A stretch of 34,316 bases of DNA from an uncultured Gammaproteobacteria bacterium (GTDB lineage Bacteria; Pseudomonadota; Gammaproteobacteria; Magnimaribacterales; Magnimaribacteraceae): assembly GCA_913042105.1 (NCBI GenBank), contig CAJWIK010000003.1, forward strand, positions 1 to 34,316, given 5' to 3'. The position numbers and the translations under genes are program-made. Positions within the stretch are counted from its first letter, which is position 1, and the number at the start of each line of letters is the position of its first letter. This document shows positions 1-34,316 of the stretch, in pieces. The notes below the pieces were generated by a model, which did not search any database, was not told where the DNA came from, and saw only the letters and a program-made list of their open reading frames with translations.

Positions 1-704
1 AACCTGAAGAATCTTTTAACGTATCTTATGGAATCGTTTGGAATGCAACTGATGCTTTGTCTATAACTCTTGATGCTTATTCAATTGAATTAGAAGATAG
101 AATTACACAAGGTAGTGATGTAGAACTTTCTTCAACTGACATCGCTAGTCTTCTAGCACAAGGTGTTCCTGGAGCGGGTGACTTAACTAACTTTAGGTTC
201 TATGTAAATGACTTTGATACAACTACTGAAGGTATTGACTTAGTTGCTACATACTCGGCTGAAATGTTCAATGGAAATACAGACTTAACTTTTGTCTGGA
301 GTACTGTTGAAACTGAAGTTGATAAGACTGCTGGTCTAGTAGGTGCGGCAAGAGTCGGTCAATTAGAGAGTTTACTTCCTGAATCAAGATGGAACTTAAC
401 AGCTGTTCACAATACTGGTGACTGGTCATTAATGGCTAGATATAACTGGGTTGATGAGTGGATCTGGTGGGATATATATTCTGATCCTGTTTTCTCTACA
501 ACAGTTGATGATATGTTTACTCTTGATTTAGAAGTTAGAAGAGATCTTGGAGCTTACACACTTACATTAGGAGCACAAAATGTTACTGATGAAGTCCCTG
601 ATAGTCCTGCAGCTACTCTATGTTGTGGTATGAAGTACCCTGAAGGTGCGCCTTTAGGATTTAATGGTGCTTTCTACTACTTTAAAGTAGGTATGGATTT
701 CTAA
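1..704 (+). CDS. TonB-dependent receptor, C-terminal part (5' end outside window)
   Basis: This is the end of an outer-membrane TonB-dependent receptor. The ORF track begins at an internal TTG (57), but the same frame is open back to base 3 (PEESFNVSYGIVWNATDAL...), so the gene enters from the left. Alternating beta-strand patterns run through the fragment, for example the strand DLEVRRDLGAYTLTLGAQNV. The last strand ends in FYYFKVGMDF with the terminal phenylalanine expected of an outer-membrane barrel. The plug domain and TonB box are not in the window, so the substrate cannot be judged. A CC pair (ATLCCGMKYP) lies in the predicted last extracellular loop. The gene is followed at once by a strong intrinsic terminator. 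The family assignment is firm for the barrel portion. Confidence 0.88.
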   Translation, partial: PEESFNVSYGIVWNATDALSITLDAYSIELEDRITQGSDVELSSTDIASLLAQGVPGAGDLTNFRFYVNDFDTTTEGIDLVATYSAEMFNGNTDLTFVWSTVETEVDKTAGLVGAARVGQLESLLPESRWNLTAVHNTGDWSLMARYNWVDEWIWWDIYSDPVFSTTVDDMFTLDLEVRRDLGAYTLTLGAQNVTDEVPDSPAATLCCGMKYPEGAPLGFNGAFYYFKVGMDF

Positions 705-720
705 ATTAGATCTAAAAAAG

Positions 721-747
721 AAAGGGCACTTAGGTGCCCTTTTTTTT
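721..747. terminator. bidirectional rho-independent terminator between convergent genes
   Basis: A perfect 9-bp stem, AAAGGGCAC / GTGCCCTTT (721-729 with 734-742), closes a TTAG loop. It is followed by more T's on the + strand, and on the other side by an A-rich run that reads as a T tract on the - strand. It can stop the TonB receptor (+) and the amidohydrolase (-), whose TAA stop at 746-748 sits inside the T run. Confidence 0.92.
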
Positions 748-2428
748 ACTTCGAATAAACTATCTTCCCGCCAACTACAGTCATTTTTATCTGTGCTGAC
801 ATTATTTCCTCATCGGGAATCGTCATCAAATCTTTTGAAAAAATTGTCAGATCTGCAAGCTTTCCAACTTCTATCGTGCCTTTAATGTCTTCTTCAAAAA
901 CAGAGTATGCCGCCCATTTAGTAAACATATATAATGCCTCTTCTCTTGTAACAGATTGATCAAGGTTCCAATAGTTTTGGGAATAACCATCTAGATCCTT
1001 TCTGCTAACTGCGGCTTTAAACTCTATTCTTGGATCCCCAATTTCTACTGGAGCATCAGAACCTCCAGCCACCAAAACACCCAAATCAATTAAACTCCTC
1101 CATGTATAGGCATTTTCTAATCTATCTTCACCCAGTCTTTTGTGAGCAAAATGTAAGTCGCCAATGGCATGAGAAGGTTGCATTGACGCTATGATATTCA
1201 TATCTGCAAATCTTTGTTGATCAGAAGGCCGTATATTCTGAGAGTGCTCTACCCTCCATCTAGGATCAATAATCATCCTATTGGCAGAAGAAACAGTATC
1301 GAATGCCTCTTTATACCAATCTAAGGTTACTTTATTTGCCAAGTCTCCTATGGCATGAGTTTGTATTTGAATTCCATTAACCAATGCCTTAATAAGCTTT
1401 GGCATTGTTTCTTCTTTCTGAAAAATTAAAAAACCTCTTGTTTCGTAATCATCATACTTTTCAAAAAATGCAGCTCCTCTTGATCCTATGGCCCCATCAG
1501 CATAAAGCTTCACGCCTCTTGCAGTAAGCATATGTTCTTCATCAAGATAAGGACCATTGTCTATAAATTGAATGGCTTCTTCACCATCACTAACATAGAA
1601 CTGGATTCTCACTGGCATGCCCTCTTCTTCTTTTATTTCCTTTAGAAGTTCATAGTCAGAAAGAGGAGATCCTGCATCATGTAGTTGAGTCCAGCCCATT
1701 TCTGCAGTTCTATTTAACCCCTCTCTCAAGGCTTGTTTCTCTTCTGACCTGCTCTTTTTGGGTATTATTGTCTCAACTAGCAATGAAGCTTTATCTATTA
1801 ATACTCCATTTGGCTCTCCATTCTCATCTTTATCTATCTTTCCTCCGATAGGGTTAGGTGTATCTCGATCTATTCCGGCCATTTCAAGAGCTAAACTATT
1901 TACAATAATGGCATGTCCATCTGCCCTTTCTAATGCAATAGGATTTTCTTCAGAGATTGCATTTAGTTCCTCTAGAGTGGGGAATCTAGCTTCCGGCCAT
2001 TTCTTTTCTATCCAACCTCTTCCCACGACCCAACTTCCTTTAGTTAATTTATTTGAGTGAATTTCAACCTGAGTTAACATGCTCTTTAAGCTTTCTGCCC
2101 CTTGCAGATTAAGATTCATTTCTCGATAACCAATACCTTTTAGATGAGCGTGAGCATCGATAAATCCTGGATAAACATGGACACCTTGCAAATCAACAGT
2201 CTTGTTAGTGCCGCAGGTGAAGACCGAGGCTTCAGAGTTACTACCTACAAAAATAAATTTCTTATCTTTGATTGCTAGGGCTTCTGCTTTTGGTGCATCT
2301 GTAAAGCCTGTATATATATTTGTATTGAATACTACTAAATCAGCTTCTATGCAGGCCTCTTCTTTGGAACAAGCAGAAAATAAAATGACTAGTACTATAG
2401 GCAATGAGAGATTTTTGTATTTATACAT
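746..2428 (-). CDS. lipoprotein amidohydrolase, YtcJ-like (Amidohydro_3)
   Basis: Predicted metal-dependent hydrolase of the YtcJ / N-substituted formamide deformylase-like group, acting on C-N bonds of unknown substrates. The N-terminus is a lipoprotein signal, with hydrophobic stretch LPIVLVILFSAC and Cys20 as the likely lipidation site (Phe at -3 is tolerated but not ideal). The metal motif DAHAH gives His93 and His95. KLYADGAIGSRGA (about 307-319), THAIGD (His358), EHSQ (His395) and GGSDAP (Asp458) follow in the order usual for this family. The 560-aa length is normal. ATG start with AAGGAAA about 7 nt upstream. It lies 9 nt after the CoA-transferase gene, so both are probably one transcript. 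Its placement outside the cytoplasm separates it from the cytoplasmic CoA chemistry next door. Confidence 0.88.
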   Translation of the reverse strand: MYKYKNLSLPIVLVILFSACSKEEACIEADLVVFNTNIYTGFTDAPKAEALAIKDKKFIFVGSNSEASVFTCGTNKTVDLQGVHVYPGFIDAHAHLKGIGYREMNLNLQGAESLKSMLTQVEIHSNKLTKGSWVVGRGWIEKKWPEARFPTLEELNAISEENPIALERADGHAIIVNSLALEMAGIDRDTPNPIGGKIDKDENGEPNGVLIDKASLLVETIIPKKSRSEEKQALREGLNRTAEMGWTQLHDAGSPLSDYELLKEIKEEEGMPVRIQFYVSDGEEAIQFIDNGPYLDEEHMLTARGVKLYADGAIGSRGAAFFEKYDDYETRGFLIFQKEETMPKLIKALVNGIQIQTHAIGDLANKVTLDWYKEAFDTVSSANRMIIDPRWRVEHSQNIRPSDQQRFADMNIIASMQPSHAIGDLHFAHKRLGEDRLENAYTWRSLIDLGVLVAGGSDAPVEIGDPRIEFKAAVSRKDLDGYSQNYWNLDQSVTREEALYMFTKWAAYSVFEEDIKGTIEVGKLADLTIFSKDLMTIPDEEIMSAQIKMTVVGGKIVYSK

Positions 2429-2437
2429 TAATTTTCC

Positions 2438-3667
2438 TTATTTTTCTGGCCAAAAAATTGAATTATCATTTTTTAAAGCATTTAATTCAGAATCTTGATA
2501 ACCCATTTCGATTAATACCTCTCTAGTATGCTCCCCTACTTTAGGTGCTCTAGTAAATTCTATTTTATTTTCTTCTTCTATGACAAAAGGGCTATTAACG
2601 GTCAACAAATTATCAAATGATTCATGCTCCAATGGAACAAGAGTTTTAGTTTCTAGGAATTGTTTATCTTCTCTATGGTCAGTAGTTTTCCCTAAAACTC
2701 CAAAAGTTACACCGGAGTTTCTGAGCAGTTCATTAATTTCTTTTAAAGTCCTGCTTTTAAATTCTACGGTTAGTTCTGATCTTATTACATCTGCATTTTC
2801 AAAAGCATCATCAAAGTTAAAAAGATTTCTCTCTGTCCAATCCGGACGATTAAGTACCTCTATCAGTTTAGGCCATTCTATTCTTGAATTTATCATTCCC
2901 AGTGCAAATTCTCTATTATCTTTAGTTGTATAAAAATCATAAAAAGGATGTCGTGGGAGAGGTTCGGTCCGCTCAGGAAACTCTACATCCATAAGGGCCG
3001 CTTGAATAAATACACCATTTGCCCATGCACCATTGGCCATTAAAGAAGTTGAGACTTCACTACCTTCACCTGTTCTTTCTCTTCTGAATAAGGCTGTCAT
3101 TATTGCCCCATATAGAGCCATACCAGTGGGATGATCTCCCATACCTGGAGTTGACCACGCTACGGCTGAATTGTTTGAAGGCCTAACAAAGTCCATCAAC
3201 CCACTTCGGGCCCACCATGCTATTGAGTCATAAGCCGTTCTATTGGCATCTGGTCCAACCTCACCATAACCAGTAAGTGAGGCGTAAATAAGTTTACTAT
3301 TATGAGGTCGGATCTCCTCAGCTGTAATATGCAATTTCTTTCTAACCGGAAAAGGCATATTTGTAACAAAAACATCTGCCTCTTTAATGAGATCTACCAG
3401 AATCTTATGAGCTTGTTTATCTTTTAAATTAAGTGAAATGCTCTTTTTATTTCTTGATGTTAACTCCCAGCAATAATTTTCAGGACCTTCCGGCATTCTT
3501 CCGTTGGTAATAAGATTTCTTAAACTATCTCCACTTTGCGGTTCAATCTTTATTACTTCAGCTCCATAATCAGACATGATCGTTGCAGCAGATGGACCAG
3601 CTATAAAACTTGCCGCATCTATAACTTTTATTCCACTCAGTAAATAATCATTATTTTGATTTTTCAA
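2438..3667 (-). CDS. CaiB/BaiF family III CoA-transferase
   Basis: Cytoplasmic family III CoA-transferase that moves CoA from an acyl-CoA donor to a carboxylate acceptor. The N-terminus carries the typical LSGIKVIDAASFIAGP and YGAEVIKIEPQSGDSLR segments. GMGDHPTGM follows, in which Asp178 aligns with the catalytic aspartate that forms the acyl-enzyme anhydride. The 409-aa length is normal. The start codon is TTG: AAAGGAGA lies 6 nt upstream (3674-3681), and the next in-frame Met is residue 31, inside the Rossmann fold. First gene of a two-gene run with the lipoprotein amidohydrolase, divergent from the MFS and crotonase pair. It probably activates the acid imported or released there. Substrate not predictable. 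Confidence 0.92.
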   Translation of the reverse strand: MKNQNNDYLLSGIKVIDAASFIAGPSAATIMSDYGAEVIKIEPQSGDSLRNLITNGRMPEGPENYCWELTSRNKKSISLNLKDKQAHKILVDLIKEADVFVTNMPFPVRKKLHITAEEIRPHNSKLIYASLTGYGEVGPDANRTAYDSIAWWARSGLMDFVRPSNNSAVAWSTPGMGDHPTGMALYGAIMTALFRRERTGEGSEVSTSLMANGAWANGVFIQAALMDVEFPERTEPLPRHPFYDFYTTKDNREFALGMINSRIEWPKLIEVLNRPDWTERNLFNFDDAFENADVIRSELTVEFKSRTLKEINELLRNSGVTFGVLGKTTDHREDKQFLETKTLVPLEHESFDNLLTVNSPFVIEEENKIEFTRAPKVGEHTREVLIEMGYQDSELNALKNDNSIFWPEK

Positions 3668-3673
3668 AACCTA

Positions 3674-3681
3674 TCTCCTTT
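3674..3681 (-). promoter_or_regulatory. strong Shine-Dalgarno fixing a TTG start
   Basis: Reading the - strand, AAAGGAGA is followed by 6 nt and then TTG AAA AAT. This is the only strong ribosome-binding site near the CoA-transferase start, and it decides for the TTG at 3667. Confidence 0.8.
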
Positions 3682-3775
3682 TAATTCTTAAATATGATAA
3701 CTAATTTATTAAATAATTTTTAATTAATCTCATTAACGGTTATCTTATTAAGGTAATTGGGGAAAGGAGAACCAA

Positions 3776-5023
3776 ATGCATCAAAGATTTAAAGTTATAG
3801 CTCTAACTGTGGCAGCAGTTTTTATATGCTACATAGATAGGGTAGTAATTTCATTGGCAATTATACCAATGAGTGAAGAAGCAGGATGGTCTGAAACTCA
3901 AAAGGGAATCATATTAGGAAGTTTTTATATTGGTTACATGGTGACTCAAATTTATGGTGGGTTACTTTCAGATAGGATCGGGGCAAAGATTGTCTTAGGA
4001 GTTGGATTAGTGGTTTGGTCTATATTTACTTTGATAACACCATGGGCTTTCTTTGGTGGAATGGTATCTCTAATTATTGCAAGAATAGGGATGGGTTTAG
4101 GCGAAGGCATAACCTTCCCAGCATGGCATAGCCTATATGCTAGATGGGTACCATTTAGCGAAAGAGCAAGATCAGTGGCAATAACAAATAGCGCCATACC
4201 CATAGGTACGATATTTGGACTAGTGGTAACACCTATCATCATTTTAAATCTGGGTTGGCAATGGGCATTTTATCTTTATGGCGGGCTTGGTTTTATTTGG
4301 TATATTTTTTGGCAAAGAATGATCGAATCGTCTCCAAAAGATGATCAAAATATTTCTCCAGAAGAACTGAAATTTATTACAGAAAATGCTCCAGCAAATG
4401 ACGTAGCTGAAGCGCTTCCCTTTTCAGCCTGGCGATCAAATCGAGCGCTATGGGCTATAACTGTTGCTCATTTTTGTAGTAATTACAGTTTATTTGTTTT
4501 TTTGTCATGGCTACCTATATTTATAAAAGATGGTCTAGGTGTTCCAATGGCTGCGGTAGGTTTGCTAGCAATGCTACCTCATATTGCGTCTTTCATATTT
4601 ATTAACATCGGTGGTTACTTTGCAGACTATTTAACTAATAAAGGCATTCGCCTCCTTACTGTCAGGAAGCTTTGTAACTCTATAGCCTTTGGAGGAAGTG
4701 GGATATGCCTATGCATTGTTCCAGAACTTGAGAGTGTTGCAGGAATTATTGCAATTATGTGTCTGGGAAATGTCTTTGGTGGTTTTAGTGCGGGAGGTTT
4801 TATAGTTAATCATGCCGATATCGGTCCTAAGCATACCGGAAGATTGATGGGCATTACCAATATGGTAGCTGCACTGCCTGGTTTGATAGGAGGAGTCCTA
4901 ACAGGAATAATTCTTGATGCCACTAATTCATGGGATATGGTATTTTATGTCGTAGCTGGTATAACTTTCTTTGGAGGAATCTTTTATTTCCTCTTTGCCA
5001 GTACTGATAAACAATTTGATTAA
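3776..5023 (+). CDS. MFS transporter, ACS (anion:cation symporter)-like
   Basis: Inner-membrane carrier with about 12 predicted helices in 415 aa. The start is ATG with AAAGGAGA at 3763-3770. Helix 1 contains FICYIDRVVISLAI, a signature of the ACS family (hexuronate, sialin and organic-anion carriers). The loop 2-3 motif GGLLSDRIGAK and the helix 4 region GMGLGEGITFPAWHSLYARW fit the same family. The likely substrate is an organic anion moved with protons or sodium. Second half: an NIGGYFADYLTNKG loop and a GFIVNHADIGPKHTG segment typical of ACS members. The gene is followed 6 nt later by a crotonase and divergent from a CoA-transferase, so the cargo is probably a carboxylate that is then CoA-activated. 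Confidence 0.9.
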   Translation: MHQRFKVIALTVAAVFICYIDRVVISLAIIPMSEEAGWSETQKGIILGSFYIGYMVTQIYGGLLSDRIGAKIVLGVGLVVWSIFTLITPWAFFGGMVSLIIARIGMGLGEGITFPAWHSLYARWVPFSERARSVAITNSAIPIGTIFGLVVTPIIILNLGWQWAFYLYGGLGFIWYIFWQRMIESSPKDDQNISPEELKFITENAPANDVAEALPFSAWRSNRALWAITVAHFCSNYSLFVFLSWLPIFIKDGLGVPMAAVGLLAMLPHIASFIFINIGGYFADYLTNKGIRLLTVRKLCNSIAFGGSGICLCIVPELESVAGIIAIMCLGNVFGGFSAGGFIVNHADIGPKHTGRLMGITNMVAALPGLIGGVLTGIILDATNSWDMVFYVVAGITFFGGIFYFLFASTDKQFD

Positions 5024-5029
5024 ATAAAT

Positions 5030-5836
5030 ATGAATACAACTATAAAAAAAGAGTTAAAAGATAATGGCGTCTTGATTCTAACCCTCAACAGACCTGAAGT
5101 ACTTAATGCCATGAATAAAGACATGATTATGGGTCTCTACGAGATCTTCCAAGAAATAGAGAAAGAAAAAAATTCTAGGGTAATAATTATTACAGGAGAA
5201 GGTAGGGGATTCTGTTCTGGAGCAGATCTAGCAAATGGTGGTTGGCCGAGTGAAGAAGGTATGTCTGAAGGCGAGATAGGTGCAAATAATATGGAAATTG
5301 GTTTTAATCCTTTAATAAGATTAATTACTTCTATAGACAAACCAGTTATAACAGCAATAAATGGCATGGCAGCAGGAGGTGGTGTAGGTTTAGCACTCTC
5401 CGGAGATTTAGTAGTCGCTTCTGAGTCTGCAAAATTTAAATTGGTCTTTGGACCAAATCTTGGGATCATTCCTGATGTTGGCGCTTCTTGGTTTGTACCA
5501 AACCTAGTAGGAAGAGCAAGAGCTAACGGAATGGGATTACTTGGAGATGATATACCGTCCAAACAGGCTAAAGAATGGGGATTAATCTGGGATTATTATC
5601 CTGATGACCAATTCATGGAAGAAACACTAAAAATAGCTAATAGACTGGCTGATGGAGCTATTAAAGGCTTAAAAGCAGTCTCTAAGGCACACAATAAAGC
5701 ACTTTCTAGCTCTCTAAGTGAACAACTAGATCATGAAAGGGACACTCAAAGAGTCTTGTTAGATAATCGAGAATTTAAAGAGGGTGTCAGTGCATTTCTT
5801 GGCAAAAGGACACCTAATTTTAGAGATTTAGATTAA
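5030..5836 (+). CDS. enoyl-CoA hydratase/isomerase family protein, PaaG-like
   Basis: Crotonase-fold enzyme acting on acyl-CoA. LNRPEVLNAMN, the oxyanion-hole segment GRGFCSGADL and NGMAAGGGVGLALSGDLVVA are all present. The second active-site loop reads LGIIPDVGASWFVPNLVG. This PD-type loop, with aspartate where hydratases carry the catalytic glutamate, is typical of PaaG-like ring-CoA isomerases. The 268-aa length is normal. The start has no clear Shine-Dalgarno (ATTAAATAAATATG) and lies 6 nt after the MFS stop, so translation is probably coupled. Its stop overlaps the stop of the convergent CIA30 gene by 3 nt. The fold is certain; isomerase rather than hydratase activity is an inference from one loop. 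Confidence 0.9.
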   Translation: MNTTIKKELKDNGVLILTLNRPEVLNAMNKDMIMGLYEIFQEIEKEKNSRVIIITGEGRGFCSGADLANGGWPSEEGMSEGEIGANNMEIGFNPLIRLITSIDKPVITAINGMAAGGGVGLALSGDLVVASESAKFKLVFGPNLGIIPDVGASWFVPNLVGRARANGMGLLGDDIPSKQAKEWGLIWDYYPDDQFMEETLKIANRLADGAIKGLKAVSKAHNKALSSSLSEQLDHERDTQRVLLDNREFKEGVSAFLGKRTPNFRDLD

Positions 5837-6375
5837 TAAAGTTCTAGACCTGCTACATCTATATCGGCATAGAAATCTTTTCCATAAGCGACTATACCAA
5901 TACTCTTAATTGTTGTTGGATCGAATTCTTCGGGAACAAACCGACTAAACCTTCCTTCACTTTTGTTAAATGAAGAAAAAGGTATTTCTAGCCATTGCCA
6001 ATCTTTTGAAGCAATAAAAGGTGAGCCGTAATACAACCACGGCAGTCTAGTCTTTGAAGTTCGTAGAAAAAGATAATATTCCTCACCGTTCCCTCGGGTT
6101 CTAATCTTCAAACCCTCATAAGGTAAGTCTGCTATCTCCAACTCAGCTCGAAATTGAATAAAGCCTCCATTATTTTCAGTGCTGACTTGTCCTTCCATAT
6201 GATAAAAAGAAAGACCATTTTCTTCCTTCTCTAAAAAATTAACTTCGGAAATACCACCCATAACTTGATCAGAGAAAGGAGTCCACTCAACTCTTTTGTC
6301 ATTTAAATTATCAATAACTTCTGGCATTGCTTTTAAAGAAATAAGTAAACTAAATAAAACTATAAATATCTTCAT
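5833..6375 (-). CDS. CIA30-domain protein, probably exported
   Basis: Carries the CIA30 domain (first known from a mitochondrial complex I assembly factor), a galactose-binding-like beta-sandwich. Hallmarks are WTPFSDQVMGGISE, NNGGFIQFRAEL and IKSIGIVAYGKDFYADIDVAGLEL. The ORF track starts at 6501, but that extension runs through the promoter region and start of the divergent dehydrogenase gene. I choose the ATG at 6375, giving a 180-aa protein that starts with a signal peptide (MKIFIVLFSLLISLKA). ATG 6390 is also possible. Export of a CIA30 protein suggests a periplasmic or envelope job rather than complex I assembly; that is inference. Neither start has a clear Shine-Dalgarno. Confidence 0.85.
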   Translation of the reverse strand: MKIFIVLFSLLISLKAMPEVIDNLNDKRVEWTPFSDQVMGGISEVNFLEKEENGLSFYHMEGQVSTENNGGFIQFRAELEIADLPYEGLKIRTRGNGEEYYLFLRTSKTRLPWLYYGSPFIASKDWQWLEIPFSSFNKSEGRFSRFVPEEFDPTTIKSIGIVAYGKDFYADIDVAGLELY

Positions 6376-6467
6376 ATATAAGTTAATCATATAGTAAATC
6401 TTATGAAGGTGTATATTCCAAAAGTTAAAAAAAAGAGTTAGAGTAAGGCTAATAATTGGGGAAATTA

Positions 6468-8678
6468 ATGAAGAATAAAATCTACTTTTTAGTATTTGCA
6501 CTAGCGATAATTATTTCTGGTTGTAGTAATTCCGAGGAAGAGACTATTGCTGAAAAATCTATTAATTCAGGATCTTCGTCTATAGGTCTAATAGATGATG
6601 ACAGAATATTATCTGCAGAATCTGAACCTGGAAATTGGTTAGCCTATGGAAGGACTTACGAAGAACAAAGATTCTCCCCTCTAGAGCAAATCAATAAAGA
6701 AACAATAGGTGATTTAGGACTAGTTTGGTCTAAAGATATGGGTACTAACAGAGCACTCGAAGCTACTCCAATAGTCGTTGATGGAATAATGTTTTTTACA
6801 AGTACCTGGAGCAGAGTTTATGCGGTTGATGCTTTGACAGGAGAAACAATCTGGAAATTTGATCCAAAAGTTCCCGGAGAATGGGCAAGAAAAGCCTGTT
6901 GTGACATTGTGAATAGAGGTGTTGCGGTATACAACGGTAAAGTTTATTCCGCTAGTCTTGATGGAAGGCTTTTTGCTTTGAATGCTGAAAATGGAGAACT
7001 GGTTTGGGAAGTAGATACAATAATTGACAGGACAAGAGCCTATACAATAACAGGGGCTCCAAGAGTCGCAAAAGGAAAGGTATATATTGGAAATGGTGGA
7101 GCTGAATATGGCGTAAGAGGATATGTTACAGCATATGACTCAGAGAGCGGGAATCAAGTCTGGAGATTTTATACTGTACCTGGCAATCCTGATTTAGGAT
7201 TTGAAGATCCAGCAATGGAAATGGCTGCAAAAACCTGGAAAGGCACTAATTGGTGGGAGTTTGGTGGAGGCGGAACAGTATGGAATTCAATAGTTTTTGA
7301 TCCTGATTTTAATAATTTATATCTAGGGGTTGGAAATGGGTCTCCATGGACAAGGGAAATAAGATCTCCTGGTGGAGGTGATAATTTATTTCTTTCCTCA
7401 ATAGTTGCTGTAGATGCAGATACAGGTGTTTATAAATGGCATTACCAAACCACACCTGAAGATAACTGGGATTACACAGCTGTACAAGATATGTCTCTAG
7501 CTGACATGGAAATAGACGGAGAAATGAAAAAGGTTTTACTCCAAGCTCCAAAAAATGGCTTCTTTTATGTCATCGATAGAATGAATGGTAAAGTTCTTCG
7601 AGCTCATCCTTTTGCAGCAGTTACTTGGGCGACTCATGTAGATCTTGAGACTGGAAGACCGGTTGAAAATCCAGAAGTTGACTATACAGAAAATGGTGCT
7701 TGGGTGTTACCAGGTCCTTTAGGTGCCCATAATTGGCAGGCCATGTCGATCGACATTGATGCTGGGTTAGCTTACATACCTACACAAGAAAATGCTTTTT
7801 TCTATGCAATACAGGAAGACTACAAAAAAACGGGTGTCTATAAAAGGGATCCGGGAAGATGGAATATGGGCATAGAAATGAGCTCGTTAGCTCAAAATAT
7901 TCTAAATAATCTAGAGTCACAGCCTAAACCCGGAGGCTTTCTAAAAGCCTTTGATCCCCTTACAGGTGAAACAAAATGGTCAGTGCCTATTCCACATTAC
8001 TGGAATGGTGGAGTCCTTGGTACAGCTGGTGGATTAGTATTCCAAGGAGATGCATTAGGAATGTTTTCTGCCTACGATAAAGAAACAGGTGAAAGGCTTT
8101 GGGAATTCAACACATACACCTCAATGCTTGCTCCTCCCATCACTTTTGAAATTGATGGTGAACAATATGTATCAATCCTGACTGGCTCTGGTGGTGGTGA
8201 TATGTTCGGTGGGGAACCTTTACCGCCTATAGAGGTACAAGCCTCTCTAACTTATAATAATTTTGGAAGAATGCTTACTTTCAAGCTTGGGGGTGAAAAA
8301 ACTCTCCCTATTCCAAATGTAAGGGATAAAACAATTCCTGAACAGAAACTAGTGCAAGTTAGCATTGATCAAATGCAAAATGGAGAAGGCAACTACAATG
8401 ATTATTGTGCAGTTTGTCACGGATTTATTGTTAAATCTGCTGGCGGTATACCTGACTTAAGGAAAATGTCTGCTGGTACACATGATGCATTTAATCAAAT
8501 TGTTTTAGAAGGCCTGCTTGCAAGTAATGGTATGGCGTCATTTTCAGATGTTCTTTCTGAACAGGAAGTAGAAAATATTCATCATTATGTCAAAGCAAGA
8601 GCTCATGAAGATAGAGAAGTGGCTCTTGGTAATTTGGAAGCTCCTCAATTTACTTGGTTTGGACAAGAAGAGGATTAG
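6468..8678 (+). CDS. PQQ-dependent alcohol dehydrogenase with C-terminal cytochrome c (quinohemoprotein), lipoprotein
   Basis: Periplasmic alcohol dehydrogenase using PQQ and passing electrons to its own heme c. I start at ATG 6468 (736 aa; GGGGAAA upstream) rather than TTG 6456. The signal ends in the lipobox IISGC (Cys19), so the enzyme should be membrane-anchored. Propeller repeats follow, such as VYAVDALTGETIWKFD and LFALNAENGELVWEVD. KACCDIVNRG contains the vicinal Cys144-Cys145 pair that caps PQQ. PEDNWDYTA holds the expected catalytic aspartate, and AHNWQAMSID is a further propeller signature. CAVCH (Cys647, Cys650, His651) binds heme, and Met in NGMASF is the likely sixth ligand. Length fits type II quinohemoprotein dehydrogenases. 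No PQQ synthesis genes are in the window. Confidence 0.93.
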   Translation: MKNKIYFLVFALAIIISGCSNSEEETIAEKSINSGSSSIGLIDDDRILSAESEPGNWLAYGRTYEEQRFSPLEQINKETIGDLGLVWSKDMGTNRALEATPIVVDGIMFFTSTWSRVYAVDALTGETIWKFDPKVPGEWARKACCDIVNRGVAVYNGKVYSASLDGRLFALNAENGELVWEVDTIIDRTRAYTITGAPRVAKGKVYIGNGGAEYGVRGYVTAYDSESGNQVWRFYTVPGNPDLGFEDPAMEMAAKTWKGTNWWEFGGGGTVWNSIVFDPDFNNLYLGVGNGSPWTREIRSPGGGDNLFLSSIVAVDADTGVYKWHYQTTPEDNWDYTAVQDMSLADMEIDGEMKKVLLQAPKNGFFYVIDRMNGKVLRAHPFAAVTWATHVDLETGRPVENPEVDYTENGAWVLPGPLGAHNWQAMSIDIDAGLAYIPTQENAFFYAIQEDYKKTGVYKRDPGRWNMGIEMSSLAQNILNNLESQPKPGGFLKAFDPLTGETKWSVPIPHYWNGGVLGTAGGLVFQGDALGMFSAYDKETGERLWEFNTYTSMLAPPITFEIDGEQYVSILTGSGGGDMFGGEPLPPIEVQASLTYNNFGRMLTFKLGGEKTLPIPNVRDKTIPEQKLVQVSIDQMQNGEGNYNDYCAVCHGFIVKSAGGIPDLRKMSAGTHDAFNQIVLEGLLASNGMASFSDVLSEQEVENIHHYVKARAHEDREVALGNLEAPQFTWFGQEED

Positions 8679-8679
8679 C

Positions 8680-9240
8680 TTACTGGTCTAAAATCATTGT
8701 TTTAGCAGGCAAATCTAACGGGGGCACTTCAATAAATTCAAATGAAGGGCTCCCTAATTCCGGATCCCCTTCCTGAATGTCGTAAACATCGGAATCCTTT
8801 CCTTCATTGTCTTTATTTAAGACACCATAAGATTTTTTTCCATTAAGTTGCTGACCCTCTTTAATTTTATGGAGAGCATCTTGTGCCTTCTTGTGGTTGT
8901 CATCGTTCCAGACCAACCTATAGGCTCTAGGATCACCAAATGATTTATTAAACTCATCAACTTCACTAACCCAAAGAAAAAGACTTCCTTCATTGCTCTG
9001 TGCTTTGTTAGGTTCTTGTATTACAACCCAATTAATATTAAATAGTTCAGGTAATTCTTCTGAAGTTGGCCACCCTAATATTCCCTCATACCCCTTCCAA
9101 CTAAATATATAAAAGAAAGTTAAAACAACAATACCTGTTAATTTAATCTTTTTAGAAAAACCAGTATAAAAACAAAATATCAACAACAAGGCTGAAATGA
9201 TTACGTAAGCCAAAGTCAATAAGATCCTTTCTTCTAGCAT
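8680..9240 (-). CDS. uncharacterised two-helix membrane protein, third gene of the motor-like cassette
   Basis: Not recognised as a named family. The 186-aa product has two predicted membrane helices (about 7-27 and 34-49), then a soluble region of about 135 residues rich in charged residues. That region contains YEGILGWPTSEELPELFNINWVVIQEP-type sequence and several acidic stretches. There is no signal-peptide cleavage site, catalytic motif or Cys cluster. It starts 2 nt after the stop of the MotB/ExbD-like gene, so it is almost certainly co-translated with the channel pair and may be an accessory or regulatory subunit. The helical hairpin would place the C-terminal domain on the same side as the N-terminus. 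Its stop lies 1 nt from the stop of the convergent PQQ dehydrogenase gene, with no terminator. Confidence 0.75.
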   Translation of the reverse strand: MLEERILLTLAYVIISALLLIFCFYTGFSKKIKLTGIVVLTFFYIFSWKGYEGILGWPTSEELPELFNINWVVIQEPNKAQSNEGSLFLWVSEVDEFNKSFGDPRAYRLVWNDDNHKKAQDALHKIKEGQQLNGKKSYGVLNKDNEGKDSDVYDIQEGDPELGSPSFEFIEVPPLDLPAKTMILDQ

Positions 9241-9242
9241 TA

Positions 9243-9857
9243 TTATTTAGATCCGAGTGCTTTTGTAAGAAGTCTTTTAGGGATTTGATTGGTATCAGAA
9301 ACCTCTTTATCTCCATTTACAAAGAATCTTAGAGCGGTAATCTCATCCCCTACTCCATTAAGAAAATGTTGGCCATAATAAATAAGCTCTACTGAAGGAT
9401 TTAATTTTTCTACCTTCACAGTCACGGGCAATGGTTCTTTAAAGTTAGACTTATAGTGAAGGAGGTTAATTACATATTCTCCGGTCTGTAACCCTCTTAC
9501 AGTTATTGTCTCTTGATTAATTGGACTAGAAACAACATCACCTTTCAGATTAATATTATCTGCTAGGTTTCCTCTATCATCCCGATCTAAATGCATTAAG
9601 CCTGAGTCTCTATTGTGATACCAAACTAATTTTCCCTGAGGATCCTCTACCACAGCATCTACATCATCAGGATGCTCGTCAGGCCATTGGACAGAGATTA
9701 ACACCTCGGCTTTTGTATTAATATTGCCAGATTCTTCTGAGCTATTTATCATCATAAAAGCTATTGCAAACATGAAAGCAAAACCGAGCAGTGCATTAAA
9801 GAGGAGATCTGTAAAAACATCCTGTTCTTCAGATTTCAAAAGGATTTTATTCTTCAT
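9243..9857 (-). CDS. MotB/ExbD-like single-pass protein with YfaP/DUF2135-like periplasmic domain
   Basis: 204 aa. A short cytoplasmic N-terminus leads into one helix (about 18-37) that begins DVFTDLLFNALLGFAFMF. Asp17 sits where MotB, TolR and ExbD carry the ion-binding aspartate. The periplasmic part (about 50-185) is predicted beta-rich: VLISVQWPDEHPDDVDAVVEDP, GKLVWYHNRDSG, LDRDDRGNLADNI and TGEYVINLLHY. This order (W..DVD..V.DP.G..V.Y, L.RD..G....NI, G.Y.....Y) resembles the YfaP/DUF2135 domain. No OmpA-type peptidoglycan-binding motif is present. Start and stop of neighbours overlap as ATGA with the upstream channel gene. The helix assignment is good; the beta-domain family is a pattern match that I could not test. 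Confidence 0.75.
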   Translation of the reverse strand: MKNKILLKSEEQDVFTDLLFNALLGFAFMFAIAFMMINSSEESGNINTKAEVLISVQWPDEHPDDVDAVVEDPQGKLVWYHNRDSGLMHLDRDDRGNLADNINLKGDVVSSPINQETITVRGLQTGEYVINLLHYKSNFKEPLPVTVKVEKLNPSVELIYYGQHFLNGVGDEITALRFFVNGDKEVSDTNQIPKRLLTKALGSK

Positions 9858-10468
9858 GGGTACTTTGAATTAAGGTGATTTAATGTCTGACTTAAGCTTG
9901 AATCTAATAAAAAATATTGAAATTTAAGGAGCATACTCGTTATAAGCCCAGTAAGTGTTGTGTACAAAGCAACTGCCATTCCACCACTCATGGTCGAAAG
10001 TAACTTTTGAAGTATCTGAGGATCAAAATCTCTAATTTCTCCAATTGGGAGCAGCATTAGGATAAAGCCGATCACGGTTCCAGTTAAACCAAGCTTTAGA
10101 AGAATATCTACAATCAAGTAGCCTATAGAGTGTCTATTAGAAAGTTCATCTTCAAGCAAAGATAGTTTATTTAAAGAACCATATTCGCTTTTAAGCTCTA
10201 TTTCTTTTATAAATCTACCGATTAGGGTGTTCTCATTAGGGCTGTCTATACTTGAAATCTCTTTGTCTAAAGATAAGGCATTAAAAAACCAGTGCATACT
10301 AGAAATAAAATAGATCAATAAAATCACTAAAGATATTTTGCTTTTGTCTGATTCGATAATTAATCCGAATAAACCTAAGTAATACAATAAATAAGCTGAG
10401 AAAACTATCAGGGAAAGAAGCAAAGATGCTTTCAAAAGTAAGTAATTCGGTTTTTTATAAATTAACAT
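9854..10468 (-). CDS. MotA/TolQ/ExbB proton-channel family protein
   Basis: Inner-membrane stator-type channel subunit, 204 aa with four predicted helices (about 10-38, 45-65, 117-142, 162-186). The helix 3 segment LLKLGLTGTVIGFILMLLPIG and helix 4 segment GGMAVALYTTLTGLITSMLL match the conserved core of MotA/TolQ/ExbB. They include the threonines (GTV and YTT) that line the ion path in ExbB. A hydrophilic loop of about 50 residues separates helices 2 and 3. The stop codon overlaps the start of the MotB/ExbD-like gene (ATGA), as for subunits made in fixed ratio. There is no TonB, TolA or flagellar gene nearby. The family is well supported; the work done by the complex is unknown. Confidence 0.88.
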   Translation of the reverse strand: MLIYKKPNYLLLKASLLLSLIVFSAYLLYYLGLFGLIIESDKSKISLVILLIYFISSMHWFFNALSLDKEISSIDSPNENTLIGRFIKEIELKSEYGSLNKLSLLEDELSNRHSIGYLIVDILLKLGLTGTVIGFILMLLPIGEIRDFDPQILQKLLSTMSGGMAVALYTTLTGLITSMLLKFQYFLLDSSLSQTLNHLNSKYP

Positions 10469-10473
10469 AAATC

Positions 10474-10830
10474 TTAATCGTGACTTGCTCCATCAACTTG
10501 GTTAATTTTTATAGTAGATGGCAACAATATATCATCAACACACATAATATTTATACTTATCTGTGAGGGATCTCTTCTACGCAGATGATGAGTATATACG
10601 CCACAAAAGGTGCAAAAATAATGCTTTGCTATGTTCTTGTTCCATTGGTAATTATTAAGAGTGGATTCTCCTGACAAAAGATAAAAATCTTCTTTCTTGA
10701 TAGGCTTCATGATGATTGATTTCTTGAGGCACAACGAACAATTACACGTATAAAGTTCATCTAAGATTTGATCAGTAAAAAACTTAAACTTTATTAGCTT
10801 ACAGTGACAAGAACCCAGGAATTGATTCAT
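10474..10830 (-). CDS. GFA/CENP-V family zinc protein
   Basis: Small (118 aa) beta-fold protein of the GFA (glutathione-dependent formaldehyde-activating enzyme-like, CENP-V) family. The zinc-binding cysteines appear in the usual places: GSCHC near the N-terminus, CNCSLC at about 29-34, and CTFCG at about 73-77. Length and cysteine spacing agree with the family. True formaldehyde-glutathione activity has been disputed for the founding member, so only zinc binding and possible glutathione-adduct handling can be stated. It lies directly against the SDR gene stop (0 nt) and 5 nt ahead of the channel gene. The association with two GST-fold genes in the same run supports a thiol-linked role. Confidence 0.85.
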   Translation of the reverse strand: MNQFLGSCHCKLIKFKFFTDQILDELYTCNCSLCLKKSIIMKPIKKEDFYLLSGESTLNNYQWNKNIAKHYFCTFCGVYTHHLRRRDPSQISINIMCVDDILLPSTIKINQVDGASHD

Positions 10831-11613
10831 CTATATATGTCCTGACTGGCCTCCATCAACCTCAATAGAAGTGCCACTCACGTAGGAAGCCGCTTCTGAA
10901 CACAAAAATGTAATGAGTGAGGCTACCTCTTCAGAAGTGCCATATCTACCTACGGGAACAGATGCACCATTTCCTTTAATGACATCTTCCATATTTCCTC
11001 CAGTGGCTTCAGCAATCTCGGTTGCTGCCCTTTCCCACATAGCAGTATGTATTAAACCTGGCAGAACGGAATTAATTAAAACACCGTCTGGTCCATATTT
11101 TCTTGCAAGAGATTTAGAAATAGAAATCATTGCCGCTTTAGTTGCCCCATAATCTATTAATGCTGCATTGGGATATTTGCCGGCTGAACTTGAAATCATA
11201 ACCACCCTTCCCCATTTTTTTTCTCGCATTCCTGGAAGAAAAGATCTAGTGCATCTAACGGCAGATAAAAGGTTCAGCTCGTGAAGTTCCTGCCAGTCTT
11301 CATCAGTCATATAAAGAAAATTTCTTGAAGGTGAAGCCCCAACATTATTTACTAAAATATCTACATTCCCTTCAGAAAGAACGTTATCTATGAAATCTTG
11401 GGTAGAGTCTTTTTTTCCCATATCTGCTACAAAGCCTTTTATAGAGCCATTCTTTATATCTGAAGATGCCAGCTTGTCTATTGATTCCGAACTTCTTGCG
11501 CAAAAAGAAACATCAGCTCCATGTTCAGCAAGCATTTTTACTGTAGCCTCTCCAATGCCCAGACTGGCACCAGTGACTACAGCCCTTTTTCCAGTTAAAT
11601 CTAAATTTATCAT
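10831..11613 (-). CDS. short-chain dehydrogenase/reductase (SDR)
   Basis: Classical SDR, cytoplasmic NAD(P)-dependent oxidoreductase. TGASLGIG binds the nucleotide, NNVG stabilises the fold, Ser lies in VVMISSSAG, and YGATK is the catalytic Tyr-x-x-x-Lys. The C-terminal SGTSIEVDGGQ is typical of the family. The ORF track begins at TTG 11628, but GGAGA lies inside that extension just ahead of ATG 11613 (MINLDLTGKRAVVTG), so I start there (260 aa). The gene begins 1 nt after the GNAT stop. The catalytic class is certain, the substrate is not predictable. Confidence 0.92.
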   Translation of the reverse strand: MINLDLTGKRAVVTGASLGIGEATVKMLAEHGADVSFCARSSESIDKLASSDIKNGSIKGFVADMGKKDSTQDFIDNVLSEGNVDILVNNVGASPSRNFLYMTDEDWQELHELNLLSAVRCTRSFLPGMREKKWGRVVMISSSAGKYPNAALIDYGATKAAMISISKSLARKYGPDGVLINSVLPGLIHTAMWERAATEIAEATGGNMEDVIKGNGASVPVGRYGTSEEVASLITFLCSEAASYVSGTSIEVDGGQSGHI

Positions 11614-11614
11614 T

Positions 11615-12088
11615 TTATTTCTCTCCAAGAATTAAGTTCATTTTAGTATTACCCCTTAGGTATCTATTATCATCATTCTGCTCATTTAATTCAAAACCAC
11701 AAGAAAGATATAAATTAAGAGCAGGTTTCAGAATGTCATTTGTGATCAAAAAAATCTCACTTGCTTCCCTCTCTTTCGCAAATTTTATACACCTTTTTAA
11801 TAACTGCTTACCAATTCCATGATTCTGATAATTTTTTTCAACTGCCATTTTTGCTAATTCAAATATTCCAATTTCAGTAGGTACCATTGCAGCAGTTCCA
11901 ACTACTTTGCCTCCTTTGATAGCAAAAAATATTTCTCCGTTCTTTTCCAAAACATAGCTATGAGGATTTTGTAAGATACTTAGATCCTCTTCTTCCATTT
12001 CGAAATATTCCTCTATCCATTGTCTATTAAGAAGTTCAAAATCTAATTTATATTGCTCTTGATAAGCAACTATTTTTAGATCATTCAT
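11615..12088 (-). CDS. GNAT family N-acetyltransferase
   Basis: 157-aa acetyl-CoA-dependent acyltransferase of the GNAT fold. Motif A is visible as LAKMAVEKNYQNHGIGKQLLKRC, with the acetyl-CoA phosphate loop NHGIGK. The following ASEIFLITNDILKPALNLYLSCGF matches motif B, ending in the usual CGF. No subgroup is evident, so the acceptor amine is unknown. The start overlaps the nucleosidase stop by 8 nt (ATGAATGA), and its stop is 1 nt from the SDR start, so it is fully embedded in the operon. Confidence 0.88.
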   Translation of the reverse strand: MNDLKIVAYQEQYKLDFELLNRQWIEEYFEMEEEDLSILQNPHSYVLEKNGEIFFAIKGGKVVGTAAMVPTEIGIFELAKMAVEKNYQNHGIGKQLLKRCIKFAKEREASEIFLITNDILKPALNLYLSCGFELNEQNDDNRYLRGNTKMNLILGEK

Positions 12089-12641
12089 TTAAAGAATCCA
12101 ATAATCTTTTAAAAAATATAGCACCATCTGAAACATTTTTTTGCCAGTCTGTTGATGCCTTTTCATCAGCTTTGTCACTAATGTATTTGAAGCAAAGGAA
12201 ATCTATGTCCTCAATAAGACATAATTTTGCGATGGCATAGGACTCCATATCATATAAGTCGGTATCTATGTCTTGGATAGAATTAACAAAACTGTCTCCA
12301 GTGCCGCAACTAAGACCATCTCTATTAAAACTGATATTACCAATTTGATCTAAAGGGGTTTCTCCTATTTCAAAGCCTAAAGGACTTACATCCATATCTC
12401 TTTGCTTAAATAATGTAACTTCATGAAGACCGCTCAAATCTGGACTTGATGATCCTGCGGTGCCAAAATTAATTATGTGCTTAGGCCTTTTTTCTCTTAT
12501 AGCTTTTCCTAGTGTGATTAAAGCATTCACTTTGCCTATTCCTGTGTAGACAACCCTCCATCCTGTTAAAAGGTCTCTACCGATTTCATCTTCGAGTGCT
12601 ACCGCTATTAAAGTTTCCTCTTTATTTACTTTAATCGTCAT
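12081..12641 (-). CDS. MTA/SAH nucleosidase-like protein (PNP/UDP phosphorylase superfamily)
   Basis: Predicted purine nucleosidase that would release adenine from methylthioadenosine and/or S-adenosylhomocysteine. Seen motifs: YTGIGKVNA (ribose/phosphate-side loop), NFGTAGS, the active-site DMESYAIAK with the glutamate and methionine that contact the ribose, and SDKAD with the aspartate that protonates the base. At 186 aa it is shorter than the roughly 230-aa Pfs enzymes. Its start lies within the 3' end of apt (11-nt overlap), so the adenine released could go directly to Apt; this context is the best support for the substrate. A phosphorylase instead of a hydrolase is possible. Confidence 0.82.
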   Translation of the reverse strand: MTIKVNKEETLIAVALEDEIGRDLLTGWRVVYTGIGKVNALITLGKAIREKRPKHIINFGTAGSSSPDLSGLHEVTLFKQRDMDVSPLGFEIGETPLDQIGNISFNRDGLSCGTGDSFVNSIQDIDTDLYDMESYAIAKLCLIEDIDFLCFKYISDKADEKASTDWQKNVSDGAIFFKRLLDSLNE

Positions 12642-13146
12642 AACTTAGTAAGCTAATAATTGGTACATCAAATAAATCAGCTCCACCCAGCGACTTTAGT
12701 TCAATAATTACAGCGCCACCTACAACCTGAGCATTTTGAGATTCCAGTAAATCTTTAGAACATTTCATTGAACCGCCAGTTGCCAATAAATCATCTATTA
12801 TCAGTACCTTTTTTTTATGTAGGTCAATCCTTTGCATGCTCAAAGTATTCGATCCATACTCAAGGCTATAGCTTTTTTCAACCAATTCTCCTGGAAGCTT
12901 GCCGGATTTCCTTATCATCAACGATCCAATACCCAAGGACTCTGCAACTAAAGTGCTAAATAGAAAACCCCTAGCATCAATGCCTGCAATAAAATCTGGT
13001 CTTAAAGGCTGAATGCTCTCACATAGTTTTTCTTTTACTATCTTTAAGGCTTGGGCATCAGCTAACAGAGGACTGATATCCCTAAAAAGAATACCTTTAG
13101 AAGGAAAATCAGGAAATGTTTGAATCCAATTTTCAAGAATATCCAT
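12631..13146 (-). CDS. apt: adenine phosphoribosyltransferase
   Basis: Cytoplasmic enzyme converting adenine plus PRPP to AMP. The 171-aa length is standard. FPSKGILFRDISPLLAD is the Apt N-terminal signature, GIDARGFLF is a second family motif, and VLIIDDLLATGGS is the PRPP-binding loop. It overlaps the start of the nucleosidase gene by 11 nt and follows the AGMO-like gene by 8 nt. The pairing makes a short adenine salvage route from S-adenosylmethionine by-products to AMP. Confidence 0.93.
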   Translation of the reverse strand: MDILENWIQTFPDFPSKGILFRDISPLLADAQALKIVKEKLCESIQPLRPDFIAGIDARGFLFSTLVAESLGIGSLMIRKSGKLPGELVEKSYSLEYGSNTLSMQRIDLHKKKVLIIDDLLATGGSMKCSKDLLESQNAQVVGGAVIIELKSLGGADLFDVPIISLLSYDD

Positions 13147-13154
13147 ACGTTAGT

Positions 13155-14360
13155 TCAAATAGCTTTTCTAAGAAAAGGAAGAAATACAATATTGATAATT
13201 AAGTATGTAAATAAAACATAGAGAAGAAGCATCTGAGGGCTAATGAAGTATAAATAGACTACACAACCAAAAATCATAGTTAACCTTAGATATTCAAGTA
13301 TGAGTATTCTTTCTGCATCTAACCATTTAGCTGTGCAGTACATAGAAAAACTGACAACAGATAGTAAAATCACTCCTTGATAATATTCTAGAGAATTACT
13401 GGGGAAAATAACTACCGCAGCGTAAGTCATACAAAGGAATTGTACTAAAGCATAGAATTTTATGAATTTACCAGTTTCAGGATTGTGCTTACTAAATTCT
13501 TCTATATTAAATTTTTCTTTAGATGAGCCATTCATATTTCCATCAGGAGACCAGCCTGTTCTAGCGGTTAAAACATTAATTAAATTAGAAAAAGTTAAAG
13601 AATAAGCAATATCTTTAGAAATCTTTGCATAAATATGGAAATTTGCCTTCAAAGGATCAAAAGTTTTAATCGAACCTCTAATTCCATATACACATTCTTC
13701 ATCTTCATGCTCTTCTTGGAATGTTGAGAATAATCTGTCCCATATAACAAAAACACCACCATAATTTCTATCTATATAAAGATCGTTTTGTGCGTGATGA
13801 ACTCTGTGATTTGAGGGTGTAACAAAGATCCATTCATACCAACCAAGTTTTGGTATATGTCTTGTGTGAACCCAGAATTGGTAGATTAAGTTTATAGAAG
13901 CTACAGACACCATTACATAAGATGGAACGCCTATTAAGAATAAAGGAATATAAAAGACCCAGGATATAAGAAATCCAGTGCCCGTTTGTCTCAAGGCAGT
14001 TGAAAGGTTGTACTCTTCGCTTTGGTGATGTGCCACGTGAGAAGCCCAAAAAATTTGTCTCTCATGACTGATTCTATGGAACCAATAATAAAAAAAGTCA
14101 TATGCTATGAAAGCAAAGATCCAAGTAATTATTAGCTCACTATTCATCCTCCATAGAGAAAAATAGGTCTCTATATGGTAATAAATAAAACCACTAAAAC
14201 CAATTTTTAGAACAGAACTAGTGCCTCTCAAAGAGCCCATAAACAAACTACTTATTGTGTCATTTAATCGATAGGTATTTTTTTTTGTTAACCACCCATA
14301 GAGAAACTCTACTATCAGAGCTAGTAGAAAAAAAGGAACAGCTAATGCAACATAATCCAT
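13155..14360 (-). CDS. fatty acid hydroxylase/sterol desaturase superfamily, alkylglycerol monooxygenase-like
   Basis: Integral membrane di-iron enzyme. The histidine clusters HRISH, HVAHH and NHRVHH give the three-box iron site. The segment ASHVAHHQSEEYNLSTALRQ, and later the YIDRNYGGVFVIWDRLFSTF block, resemble the alkylglycerol monooxygenase (TMEM195-like) branch more than C4-sterol oxidases. About 400 aa: the first 250 hold the catalytic core, and after a soluble stretch there are three or four further helices to the C-terminus. It lies between a GST-fold gene (8 nt) and apt (8 nt). Likely reactions are hydroxylation or cleavage of a lipid ether or alkyl chain. The exact substrate is an inference from family resemblance. 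Confidence 0.85.
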   Translation of the reverse strand: MDYVALAVPFFLLALIVEFLYGWLTKKNTYRLNDTISSLFMGSLRGTSSVLKIGFSGFIYYHIETYFSLWRMNSELIITWIFAFIAYDFFYYWFHRISHERQIFWASHVAHHQSEEYNLSTALRQTGTGFLISWVFYIPLFLIGVPSYVMVSVASINLIYQFWVHTRHIPKLGWYEWIFVTPSNHRVHHAQNDLYIDRNYGGVFVIWDRLFSTFQEEHEDEECVYGIRGSIKTFDPLKANFHIYAKISKDIAYSLTFSNLINVLTARTGWSPDGNMNGSSKEKFNIEEFSKHNPETGKFIKFYALVQFLCMTYAAVVIFPSNSLEYYQGVILLSVVSFSMYCTAKWLDAERILILEYLRLTMIFGCVVYLYFISPQMLLLYVLFTYLIINIVFLPFLRKAI

Positions 14361-14368
14361 AAGATATT

Positions 14369-15148
14369 CTACATTTTATACCAGTCTAGATAAGAGCCCA
14401 TGATTTCTGAGAATTCTTTTTTCTTAGAAAGTGTCTTCAGATGAGAAAAACACAATGGATAGTCTGTTTGGAAACTATGACTAATGGGAACGAGATCAAC
14501 TTTCTTGAGAGCTTCTACATAATGACCTTCTCTTAAAAATTGTGATAACTCACAAACAAAGGAAATATCAGCTATCGTCAATTCATTACCAACTATAAAA
14601 TTCGATACCGACAGAGCCTCTTCCACGCCATTGAGATAAAACTCATAAGCTTCTTTCATTCTCTTGTAAGTCGAGTTAAGTACATCATCCATCTCTAATA
14701 GATAAACTTGGAATTCTCTCGAAAAAACCAAATTGACGTCTAAAAAGCTATCTATTCTTGATTGAAGACTTATGTTCTTTCCCCCATATAGTGAAGAATC
14801 TTTACTTTGTCTAGCAACAGCTCTCAAAATACTATTGGATTCGAAAACACCCATTCTTTCATCACCTACGAATGCTGCAGGCACTGTTCCAAATGGATGT
14901 TCTTTGATAAAACTGTCAGTTTTGTAAAGATGACCTTCAAAACCTCTCTTCCCTTTCCTTTTAAAAGAATCGAGCTCTAATTTTTCTTCATCGGATATAA
15001 GCCGTGCATCAAAGTCCCATAACCATTTTGATAATTCTTTTGGTTTATCACCTATTACTTCAATTTTTACACCAGCAAGTTTTGCAGTTATAAGTGATTT
15101 CCAAACTCTAGGATTTGGAAGATAAGAAAATATCCTTATTTTTGACAA
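14369..15148 (-). CDS. glutathione S-transferase-like protein
   Basis: 259-aa GST-fold protein, less canonical than its neighbour. The N-terminal part starts SKIRIFSYLPNPRVWKSLITAKLAG, and GTVPAAFVGDERMGVFESNSILR carries the cis-Pro and Glu-Ser glutathione contacts. A helical C-terminal domain includes VGNELTIADISFVCELSQFL with the N-capping motif (TIADISF). An insertion of about 30 residues separates the two halves of the thioredoxin-like domain. The start codon is TTG (15148), 3 nt after the previous stop, and no ATG start fits. It may be EF1B-gamma-like in its N-terminal part. Enzymatic activity is not certain. Confidence 0.8.
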   Translation of the reverse strand: MSKIRIFSYLPNPRVWKSLITAKLAGVKIEVIGDKPKELSKWLWDFDARLISDEEKLELDSFKRKGKRGFEGHLYKTDSFIKEHPFGTVPAAFVGDERMGVFESNSILRAVARQSKDSSLYGGKNISLQSRIDSFLDVNLVFSREFQVYLLEMDDVLNSTYKRMKEAYEFYLNGVEEALSVSNFIVGNELTIADISFVCELSQFLREGHYVEALKKVDLVPISHSFQTDYPLCFSHLKTLSKKKEFSEIMGSYLDWYKM

Positions 15149-15151
15149 ATC

Positions 15152-15763
15152 TTATTGAGTCTCAATAGCCTTCTTAAAAGCAGGACGACTTTCAATTTTT
15201 TCTACATATGATTTTATGTTGCTCATTTCATCAGAAACGCAACCCAATCTATTACTCATAAAACAAGAATGCCCCAACATAATATCTGCACCCGAGAAAT
15301 CACCAATTAGATAATCCTTACCCTCAAGATCTTCATTAACTGGTTTTAAAGCATTAGCAAGAAGCCTCTGAGCTTGTCCTAAGACCGTTTCATCTCTTCT
15401 TTCAGGAGGGAGAATAATAGTATGAACAACTATTGTGTTCATTGGTGGCATAACCATACCTTCGCAATAATGAAACCATTGAAGATATTTAGCAAAATGT
15501 TCAGAATCAACAGAAGGCTTTAATCCACCATTTTTATGTTTTTCAAGAATATAGTCTGTTATGGCTCCAGATTCCCAGATTTGTGTGTCGCCATCTTCAA
15601 GGACAGGTACTCTGCCTAGTGGATGTCTAGCTCTATGCTCATCTGACTTTAGATCCGTAGGGCTAAATGCCATGTTGTTGAGTTCATAAGGCAATTCAAG
15701 CTCTTCAAGCAACCAAAGAATCCTTCCGGCTCTTGAGTTTGGTGCAAAATGCAGTTTTAACAT
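15152..15763 (-). CDS. glutathione S-transferase
   Basis: 203-aa cytoplasmic GST. The thioredoxin-like half holds LHFAPNSRAGRILWLLEELELPYE, LGRVPVLEDGDTQIWESGAI (cis-Pro and Glu-Ser that bind glutathione). The helical half contains YLIGDFSGADIMLG, with the N-capping box region FSGADI. First gene of the eleven-gene run: the - strand reads AAAGGAGAG ahead of the ATG, preceded by a perfect TATAAT. Conjugation, isomerisation or peroxidase activity cannot be told apart from the sequence. Confidence 0.9.
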   Translation of the reverse strand: MLKLHFAPNSRAGRILWLLEELELPYELNNMAFSPTDLKSDEHRARHPLGRVPVLEDGDTQIWESGAITDYILEKHKNGGLKPSVDSEHFAKYLQWFHYCEGMVMPPMNTIVVHTIILPPERRDETVLGQAQRLLANALKPVNEDLEGKDYLIGDFSGADIMLGHSCFMSNRLGCVSDEMSNIKSYVEKIESRPAFKKAIETQ

Positions 15764-15790
15764 ATTTCTCTCCTTTGATTATTTGTATTC

Positions 15791-15796
15791 ATTATA
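15791..15796 (-). promoter_or_regulatory. putative -10 element of the 15763-8680 operon
   Basis: The - strand reads TATAAT 27 nt ahead of the GST ATG, in the only gap (56 nt) between two long runs of genes. A convincing -35 is not visible, so the call rests on the exact -10 hexamer and its position. Confidence 0.5.
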
Positions 15797-15819
15797 AGCA
15801 TAAAAATACACTTACGGTT

Positions 15820-16221
15820 TTAGAAAATACTTATTGAAGATATTACCTTTAAGGCTTGATTGGCCTTATTACTTTCTACAAAAATATGATCATGGAAATA
15901 ACCTGAAAATACATTTGTAGAAATATTAGATTTAGTCAACTCATTAGAAATGGTAGAAATGAGTCCATAGCTTTCAAGACTTGAATGAACTCCCAAAGAA
16001 ATACATTTAAAAACTGAATCATATTTTATAGCATTTTTATCTGCACAATGTTGTGTGATTACTAATGTCAGTCCTTCATCTTCCATGAAGGTTGCTATTG
16101 GATTTAAAGTTTTGAATAATTCTGTAGGCTCAGCATCTGAGGTCATAAAAATGAAAGATTCTTTAACTATATACGGATCAAGATTTTTTAAAATCTTCTC
16201 TAGATTAGTTTCACCAGACAT
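15820..16221 (-). CDS. ACT-domain protein (COG3602-like)
   Basis: 133-aa stand-alone ACT-domain protein. The start MSGETNLEKIL, then the LNPIATFMEDEGLTLVITQ segment, ISLGVHSSLESYGLISTIS, and ISTNVFSGYFHDHIFVE are the conserved blocks of the DUF2241/ACT pair seen in a family of small bacterial proteins. ACT domains usually bind amino acids; whether this one is a sensor is unknown. Last gene of the run that starts at 21704, 2 nt after the DUF4396 gene. ATG start in a CAGACAT context. Confidence 0.85.
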   Translation of the reverse strand: MSGETNLEKILKNLDPYIVKESFIFMTSDAEPTELFKTLNPIATFMEDEGLTLVITQHCADKNAIKYDSVFKCISLGVHSSLESYGLISTISNELTKSNISTNVFSGYFHDHIFVESNKANQALKVISSISIF

Positions 16222-16223
16222 GA

Positions 16224-16679
16224 CTAATGACAGGCGATATTATATTTTTTCAATCTATAGTAGTTATAAGGTAAAGGTGTAATAAACCCTGCTATTAACA
16301 TTAAAGGTATAACCCACATTACTAAAACTCCTCCAGCAAAAATAACGTCAACAGTATTCATAGCAACTTCCATGGAGATCATAGAAATCAGTGACATACC
16401 TGTAGCTGTGCTGAATGCCTCTTTTAAATTCATTTGACGAGAGAGGATGATAGTTTCTAGGATGATAGAGGTTATCAAGCCATTGATAATGGCTAAAGTC
16501 ATAATTCCTAGTAATGGAAATGGTATTTCATTTATTTGAAAAAATAATATAGTTCCAAAATCTCCAATTGAGCACCCTAGCAGACACCATAGTGTATTGA
16601 TCGATGACTGCCTCCATGTGTGACGACAAGTCCAAGAAATTCCTGACGATTCTTGTTTGTTTATTTCTTGATTACTCAT
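16224..16679 (-). CDS. DUF4396-family membrane protein
   Basis: Membrane protein of 151 aa with about four helices. I start at ATG 16679, whose ATGAGTAA overlaps the photolyase stop by 8 nt, rather than the track's 16703. Family features are the CLLGCSIGDFG segment in helix 1, then FSTATGMSLISMISMEVAMNTVD and the C-terminal ITPLPYNYYRLKKYN, in the order seen in DUF4396 proteins. Function unknown for the family. Some members sit near copper or redox genes; that does not apply here. The overlap with phr argues for translation coupled to photolyase. Confidence 0.75.
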   Translation of the reverse strand: MSNQEINKQESSGISWTCRHTWRQSSINTLWCLLGCSIGDFGTILFFQINEIPFPLLGIMTLAIINGLITSIILETIILSRQMNLKEAFSTATGMSLISMISMEVAMNTVDVIFAGGVLVMWVIPLMLIAGFITPLPYNYYRLKKYNIACH

Positions 16680-18111
16680 TAATATCTTTTTTTGTAGTAG
16701 CAAAAGCCTCTAAAGCAATTTCTCTTGAGATTTTTAAATCAACAATAGGCTGAGGATAGTCCTTACCTAGCTCTATCCCAGCAGACTCAAGTACTTCTTT
16801 TGGAGCCTCCCACGGACTAAAAAGATATTTATTTGGTAAATCTTTAAGCTCAGGGACATACTTCTTTGTGTATTCGCCATCTGGATCAAATTTCAATCCC
16901 TGAGTGATAGGATTAAATATTCTAAAATATGGAGCCGCATCAGCTCCTGACCCAGCTACCCATTGCCAACTAGCACTATTACTTGCCAAATCAGCATCTA
17001 CCAAGCAATCCCAGAACCATCTTTCGCCTTCCTGCCAATGAATGAGTAAGTTTTTTACCAAGAAAGAACCTACTACCATCCTCAGTCTATTATGCATATA
17101 TCCCGTTTTCCAAAGCTCTCTCATACCAGCATCAACAATTGGATATCCGGTATTTCCTGACTGCCAGAGTTTAAGGAGTGTCTCATCCTGTTTCCATGGA
17201 AAAATATCAAATTTCTTTTGAAAATTAACTTTTGGTAAATCTGGAAAATGATAAAGAAGATAAGACGAAAATTCACGCCAGCCCAATTCGCTATGAAAGT
17301 GAGCTAGACTTTTTTCAATACCCTCTTCTGTCTCCTTTGTTTTCGCTCTGTACCAGACTTCATTAGAAGAAATTTCTCCAAAATGTAAATGGGGGGAGAG
17401 TCTCGATACAAATTTTTTAGATGGGAAATTTCGGCCTTCTTTATAATTCATTAAGCCCGACTCTAAAAACTCTTCTAGACATTGATCAGCCCCTTCTTCG
17501 CCAGGGCTCCACTCAGGTTCAAAATCTCTATACCAGTCTATTTCAGGTATTAAGTCTAGATTTTCTATACTTTCTGAATTCAATTTATTCGTATACAGAT
17601 TATTGAGCTTCAAAGAACTAGTTGGAAATCTAGGTTCGTCCGCATTCAAGCATCCCTTCTTGTAAAAGGGAGTGAATACCCTGTAAGGCGTTCCATCATC
17701 TTTTGAGATTTTCCAAGGCTCCCAAAGTAAAGCACCTGAGAAACTCTCTACGTTAATATTTTGACTCTCAAGATCTTTCTTTATAGCTTTATCTCTATCT
17801 ATCCTCCAAGGCTCGTAACATCTATTCCAGGAAATATAGGAGATATCTTGCTCTTTCATAATATTATTAAAAATATCAGAGGGGTTTCCTTTATAAATTA
17901 ATAAATTTCCTCCCAAGCTTTCATTCAGTTTCTCTAGAGATTTATGCAACCACCATCTACTAGCCGCTCCCATAGCAAATTCGCCAGAGTTAACATCATC
18001 TAAGATATAAACAGGGATGATTGATTCATACTGACTAGCAGCCTCTAATGACGGATTATCTTTAATTCTAAGATCTTGTCTGAACCAGTGTATAGCAATT
18101 CCTTTTGACAT
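16672..18111 (-). CDS. phrB: deoxyribodipyrimidine photolyase, class I type
   Basis: Flavoprotein that repairs UV pyrimidine dimers with blue light. I start at MSKGIAIHWFRQDLRI (ATG 18111, 479 aa), 1 nt after the SDR stop; the track's start at 18135 lies inside the SDR gene. The N-terminal domain (antenna binding) contains WFRQDLR and VYILDD. The FAD domain contains GYPIVDAGMRELWKTGYMHNRLRM, NSASWQWVAGSGADAAPYFRIFNP and QGLKFDPDGEY. The Trp of E. coli PhrB that stacks on the dimer (GWMHNR) is Tyr here (GYMHNR), as in many related enzymes. Operon partners are an SDR and a DUF4396 membrane protein. Photolyase is far more likely than a signalling cryptochrome, since there is no C-terminal extension. 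Confidence 0.93.
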   Translation of the reverse strand: MSKGIAIHWFRQDLRIKDNPSLEAASQYESIIPVYILDDVNSGEFAMGAASRWWLHKSLEKLNESLGGNLLIYKGNPSDIFNNIMKEQDISYISWNRCYEPWRIDRDKAIKKDLESQNINVESFSGALLWEPWKISKDDGTPYRVFTPFYKKGCLNADEPRFPTSSLKLNNLYTNKLNSESIENLDLIPEIDWYRDFEPEWSPGEEGADQCLEEFLESGLMNYKEGRNFPSKKFVSRLSPHLHFGEISSNEVWYRAKTKETEEGIEKSLAHFHSELGWREFSSYLLYHFPDLPKVNFQKKFDIFPWKQDETLLKLWQSGNTGYPIVDAGMRELWKTGYMHNRLRMVVGSFLVKNLLIHWQEGERWFWDCLVDADLASNSASWQWVAGSGADAAPYFRIFNPITQGLKFDPDGEYTKKYVPELKDLPNKYLFSPWEAPKEVLESAGIELGKDYPQPIVDLKISREIALEAFATTKKDINE

Positions 18112-18112
18112 A

Positions 18113-18880
18113 TTAAGCAGTGAATCCTCCATCAATCATATGAACGGAACCAGTTATGAATTTACTCTCGTCACCGGATAGAAATAATAGTAAATTTGCT
18201 ATTTCTATTGGTTCTGCATATCTCTTTAATGGAATTGTTTGTTCAATCTGAGTTTTAGGATTATCTTCTTCATTTAATTCATTCATGCCATCTTCCAAAA
18301 CTCTCATCATATTGGTTTCTACAGGAGAAGGGTTTACAGAATTAACTCGAATATTCATATCTGCACATTCTTTTGCAGCAGACTTGATCAAGCCTACTAC
18401 GGCATGTTTGCTCATAACATAGGGCGATAAAAGTGAAGCACCCGTAACACCAGCAACGCTTGAAGTTACAACGAAGCTTCCTCCTCCTCTTTCACTCATA
18501 TGCGGAATGGCTGCTTTAAGACCTAAAAATGGACCTTTGGCATTAACCGCCATTACCTTATCAAAAGTTTCTTCATCATATTCAGTTATTGGTTGTACAT
18601 CTCCAGCCACTCCTGCATTTGCAATGAATACATCTAAACCTCCATGTCGCTCAATAGCCAATTCCACAGCCCTTTTATTATCTGCAAGGATGCTTACGTC
18701 TCCTTGAAAGTAACTTAATTTATTAGAATTAATTTTATTTGATACTTCTATCAAGGCGTCTTCATTAAGGTCCACCATGACAACATTTGCACCTTCGTTG
18801 ATAAACAACTCAACAGCGGCCCTGCCAATACCACCAGTGGCTCCAGTAATAATTACAACTTTATCTTCTAATCTTTTCAT
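18113..18880 (-). CDS. short-chain dehydrogenase/reductase (SDR)
   Basis: Classical SDR with NAD(P) motif TGATGGIG, NAGVAG, catalytic Ser in VVTSSVAG and YVMSK. The acidic residue after strand 2 (VMVDLNEDA) suggests NAD rather than NADP. The track extends to 18916, but that region overlaps the TauE gene stop. I start at ATG 18880 (MKRLEDKVVIITG), preceded by TGAGAG; length 255 aa. C-terminal FITGSVHMIDGGFTA is normal. Located between the TauE-like exporter and photolyase. Substrate unknown. Confidence 0.92.
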   Translation of the reverse strand: MKRLEDKVVIITGATGGIGRAAVELFINEGANVVMVDLNEDALIEVSNKINSNKLSYFQGDVSILADNKRAVELAIERHGGLDVFIANAGVAGDVQPITEYDEETFDKVMAVNAKGPFLGLKAAIPHMSERGGGSFVVTSSVAGVTGASLLSPYVMSKHAVVGLIKSAAKECADMNIRVNSVNPSPVETNMMRVLEDGMNELNEEDNPKTQIEQTIPLKRYAEPIEIANLLLFLSGDESKFITGSVHMIDGGFTA

Positions 18881-18908
18881 ATGTCTCTCAATGGGAGTCT
18901 TTCTCTTA

Positions 18909-19667
18909 TCACACAAGCAGATAAAGACCTCTGATTATAAATAGGGCTCCTACAGACAGGATTATGATTTGTGTCCATCGGAAAAAAATTTCATCATCTA
19001 TTATATCTAAAACTCTCTTTCCTAGAGTAGTTCCTATTACAGAAAGTACAACTGCTGTTGCTAACAATAAAGGATCAGGCCAGTTTTCGAAATTGAAAGA
19101 GATAATCAAACCTCCAAAGAAGACTATTTTAGAAATATGGCCAATCGTTTGTGCAACTGCTTTAGTTGCTACTACTTGATGGCGAGTCATTTCTACTCTT
19201 TGAAAGAAAACATCAAGCAATGGACCACCTACTCCAGCAATAAGATTGGTAAAAACGACTACAAAGCCAGCTAAGACTGCTATGGGAGGTTTGGTAATAT
19301 CTAAAGAGATTTCTTTTGGTACTAACCAGGCAATGAAAGGTAAAACGCCAAGTGCAAAAATGACAGTTATCTGATTTGGTTGAAATGCTATAAAGAATAA
19401 AATAATTAAAGAAAGAATACTTCCAAGTAAAAGGCTAGAGATAATCTTCCAATTTATATCATTTCTATTTAACCAAGCCCTATATCCATTTGAAGTTGTC
19501 TGTATGAGACCATGGAGAACCATGGCCGGTGCAACTGGCAGTAAACTTACCAATATCCCCATGAGAATTAATCCACCCAGCATTCCAAAAATAGAAGAGA
19601 GGAAAGCCGTTGCAAAGGTTGCTAGAACAATAATAAGAAAGAAAAGTTCTAACTCTACTTCGAGCAT
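18909..19667 (-). CDS. TauE/SafE family membrane exporter
   Basis: 252-aa integral membrane protein of the TauE/SafE (sulfite/organosulfonate exporter-like) family with about seven or eight helices. Repeated half-domain signature: SSIFGMLGGLILMGIL near the N-terminus and NLIAGVGGPLLDVFF in the second half. The KAVAQTIGHISKIVFFG helix is also typical. Substrates reported for relatives are sulfite, sulfoacetate and other small anions; none can be assigned here. The upstream genes are a class III aminotransferase (15 nt away) and a CmcJ-like oxygenase, so the exporter may remove an anion made by them. Confidence 0.88.
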   Translation of the reverse strand: MLEVELELFFLIIVLATFATAFLSSIFGMLGGLILMGILVSLLPVAPAMVLHGLIQTTSNGYRAWLNRNDINWKIISSLLLGSILSLIILFFIAFQPNQITVIFALGVLPFIAWLVPKEISLDITKPPIAVLAGFVVVFTNLIAGVGGPLLDVFFQRVEMTRHQVVATKAVAQTIGHISKIVFFGGLIISFNFENWPDPLLLATAVVLSVIGTTLGKRVLDIIDDEIFFRWTQIIILSVGALFIIRGLYLLV

Positions 19668-19682
19668 AACTTAAGAAATTTG

Positions 19683-20903
19683 CTATAGGCTATCGAATGC
19701 TTGGCTTGCAGCATTCTCTATAAAATCTATATCTTCGAGACTATGTGCTAAGGATATAAAATGATTATGATAACCAAGCATGTAGACTCCTCGCTTAACG
19801 CACTCATCTATCCATTGAAAGTGAGTTTCAAAACTTACACCTTCGAGTCGATAATAAGGCATAGAAGGGATGCCTGACGCTATTAAATTGAAACCTTTTT
19901 TTTGTGCAACTTGTACCAAGCGATTATTAAGATCTTCTCCATATTGTTTTAGCTTAGAAGGTGCATCCACCTTTTCTAGTTCATTGAGTGTAGCAATAGC
20001 AGCGGCCATTGGCGGAGCGCTAAAGAATTGAGTACCAGTGAAGTAAACTCTCTCTGCAGCTTCTTTTAACTCATTGGTTCCAACCAAAGCAGCCAAAGGA
20101 TGACCATTTGCAATAGCCTTACCAAAACAAATCATATCTGGAGAGAAGCCAAAAGTGACATTTGAGCCTTTCAAATTTATTCTAAATCCAGCTCGCACAT
20201 CATCGACAATAGTTAAGACACCATATTTTTTACATAAACTTGTAACTTTTTTCCAGTAACCATCCTCTGGTAAAGAATTATCTCGGGAAACAGGATGATC
20301 GTAAGGTGAAGATATAAAACACGCTATTTTGTCGCCTTGATCCTGAAGTAAATTTTCCAATTGATCTATATCATTCCATTTTACTTTGAGGATGTGCTGA
20401 TTGTCAGAAGGAATGATTCCTGGTCGACTCTCATCTTGCATCCAAGGAGCTACTCCATGATAGCCGTCATCTATTTTTATTATTTTTTCTTTTTTGGTAA
20501 ATTCTCTGGCTATCATTACTGCCAAGCTAGTTGCGTCACCTCCATTTTTTCCAAAAAGAGCCCAGTCAGCAATATCAATCATATCGACCAATTTTGAAGC
20601 GAGATCAACCATGACTGGAGAGGCAATACTAACAGTATTCCCTTTGTCAGAAGATAACTGAAATGCTTCTTCAACTTCAGGATTATTGTATCCAAGTATC
20701 GAAGGGCCATAACCACACATTAGATCTACATAACGATTGTCATCTAGATCCCAAAAATAAGCTCCTTCAGATTTCGAGAAAAATTTTGGGCCTGAATCTC
20801 TGACGGCGTATTTATAGTGCCCAAAGATTCCTCCTGGTATTACCTCCCTAGCTTTAGAAAGGTATTCATCTGAATTCTTAACTTCGTAGGTAGTATTTTT
20901 CAT
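19683..20903 (-). CDS. class III PLP aminotransferase, glutamate-1-semialdehyde aminomutase-like
   Basis: 406-aa PLP enzyme of the aminotransferase class III fold. VIPGGIFGHYKYA and FWDLDDNRYVDLMCGYGPSILGY resemble GSA aminomutases. GYHG (Tyr148, His149) stacks on PLP, Asp234 in VDDVRAGFR binds the pyridine nitrogen, and Lys262 in CFGKAIANGHPLAAL forms the Schiff base. The common DE pair of the family is DD here. The protein is shorter than and different from true HemL, so I infer an amino donor/acceptor other than GSA. It is 6 nt from the CmcJ-like gene, with which it should act. Confidence 0.88.
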   Translation of the reverse strand: MKNTTYEVKNSDEYLSKAREVIPGGIFGHYKYAVRDSGPKFFSKSEGAYFWDLDDNRYVDLMCGYGPSILGYNNPEVEEAFQLSSDKGNTVSIASPVMVDLASKLVDMIDIADWALFGKNGGDATSLAVMIAREFTKKEKIIKIDDGYHGVAPWMQDESRPGIIPSDNQHILKVKWNDIDQLENLLQDQGDKIACFISSPYDHPVSRDNSLPEDGYWKKVTSLCKKYGVLTIVDDVRAGFRINLKGSNVTFGFSPDMICFGKAIANGHPLAALVGTNELKEAAERVYFTGTQFFSAPPMAAAIATLNELEKVDAPSKLKQYGEDLNNRLVQVAQKKGFNLIASGIPSMPYYRLEGVSFETHFQWIDECVKRGVYMLGYHNHFISLAHSLEDIDFIENAASQAFDSL

Positions 20904-20909
20904 TCGGGT

Positions 20910-21704
20910 TTAATTGAAGAAACAAACTGCTCTTACTTCTATACTCTTTCTTGGTGATGCTCCTTCAGGAGTTTCTGGGTAATCAAACGCACTATGTAAG
21001 GTTGGAATAAAAGGTTGTTCATCAGAATCATATGTTTTAAACATAAGTACTTCATCTTTATTCATTTCTGGATAAAAGTACCATTTATGTGAATCATTAT
21101 GAGATGACTGACAAATTTCAACCGTTAATGCTTCCTCCTGACCGGGAAGATAATTAAATAAATCTGTAGGTATTAATTCTTTTTCAGACACTGTTCTTTT
21201 ATCACATACTGCAAAAGGAGTATCAACTCCGTCTTTATCAAACCTTCTCCAAAGGTTATAAACAATAACTCTTTTTGGTTTGAGGCCAGTCTCTTTTAAA
21301 AAAGGGTCCAGAGTGGAACCGAAGTTAGTAGTGAAATCATTATGGACAAGTCTATGCCCACCTTTTCTTTCTCCAGAATCGGCTTGGGCTTCATTTCTAG
21401 ATATGTGAGAAATAATGTGAACTGTATCTGCCTCTACTTTTTCTTTGACGTAAGTACTCATTTCATCGTAATAAATACGGGCCACTTCTTCGTCATCAAA
21501 AAAATCTTTTACTTGGGATTCATGCTTAATGAGTTCAAAACCGCCCATTGTGATATCAAAATTTGATTCGCGAGCATCATGGACAACCTTTTTATAGGAT
21601 TTATGATCCGGCATACTTTCATCAGGTTCACTAAGTCCAAATGCCGGTTTCGCCTCATTTTCTTTTAGAGGTTTTCTATAATTAAAATCTGCTTCTATAT
21701 TCAT
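20910..21704 (-). CDS. CmcJ/AsaB/NvfI-like oxygenase family protein
   Basis: 264-aa protein resembling the CmcJ/NvfI/AsaB family (distant Fe(II)/2-oxoglutarate oxygenase fold). Family segments visible are VIVYNLWRRFDKDG, DTPFAVCDKRTV, HKWYFYPEMNKDEVLMFKTYDS, HSAFDYPETPEGASPRKSIEVRAVCF. Candidate iron ligands are the histidines in RLVHNDFT and in LHSAFDYP. Members elsewhere modify secondary metabolites or gibberellin-like molecules; activity here is unknown. ATG start without a visible Shine-Dalgarno; the ATG follows a perfect 10-bp inverted repeat by 2 nt. First gene of the block ending at 15820. Confidence 0.82.
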   Translation of the reverse strand: MNIEADFNYRKPLKENEAKPAFGLSEPDESMPDHKSYKKVVHDARESNFDITMGGFELIKHESQVKDFFDDEEVARIYYDEMSTYVKEKVEADTVHIISHISRNEAQADSGERKGGHRLVHNDFTTNFGSTLDPFLKETGLKPKRVIVYNLWRRFDKDGVDTPFAVCDKRTVSEKELIPTDLFNYLPGQEEALTVEICQSSHNDSHKWYFYPEMNKDEVLMFKTYDSDEQPFIPTLHSAFDYPETPEGASPRKSIEVRAVCFFN

Positions 21705-21706
21705 GC

Positions 21707-21741
21707 TTGTAATATAAGTTATTTAAGCGAATATATTACAA
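21707..21741. repeat. perfect 10-bp inverted repeat in the leader of the CmcJ-like operon
   Basis: TTGTAATATA (21707-21716) and its exact complement TATATTACAA (21732-21741) flank a 15-nt spacer. On the - strand the repeat ends 2 nt before the ATG at 21704. It can be a repressor operator (25 bp centre to centre) or an RNA hairpin that covers the start. There is no T tract, so it is not a terminator for the OYE operon. Confidence 0.75.
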
Positions 21742-21801
21742 CATTTTTGGTTAGAAGATTATTAATATAAGAATCATAGAAATAGCTCTATATTCTATTT
21801 A

Positions 21802-23109
21802 CTAAGCACTGTCCCTGTATTCCTTGTATTGCATTGCAGCATTTTTTTCACTCTTCTGATATTGCATAAAGGCCCTAAAAACCCCTAAATCTAGATCTGG
21901 ATCTAAACCTTCCCCCATTCTAATTAGATTGAGACACCAAAAAGCTTGTTGGCCCCATCCGTTAATACCTTTAATGACTGAAAAAGGTGAATTTAGCCCT
22001 AACCAACCAGGGCCGACTTGCATTGTTTTCTCTAAAGTTGGAGTTTCTAATAAATCTTTATCAAGTAGTTTATTTGCAATATCAGAATCAATACAAAAAG
22101 GTCTCGCTATTCCAATGACATCGCATGCATTCTCATTTATAGCATCATTCATACCTTTAGAAGTCCTGAATCCTCCAGTAACCATTAAGGGACCATTGAA
22201 AACATTTCTAATGTCTTTTGCGTAATCTAAGAAATAAGCTTCTCTAGCGATTGTGCTCTCACGTCTTTTTTCAGCCCTTTCAGGGTTAAGACCCATATCT
22301 ATACCAACCAAATGAGGTTGTTCATAAGTACCTCCAGAAATTTCAAGAAGATCTAATCCTTCTTCATTTAACCAAGTAGCAACTTGGATGGCATCTTCAT
22401 GTGAGAATCCACCTTTTTGAAAATCTGCAGAATTTAATTTTAGTGATACTGGAAAATTTACACCTACGGCTTCTCTTACAGCTCTAACTGTTTCCAGTAA
22501 AAATTTTGCTCTCTTTTCTAAAGTTCCACCCCATTCATCCTCTCGTAAATTTATATCAGGTGAAAGAAATTCTGATATTAGATATCCATGAGCTCCATGA
22601 ATTTGAACACCAGTAAATCCAGTGTCTTTAGCTACCCTGGCGCAATGTGCAAATTTCTGAACAATATCTAAAATCTCTTCATGAGCTAAAGCACGAGGTT
22701 TGCCAAATTGAGCTCCAGGCATTTGGAGTTGAACTTCGGAAGGGGCTACAGGAGTCTCTGCAACCGCAGCAGGAGTTTGTCTTCCAGCGTGAGATATTTG
22801 CATCCATAAATGCGTATTATTCTTAGTACCGGCTTCAGCATAGGCGATTAGCCTAGATAATTGTTCATTCGTTTGAGGTCCTTCAATTACTACATTACCC
22901 GGCCTTTCGAGATAACGATGATCAACTTGAACATTGCCAGTTAGTAAGATTCCTGCGCCACCCGCAGACCATCGATCATATAAATTAACATGTTTAGTAG
23001 TGGCTCTATTTTGCTCATCAGCCAATCCTTCGGTCATCGCACCCTTACAAATACGATTTTTTATTTGCGCTCCACAAGGAAGATCAAGTTTGTCTGTTAT
23101 CTCTGACAT
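21802..23109 (-). CDS. NADH:flavin oxidoreductase (Old Yellow Enzyme-like)
   Basis: FMN-dependent ene-reductase or 2,4-dienoyl-CoA reductase-like TIM barrel. I start at ATG 23109 (435 aa), since the track's start at 23130 lies inside the SDR gene. Signature points: LPCGAQIKNRICKGAMTEG, the HLWMQISHAGRQ strand with conserved Gln and His, GVQIHGAHGYLISEFLSPD with the catalytic His, and NLREDEWGGTLEKRAKFLLE. LMVTGGFRTSKG binds the FMN phosphate. The C-terminal extension (about 370-435) lacks the 4Fe-4S Cys cluster of the longer two-domain dienoyl-CoA reductases. Likely reduces an enone or aromatic ring intermediate. 4 nt from the preceding SDR. Confidence 0.92.
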   Translation of the reverse strand: MSEITDKLDLPCGAQIKNRICKGAMTEGLADEQNRATTKHVNLYDRWSAGGAGILLTGNVQVDHRYLERPGNVVIEGPQTNEQLSRLIAYAEAGTKNNTHLWMQISHAGRQTPAAVAETPVAPSEVQLQMPGAQFGKPRALAHEEILDIVQKFAHCARVAKDTGFTGVQIHGAHGYLISEFLSPDINLREDEWGGTLEKRAKFLLETVRAVREAVGVNFPVSLKLNSADFQKGGFSHEDAIQVATWLNEEGLDLLEISGGTYEQPHLVGIDMGLNPERAEKRRESTIAREAYFLDYAKDIRNVFNGPLMVTGGFRTSKGMNDAINENACDVIGIARPFCIDSDIANKLLDKDLLETPTLEKTMQVGPGWLGLNSPFSVIKGINGWGQQAFWCLNLIRMGEGLDPDLDLGVFRAFMQYQKSEKNAAMQYKEYRDSA

Positions 23110-23113
23110 GATT

Positions 23114-23998
23114 TTAGTATTTTTCTCCATCTTCTCTAGAAGAAAAGAATTTAGCCATCTCCTCTTCTGAGTTTCGTCTTATCTCTTTTCTTGAAAGTAT
23201 ATTTTCAAAGTGTGATTTCAAGGAATCATCCCAAGCAGGATGAGACAAAATATAAAAAATATTTTCTTTTATGGCATCAAAAACAATCTCTGCAATTTCT
23301 TCAGGTTTCTTACCTTGGCGGAGCATTGCTGACATAATTTCTGCTCCCATTTCTGGTTTAACCTCTTGAGCCTCTCCTAAATGGCTTGGTCGGTTTCTTT
23401 CAGATTTATCAATATTGGTATCGACAAAACCGGGGCATAAAACTGATGCATTAATTTTTGCTCCTCTAGCAATTAAATCTCTACTTAAACCCTCTGTCAG
23501 AGCCATCACCGCATGTTTACTCACCCCGTAAGTACCGGCGCCTGGAAGTAATCCTGCCATAGAGACTGTGGTCACTACATGCCCTTCTTCGCCATGCTCT
23601 AACATATGAGGAAGAAAAGTTTGTATGCCTTTAAGAACCCCATGATAATTCACTCCCATAACCCAATCCCAATCACGATTCTCAATTTCCCAAATTGCCT
23701 TACTTCCTGAATTAGCACCGATTCCAGCGTTGTTGCATAAGACATGAATATTTCCATACTCTTCGGTCGCCTTTGCAAATAATTCTTTAATTGAATCTTC
23801 TACCAATACATCTGTCTTGATTCCTACAACTCTATGTTGATATTGCCTAAGACTCTCTACTGTTTTTTCTAATGCCTCTTCTTCAATATCAGCCAGAACT
23901 ACTTGCATCTTTTCTTGAGCAAACTTTTCAGCTAAGGCCTTTCCAATTCCACTTGCTGCACCTGTTATGACAGCTGTTTTTCCTTCAAACTCTTTCAT
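23114..23998 (-). CDS. SDR-family oxidoreductase
   Basis: 294-aa classical SDR with TGAASGIG, NNAGIG, a Ser in VVTTVSMAG, and YGVSK. VVLADIEEEALEK suggests NAD. A C-terminal tail of about 60 residues (from KKPEEIAEIVFDAIKEN) is longer than in most SDRs, and is found in SDRs acting on bulky aliphatic or steroid-like substrates. Start ATG 23998 with AAAGGAAT upstream. Between a GST gene (12 nt) and the OYE-like reductase (4 nt). A paired ene-reductase and SDR suggests sequential reduction or oxidation of one substrate. Confidence 0.92.
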   Translation of the reverse strand: MKEFEGKTAVITGAASGIGKALAEKFAQEKMQVVLADIEEEALEKTVESLRQYQHRVVGIKTDVLVEDSIKELFAKATEEYGNIHVLCNNAGIGANSGSKAIWEIENRDWDWVMGVNYHGVLKGIQTFLPHMLEHGEEGHVVTTVSMAGLLPGAGTYGVSKHAVMALTEGLSRDLIARGAKINASVLCPGFVDTNIDKSERNRPSHLGEAQEVKPEMGAEIMSAMLRQGKKPEEIAEIVFDAIKENIFYILSHPAWDDSLKSHFENILSRKEIRRNSEEEMAKFFSSREDGEKY

Positions 23999-24010
23999 TT
24001 TTATATTCCT

Positions 24011-24760
24011 TTAATTTATATTTGCTAGTTTTTTCTGAATAACTATTAAAGCTTTCTTATTGGCACTTATTATAGTTTCCATTGGCGGAGCTTCTTCACT
24101 TATATCACCCAACTCATAAAGAGCAGCATGTATATCGTCATGACAATCTATTTTTTTCATGTCACCAAGCCATCTGCGTATATTTGGATAGTCATCAAAA
24201 TTAAATACATTAGTAAACATGCTTTGTAATTGCCCTATTTCGACATAAGCCGATATATCAGCAATTGTGTAATCGTCTCCAGCCAAAAAAAGTGAATTAG
24301 ACAACCAACCATCTTCTATAGCTTGAAATGCTTTTTTTATAATTGCATTTGAACTTGCTAAAAAATCTTCTGAGAAATTGAGGTCTTTTCTAACTTTCGG
24401 AGCAACTAATCCAATAGAAGCCTCTCTAACATTTCTATGATGGAGGTGAAGATAAGAGTCTATCTTCGCTCTGGCCTCAGCATTACTTGGGTATAAATCA
24501 TTCCAATTATATTTGTTACAGAGGTAACACATGATGGCATGTGATTCCGAGATAACTAATCCCGTTTCTGTGTCCTCAAAACTTGGAATAGTGCCAGTAG
24601 GAAATTTCTTAAGATAATCAGGATGACGACTTCCTCCTTCAGAAGAAGAGCCAGGGTTTATTAGCTTCAATTCAAAAGGGACTTTCTTAATTAGCATCAA
24701 CCACAGAACAGCTCGAACAGGCTGTGAAAAAGGTACTCCATAAATTATTATATTTTTCAT
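24011..24760 (-). CDS. glutathione S-transferase
   Basis: 249-aa GST. N-terminal IIYGVPFSQPVRAVLWLMLIKKVPFELKLIN, with FPTGTIPSFEDTETGLVISESHAIMCYL giving the cis-Pro and Glu-Ser glutathione contacts. The C-terminal domain includes LAGDDYTIADISAYVEIGQL with the TIADIS N-cap. The layout resembles theta-class GSTs. ATG start with GAGAGGATC upstream. Lies between the TPR lipoprotein (19 nt) and the SDR (12 nt). Confidence 0.9.
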   Translation of the reverse strand: MKNIIIYGVPFSQPVRAVLWLMLIKKVPFELKLINPGSSSEGGSRHPDYLKKFPTGTIPSFEDTETGLVISESHAIMCYLCNKYNWNDLYPSNAEARAKIDSYLHLHHRNVREASIGLVAPKVRKDLNFSEDFLASSNAIIKKAFQAIEDGWLSNSLFLAGDDYTIADISAYVEIGQLQSMFTNVFNFDDYPNIRRWLGDMKKIDCHDDIHAALYELGDISEEAPPMETIISANKKALIVIQKKLANIN

Positions 24761-24779
24761 TTAGATCCTCTCAGTATCT

Positions 24780-26459
24780 CTAAAGATGAGAAGCTGTGAT
24801 TTTAATATCTGACGCTTCCCAAGCTCTATTCCATTGTGTGTAAATTTCCTTTGATTCTGTTTTTCTACCTTGCAGTTCAAGAGATTTGTATAAACCGTAA
24901 AGAGACCATCCATTATTCTGATTCCATTGAAGATCTCTTCTATAAGTTTTTTCGGCTTCTTGAAATTCACCTAATTTCAGTAATGCTGCACCTAAATAAT
25001 GACGCATGGGTTGTGCCCAATCTGGAGGTTCTGTGTAATTATTCTGATCTTCAAGATTGACACCCTTTTGAAAAGAATGAACCGCTTTGAGGTGCTCTCC
25101 TTTGGCTGAAAAAAATTCTCCTTGAAGACCGTAAGCAGCAACTTTTAATACTGATGAAGCTGGAGTTGCTCCCACTCTGTATTGGTCGGCATTAGGGGAA
25201 TTGGCCAAATTATTGAGTTTATCGAGTTCTATTTTAGCTAAATCAAAATTTCCTTTAGCTATATGAGCACTTCCAATGACATAGGACCAAATACCATCTA
25301 GATATGGGGTTCCTTGATGTTCAGGTTCTAAAGAGAGAATTTCATCCCACTTTCCAAATATCTTCAATACTAACCAAGGTGCAGATACTCTTTTCTGACC
25401 CCCCATCACCATTACAGCCTCCCCTTTAATTCTATTAGCCATATTCCAAGCTGCCTTGTTTGCAATTTCAAAATTGCCTTGCACAGTGGCTGCATACCTA
25501 ATGAAATCAAGTGCATGACCAGCATGTATTTTATGAGATAAAGGATAAGTTCCTATATTAGGGAGAGGCATATCACCCCATAATTTGGATAATTCAAGAT
25601 CCACTTTTTGAGATCTTATATTATTATCAATAGCTTTTTGGTATTGACCTAACCGAACATAAATATGTGCTGGCATGTGGACAACATGTCCAACTATAGG
25701 CACGGTTGCTTCCAACGCATTGGCTGAAACTAAAGCTCTTTCAGGCTCCATAGAAGCCTCTATTAAGTGAATATGAAGGTGGTAAACTCCTGGATGCGAT
25801 TGACCACTTTTTATTATGTGCTCTAAAGCCTCAGCTACCTCTATTGTTTCTCCTTTGGGAGTCCCATCACTATCCCAATAATCCCATCGCCTTATAGACA
25901 TATAACTTCCAGCATAAAGGGCTGCTATATCCGGATCATCAGGAAATTCATTATTTAATATTCTCATTTCAGCTAAATAAGCTTGGTCTCTTTTCTTTGG
26001 ATCAGGTATGGATTCTTTGTCATAAAAAACATACAAAGCATTAATAATTCTTTTTTCTAAAGGATCTGCATTTTGTATCTTCTCTAAAGCTTTATTGATT
26101 GCATTGAGTCCTTCACCTTTAGGATCATCTGGCATTCTTGCATATCTAGAATTAGGATTTGGACCCATGGCATGAGCCATTCCCCAATAGGGCATAGGAT
26201 GATCAGGATCTAACCTAGAAGACTCTTGGTAAGAAGCGATCGATTCTGGAAAGTAGAAACCCCAGGCAAAACGAAGTCCTTGGTCAAAGAAGTTTTGAGA
26301 TAATGGATTATTGGTTGATATTTCTCTACTGTAAGTCCCACTACCGTCAATTAAAATGGCCTTTGGTTCTTCTTTTGATCCTTTTAAATCACCGTCAGAG
26401 CAACCAAATAAAATAAAAACAATAAATAGAGCTCTTAAACCGTTAGAAAGAAAAAACAT
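24780..26459 (-). CDS. TPR-repeat lipoprotein
   Basis: 559-aa tetratricopeptide-repeat protein predicted to be exported and lipidated (LRALFIVFILFGC, Cys20). TPR-type helices recur, for example AWGFYFPESIASYQESSRLDPDHPMPYWGMAHA near residues 69-103, HMPAHIYVRLGQYQKAIDNN, and a C-terminal block LGAALLKLGEFQEAEKTYRRDL with WSLYGLYKSLELQG. HLHIHLIEAS and VGHVVHMPAHIY are histidine-rich stretches known from this kind of protein. Function unknown; TPR proteins scaffold partner proteins. It sits among enzymes of a probable catabolic run, 7 nt from the amidohydrolase. Confidence 0.88.
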   Translation of the reverse strand: MFFLSNGLRALFIVFILFGCSDGDLKGSKEEPKAILIDGSGTYSREISTNNPLSQNFFDQGLRFAWGFYFPESIASYQESSRLDPDHPMPYWGMAHAMGPNPNSRYARMPDDPKGEGLNAINKALEKIQNADPLEKRIINALYVFYDKESIPDPKKRDQAYLAEMRILNNEFPDDPDIAALYAGSYMSIRRWDYWDSDGTPKGETIEVAEALEHIIKSGQSHPGVYHLHIHLIEASMEPERALVSANALEATVPIVGHVVHMPAHIYVRLGQYQKAIDNNIRSQKVDLELSKLWGDMPLPNIGTYPLSHKIHAGHALDFIRYAATVQGNFEIANKAAWNMANRIKGEAVMVMGGQKRVSAPWLVLKIFGKWDEILSLEPEHQGTPYLDGIWSYVIGSAHIAKGNFDLAKIELDKLNNLANSPNADQYRVGATPASSVLKVAAYGLQGEFFSAKGEHLKAVHSFQKGVNLEDQNNYTEPPDWAQPMRHYLGAALLKLGEFQEAEKTYRRDLQWNQNNGWSLYGLYKSLELQGRKTESKEIYTQWNRAWEASDIKITASHL

Positions 26460-26466
26460 TTTTTCT

Positions 26467-27678
26467 TTAAACTCTAGAATCAGGAAATAACCTTAAGAAG
26501 TTTTCCGAATAAAATAAATTCTTAACAGTCTCATCCCTATCAGTTAAAAATCTTTCAAATTTTCCAATTGGATCAGTTGTACCTTCTACATGTGGATAAT
26601 CACTAGAAAAAAGGTACAGCTCTGGATCAGATAAATCCATAAGCATTCCTACATCCTCATGATGAAAAGGAGTGAAAGCCATCTGCTCAATTAATTGCTC
26701 AGAAGGTTTTCTCTTAATATCGCTTAAATTCTTGTCAACTCTACTCCAAGTCCTAACTACATAATCTAATCTTTTGAGCATCTCGGGTACCCAGCCTGCC
26801 CCCAATTCAACACTAGCTCCTTTGAGTTTAGGATGCCTTTCAAACACCCCGTCCAGGACCATCATAGAAACGAACACTTCTGGACCTTGATGCATTACGA
26901 CCATATCTTTGGCACGCACATTCTCACCTCCCCCCATCCAGTCTTTACTTGGCGGTTTACCATTATCAGACCAACTTTTATCAAGCTGTAAGGGCGATCC
27001 TCCTACATGCATCAGAAATGGAATACCTTCCTCAGAAAGTTTTTCCCAAAAAGGATCAAGAGCAAGATGACCAGGCGACCTATCACCACAAGCATAATGA
27101 GGAATCCATATAGCCTCTAAGCCTGCTTTGATTGCAAAATCCAACTCTATCATTGCAAGTTCTGGTTCATGAAGAGGGATTACTCCAACGCCCATCAATC
27201 TATTATCTGTTGAACAGAAATCAGACATAGCTCTGTTGTGTGCTCTGGTAGCCCCGTACCTTAACTCAGGGGTAATTTGTATACCCTGCTTATCAACGTA
27301 TTTTGCTTTACCTCTCAAGTCCCTGAAAGGAGTAACAACACTATGAGTGGCAAAAACTAATTGCTTCTTAAAACCGAGCATATCCATAGCAATACTGCGA
27401 TCATCTCTATTGAAAGCACCTAACGCTTGAATTTCTTTAGATTCAACAATCAATCTATCGCCGAGAGCAATTTGAGCATCTTTATGTTCTTTACTGTGTT
27501 GGCCTCCATTTTGGACAATTGCATCAACCTCTTCGTCAGTGACCAAACTCGCCTTGTAATTAACAGGCGGTATTAAGTTTTTAAATTCTTTATCAGCATA
27601 ATCAATGATAAAGTTTGGTAATTCCATAACGTGGCTGTCAGCGTCATAGAAACTTCTATTATTCGGTGCGTAAGTCAT
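26467..27678 (-). CDS. amidohydrolase 2 family protein (metal-dependent TIM barrel)
   Basis: 403-aa hydrolase or decarboxylase of the Amidohydro_2 family. The N-terminal FYDADSHVMELPNFI has the D-x-H metal motif in the modified form common in this family. IPFLMHVGG holds a further metal His, and LYLFSSDYPHVEGTTDPIGKF carries the active-site Asp. Some relatives cleave beta-dicarbonyl or decarboxylate acids such as ACMS or gamma-resorcylate; no specific match is evident. GGGGGGAAAT ahead of the ATG is an unusually strong ribosome-binding site. Second gene of the run starting at 28282. Confidence 0.88.
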   Translation of the reverse strand: MTYAPNNRSFYDADSHVMELPNFIIDYADKEFKNLIPPVNYKASLVTDEEVDAIVQNGGQHSKEHKDAQIALGDRLIVESKEIQALGAFNRDDRSIAMDMLGFKKQLVFATHSVVTPFRDLRGKAKYVDKQGIQITPELRYGATRAHNRAMSDFCSTDNRLMGVGVIPLHEPELAMIELDFAIKAGLEAIWIPHYACGDRSPGHLALDPFWEKLSEEGIPFLMHVGGSPLQLDKSWSDNGKPPSKDWMGGGENVRAKDMVVMHQGPEVFVSMMVLDGVFERHPKLKGASVELGAGWVPEMLKRLDYVVRTWSRVDKNLSDIKRKPSEQLIEQMAFTPFHHEDVGMLMDLSDPELYLFSSDYPHVEGTTDPIGKFERFLTDRDETVKNLFYSENFLRLFPDSRV

Positions 27679-27718
27679 ATTTCCCCCCTTGCTATATTAG
27701 CATTCAAAGAAGAAGAAA

Positions 27719-28282
27719 CTAAAGTTTTGGAGTTATTTTATCGAGAAGATCTTTAAGTTCTGGTTTGTTTTGAATAATTTCTTCGGCTGAAAGTCCTTCA
27801 AGTTCATGAGGGAATACTAACCACTTATCAGTTTCATGAAGATAGAAGTCAGGCTTTCGATCAGTCCGATTCTGTGAAGGCTTGAAATAAGGAGTAGCTA
27901 TGCGAATTTCAGGAGTATTTTTTTTACAAGCTGTCTTTAAATCCAAAATAATTTGATCGATTGATTTTCCTGTGTCGAATACATCATCAACGATTAATAA
28001 AGAATCTTCAGATTCTAGTTTCTTGATTAAATAGCTTAAACCATAAACTTGAACACTGTCGTTTCTTTCCCCCATTCCTGAATAGTATGAAGTTCTTATG
28101 GCTATATGATCAGAGTCAACTCCTAAGACATCAAATAACTCTTGAACAGCTATACCAATGGGTGCACCGCCTCGCCAAACTCCAACAATATAATTTGGGC
28201 GATAGCCGCTTTCGTAAACCTTCCAAGCTAGTTTGAAAGAATCTTCTAAAAGCTCAGTCGCTCCAATGTAATGCTTTTCCAT
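27719..28282 (-). CDS. phosphoribosyltransferase, COG2236-like (hypoxanthine/xanthine type)
   Basis: 187-aa type I PRTase. YIVGVWRGGAPIG and the PRPP loop LLIVDDVFDTGKS are clear. The sequence resembles archaeal and bacterial purine PRTases of COG2236 rather than Hpt of E. coli. It would make IMP or XMP/GMP from a free base and PRPP. The start ATG 28282 has no strong Shine-Dalgarno. It is the first gene of the run ending at 21802, with catabolic genes following. An AzgA-type purine permease lies 2.6 kb away on the other strand. Confidence 0.88.
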   Translation of the reverse strand: MEKHYIGATELLEDSFKLAWKVYESGYRPNYIVGVWRGGAPIGIAVQELFDVLGVDSDHIAIRTSYYSGMGERNDSVQVYGLSYLIKKLESEDSLLIVDDVFDTGKSIDQIILDLKTACKKNTPEIRIATPYFKPSQNRTDRKPDFYLHETDKWLVFPHELEGLSAEEIIQNKPELKDLLDKITPKL

Positions 28283-28342
28283 AATTTAATACCGTTATAG
28301 AAAGAAATAATACATTAACTAATTTGGTTTAGTGTTAATCCT

Positions 28343-28382
28343 AAAGCCCTCCTCGAGTTTTGAGGTCAGAAGAAGGCTTTTT
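28343..28382. terminator. probable intrinsic terminator downstream of the TonB receptor
   Basis: AAAGCC (28343-28348) and GGCTTT (28375-28380) pair, with an inner CCTC/GAGG stem, in the short gap after the receptor stop at 28388. The T run is better on the + strand (TTTTT) than on the - strand (TTTA), so efficiency for the receptor transcript is uncertain. Confidence 0.5.
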
Positions 28383-28387
28383 GTAGA

Positions 28388-30727
28388 TTAAAACTTATAA
28401 CTTACTCTTCCCATTATTTGTCTAGGAGGTATGTATTCTATGCCTGTACCCGCAACTCCGAATACATCTGTCATGCTTGAGTTCATGCCATCCTTATCAC
28501 CCGCATTGAGAAGCATTAAATCTATACCCCATTGGTCGCCAGTGAAATCTAAACCAGTTGTGAAATTCATTATTGAATAAGAATCCACCTGATCCACTAT
28601 AGGATTGTTGAAAACCCTTTGTTGAAAATTACCACGATAAATGAGTTCGGCTGTAGTTGTGAGAAGCCCATATGGAGTATCAATATTATACTCAACACCA
28701 AGGTTAGCAGTTAATTTAGGACTTTTTGCTAATTCATTTCCTCGTAAATTTTCTTTTAAAGAGTAACGTATTGGCTCTTCTCCAAAGAAATAGAGCTCTG
28801 CTTGTAAGTTATCTAGAGCCTCGTATGAAGAAGTTATTTCAGTATCAAGATATGCCACCCTCAAATCAAATGATAATGACTCAGAAACTAGGCCGATTAG
28901 TTCAAGTTCTATACCCATCATTTCAGATTCAGGTATATTTGCTACACCACCTCTATATATATCTGGATCAGTGGACTGAAATTGCAAATTTTCGTAGTCA
29001 TAAGTAAAAGCAGATACATTCGCTCTCATGCGACCATCCATAAAGTCAGTCTTTAAACCAATTTCATAAGCATCTATCATTTCACTCTCAAAGAAAGGAA
29101 AAATTAGTTGTGGTGCTGGTGCAGCTCCAAAGCCTTCATTATCTTCTGGAAAACCGAAAGTAAGATTACTTCCTCCAGGTTTAAAACCCTTTGTATACGA
29201 AACATAGACCATAGTGTCTTCATCAACATCATGTTCGTAAGCGAGTCTTCCTGTTGTTTCATCTAGCTTATCTTGTATTAAATATTTTTGTAGACCGAAG
29301 AAGTTAGTAACATCACTAGCAAATTCGTCTTCTGTATACCTCAATCCAAAAACTATTCTATTGTCATCATCAATATTAACTGTTGCTTGCCCATATAGAG
29401 ATTGAGACTCTCTTGAAGGGTAAGCCTCTGATACAAATCCTAATTCAGCATCGAACGCTGCAAAACAAATCCCTTCAAACGGATTTGTCGCACAAATTGG
29501 GGCATGTGTATAAGGCGTAAATTGTCCATCCATCAAATCAGCTTGTTTATTATTATTTACATCTTTAACTTCATAGATTGTATTGGCAATCTCGTGGTCG
29601 AAATAAAATGCACCGAGAATCCAATCTGTATTTCCAAAAATAGGTTCATTAGAAATTAAATTAATTTCAAAAGTTGAAGTCTCAACTACAGAAGTTTCTG
29701 GTCTGTATTCAGATCTATTGTATGGAAATCCAGCCATAGGACCATTAGCATGAACATCACCGAAGTTATGCCTATCGTTATCTCGGCTTACATAAATATC
29801 ATCCTCTTGCATGCTTGCAAGAATCTTTAGATTTGCAAAACCTAAATCTGTATTGAGAATTCCAGCAAATATTTCTGAACTAAGCTCATAAGCTGATAGT
29901 GAATCTTGTCTTAGTTTTCTGGGATCTTGAGTTGAATCATCAAGACCTTTCATGGCCGCACCATTATTCTCTGCTTCAAAGTATTGAGCAAATAGTCTAA
30001 GAGTAGAAGTTTCATTTAGATCAAAAAGCCAATCAGACCTTAGAGTGGTGTGATTTGTATCATCCAAATCTTGACCATTCACTAAGTTTTCAGAAAATCC
30101 ATCCTGATCTGTGGTGACCCAAGAAAAACGAGTGGCGACGGTATCGGATAAAGGTATGTTTATTCCGCCTCTAGCCTTAGCTAAATCATAGTCACCTAGT
30201 GTTAAGTCTACTTTTCCATTTAGAGCGTCAAATGAAGGTAGAGTATTTATAACATTAACCGTTCCTCCAGTTGAGTTTTGCCCAAAAAGAGTACCTTGAG
30301 GGCCTCTTAACACTTCAATTCTATCTAGATCTATAAAATCAGTTCTTAAGGAGAACTTCGAAGCAATAAATATACCATCCATATGTAATGCAACAGAGGG
30401 AGCCGCAATAGCATTCTGATTAGTTTCGTCTCCTACACCACGTATAGAAATAATAGTTTTATAGCCTTCATTTTTTGCCACCGTAACCCCGGGAGCTATG
30501 GCACTAAGACCAACAAAATCTACTATATTTTTTCTTTCTATCTCGTCACTACTTAAAGCAGTTACCGCTTTTGAAACGTCTTGTAAACTTTCTACCCTTT
30601 TCTCTGCTGTAACAATAACTTCATCGATCACCAACTCATTTGAGAAAGTGTTTAGACTGATTGAGATTATTGATAGCGCAAGAGAAATTGAGAGGAAAGA
30701 CCTGAAAAGGGAAATTGATAATTTCAT
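28388..30727 (-). CDS. TonB-dependent receptor
   Basis: Outer-membrane active-transport receptor. I start at ATG 30727 (779 aa), with AAGGA 7 nt upstream; the track's 30751 start is a TTG inside the leader. A signal peptide (MKLSISLFRSFLSISLALS) leads to a TonB-box-like DEVIVTAEKR at about residue 35. The plug follows with ISIRGVGD, DGIFIASK, DRIEVLRGPQGTLFGQNSTGG. A barrel of about 22 strands ends in VSYKF. The carrier resembles receptors for complex organic substrates more than classic siderophore receptors, but the ligand is not predictable. An outer loop holds a Cys pair (HAPICATNPFEGIC). Probably monocistronic. Confidence 0.93.
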   Translation of the reverse strand: MKLSISLFRSFLSISLALSIISISLNTFSNELVIDEVIVTAEKRVESLQDVSKAVTALSSDEIERKNIVDFVGLSAIAPGVTVAKNEGYKTIISIRGVGDETNQNAIAAPSVALHMDGIFIASKFSLRTDFIDLDRIEVLRGPQGTLFGQNSTGGTVNVINTLPSFDALNGKVDLTLGDYDLAKARGGINIPLSDTVATRFSWVTTDQDGFSENLVNGQDLDDTNHTTLRSDWLFDLNETSTLRLFAQYFEAENNGAAMKGLDDSTQDPRKLRQDSLSAYELSSEIFAGILNTDLGFANLKILASMQEDDIYVSRDNDRHNFGDVHANGPMAGFPYNRSEYRPETSVVETSTFEINLISNEPIFGNTDWILGAFYFDHEIANTIYEVKDVNNNKQADLMDGQFTPYTHAPICATNPFEGICFAAFDAELGFVSEAYPSRESQSLYGQATVNIDDDNRIVFGLRYTEDEFASDVTNFFGLQKYLIQDKLDETTGRLAYEHDVDEDTMVYVSYTKGFKPGGSNLTFGFPEDNEGFGAAPAPQLIFPFFESEMIDAYEIGLKTDFMDGRMRANVSAFTYDYENLQFQSTDPDIYRGGVANIPESEMMGIELELIGLVSESLSFDLRVAYLDTEITSSYEALDNLQAELYFFGEEPIRYSLKENLRGNELAKSPKLTANLGVEYNIDTPYGLLTTTAELIYRGNFQQRVFNNPIVDQVDSYSIMNFTTGLDFTGDQWGIDLMLLNAGDKDGMNSSMTDVFGVAGTGIEYIPPRQIMGRVSYKF

Positions 30728-30757
30728 TAAAAATCCTTGTCTTGCAATCAAAAAGAT

Positions 30758-30785
30758 ATTCTACTCATGAATAGTAGAGTTGCAA
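30758..30785 (-). promoter_or_regulatory. putative promoter of the TonB receptor with overlapping inverted repeats
   Basis: On the - strand TTGCAA, 16 nt, TAGAAT give a plausible sigma-70 promoter. CTTGCAA (30741-30747) and TTGCAAG (30780-30786) form an inverted repeat that overlaps the -35. An inner CTACT/AGTAG pair (30761-30765 with 30773-30777) also overlaps this region. The -35 is weak (4 of 6). Confidence 0.4.
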
Positions 30786-30929
30786 GAGTTAGCAGATACA
30801 AACTTCAATTATTTCAAAAATTGTCCCTAAGATTCACTTTTTTCTCCTCAATTTTACTTTTTGGTAAAAATTTAATAGTAACCGATCAATAAATCTTTAA
30901 AGTAACAACAAAGGAGATTTCAATTCATT

Positions 30930-32228
30930 ATGAAACTTGCATTAGAAAAATTTTTTGCTCTTAAGGCCCACAATACAAATATTCAAAAGGAAATATTAGC
31001 TGGGATAACTACATTCATTACTATGGCTTACATCATTTTTGTTAATCCTCAGATGATGGCTCAATCAGGTATGGATTATGGTGCAATATTTGTAGGCACT
31101 TGCTTGGCAGCGGCATTTGCTTGTTTGTTTATGGGTCTATATGCAAATTGGCCAGTTGGTCTTGCTCCCGGCATGGGATTGAATGCCTTTTTTACCTACA
31201 CAGTGGTTGGTGAAATGGGCTACTCATGGGAGATTGCTTTAGGTGCTGTTTTTATAGCAGGCATTCTATTCTTCATTATGAGTATAACTCCCTTAAGACG
31301 ATGGATGCTAGACAGCATCCCTTTAAATCTCAGAATTGCAATGGGTGCAGGAGTTGGATTATTTATAGGATTTATTGGACTTAAGAATGGCGGTATTATT
31401 GTTGCTAATGGTGCTACTTTTTTAAGCTTAGGAGATTTTACAAATCCAAGCACTTTATTAGCAGGTCTAGGCTTTTTACTTATTTCAATACTCTCCATAA
31501 GAAAAATACCCGGAGCAATCATCATTGGAATATTGACGGTAACCTTAATGAGTATTTTTTTAAATCTTATTGAGTTTGATGGTATTTTTGCACTTCCCCC
31601 TGATGTCACTCCAGTGCTGATGGAGTTAGATATTCTTGGAGCTCTAGATGTAACAATGATTAGCGTGATTGTGTCATTTCTTTTTGTAAATCTATTCGAT
31701 ACCGCCGGAACTCTATTTGGTGTTGCAACTAGAGCAAATCTAGTAGAAGAGTCTGGGGACATTAAAGATTTAGACAAAGCACTAAAAGTTGACAGCAGCT
31801 CTAGTGTCTTTGGATCTTTTCTGGGTTGTGCTCCTGTAACAAGTTATGTTGAAAGTTCAGCAGGAATTGAAGCAGGGGGAAGGACTGGGATGACAGCAGT
31901 TGTTGTCGGAATCTTGTTTCTCCTGGCTACTTTCCTTTCTCCTTTGGCAGCAGTTGTTCCTGCTTATGCAACTGCAGGAGCTTTGATTTACGTTGCAATC
32001 TTAATGTTAAGTGGAATGGAAAGTCTAAATTGGGATGATCAGTCAGAATTATTGCCTGCATTAATTATGGTAGTCATGATTCCGCTGACATTTTCCATAG
32101 CAAATGGTATTGCGCTAGGATTTTTAGCTTACGTATCGATAAAAGTATTTGTAGGCGAAATCAGTAAGATCTCTTCTGGAGCTTGGTTCTTGACTCTAAT
32201 ATTTGTAGCTAAATTTATCTTTCTATAA
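30930..32228 (+). CDS. AzgA-type purine permease (NCS2 family)
   Basis: 432-aa inner-membrane nucleobase transporter. EILAGITTFITMAYIIFVNP is the AzgA/PbuG N-terminal signature; GLAPGMGLNAFFTYTVV follows. VSFLFVNLFDTAGTLFGVATRA and SSVFGSFLGCAPVTSYVESSAGIEAGGRTGMTAVV mark the substrate-binding helices 8-10. About 12-14 helices. Substrates of relatives are adenine, guanine, hypoxanthine or xanthine. AAAGGAGA at 30910-30917 is 12 nt from the ATG, longer than ideal. I see no purine riboswitch or PurR-like box in the 178-bp leader. It fits with the apt and COG2236 genes as purine salvage. Confidence 0.93.
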   Translation: MKLALEKFFALKAHNTNIQKEILAGITTFITMAYIIFVNPQMMAQSGMDYGAIFVGTCLAAAFACLFMGLYANWPVGLAPGMGLNAFFTYTVVGEMGYSWEIALGAVFIAGILFFIMSITPLRRWMLDSIPLNLRIAMGAGVGLFIGFIGLKNGGIIVANGATFLSLGDFTNPSTLLAGLGFLLISILSIRKIPGAIIIGILTVTLMSIFLNLIEFDGIFALPPDVTPVLMELDILGALDVTMISVIVSFLFVNLFDTAGTLFGVATRANLVEESGDIKDLDKALKVDSSSSVFGSFLGCAPVTSYVESSAGIEAGGRTGMTAVVVGILFLLATFLSPLAAVVPAYATAGALIYVAILMLSGMESLNWDDQSELLPALIMVVMIPLTFSIANGIALGFLAYVSIKVFVGEISKISSGAWFLTLIFVAKFIFL

Positions 32229-32230
32229 GA

Positions 32231-33076
32231 CTACAGTTTTATATCGCTAGCATCATGTCTTTCTAAGATTTCCTTATCATCCGGCCCATTAGGCTTTCTG
32301 TTTACCAAAGAACCTCTCTTAAATGCTGGACGCTCTATTATTTGTTTTGCCCATCGACCTAAATGCTTATAAGAATCAACCTCAAGAAATTCCGCTGAAT
32401 CGTAAGCATTATTTAGAACTAAAGTTCCGTACCAAGAGTGAACAGCAATATCCGAAATATTATATTCATCACCACATAAATATTCTCTAGCTTCGAGGTT
32501 CTTATCTAGAAGATCTAGTTGTCGCTTAACCTCCATAGCAAACCTATTTATAGGATATTCGAACTTTTCTGGAGCATAAGCATAAAAATGACCAAAGCCG
32601 CCACCTAAGTAAGGGGCACTACCCATTTGCCAAAATAACCAAGACATACACTCTGCTCTAGCCGAGGGATCTGTTGGAAGAAATTCTCCAAACTTTTCAG
32701 CCAAATAAACCAATATTGCTCCTGATTCAAATACACGAGTTGAAGGATCTGTGCTTGTATCAAGTAATGCAGGTATTTTAGAGTTAGGATTTATGTCTAC
32801 AAAACCACTACTAAATTGTGCGCCCTCTCCAATATTAATTAAAAATGCGTCATATTCAGCCCCTTCATGACCTAAAGCTAAAAGTTCTTCTAATAAAATA
32901 GTTACCTTAATCCCATTAGGGGTACCTAAAGAGTAAAGTTGAAGTGGGTGTTTGCCAACAGGTAATTCCTTTTCGTGAGTGGCCCCTGCAGTAGGTTTAT
33001 TTATATTCGCAAACCTTCCTCCGCTTTCAGTGTCCCAAGTCCAAACCTTAGGTGGTACGTATGTAGAATCACTCAT
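32231..33076 (-). CDS. yghU: YghU-type glutathione S-transferase homolog
   Basis: 281-aa member of the YghU/YfcG (Nu-class) GSTs, which bind two glutathiones and reduce disulfides. Very strong block identity with E. coli YghU: KVWTWDTESGGRFANIN, THEKELPVGKHPLQLYSLGT, PNGIKVTILLEELLALG, PNSKIPALLDTST, YLGGGFGHFYAYAPEKFEYP and the tail NRKPNG-ERHDASD. ATG start with AAGGAG 5 nt upstream. Convergent with the permease (2 nt between stops). Followed by no clear terminator. Confidence 0.95.
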   Translation of the reverse strand: MSDSTYVPPKVWTWDTESGGRFANINKPTAGATHEKELPVGKHPLQLYSLGTPNGIKVTILLEELLALGHEGAEYDAFLINIGEGAQFSSGFVDINPNSKIPALLDTSTDPSTRVFESGAILVYLAEKFGEFLPTDPSARAECMSWLFWQMGSAPYLGGGFGHFYAYAPEKFEYPINRFAMEVKRQLDLLDKNLEAREYLCGDEYNISDIAVHSWYGTLVLNNAYDSAEFLEVDSYKHLGRWAKQIIERPAFKRGSLVNRKPNGPDDKEILERHDASDIKL

Positions 33077-33222
33077 AAAAACTCCTTAATTTAAAACTAT
33101 AGTAACAATAATTCACTTTCACTTTATATAATATAAATTACACATTAAAAATAAAACACAACATTTATATCTTGTTGTTTAAATTCTTTTTAAGGTTATA
33201 TTTTTTTAAATGATTGGAAGGA

Positions 33223-34011
33223 TTAAAATTTGAATATATTTTTTAATGAGTCTAATAATATTAAGGCAGCCTTAGCCTTTTTCATTCCAGGGTCATCAGC
33301 TCCTATCTTCCAGTAACAACTGAGATACATAGAATCTTTAGGAAGCGACTTTTCATGCTTTATCAATTGTCTTGCAAAACGCATCAATTCAAATTCTCCT
33401 GCTATCCAAGCGTAAGGATTATTGCCTTTCCATTCAACTTCACTTAATGCATTAATAAGATCACTGCATCCATTTAATGGTTCTGGATTTATAATCCATT
33501 TAACCTCTACTCCTGAGGGTTTAATCAATTCTTGCTTATCTTCAAGTGAATTAATTTCTAAAAGAGCAAGTCCTTGAGATTCGGGAGATAATTTTTCAAG
33601 ATTAACTGCAATAGCCGGTAAGGCTGTCATGTCACCTGTAAATAGATACCAATCTGCATCTGGAGAAGCGAGTATTGCTGGACCAGGACCCGCTATCTCT
33701 ATGCTATCTCCCCTTTCTACGGAAGAAGCCCATTTACTGGCGGGACCACTATCTCCATGAAGAAGAAAATCTAAAACCAATTCAAGCCTTTCTGGATCAA
33801 AAGACCTGATGGTATAAGAACGAAGATCAAAGGGTTTTTTTGTATTTTTACCTATATCTTCAGATACTTTCGGGAAACGTAATTTTACATATCCACTTTC
33901 TTGATTTTCTGGAAAATCTGAAAGATCATCTCCGTGAAGAGTTATTCTCTTCATGTTAGAACCCAATATTTTTGTATCAGTAACTTTTAATTTTCTTATA
34001 TTTATAGCCAT
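33223..34011 (-). CDS. siderophore-interacting protein (ViuB/SIP-like flavin reductase)
   Basis: 262-aa cytoplasmic ferric-siderophore reductase family protein. RSYTIRSF (64-71) binds FAD, followed by the ELVLDFLLHGDSGPASKWA segment and the pyridine-nucleotide-side GDMTALPAI. Near the end WIAGEFELMRFAR and SCYWKIGADD are the family's C-terminal motifs. Reduction of Fe(III) from an imported siderophore is the known role; this may use NADPH or ferredoxin. No siderophore transporter gene adjoins it in the window. AAAGGA 11 nt before the ATG. Confidence 0.9.
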   Translation of the reverse strand: MAINIRKLKVTDTKILGSNMKRITLHGDDLSDFPENQESGYVKLRFPKVSEDIGKNTKKPFDLRSYTIRSFDPERLELVLDFLLHGDSGPASKWASSVERGDSIEIAGPGPAILASPDADWYLFTGDMTALPAIAVNLEKLSPESQGLALLEINSLEDKQELIKPSGVEVKWIINPEPLNGCSDLINALSEVEWKGNNPYAWIAGEFELMRFARQLIKHEKSLPKDSMYLSCYWKIGADDPGMKKAKAALILLDSLKNIFKF

Positions 34012-34040
34012 TGTTTTAGAGTCCTTTCTAAAAGAATACT

Positions 34041-34316
34041 TTATTTATTGAATAATGGTTTTCTCTTTTCTAAAAAAGCCAGCATACCTTCTTGTGAATC
34101 TTTTGTACCATTATTATCTTTTACAGCCTGACGCTCTTCTATTAATAACTCCTCCAGTTCTCGGTCTGAACTATTGACCAAGACCTTCATCATACTTCTT
34201 ACCGCTTGTGAGGGTTGCTGAGCCAGTTCATAGGCTAAGGATATTGCTGCAGATTTAAGTTCATCCAAGGGCCATATTTCATGGACCAATCCTATGTCCA
34301 AAGCTTTTTTACCAGA
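34041..34316 (-). CDS. enoyl-CoA hydratase/isomerase family protein, C-terminal part (start beyond window)
   Basis: The track starts at an internal TTG (34301), but the frame remains open to the window edge, giving SGKKALDIGLVHEIWPLDELKSAA. GKKALDIGLVHEIWP is the segment after the active site in crotonases (usually A.kiGLV.e). The C-terminal helices LAQQPSQAVRSMMKVL and GMLAFLEKRKPLFN, typical of family ends, follow. The active-site half lies to the right of the window, so hydratase or isomerase type is open. Confidence 0.85.
   Translation of the reverse strand, partial: SGKKALDIGLVHEIWPLDELKSAAISLAYELAQQPSQAVRSMMKVLVNSSDRELEELLIEERQAVKDNNGTKDSQEGMLAFLEKRKPLFNK

Follow-up and report, generated by a model that had tools for sequence, protein, structure and literature searches.

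A conserved three-gene cassette of SAR86-like bacteria, Burkholderiales and phages that probably encodes an ion-driven membrane motor

We analyzed a stretch of 34,316 nucleotides (the window), which corresponds to contig 3 of a draft genome 1.3 Mb in size and 75% complete. The class to which the genome belongs also includes Burkholderiales-like genomes, which makes it Gammaproteobacteria as GTDB defines them, and its size and gene content suggest the SAR86 clade. The window carries three consecutive minus-strand genes, M, B, and T, in that order. Their products probably make up an ion-driven motor that has three components and belongs to the MotA/TolQ/ExbB superfamily, with a PQQ system as its client in bacteria and with a role as cargo in phages (Table 1). 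An earlier note on this DNA had described M and B as a minimal stator pair in a neighborhood that gave no hint of its task. The stator-like character and the conservation of M and B stood, but a third gene, T, makes the cassette a trio. Similarly, no Tol, Ton, Mot, or Zor profile reached its cut-off, as the note's view of the context would have it, but the neighborhood proved informative, with a PQQ-dependent alcohol dehydrogenase gene convergent with the trio. The idea of an orphan pair without context was therefore rejected, given the conservation of the trio and its linkage to PQQ genes.

Table 1. Features of the trio locus in the window
Feature	Position	Strand	Basis
M, MotA/TolQ/ExbB-family channel subunit, 204 aa	9854..10468	-	PF01618, hydropathy, conservation, clade
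ATGA overlap, M stop / B start	9854..9857	-	Sequence; M and B also closely spaced in other groups
B, single-pass subunit, 204 aa, with predicted periplasmic all-beta domain (about 50-190)	9243..9857	-	AlphaFold2 model, conservation
T, third subunit, 186 aa, predicted two-helix membrane protein	8680..9240	-	AlphaFold2 model; order after B
PQQ-dependent alcohol dehydrogenase with C-terminal cytochrome c domain	6456..8678	+	Convergent neighbor; TIGR03075, PQQ and Cytochrome_CBB3 Pfam

The M protein agrees with its earlier description as a four-helix ExbB/MotA-like channel. Its hydropathy profile contained four hydrophobic segments (residues 20-38, 47-65, 122-140, and 163-181), both core motifs were present (GLTGTVIG at 127 and ALYTTLTG at 167), and the Pfam MotA_ExbB profile (PF01618) matched with an E-value of 7e-9 (35.9 bits, cut-off 22.9). 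Phage and Bradyrhizobium-type M proteins likewise scored above this cut-off; no ExbD, MotB/OmpA, or ZorA match reached its own. Profile comparison aligned the last two helices with those of TolQ and ExbB (E 1.5e-5), placing Thr171 of M at the position of ExbB T181 and TolQ T178. This threonine was conserved in 171 of 173 M proteins, a set drawn from 193 by leaving out many short phage copies because their automatic start codons were wrong. Asp41, between helices 1 and 2, was kept wherever it could be aligned. The position of ExbB Thr148 was occupied by lysine in 72 of 83 Burkholderiales M proteins (loci L088-L167). From Asp41 to the third-helix glycine, Gly127, there are 86 residues in the window M and a median of 61 in viral M proteins, a stretch so short that the phage forms have almost no cytosolic domain.

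In a phylogeny whose references were TolQ, ExbB, and MotA from E. coli and from the genome itself (ZorA, GldL, and AglR were not among them), all M proteins of the trio grouped in a single clade (support 97/96), separate from TolQ, ExbB, and MotA. For M, this bears out the earlier distinction from the TolQR and ExbBD clades. Matches of M to RecA in a PDB search were dismissed as artefacts of tandem fusions. A scan of viral contigs with M alone returned no matches, as M is too divergent for that method.

The ATGA overlap of M and B was confirmed, B beginning inside the M stop codon. The AlphaFold2 model of B (pLDDT 89) consists of one membrane helix (residues 11-37) and, after it, an all-beta domain some 140 residues long, and Asp17 lies near the helix start, in keeping with the single-pass partner bearing an aspartate at the start of its helix that had been proposed from the letters. 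Asp17 was conserved in 187 of 192 B proteins and is among the most conserved residues, and most of the invariant residues of B fall in the periplasmic domain. Both the M and B genes were retained in about 190 loci, which, with the high conservation of Asp17, argues that the pair is not a product of chance. Strict universality of Asp17 was rejected: the five exceptions are the Bradyrhizobium-type B proteins, all five of which have Val17 and retain Asp13, one turn away. This combination, seen in L076, L077, L078, L082, and L085, may represent a shift of the ion-binding carboxylate.

B gave no Pfam or NCBIfam match above cut-off, and no ExbD, TolR, or OmpA domain was found in it. Asp17 paired with TolR Asp23 in a profile alignment, at low probability, and since the helix alone could be aligned with ExbD and TolR, B could not be placed in a TolR/ExbD tree. 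A fold search of the B model against the PDB returned no match at an E-value of 0.001 or better. The weak resemblance of the beta domain to DUF2135 (PF09906) stayed below cut-off (6 of 46 members at E-values up to 0.1, the best being 0.0039), and we know of no DUF2135 protein that is part of a motor. The beta domain of B showed no detectable homology to the B-subunit domain of any known stator. Domains like it were seen in larger proteins. A 1118-aa protein that looked by eye to be of the VIT/vWA type (L086:4083-7439) bears at its C terminus a domain resembling the one in B (E 3e-8). The profile of phrog_1735, a phage family of 673 profile positions with no assigned function, matched 36 of 46 B proteins, including the window B over profile positions 419-556, and the beta domain may also occur in this large phage protein.

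The third gene starts two bases downstream of B. The AlphaFold2 model of T (pLDDT 85) has a transmembrane hairpin (residues 2-25 and 30-54) and then a small alpha/beta domain of three strands plus a helix, after which come a disordered linker and a last strand. A KKIK sequence in the T loop would, by the positive-inside rule, place the soluble domain in the periplasm. T gave no Pfam or NCBIfam match above cut-off, and its model, searched against the PDB, gave no match at an E-value of 0.001 or better. DUF4131, which forms the start of ComEC, matched 16 of 63 T proteins weakly (best E 2.2e-4; 12.7 bits for the window T, cut-off 31.6). T is the most divergent subunit and went undetected in 4 of 80 viral loci; all SAR86-like forms (those of the window's family) and all Bradyrhizobium-type forms end in a conserved C-terminal LPxK motif, which is also found in most Burkholderiales forms and about half of the viral ones.

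Among 40 relatives examined, B was present in 19, all members of the window's family, and the whole trio occurred in the same order in 18 of 18 family loci read. B was the best conserved subunit, with a mean identity to the window of 84%, compared with 72% for M and 61% for T. The convergent dehydrogenase (626.6 bits against TIGR03075, cut-off 480) adjoins the trio in 20 of 20 trio-bearing family genomes, our own included, at 69-100% identity. In other genera of the family the genes upstream vary, and the trio and the dehydrogenase are constant. Two family members without the trio (G020 and G024) have more distant dehydrogenases alone (44-53% identity), and neither the trio nor this dehydrogenase was found in other families of the order. 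The genome also encodes TolQ-TolR elsewhere and, on other contigs, two ExbB-ExbB-ExbD sets with TonB-type genes after them (names read by eye, except for the MotA_ExbB matches), so the trio is an additional system. Elsewhere in the window, a phosphorylase-superfamily gene (Pfam) overlaps an adenine phosphoribosyltransferase-like gene (by eye) at 12081-13146, likely a purine salvage pair, and a TonB-dependent receptor-like gene (by eye) lies far from the trio at 28388-30751.

The survey of gene neighborhoods that the earlier note had suggested found the trio order to be common to the family, Burkholderiales, and phages, with PQQ linkage in the bacteria; its wide spread among phages is something that the window by itself does not reveal. 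The best 80 matches in GTDB genomes belonged to Burkholderiales or their kin, and all 80 loci had the trio in order. Of these 80 loci, 45 (and 30 of the 50 longer ones) have a PQQ alcohol dehydrogenase gene no more than 10 kb away from the trio, and three loci without one seem to carry it just beyond 10 kb, if contig coordinates correspond. Each of 16 genomes examined had one to ten copies of such a gene; at about 3.7 copies per 5.6 Mb, the chance of finding one in such a stretch is about 1-2%, an estimate that ignores kinship. M-B-T was also carried by genomes that we presume to be of Bradyrhizobium type, a label resting on a note of Bll5685 in a phage record and on general knowledge. In four of five of these loci a histidine kinase and a response regulator lie beside the trio; the PQQ cluster L081 of Burkholderiales contains a pair related to them (about 40% for the regulator). 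The linkage to PQQ genes in two bacterial lineages, together with that to regulators in a third, points to alcohol oxidation as the bacterial client, which is most probably part of the PQQ alcohol dehydrogenase system. In 79 of the 80 Burkholderiales loci, T is followed by a fourth, weakly DUF3108-like gene (e.g., L152:9196-9924). No such gene was detected next to the trio in viral loci or in those of Bradyrhizobium type; in the window's family the convergent dehydrogenase follows T in its place. In a phylum sample, 19 of 399 genomes matched, two of them weakly.

Phages of Rhizobium and Sinorhizobium matched B with tblastn E-values down to 5e-24. All six such loci that we read had M, B, and T in the same order. 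The records label these genes, p040 of phage 16-3 among them, as hypothetical proteins or by plain numbers, and some of the loci have an inserted homing endonuclease gene or other small genes. Several Rhizobium phages have it among replication and middle genes, away from tail and lysis genes. A scan of IMG/VR with a B profile gave 213 confirmed relatives. Among the best 80 of these, 75 carried the complete trio in order on a single strand; T could not be detected in four, and M was missing from one that is truncated by the end of its contig. When all genes from 86 phage loci were clustered, the trio clusters occurred in 84, 81, and 79 loci and the next commonest cluster in 23; apart from the trio, the surroundings of these phage loci have almost nothing in common. 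Terminase, portal, and head-protease genes near the trio in some loci identify tailed phages, and viral contigs with the trio reach 527 kb. In 17 of the 86 loci a trypsin-like serine protease gene is found no more than about 8 kb from the trio, and in 16-3-type phages it is directly upstream of M; it may be functionally linked to the trio. Examples are L033, L035, L036, L037, and L084 and viral loci such as L236:4012-4890. We found no PQQ alcohol dehydrogenase gene near phage trios, which indicates that PQQ is not the whole function and that the work of the trio is more general.

In an unrooted tree of B, the bacterial copies (SAR86-like, Burkholderiales, and Bradyrhizobium-type) formed one group (support 87), and the viral groups were far more diverse. 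The tree fits either a single uptake from phages or an old bacterial gene that spread to phages. A recent transfer from phages to the SAR86-like lineage is unsupported, the SAR86-like copies forming their own clade together with other bacterial copies.

By analogy with ExbBD, TolQR, and MotAB, M would form a ring, expected to be a pentamer, around a B dimer, and ions would pass between Asp17 of B and Thr171 of M, moving B relative to M. The beta domain of B, together with the hairpin and small domain of T, could pass this movement on to a client near the periplasmic face of the inner membrane; in phages, the cassette would be cargo acting on the host envelope. As phage M proteins have almost no cytosolic loop, the output would be periplasmic rather than cytosolic, and because B and T are both too short to reach across the periplasm, it would be delivered near the inner membrane. 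The trio might work on a client in the periplasm, on the envelope, or simply on the flow of ions.

Three other accounts were considered. The phage copies might encode an envelope exclusion factor that alters the host inner membrane or periplasm, for example by blocking a second phage or aiding lysis, and that bacteria later took over. Such a factor would suit a trio that forms the only shared genes of many unrelated phages, that sits amid replication and middle genes in several Rhizobium phages, and that has the trypsin-like protease nearby in 17 of 86 loci, but bacteria keep the trio stably in a core locus next to a metabolic enzyme, outside islands, and the bacterial copies form a single group with no sign of recent phage transfer; we regard this account as unlikely. 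We give somewhat less credence still to a passive channel or membrane-potential sensor, in which M and B would conduct or sense ions and T would signal. The very small cytosolic loop of phage M and the lack of conservation at the ExbB Thr148 position in Burkholderiales are compatible with it, but Asp17 and Thr171, the two residues that the motor cycle of ExbBD and TolQR requires, are nearly invariant, and the concentration of invariant residues in the periplasmic domain of B suggests that the output lies there.

A Zorya-like anti-phage defense system is very improbable. ZorA profiles were indeed the best PADLOC matches of M (E 1e-4), but M scored 11.1 bits against the ZorA profile NF033915, whose cut-off is 100, and its cytosolic part includes no extended tail; genes for ZorC, ZorD, or any other effector are absent next to the trio, and phages themselves carry it. 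An ion-driven motor is the reading that we consider probable, and the observations that count against it are Val17 in Bradyrhizobium-type B proteins, the lysine at the Thr148 position, the absence of PQQ linkage in phages, the divergence of T, and a beta domain in B that matches no B-subunit domain of the known stators.

We propose, tentatively, that the trio may be a separate motor class with its own beta-domain rotor and third subunit, spread mainly by phages, doing work on the host envelope during infection by means of the host's proton or sodium gradient, and adopted for PQQ alcohol respiration by several bacterial lineages. A function is known for few clades of stator-type motors. The trio combines a fixed and minimal set of genes with a B domain unlike the others compared, and it is spread over no fewer than two hundred phage contigs as well as several lineages of bacteria. 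If the proposal is correct, phage-encoded ion-driven motors would be a new viral use of host membrane energy. Rhizobium phages with culturable hosts, such as 16-3 with its gene p040, make the question directly testable.

A 2025 paper on MotAB and its non-flagellar relatives (PMC12505986) lists, in the part of its text that we used, ExbBD, TolQR, AglRS, and others of unknown function, and that part holds no mention of a trio of this kind. The open-access literature, within which our search mostly lay, with subscription journals and preprints largely outside its scope, yielded no phage or PQQ-linked motor genes of this kind. The GldL-GldM motor of gliding and the T9SS resembles the trio in its beta-rich B subunit; there was no Pfam match, and it was set apart by description, as GldM has beta-rich periplasmic domains and is much longer than B, and GldL has two helices. 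ZorA matches M weakly over the last two helices, but the trio differs from ZorA-ZorB in its tail and effectors, as noted above, and no peptidoglycan-binding ZorB domain was detected in B. MotA-MotB and PomA-PomB likewise have a four-helix channel subunit with a loop between helices 2 and 3. In M, however, this loop is much shorter than the torque-generating domain of MotA and PomA. M scored 12.8 bits against the PomA profile (cut-off 341), and B has a beta fold with no detectable peptidoglycan-binding OmpA domain, unlike MotB and PomB; the trio also has a third subunit.

A diverged Tol or Ton operon was rejected, as the genome has both elsewhere and M falls outside their clades. M scored 9.4 bits against the tolQ equivalog (cut-off 221) and 16.5 bits against exbB2 (cut-off 135), and Tol-Pal and TonB partners are absent at the trio. 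TolQ and ExbB have three helices, whereas M has four; the periplasmic domain of B is all-beta, unlike that of ExbD and TolR; and in place of TolA or TonB there is T, a hairpin with a short domain that alone is too short to span the periplasm. TolQ-TolR-TolA and ExbB-ExbD-TonB nonetheless present the same order as the trio, that is, a channel subunit, an Asp-bearing single-pass subunit, and a third membrane protein, and the last two channel helices with their ion-path threonine are common to TolQ, ExbB, and M.

What the first reader, a model, noticed from the sequence alone, without database searches (positions are those of the whole stretch)
18909..21704. Oxygenase, aminotransferase and TauE-type exporter as a possible small pathway
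A CmcJ/NvfI-like oxygenase, a class III PLP enzyme with a DD rather than DE pair, and a TauE/SafE exporter follow each other with gaps of 6 and 15 nt. They could oxidise an amine-containing compound, move the amino group, and export a small anion such as sulfite or a sulfonate.
Basis: inference. Interest (0 to 1): 0.5.

Follow-up and report, generated by a model that had tools for sequence, protein, structure and literature searches.

The report
FumI-like aminotransferase in marine SAR86
Three intact genes sit side by side in a marine SAR86 bacterium (an iron oxygenase, an aminotransferase related to a fumonisin-deaminating enzyme, and a TauE-type transporter), but they are not a conserved three-step pathway, because the transporter became the aminotransferase's neighbour only after the genes between them were lost in this species.

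Summary
The three genes are real, intact and under purifying selection. Minus-strand order is oxygenase, aminotransferase (AT), TauE, with gaps of 6 and 15 nt, in a SAR86 draft genome.

The AT is not HemL. Its closest solved relative is FumI (6hbs, 37% identity), which deaminates hydrolysed fumonisin B1. FumI and most of its relatives share the "odd" DD pair. HemL's C-terminal Glu is absent, and these SAR86 families make ALA with ALA synthase.

The oxygenase is an ordinary CmcJ/NvfI-family Fe(II)/2-oxoglutarate enzyme with an intact HxD...H...R centre.

The pathway reading largely fails. Oxygenase and AT are adjacent only in one genus. In 12 of 12 sister genomes spanning the site, a PhoD-like gene (in 9 also a GST) lies between AT and TauE; the window species lost them, and its closest relative still keeps a GST stub. 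Nothing points to sulfite or sulfonate.

Best explanation: a SAR86 FumI-type transaminase deaminates an amine, possibly a vicinal amino alcohol, onto a keto acid; the oxygenase is a genus-level operon partner. The substrate is unknown. New member of known families; low to moderate interest.

The parts
20910..21704 (-). CmcJ/NvfI-family Fe(II)/2-oxoglutarate oxygenase, 264 aa; predicted iron ligands H121, D123, H237 and 2OG-binding R258
   Evidence: NCBIfam NF041278 211.6 bits; PDB NvfI E 3e-19; metal and 2OG residues conserved in all SAR86 copies aligned and in NvfI
19683..20903 (-). FumI-type class III PLP aminotransferase, 406 aa; predicted PLP lysine K262, pyridine-N aspartate D234, DD pair D234/D235
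   Evidence: PDB 6hbs FumI 287 bits vs best HemL 157 bits; tree; alignment
18909..19667 (-). TauE/SafE-family membrane transporter, 252 aa, substrate unknown
   Evidence: Pfam PF01925 61 bits; no PDB hit
19668..19682 (-). 15-nt AT-TauE junction: site where a PhoD-like gene (about 1.6 kb) and a GST gene were lost in this species
   Evidence: Nucleotide comparison with L064 and neighbourhoods of 12 sister genomes; PhoD-like gene absent from the rest of G000
18113..18916 (-). SDR oxidoreductase downstream of TauE; TauE-SDR order conserved in genera g1 and g4
   Evidence: Pfam adh_short_C2 196 bits; neighbourhoods
21802..23130 (-). Old-yellow-enzyme-type FMN oxidoreductase upstream of the oxygenase (97-nt gap)
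   Evidence: Pfam Oxidored_FMN 175 bits
23114..23998 (-). SDR oxidoreductase in the same run
   Evidence: Pfam adh_short 168 bits; NCBIfam PRK06194 over cut-off
24011..24760 (-). Glutathione S-transferase-like gene; its homologues lie near the oxygenase in other SAR86 genera too
   Evidence: Pfam GST_N_3; neighbourhood clustering

Best explanation
The core is a FumI-type class III PLP transaminase of the SAR86 clade. It most likely removes the amino group of a primary amine, by analogy with FumI a 2-amino-3-hydroxy (vicinal amino alcohol) compound, onto pyruvate or another keto acid, giving a ketone plus an amino acid (inferred). In one genus it probably shares a transcript with a CmcJ/NvfI-family Fe(II)/2OG oxygenase beside OYE, SDR and GST genes, so the two may belong to one catabolic or detoxifying module there (inferred from the 4-7 nt spacing in every g1 genome seen). 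Elsewhere in SAR86 the AT occurs without an adjacent oxygenase or TauE. The TauE gene became its neighbour by stepwise loss of a PhoD-like and a GST gene in the window species (supported by comparison). The AT's relatives, the gene order and the missing genes are shown; substrate, reaction and direction are inferred.
For: Nearest PDB chain is FumI, E 1.5e-84, far ahead of HemL at 7e-45. The ML tree separates AT plus FumI-type sequences from HemL with 100/100 support; the SAR86 ATs form one clade, 100/100. DDVRAGFR is shared with FumI and most relatives. The AT is in 54 of 121 genomes of the order and in none of 317 other gammaproteobacterial genomes sampled at E 1e-60. Oxygenase-AT gap is 4-7 nt in all 14 sister loci measured. 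PhoD-like gene between AT and TauE in 12 of 12 sister genomes; GST stub in L064. AT neighbours in other SAR86 genera fit amine or amide catabolism: penicillin-amidase-type acylase (g2, g4), amidase (g2), choline-dehydrogenase-like GMC (f3). ThDP enzymes that could in principle cleave a hydroxyketone lie beside the AT in L088 and L089 and near it in Agrobacterium and Shinella.
Against: Identity to FumI is 37%, too low to transfer a substrate. Relatives at this distance sit beside many different transporters and kinases. The amino-alcohol idea rests on FumI and on ThDP neighbours outside SAR86; no ThDP enzyme was recognised within about 8 kb of the SAR86 AT. AlphaFold models were too poor to compare active sites. 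AT neighbours change between SAR86 genera, so context is a weak guide.
Confidence: 0.55

Rival explanations
1. One reading: oxygenase, AT and TauE act in sequence on an amine, with export of sulfite or a sulfonate.
For: Tight packing on one strand; TauE follows within a few genes of the AT in genera g1 and g4.
Against: AT-TauE contact unique to the window species; TauE orthologue in only 5 of 37 AT-bearing genomes outside g1; no sulfonate gene recognised among the neighbours scanned; the TauE family is functionally mixed (own knowledge).
Confidence: 0.07
2. The AT is a divergent HemL (glutamate-1-semialdehyde aminomutase) or a HemL substitute in genomes without canonical HemL.
For: HemL models are its best NCBIfam hits; no protein passes the hemL cut-off in four near-complete SAR86 genomes tested.
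Against: The AT-bearing families have ALA synthase and no glutamyl-tRNA reductase over cut-off, so no sign of a glutamate semialdehyde route; the HemL C-terminal Glu (FEAGF) is replaced by HN (YHNHF); separate clade in the tree.
Confidence: 0.03
3. The AT is biosynthetic: it installs an amino group on a keto precursor of a small molecule, and the oxygenase, as in fungal and cephamycin pathways, tailors it.
For: CmcJ, NvfI and EfuI are natural-product enzymes (family name; PMC8292354); transaminases are reversible.
Against: No PKS, NRPS or terpene synthase recognised among the neighbours scanned; streamlined 1.3-Mb genome; neighbours are catabolic-type genes.
Confidence: 0.12
4. Oxygenase and AT are chance neighbours without a shared substrate, packed together by genome streamlining.
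For: They are unlinked in f3 and in f1 genera g4, g5 and g6; each occurs without the other (9 AT-only and 5 oxygenase-only genomes); GSTs, not the AT, are the recurrent neighbours of the oxygenase.
Against: Adjacency with 4-7 nt gaps kept across genus g1; both genes are largely restricted to the same two SAR86 families (45 genomes hold both).
Confidence: 0.23

Closest known systems
FumI, aminopentol aminotransferase of Sphingopyxis sp. MTA144 (PDB 6hbs; PMC2933618)
   Same: Same class III subfamily; DDVRAGFR motif; HN near the C-terminus; alignment over almost the whole length.
   Different: 37% identity; different genome context; no fum cluster seen beside it; substrate unknown.
HemL, glutamate-1-semialdehyde 2,1-aminomutase
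   Same: Class III PLP fold, next closest in PDB and NCBIfam.
   Different: About 30% identity; DE instead of DD; C-terminal Glu missing; separate clade; the organism's families use ALA synthase.
NvfI, endoperoxide-forming Fe(II)/2OG oxygenase (PDB 7de2; PMC8292354)
   Same: Same CmcJ/NvfI/EfuI family; HxD...H...R centre.
   Different: Fungal meroterpenoid enzyme at E 3e-19; no reason to expect the same substrate.
TauE/SafE transporters (PF01925)
   Same: Pfam match over cut-off.
   Different: Weakest of three TauE-family proteins in this draft genome (61 against 163 and 119 bits); no tie to sulfite or sulfonates.

Membership tests
FumI-type class III aminotransferase | Nearest relationship to FumI, apart from HemL | tested here: met
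   PDB ranking and ML tree, 100/100 split from HemL
FumI-type class III aminotransferase | PLP lysine, pyridine-N Asp and DDVRxGFR motif | tested here: met
   K262, D234, DDVRAGFR
FumI-type class III aminotransferase | Deaminates hydrolysed fumonisin B1 with pyruvate | not testable with these tools
   Needs an enzyme assay; the FumI reaction is from PMC2933618
HemL (GSAM) | Score over the curated hemL cut-off (527 bits) | tested here: not met
   207.8 bits
HemL (GSAM) | C-terminal active-site Glu (FEAGF) | tested here: not met
   YHNHF in its place
HemL (GSAM) | Works with glutamyl-tRNA reductase | tested here: not met
   f1 and f3 genomes tested have ALA synthase and no GluTR over cut-off
CmcJ/NvfI-family Fe(II)/2OG oxygenase | Curated family score | tested here: met
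   211.6 bits vs cut-off 80
CmcJ/NvfI-family Fe(II)/2OG oxygenase | HxD...H iron triad and 2OG-binding Arg | tested here: met
   Conserved in all SAR86 copies aligned and in NvfI
CmcJ/NvfI-family Fe(II)/2OG oxygenase | Double-stranded beta-helix fold | tested here: inconclusive
   AlphaFold model mean pLDDT 35, not usable
TauE/SafE exporter | PF01925 over cut-off | tested here: met
   61.3 vs 32.6 bits
TauE/SafE exporter | Exports sulfite or a sulfonate | not testable with these tools
   No linked sulfonate gene recognised; no solved relative found
Conserved three-gene pathway | Oxygenase, AT and TauE adjacent across species | tested here: not met

The most novel reading that the evidence does not exclude
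An abundant group of ocean bacteria carries, across two of its families, a FumI-type transaminase for vicinal amino alcohols such as sphingoid-base-like lipids. Neighbouring acylase, PhoD-like phosphoesterase, GMC and oxygenase genes would prepare or process the substrate, making an unrecognised route for marine amine or sphingolipid nitrogen.
Probability: 0.12. Interest if true: 0.5.

Novelty: new member of a known kind. Interest (0 to 1): 0.22.

Why it matters
The finding corrects a tempting operon reading: adjacency in one genome came from gene loss. It also gives the aminotransferase a better label (FumI-type instead of HemL-like) in SAR86. If the FumI-like substrate class holds, it would point to use of amino alcohols or amino lipids by surface-ocean bacteria.

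Tried and rejected
HemL substitute hypothesis: raised because four near-complete SAR86 genomes lack HemL over cut-off, dropped because the AT-bearing families have ALA synthase and no GluTR over cut-off. AlphaFold models of AT and oxygenase: mean pLDDT 53 and 35, so no fold search was run. Solved structures for the PhoD-like and TauE proteins: no hit. AT search in samples of the rest of the class and phylum: no close relative outside SAR86; seven genomes with 35-40% identical proteins in the phylum sample. Promoter and terminator scan: no more sites than in shuffles. Papers on SAR86 aminotransferases: no title or abstract about them among the hits.

Full report
OBSERVATION. Family searches confirm all three labels. 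The genes are under purifying selection: dN/dS 0.016, 0.009 and 0.096 against L064. The window is contig C3 of a 1.32-Mb draft genome, 75% complete; its closest named relatives are SAR86 cluster MAGs and single-cell genomes.

AMINOTRANSFERASE. Against solved structures the best match is FumI, the aminopentol aminotransferase of Sphingopyxis (6hbs, 287 bits, E 1.5e-84); the best HemL has 157 bits. FumI moves the 2-amino group of hydrolysed fumonisin B1 to pyruvate (PMC2933618). A maximum-likelihood tree of 35 proteins places all FumI-type sequences apart from HemL (100/100), with the SAR86 proteins as one clade (100/100) whose nearest outside relatives are from a Desulfobacterales and a Propionibacteriaceae MAG (98/98; 47% identity). 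The PLP lysine, the pyridine-N aspartate and the Tyr-His-Gly motif are intact; the C-terminal Glu typical of HemL is replaced by HN, as in FumI (the role of that Glu is from general knowledge).

NOT HEML. Four near-complete SAR86 genomes have no protein over the hemL cut-off, which raised the idea that this AT replaces HemL. It does not hold: in the window's genome and in the seven other f1 and f3 genomes tested, ALA synthase is present over cut-off and glutamyl-tRNA reductase is not. The four f2 and f4 genomes tested show the reverse.

OXYGENASE. It matches the CmcJ/NvfI/EfuI family over cut-off and NvfI in the PDB. The predicted iron ligands (H121, D123, H237) and the 2OG arginine (R258) are the same in every SAR86 copy aligned and in NvfI. 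The NvfI paper names residues 135, 137 and 250 as its iron ligands (PMC8292354). The substrate cannot be inferred from the family.

NEIGHBOURHOODS. Across 121 genomes of the window's order the AT is in 54, the oxygenase in 50 and the TauE orthologue (E below 1e-100) in 22. Oxygenase and AT co-occur in 45, but both are confined to families f1 and f3, so shared ancestry explains much of the association; the Fisher values do not correct for this. They are adjacent only in genus g1, with gaps of 4-7 nt in 14 sister loci. In g4, g5 and g6 they are on different contigs, and in f3 genomes where both are on one contig they lie about 58-71 kb apart (coordinates). Four g2 genomes have the AT and no oxygenase found. 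The recurrent neighbours of the oxygenase across genera are GST-type genes homologous to window 24011-24760 and 32231-33076. AT neighbours differ by genus: an acylase of the penicillin-amidase family and a DAPG-hydrolase-like protein (g4); acylase, amidase and a second aminotransferase (g2); a choline-dehydrogenase-like GMC enzyme (most f3).

THE AT-TauE CONTACT IS A LOSS. In 12 of 12 sister genomes with sequence across the site, a protein of about 531 aa with a twin-arginine (RRxFLK) start and a weak PhoD-like phosphatase match (19.9 bits, below the Pfam cut-off of 27) lies between AT and TauE; in 9 of 12 a GST-like gene follows it. (An earlier notebook entry says 8 of 12; the count is 9.) L064, whose AT is 99.8% identical to the window's, has the PhoD-like gene and a stub of the GST start (MKLLNTDIRISPKYIKLI) just before TauE. 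The window has neither; the break falls right after the AT stop codon, and the PhoD-like gene was not found elsewhere in the draft genome, which is 75% complete. The simplest history is stepwise loss. An assembly join is not excluded by these data.

MECHANISM. Most likely: a PLP transaminase that deaminates an amine, possibly a vicinal amino alcohol, to a ketone. For the amino-alcohol idea: FumI's substrate has 2-amino-3-hydroxy groups; ThDP enzymes able in principle to cleave hydroxyketones lie beside the nearest AT relatives (split transketolase in L088; a similar gene in L089) and near the AT in Agrobacterium and Shinella. Against it: no such enzyme was recognised within about 8 kb in SAR86, and 35-40% relatives have varied contexts. 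The oxygenase is a plausible partner in genus g1 only. TauE's role is open; sulfite or sulfonate export has no support beyond the family name.

VERDICT. The families are known; the AT is better labelled FumI-type. The three-gene pathway is not supported. Interest 0.22.

Noticed in passing
Genomes G000 (G000:C12:3703-4905), G005, G012, G015, G024, G036, G039, G042 (f1, f3) versus G035, G038, G037, G040 (f2, f4): SAR86 families appear split in ALA synthesis: f1 and f3 have ALA synthase and no glutamyl-tRNA reductase over cut-off; the f2 and f4 genomes tested have glutamyl-tRNA reductase and no ALA synthase over cut-off. ALA synthase is unusual for gammaproteobacteria (own knowledge).
   Followed up: partly
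L088:5701-7637, L089:4462-5472: FumI-type aminotransferases of a Desulfobacterales and a Propionibacteriaceae MAG are followed by transketolase-type genes (split N and C parts in L088), suggesting an AT-plus-ketol-cleavage module.
   Followed up: partly
L094:9531-12516 (g4), L098:1290-7766 (g2): Penicillin-amidase-type acylase next to the AT, with a DAPG-hydrolase-like protein in g4 and an amidase plus a second aminotransferase in g2.
   Followed up: partly
G077:C1:183296-184873: The PhoD-like protein of genus g1 has a 70% identical homologue in one f2 genome that has no AT match, suggesting horizontal transfer.
   Followed up: no
window 18113-18916: The listed TTG start of the SDR overlaps the end of TauE; the ATG at 18880 (255 aa, the length of most orthologues) is the likelier start.
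   Followed up: partly
window 14369-15148, 15152-15763, 24011-24760, 32231-33076: Three GST-family genes, plus one (14369-15148) without a Pfam hit that looks GST-like, in one 34-kb window.
   Followed up: no
window 6456-8678: PQQ-type alcohol dehydrogenase with a C-terminal cytochrome c domain.
   Followed up: no
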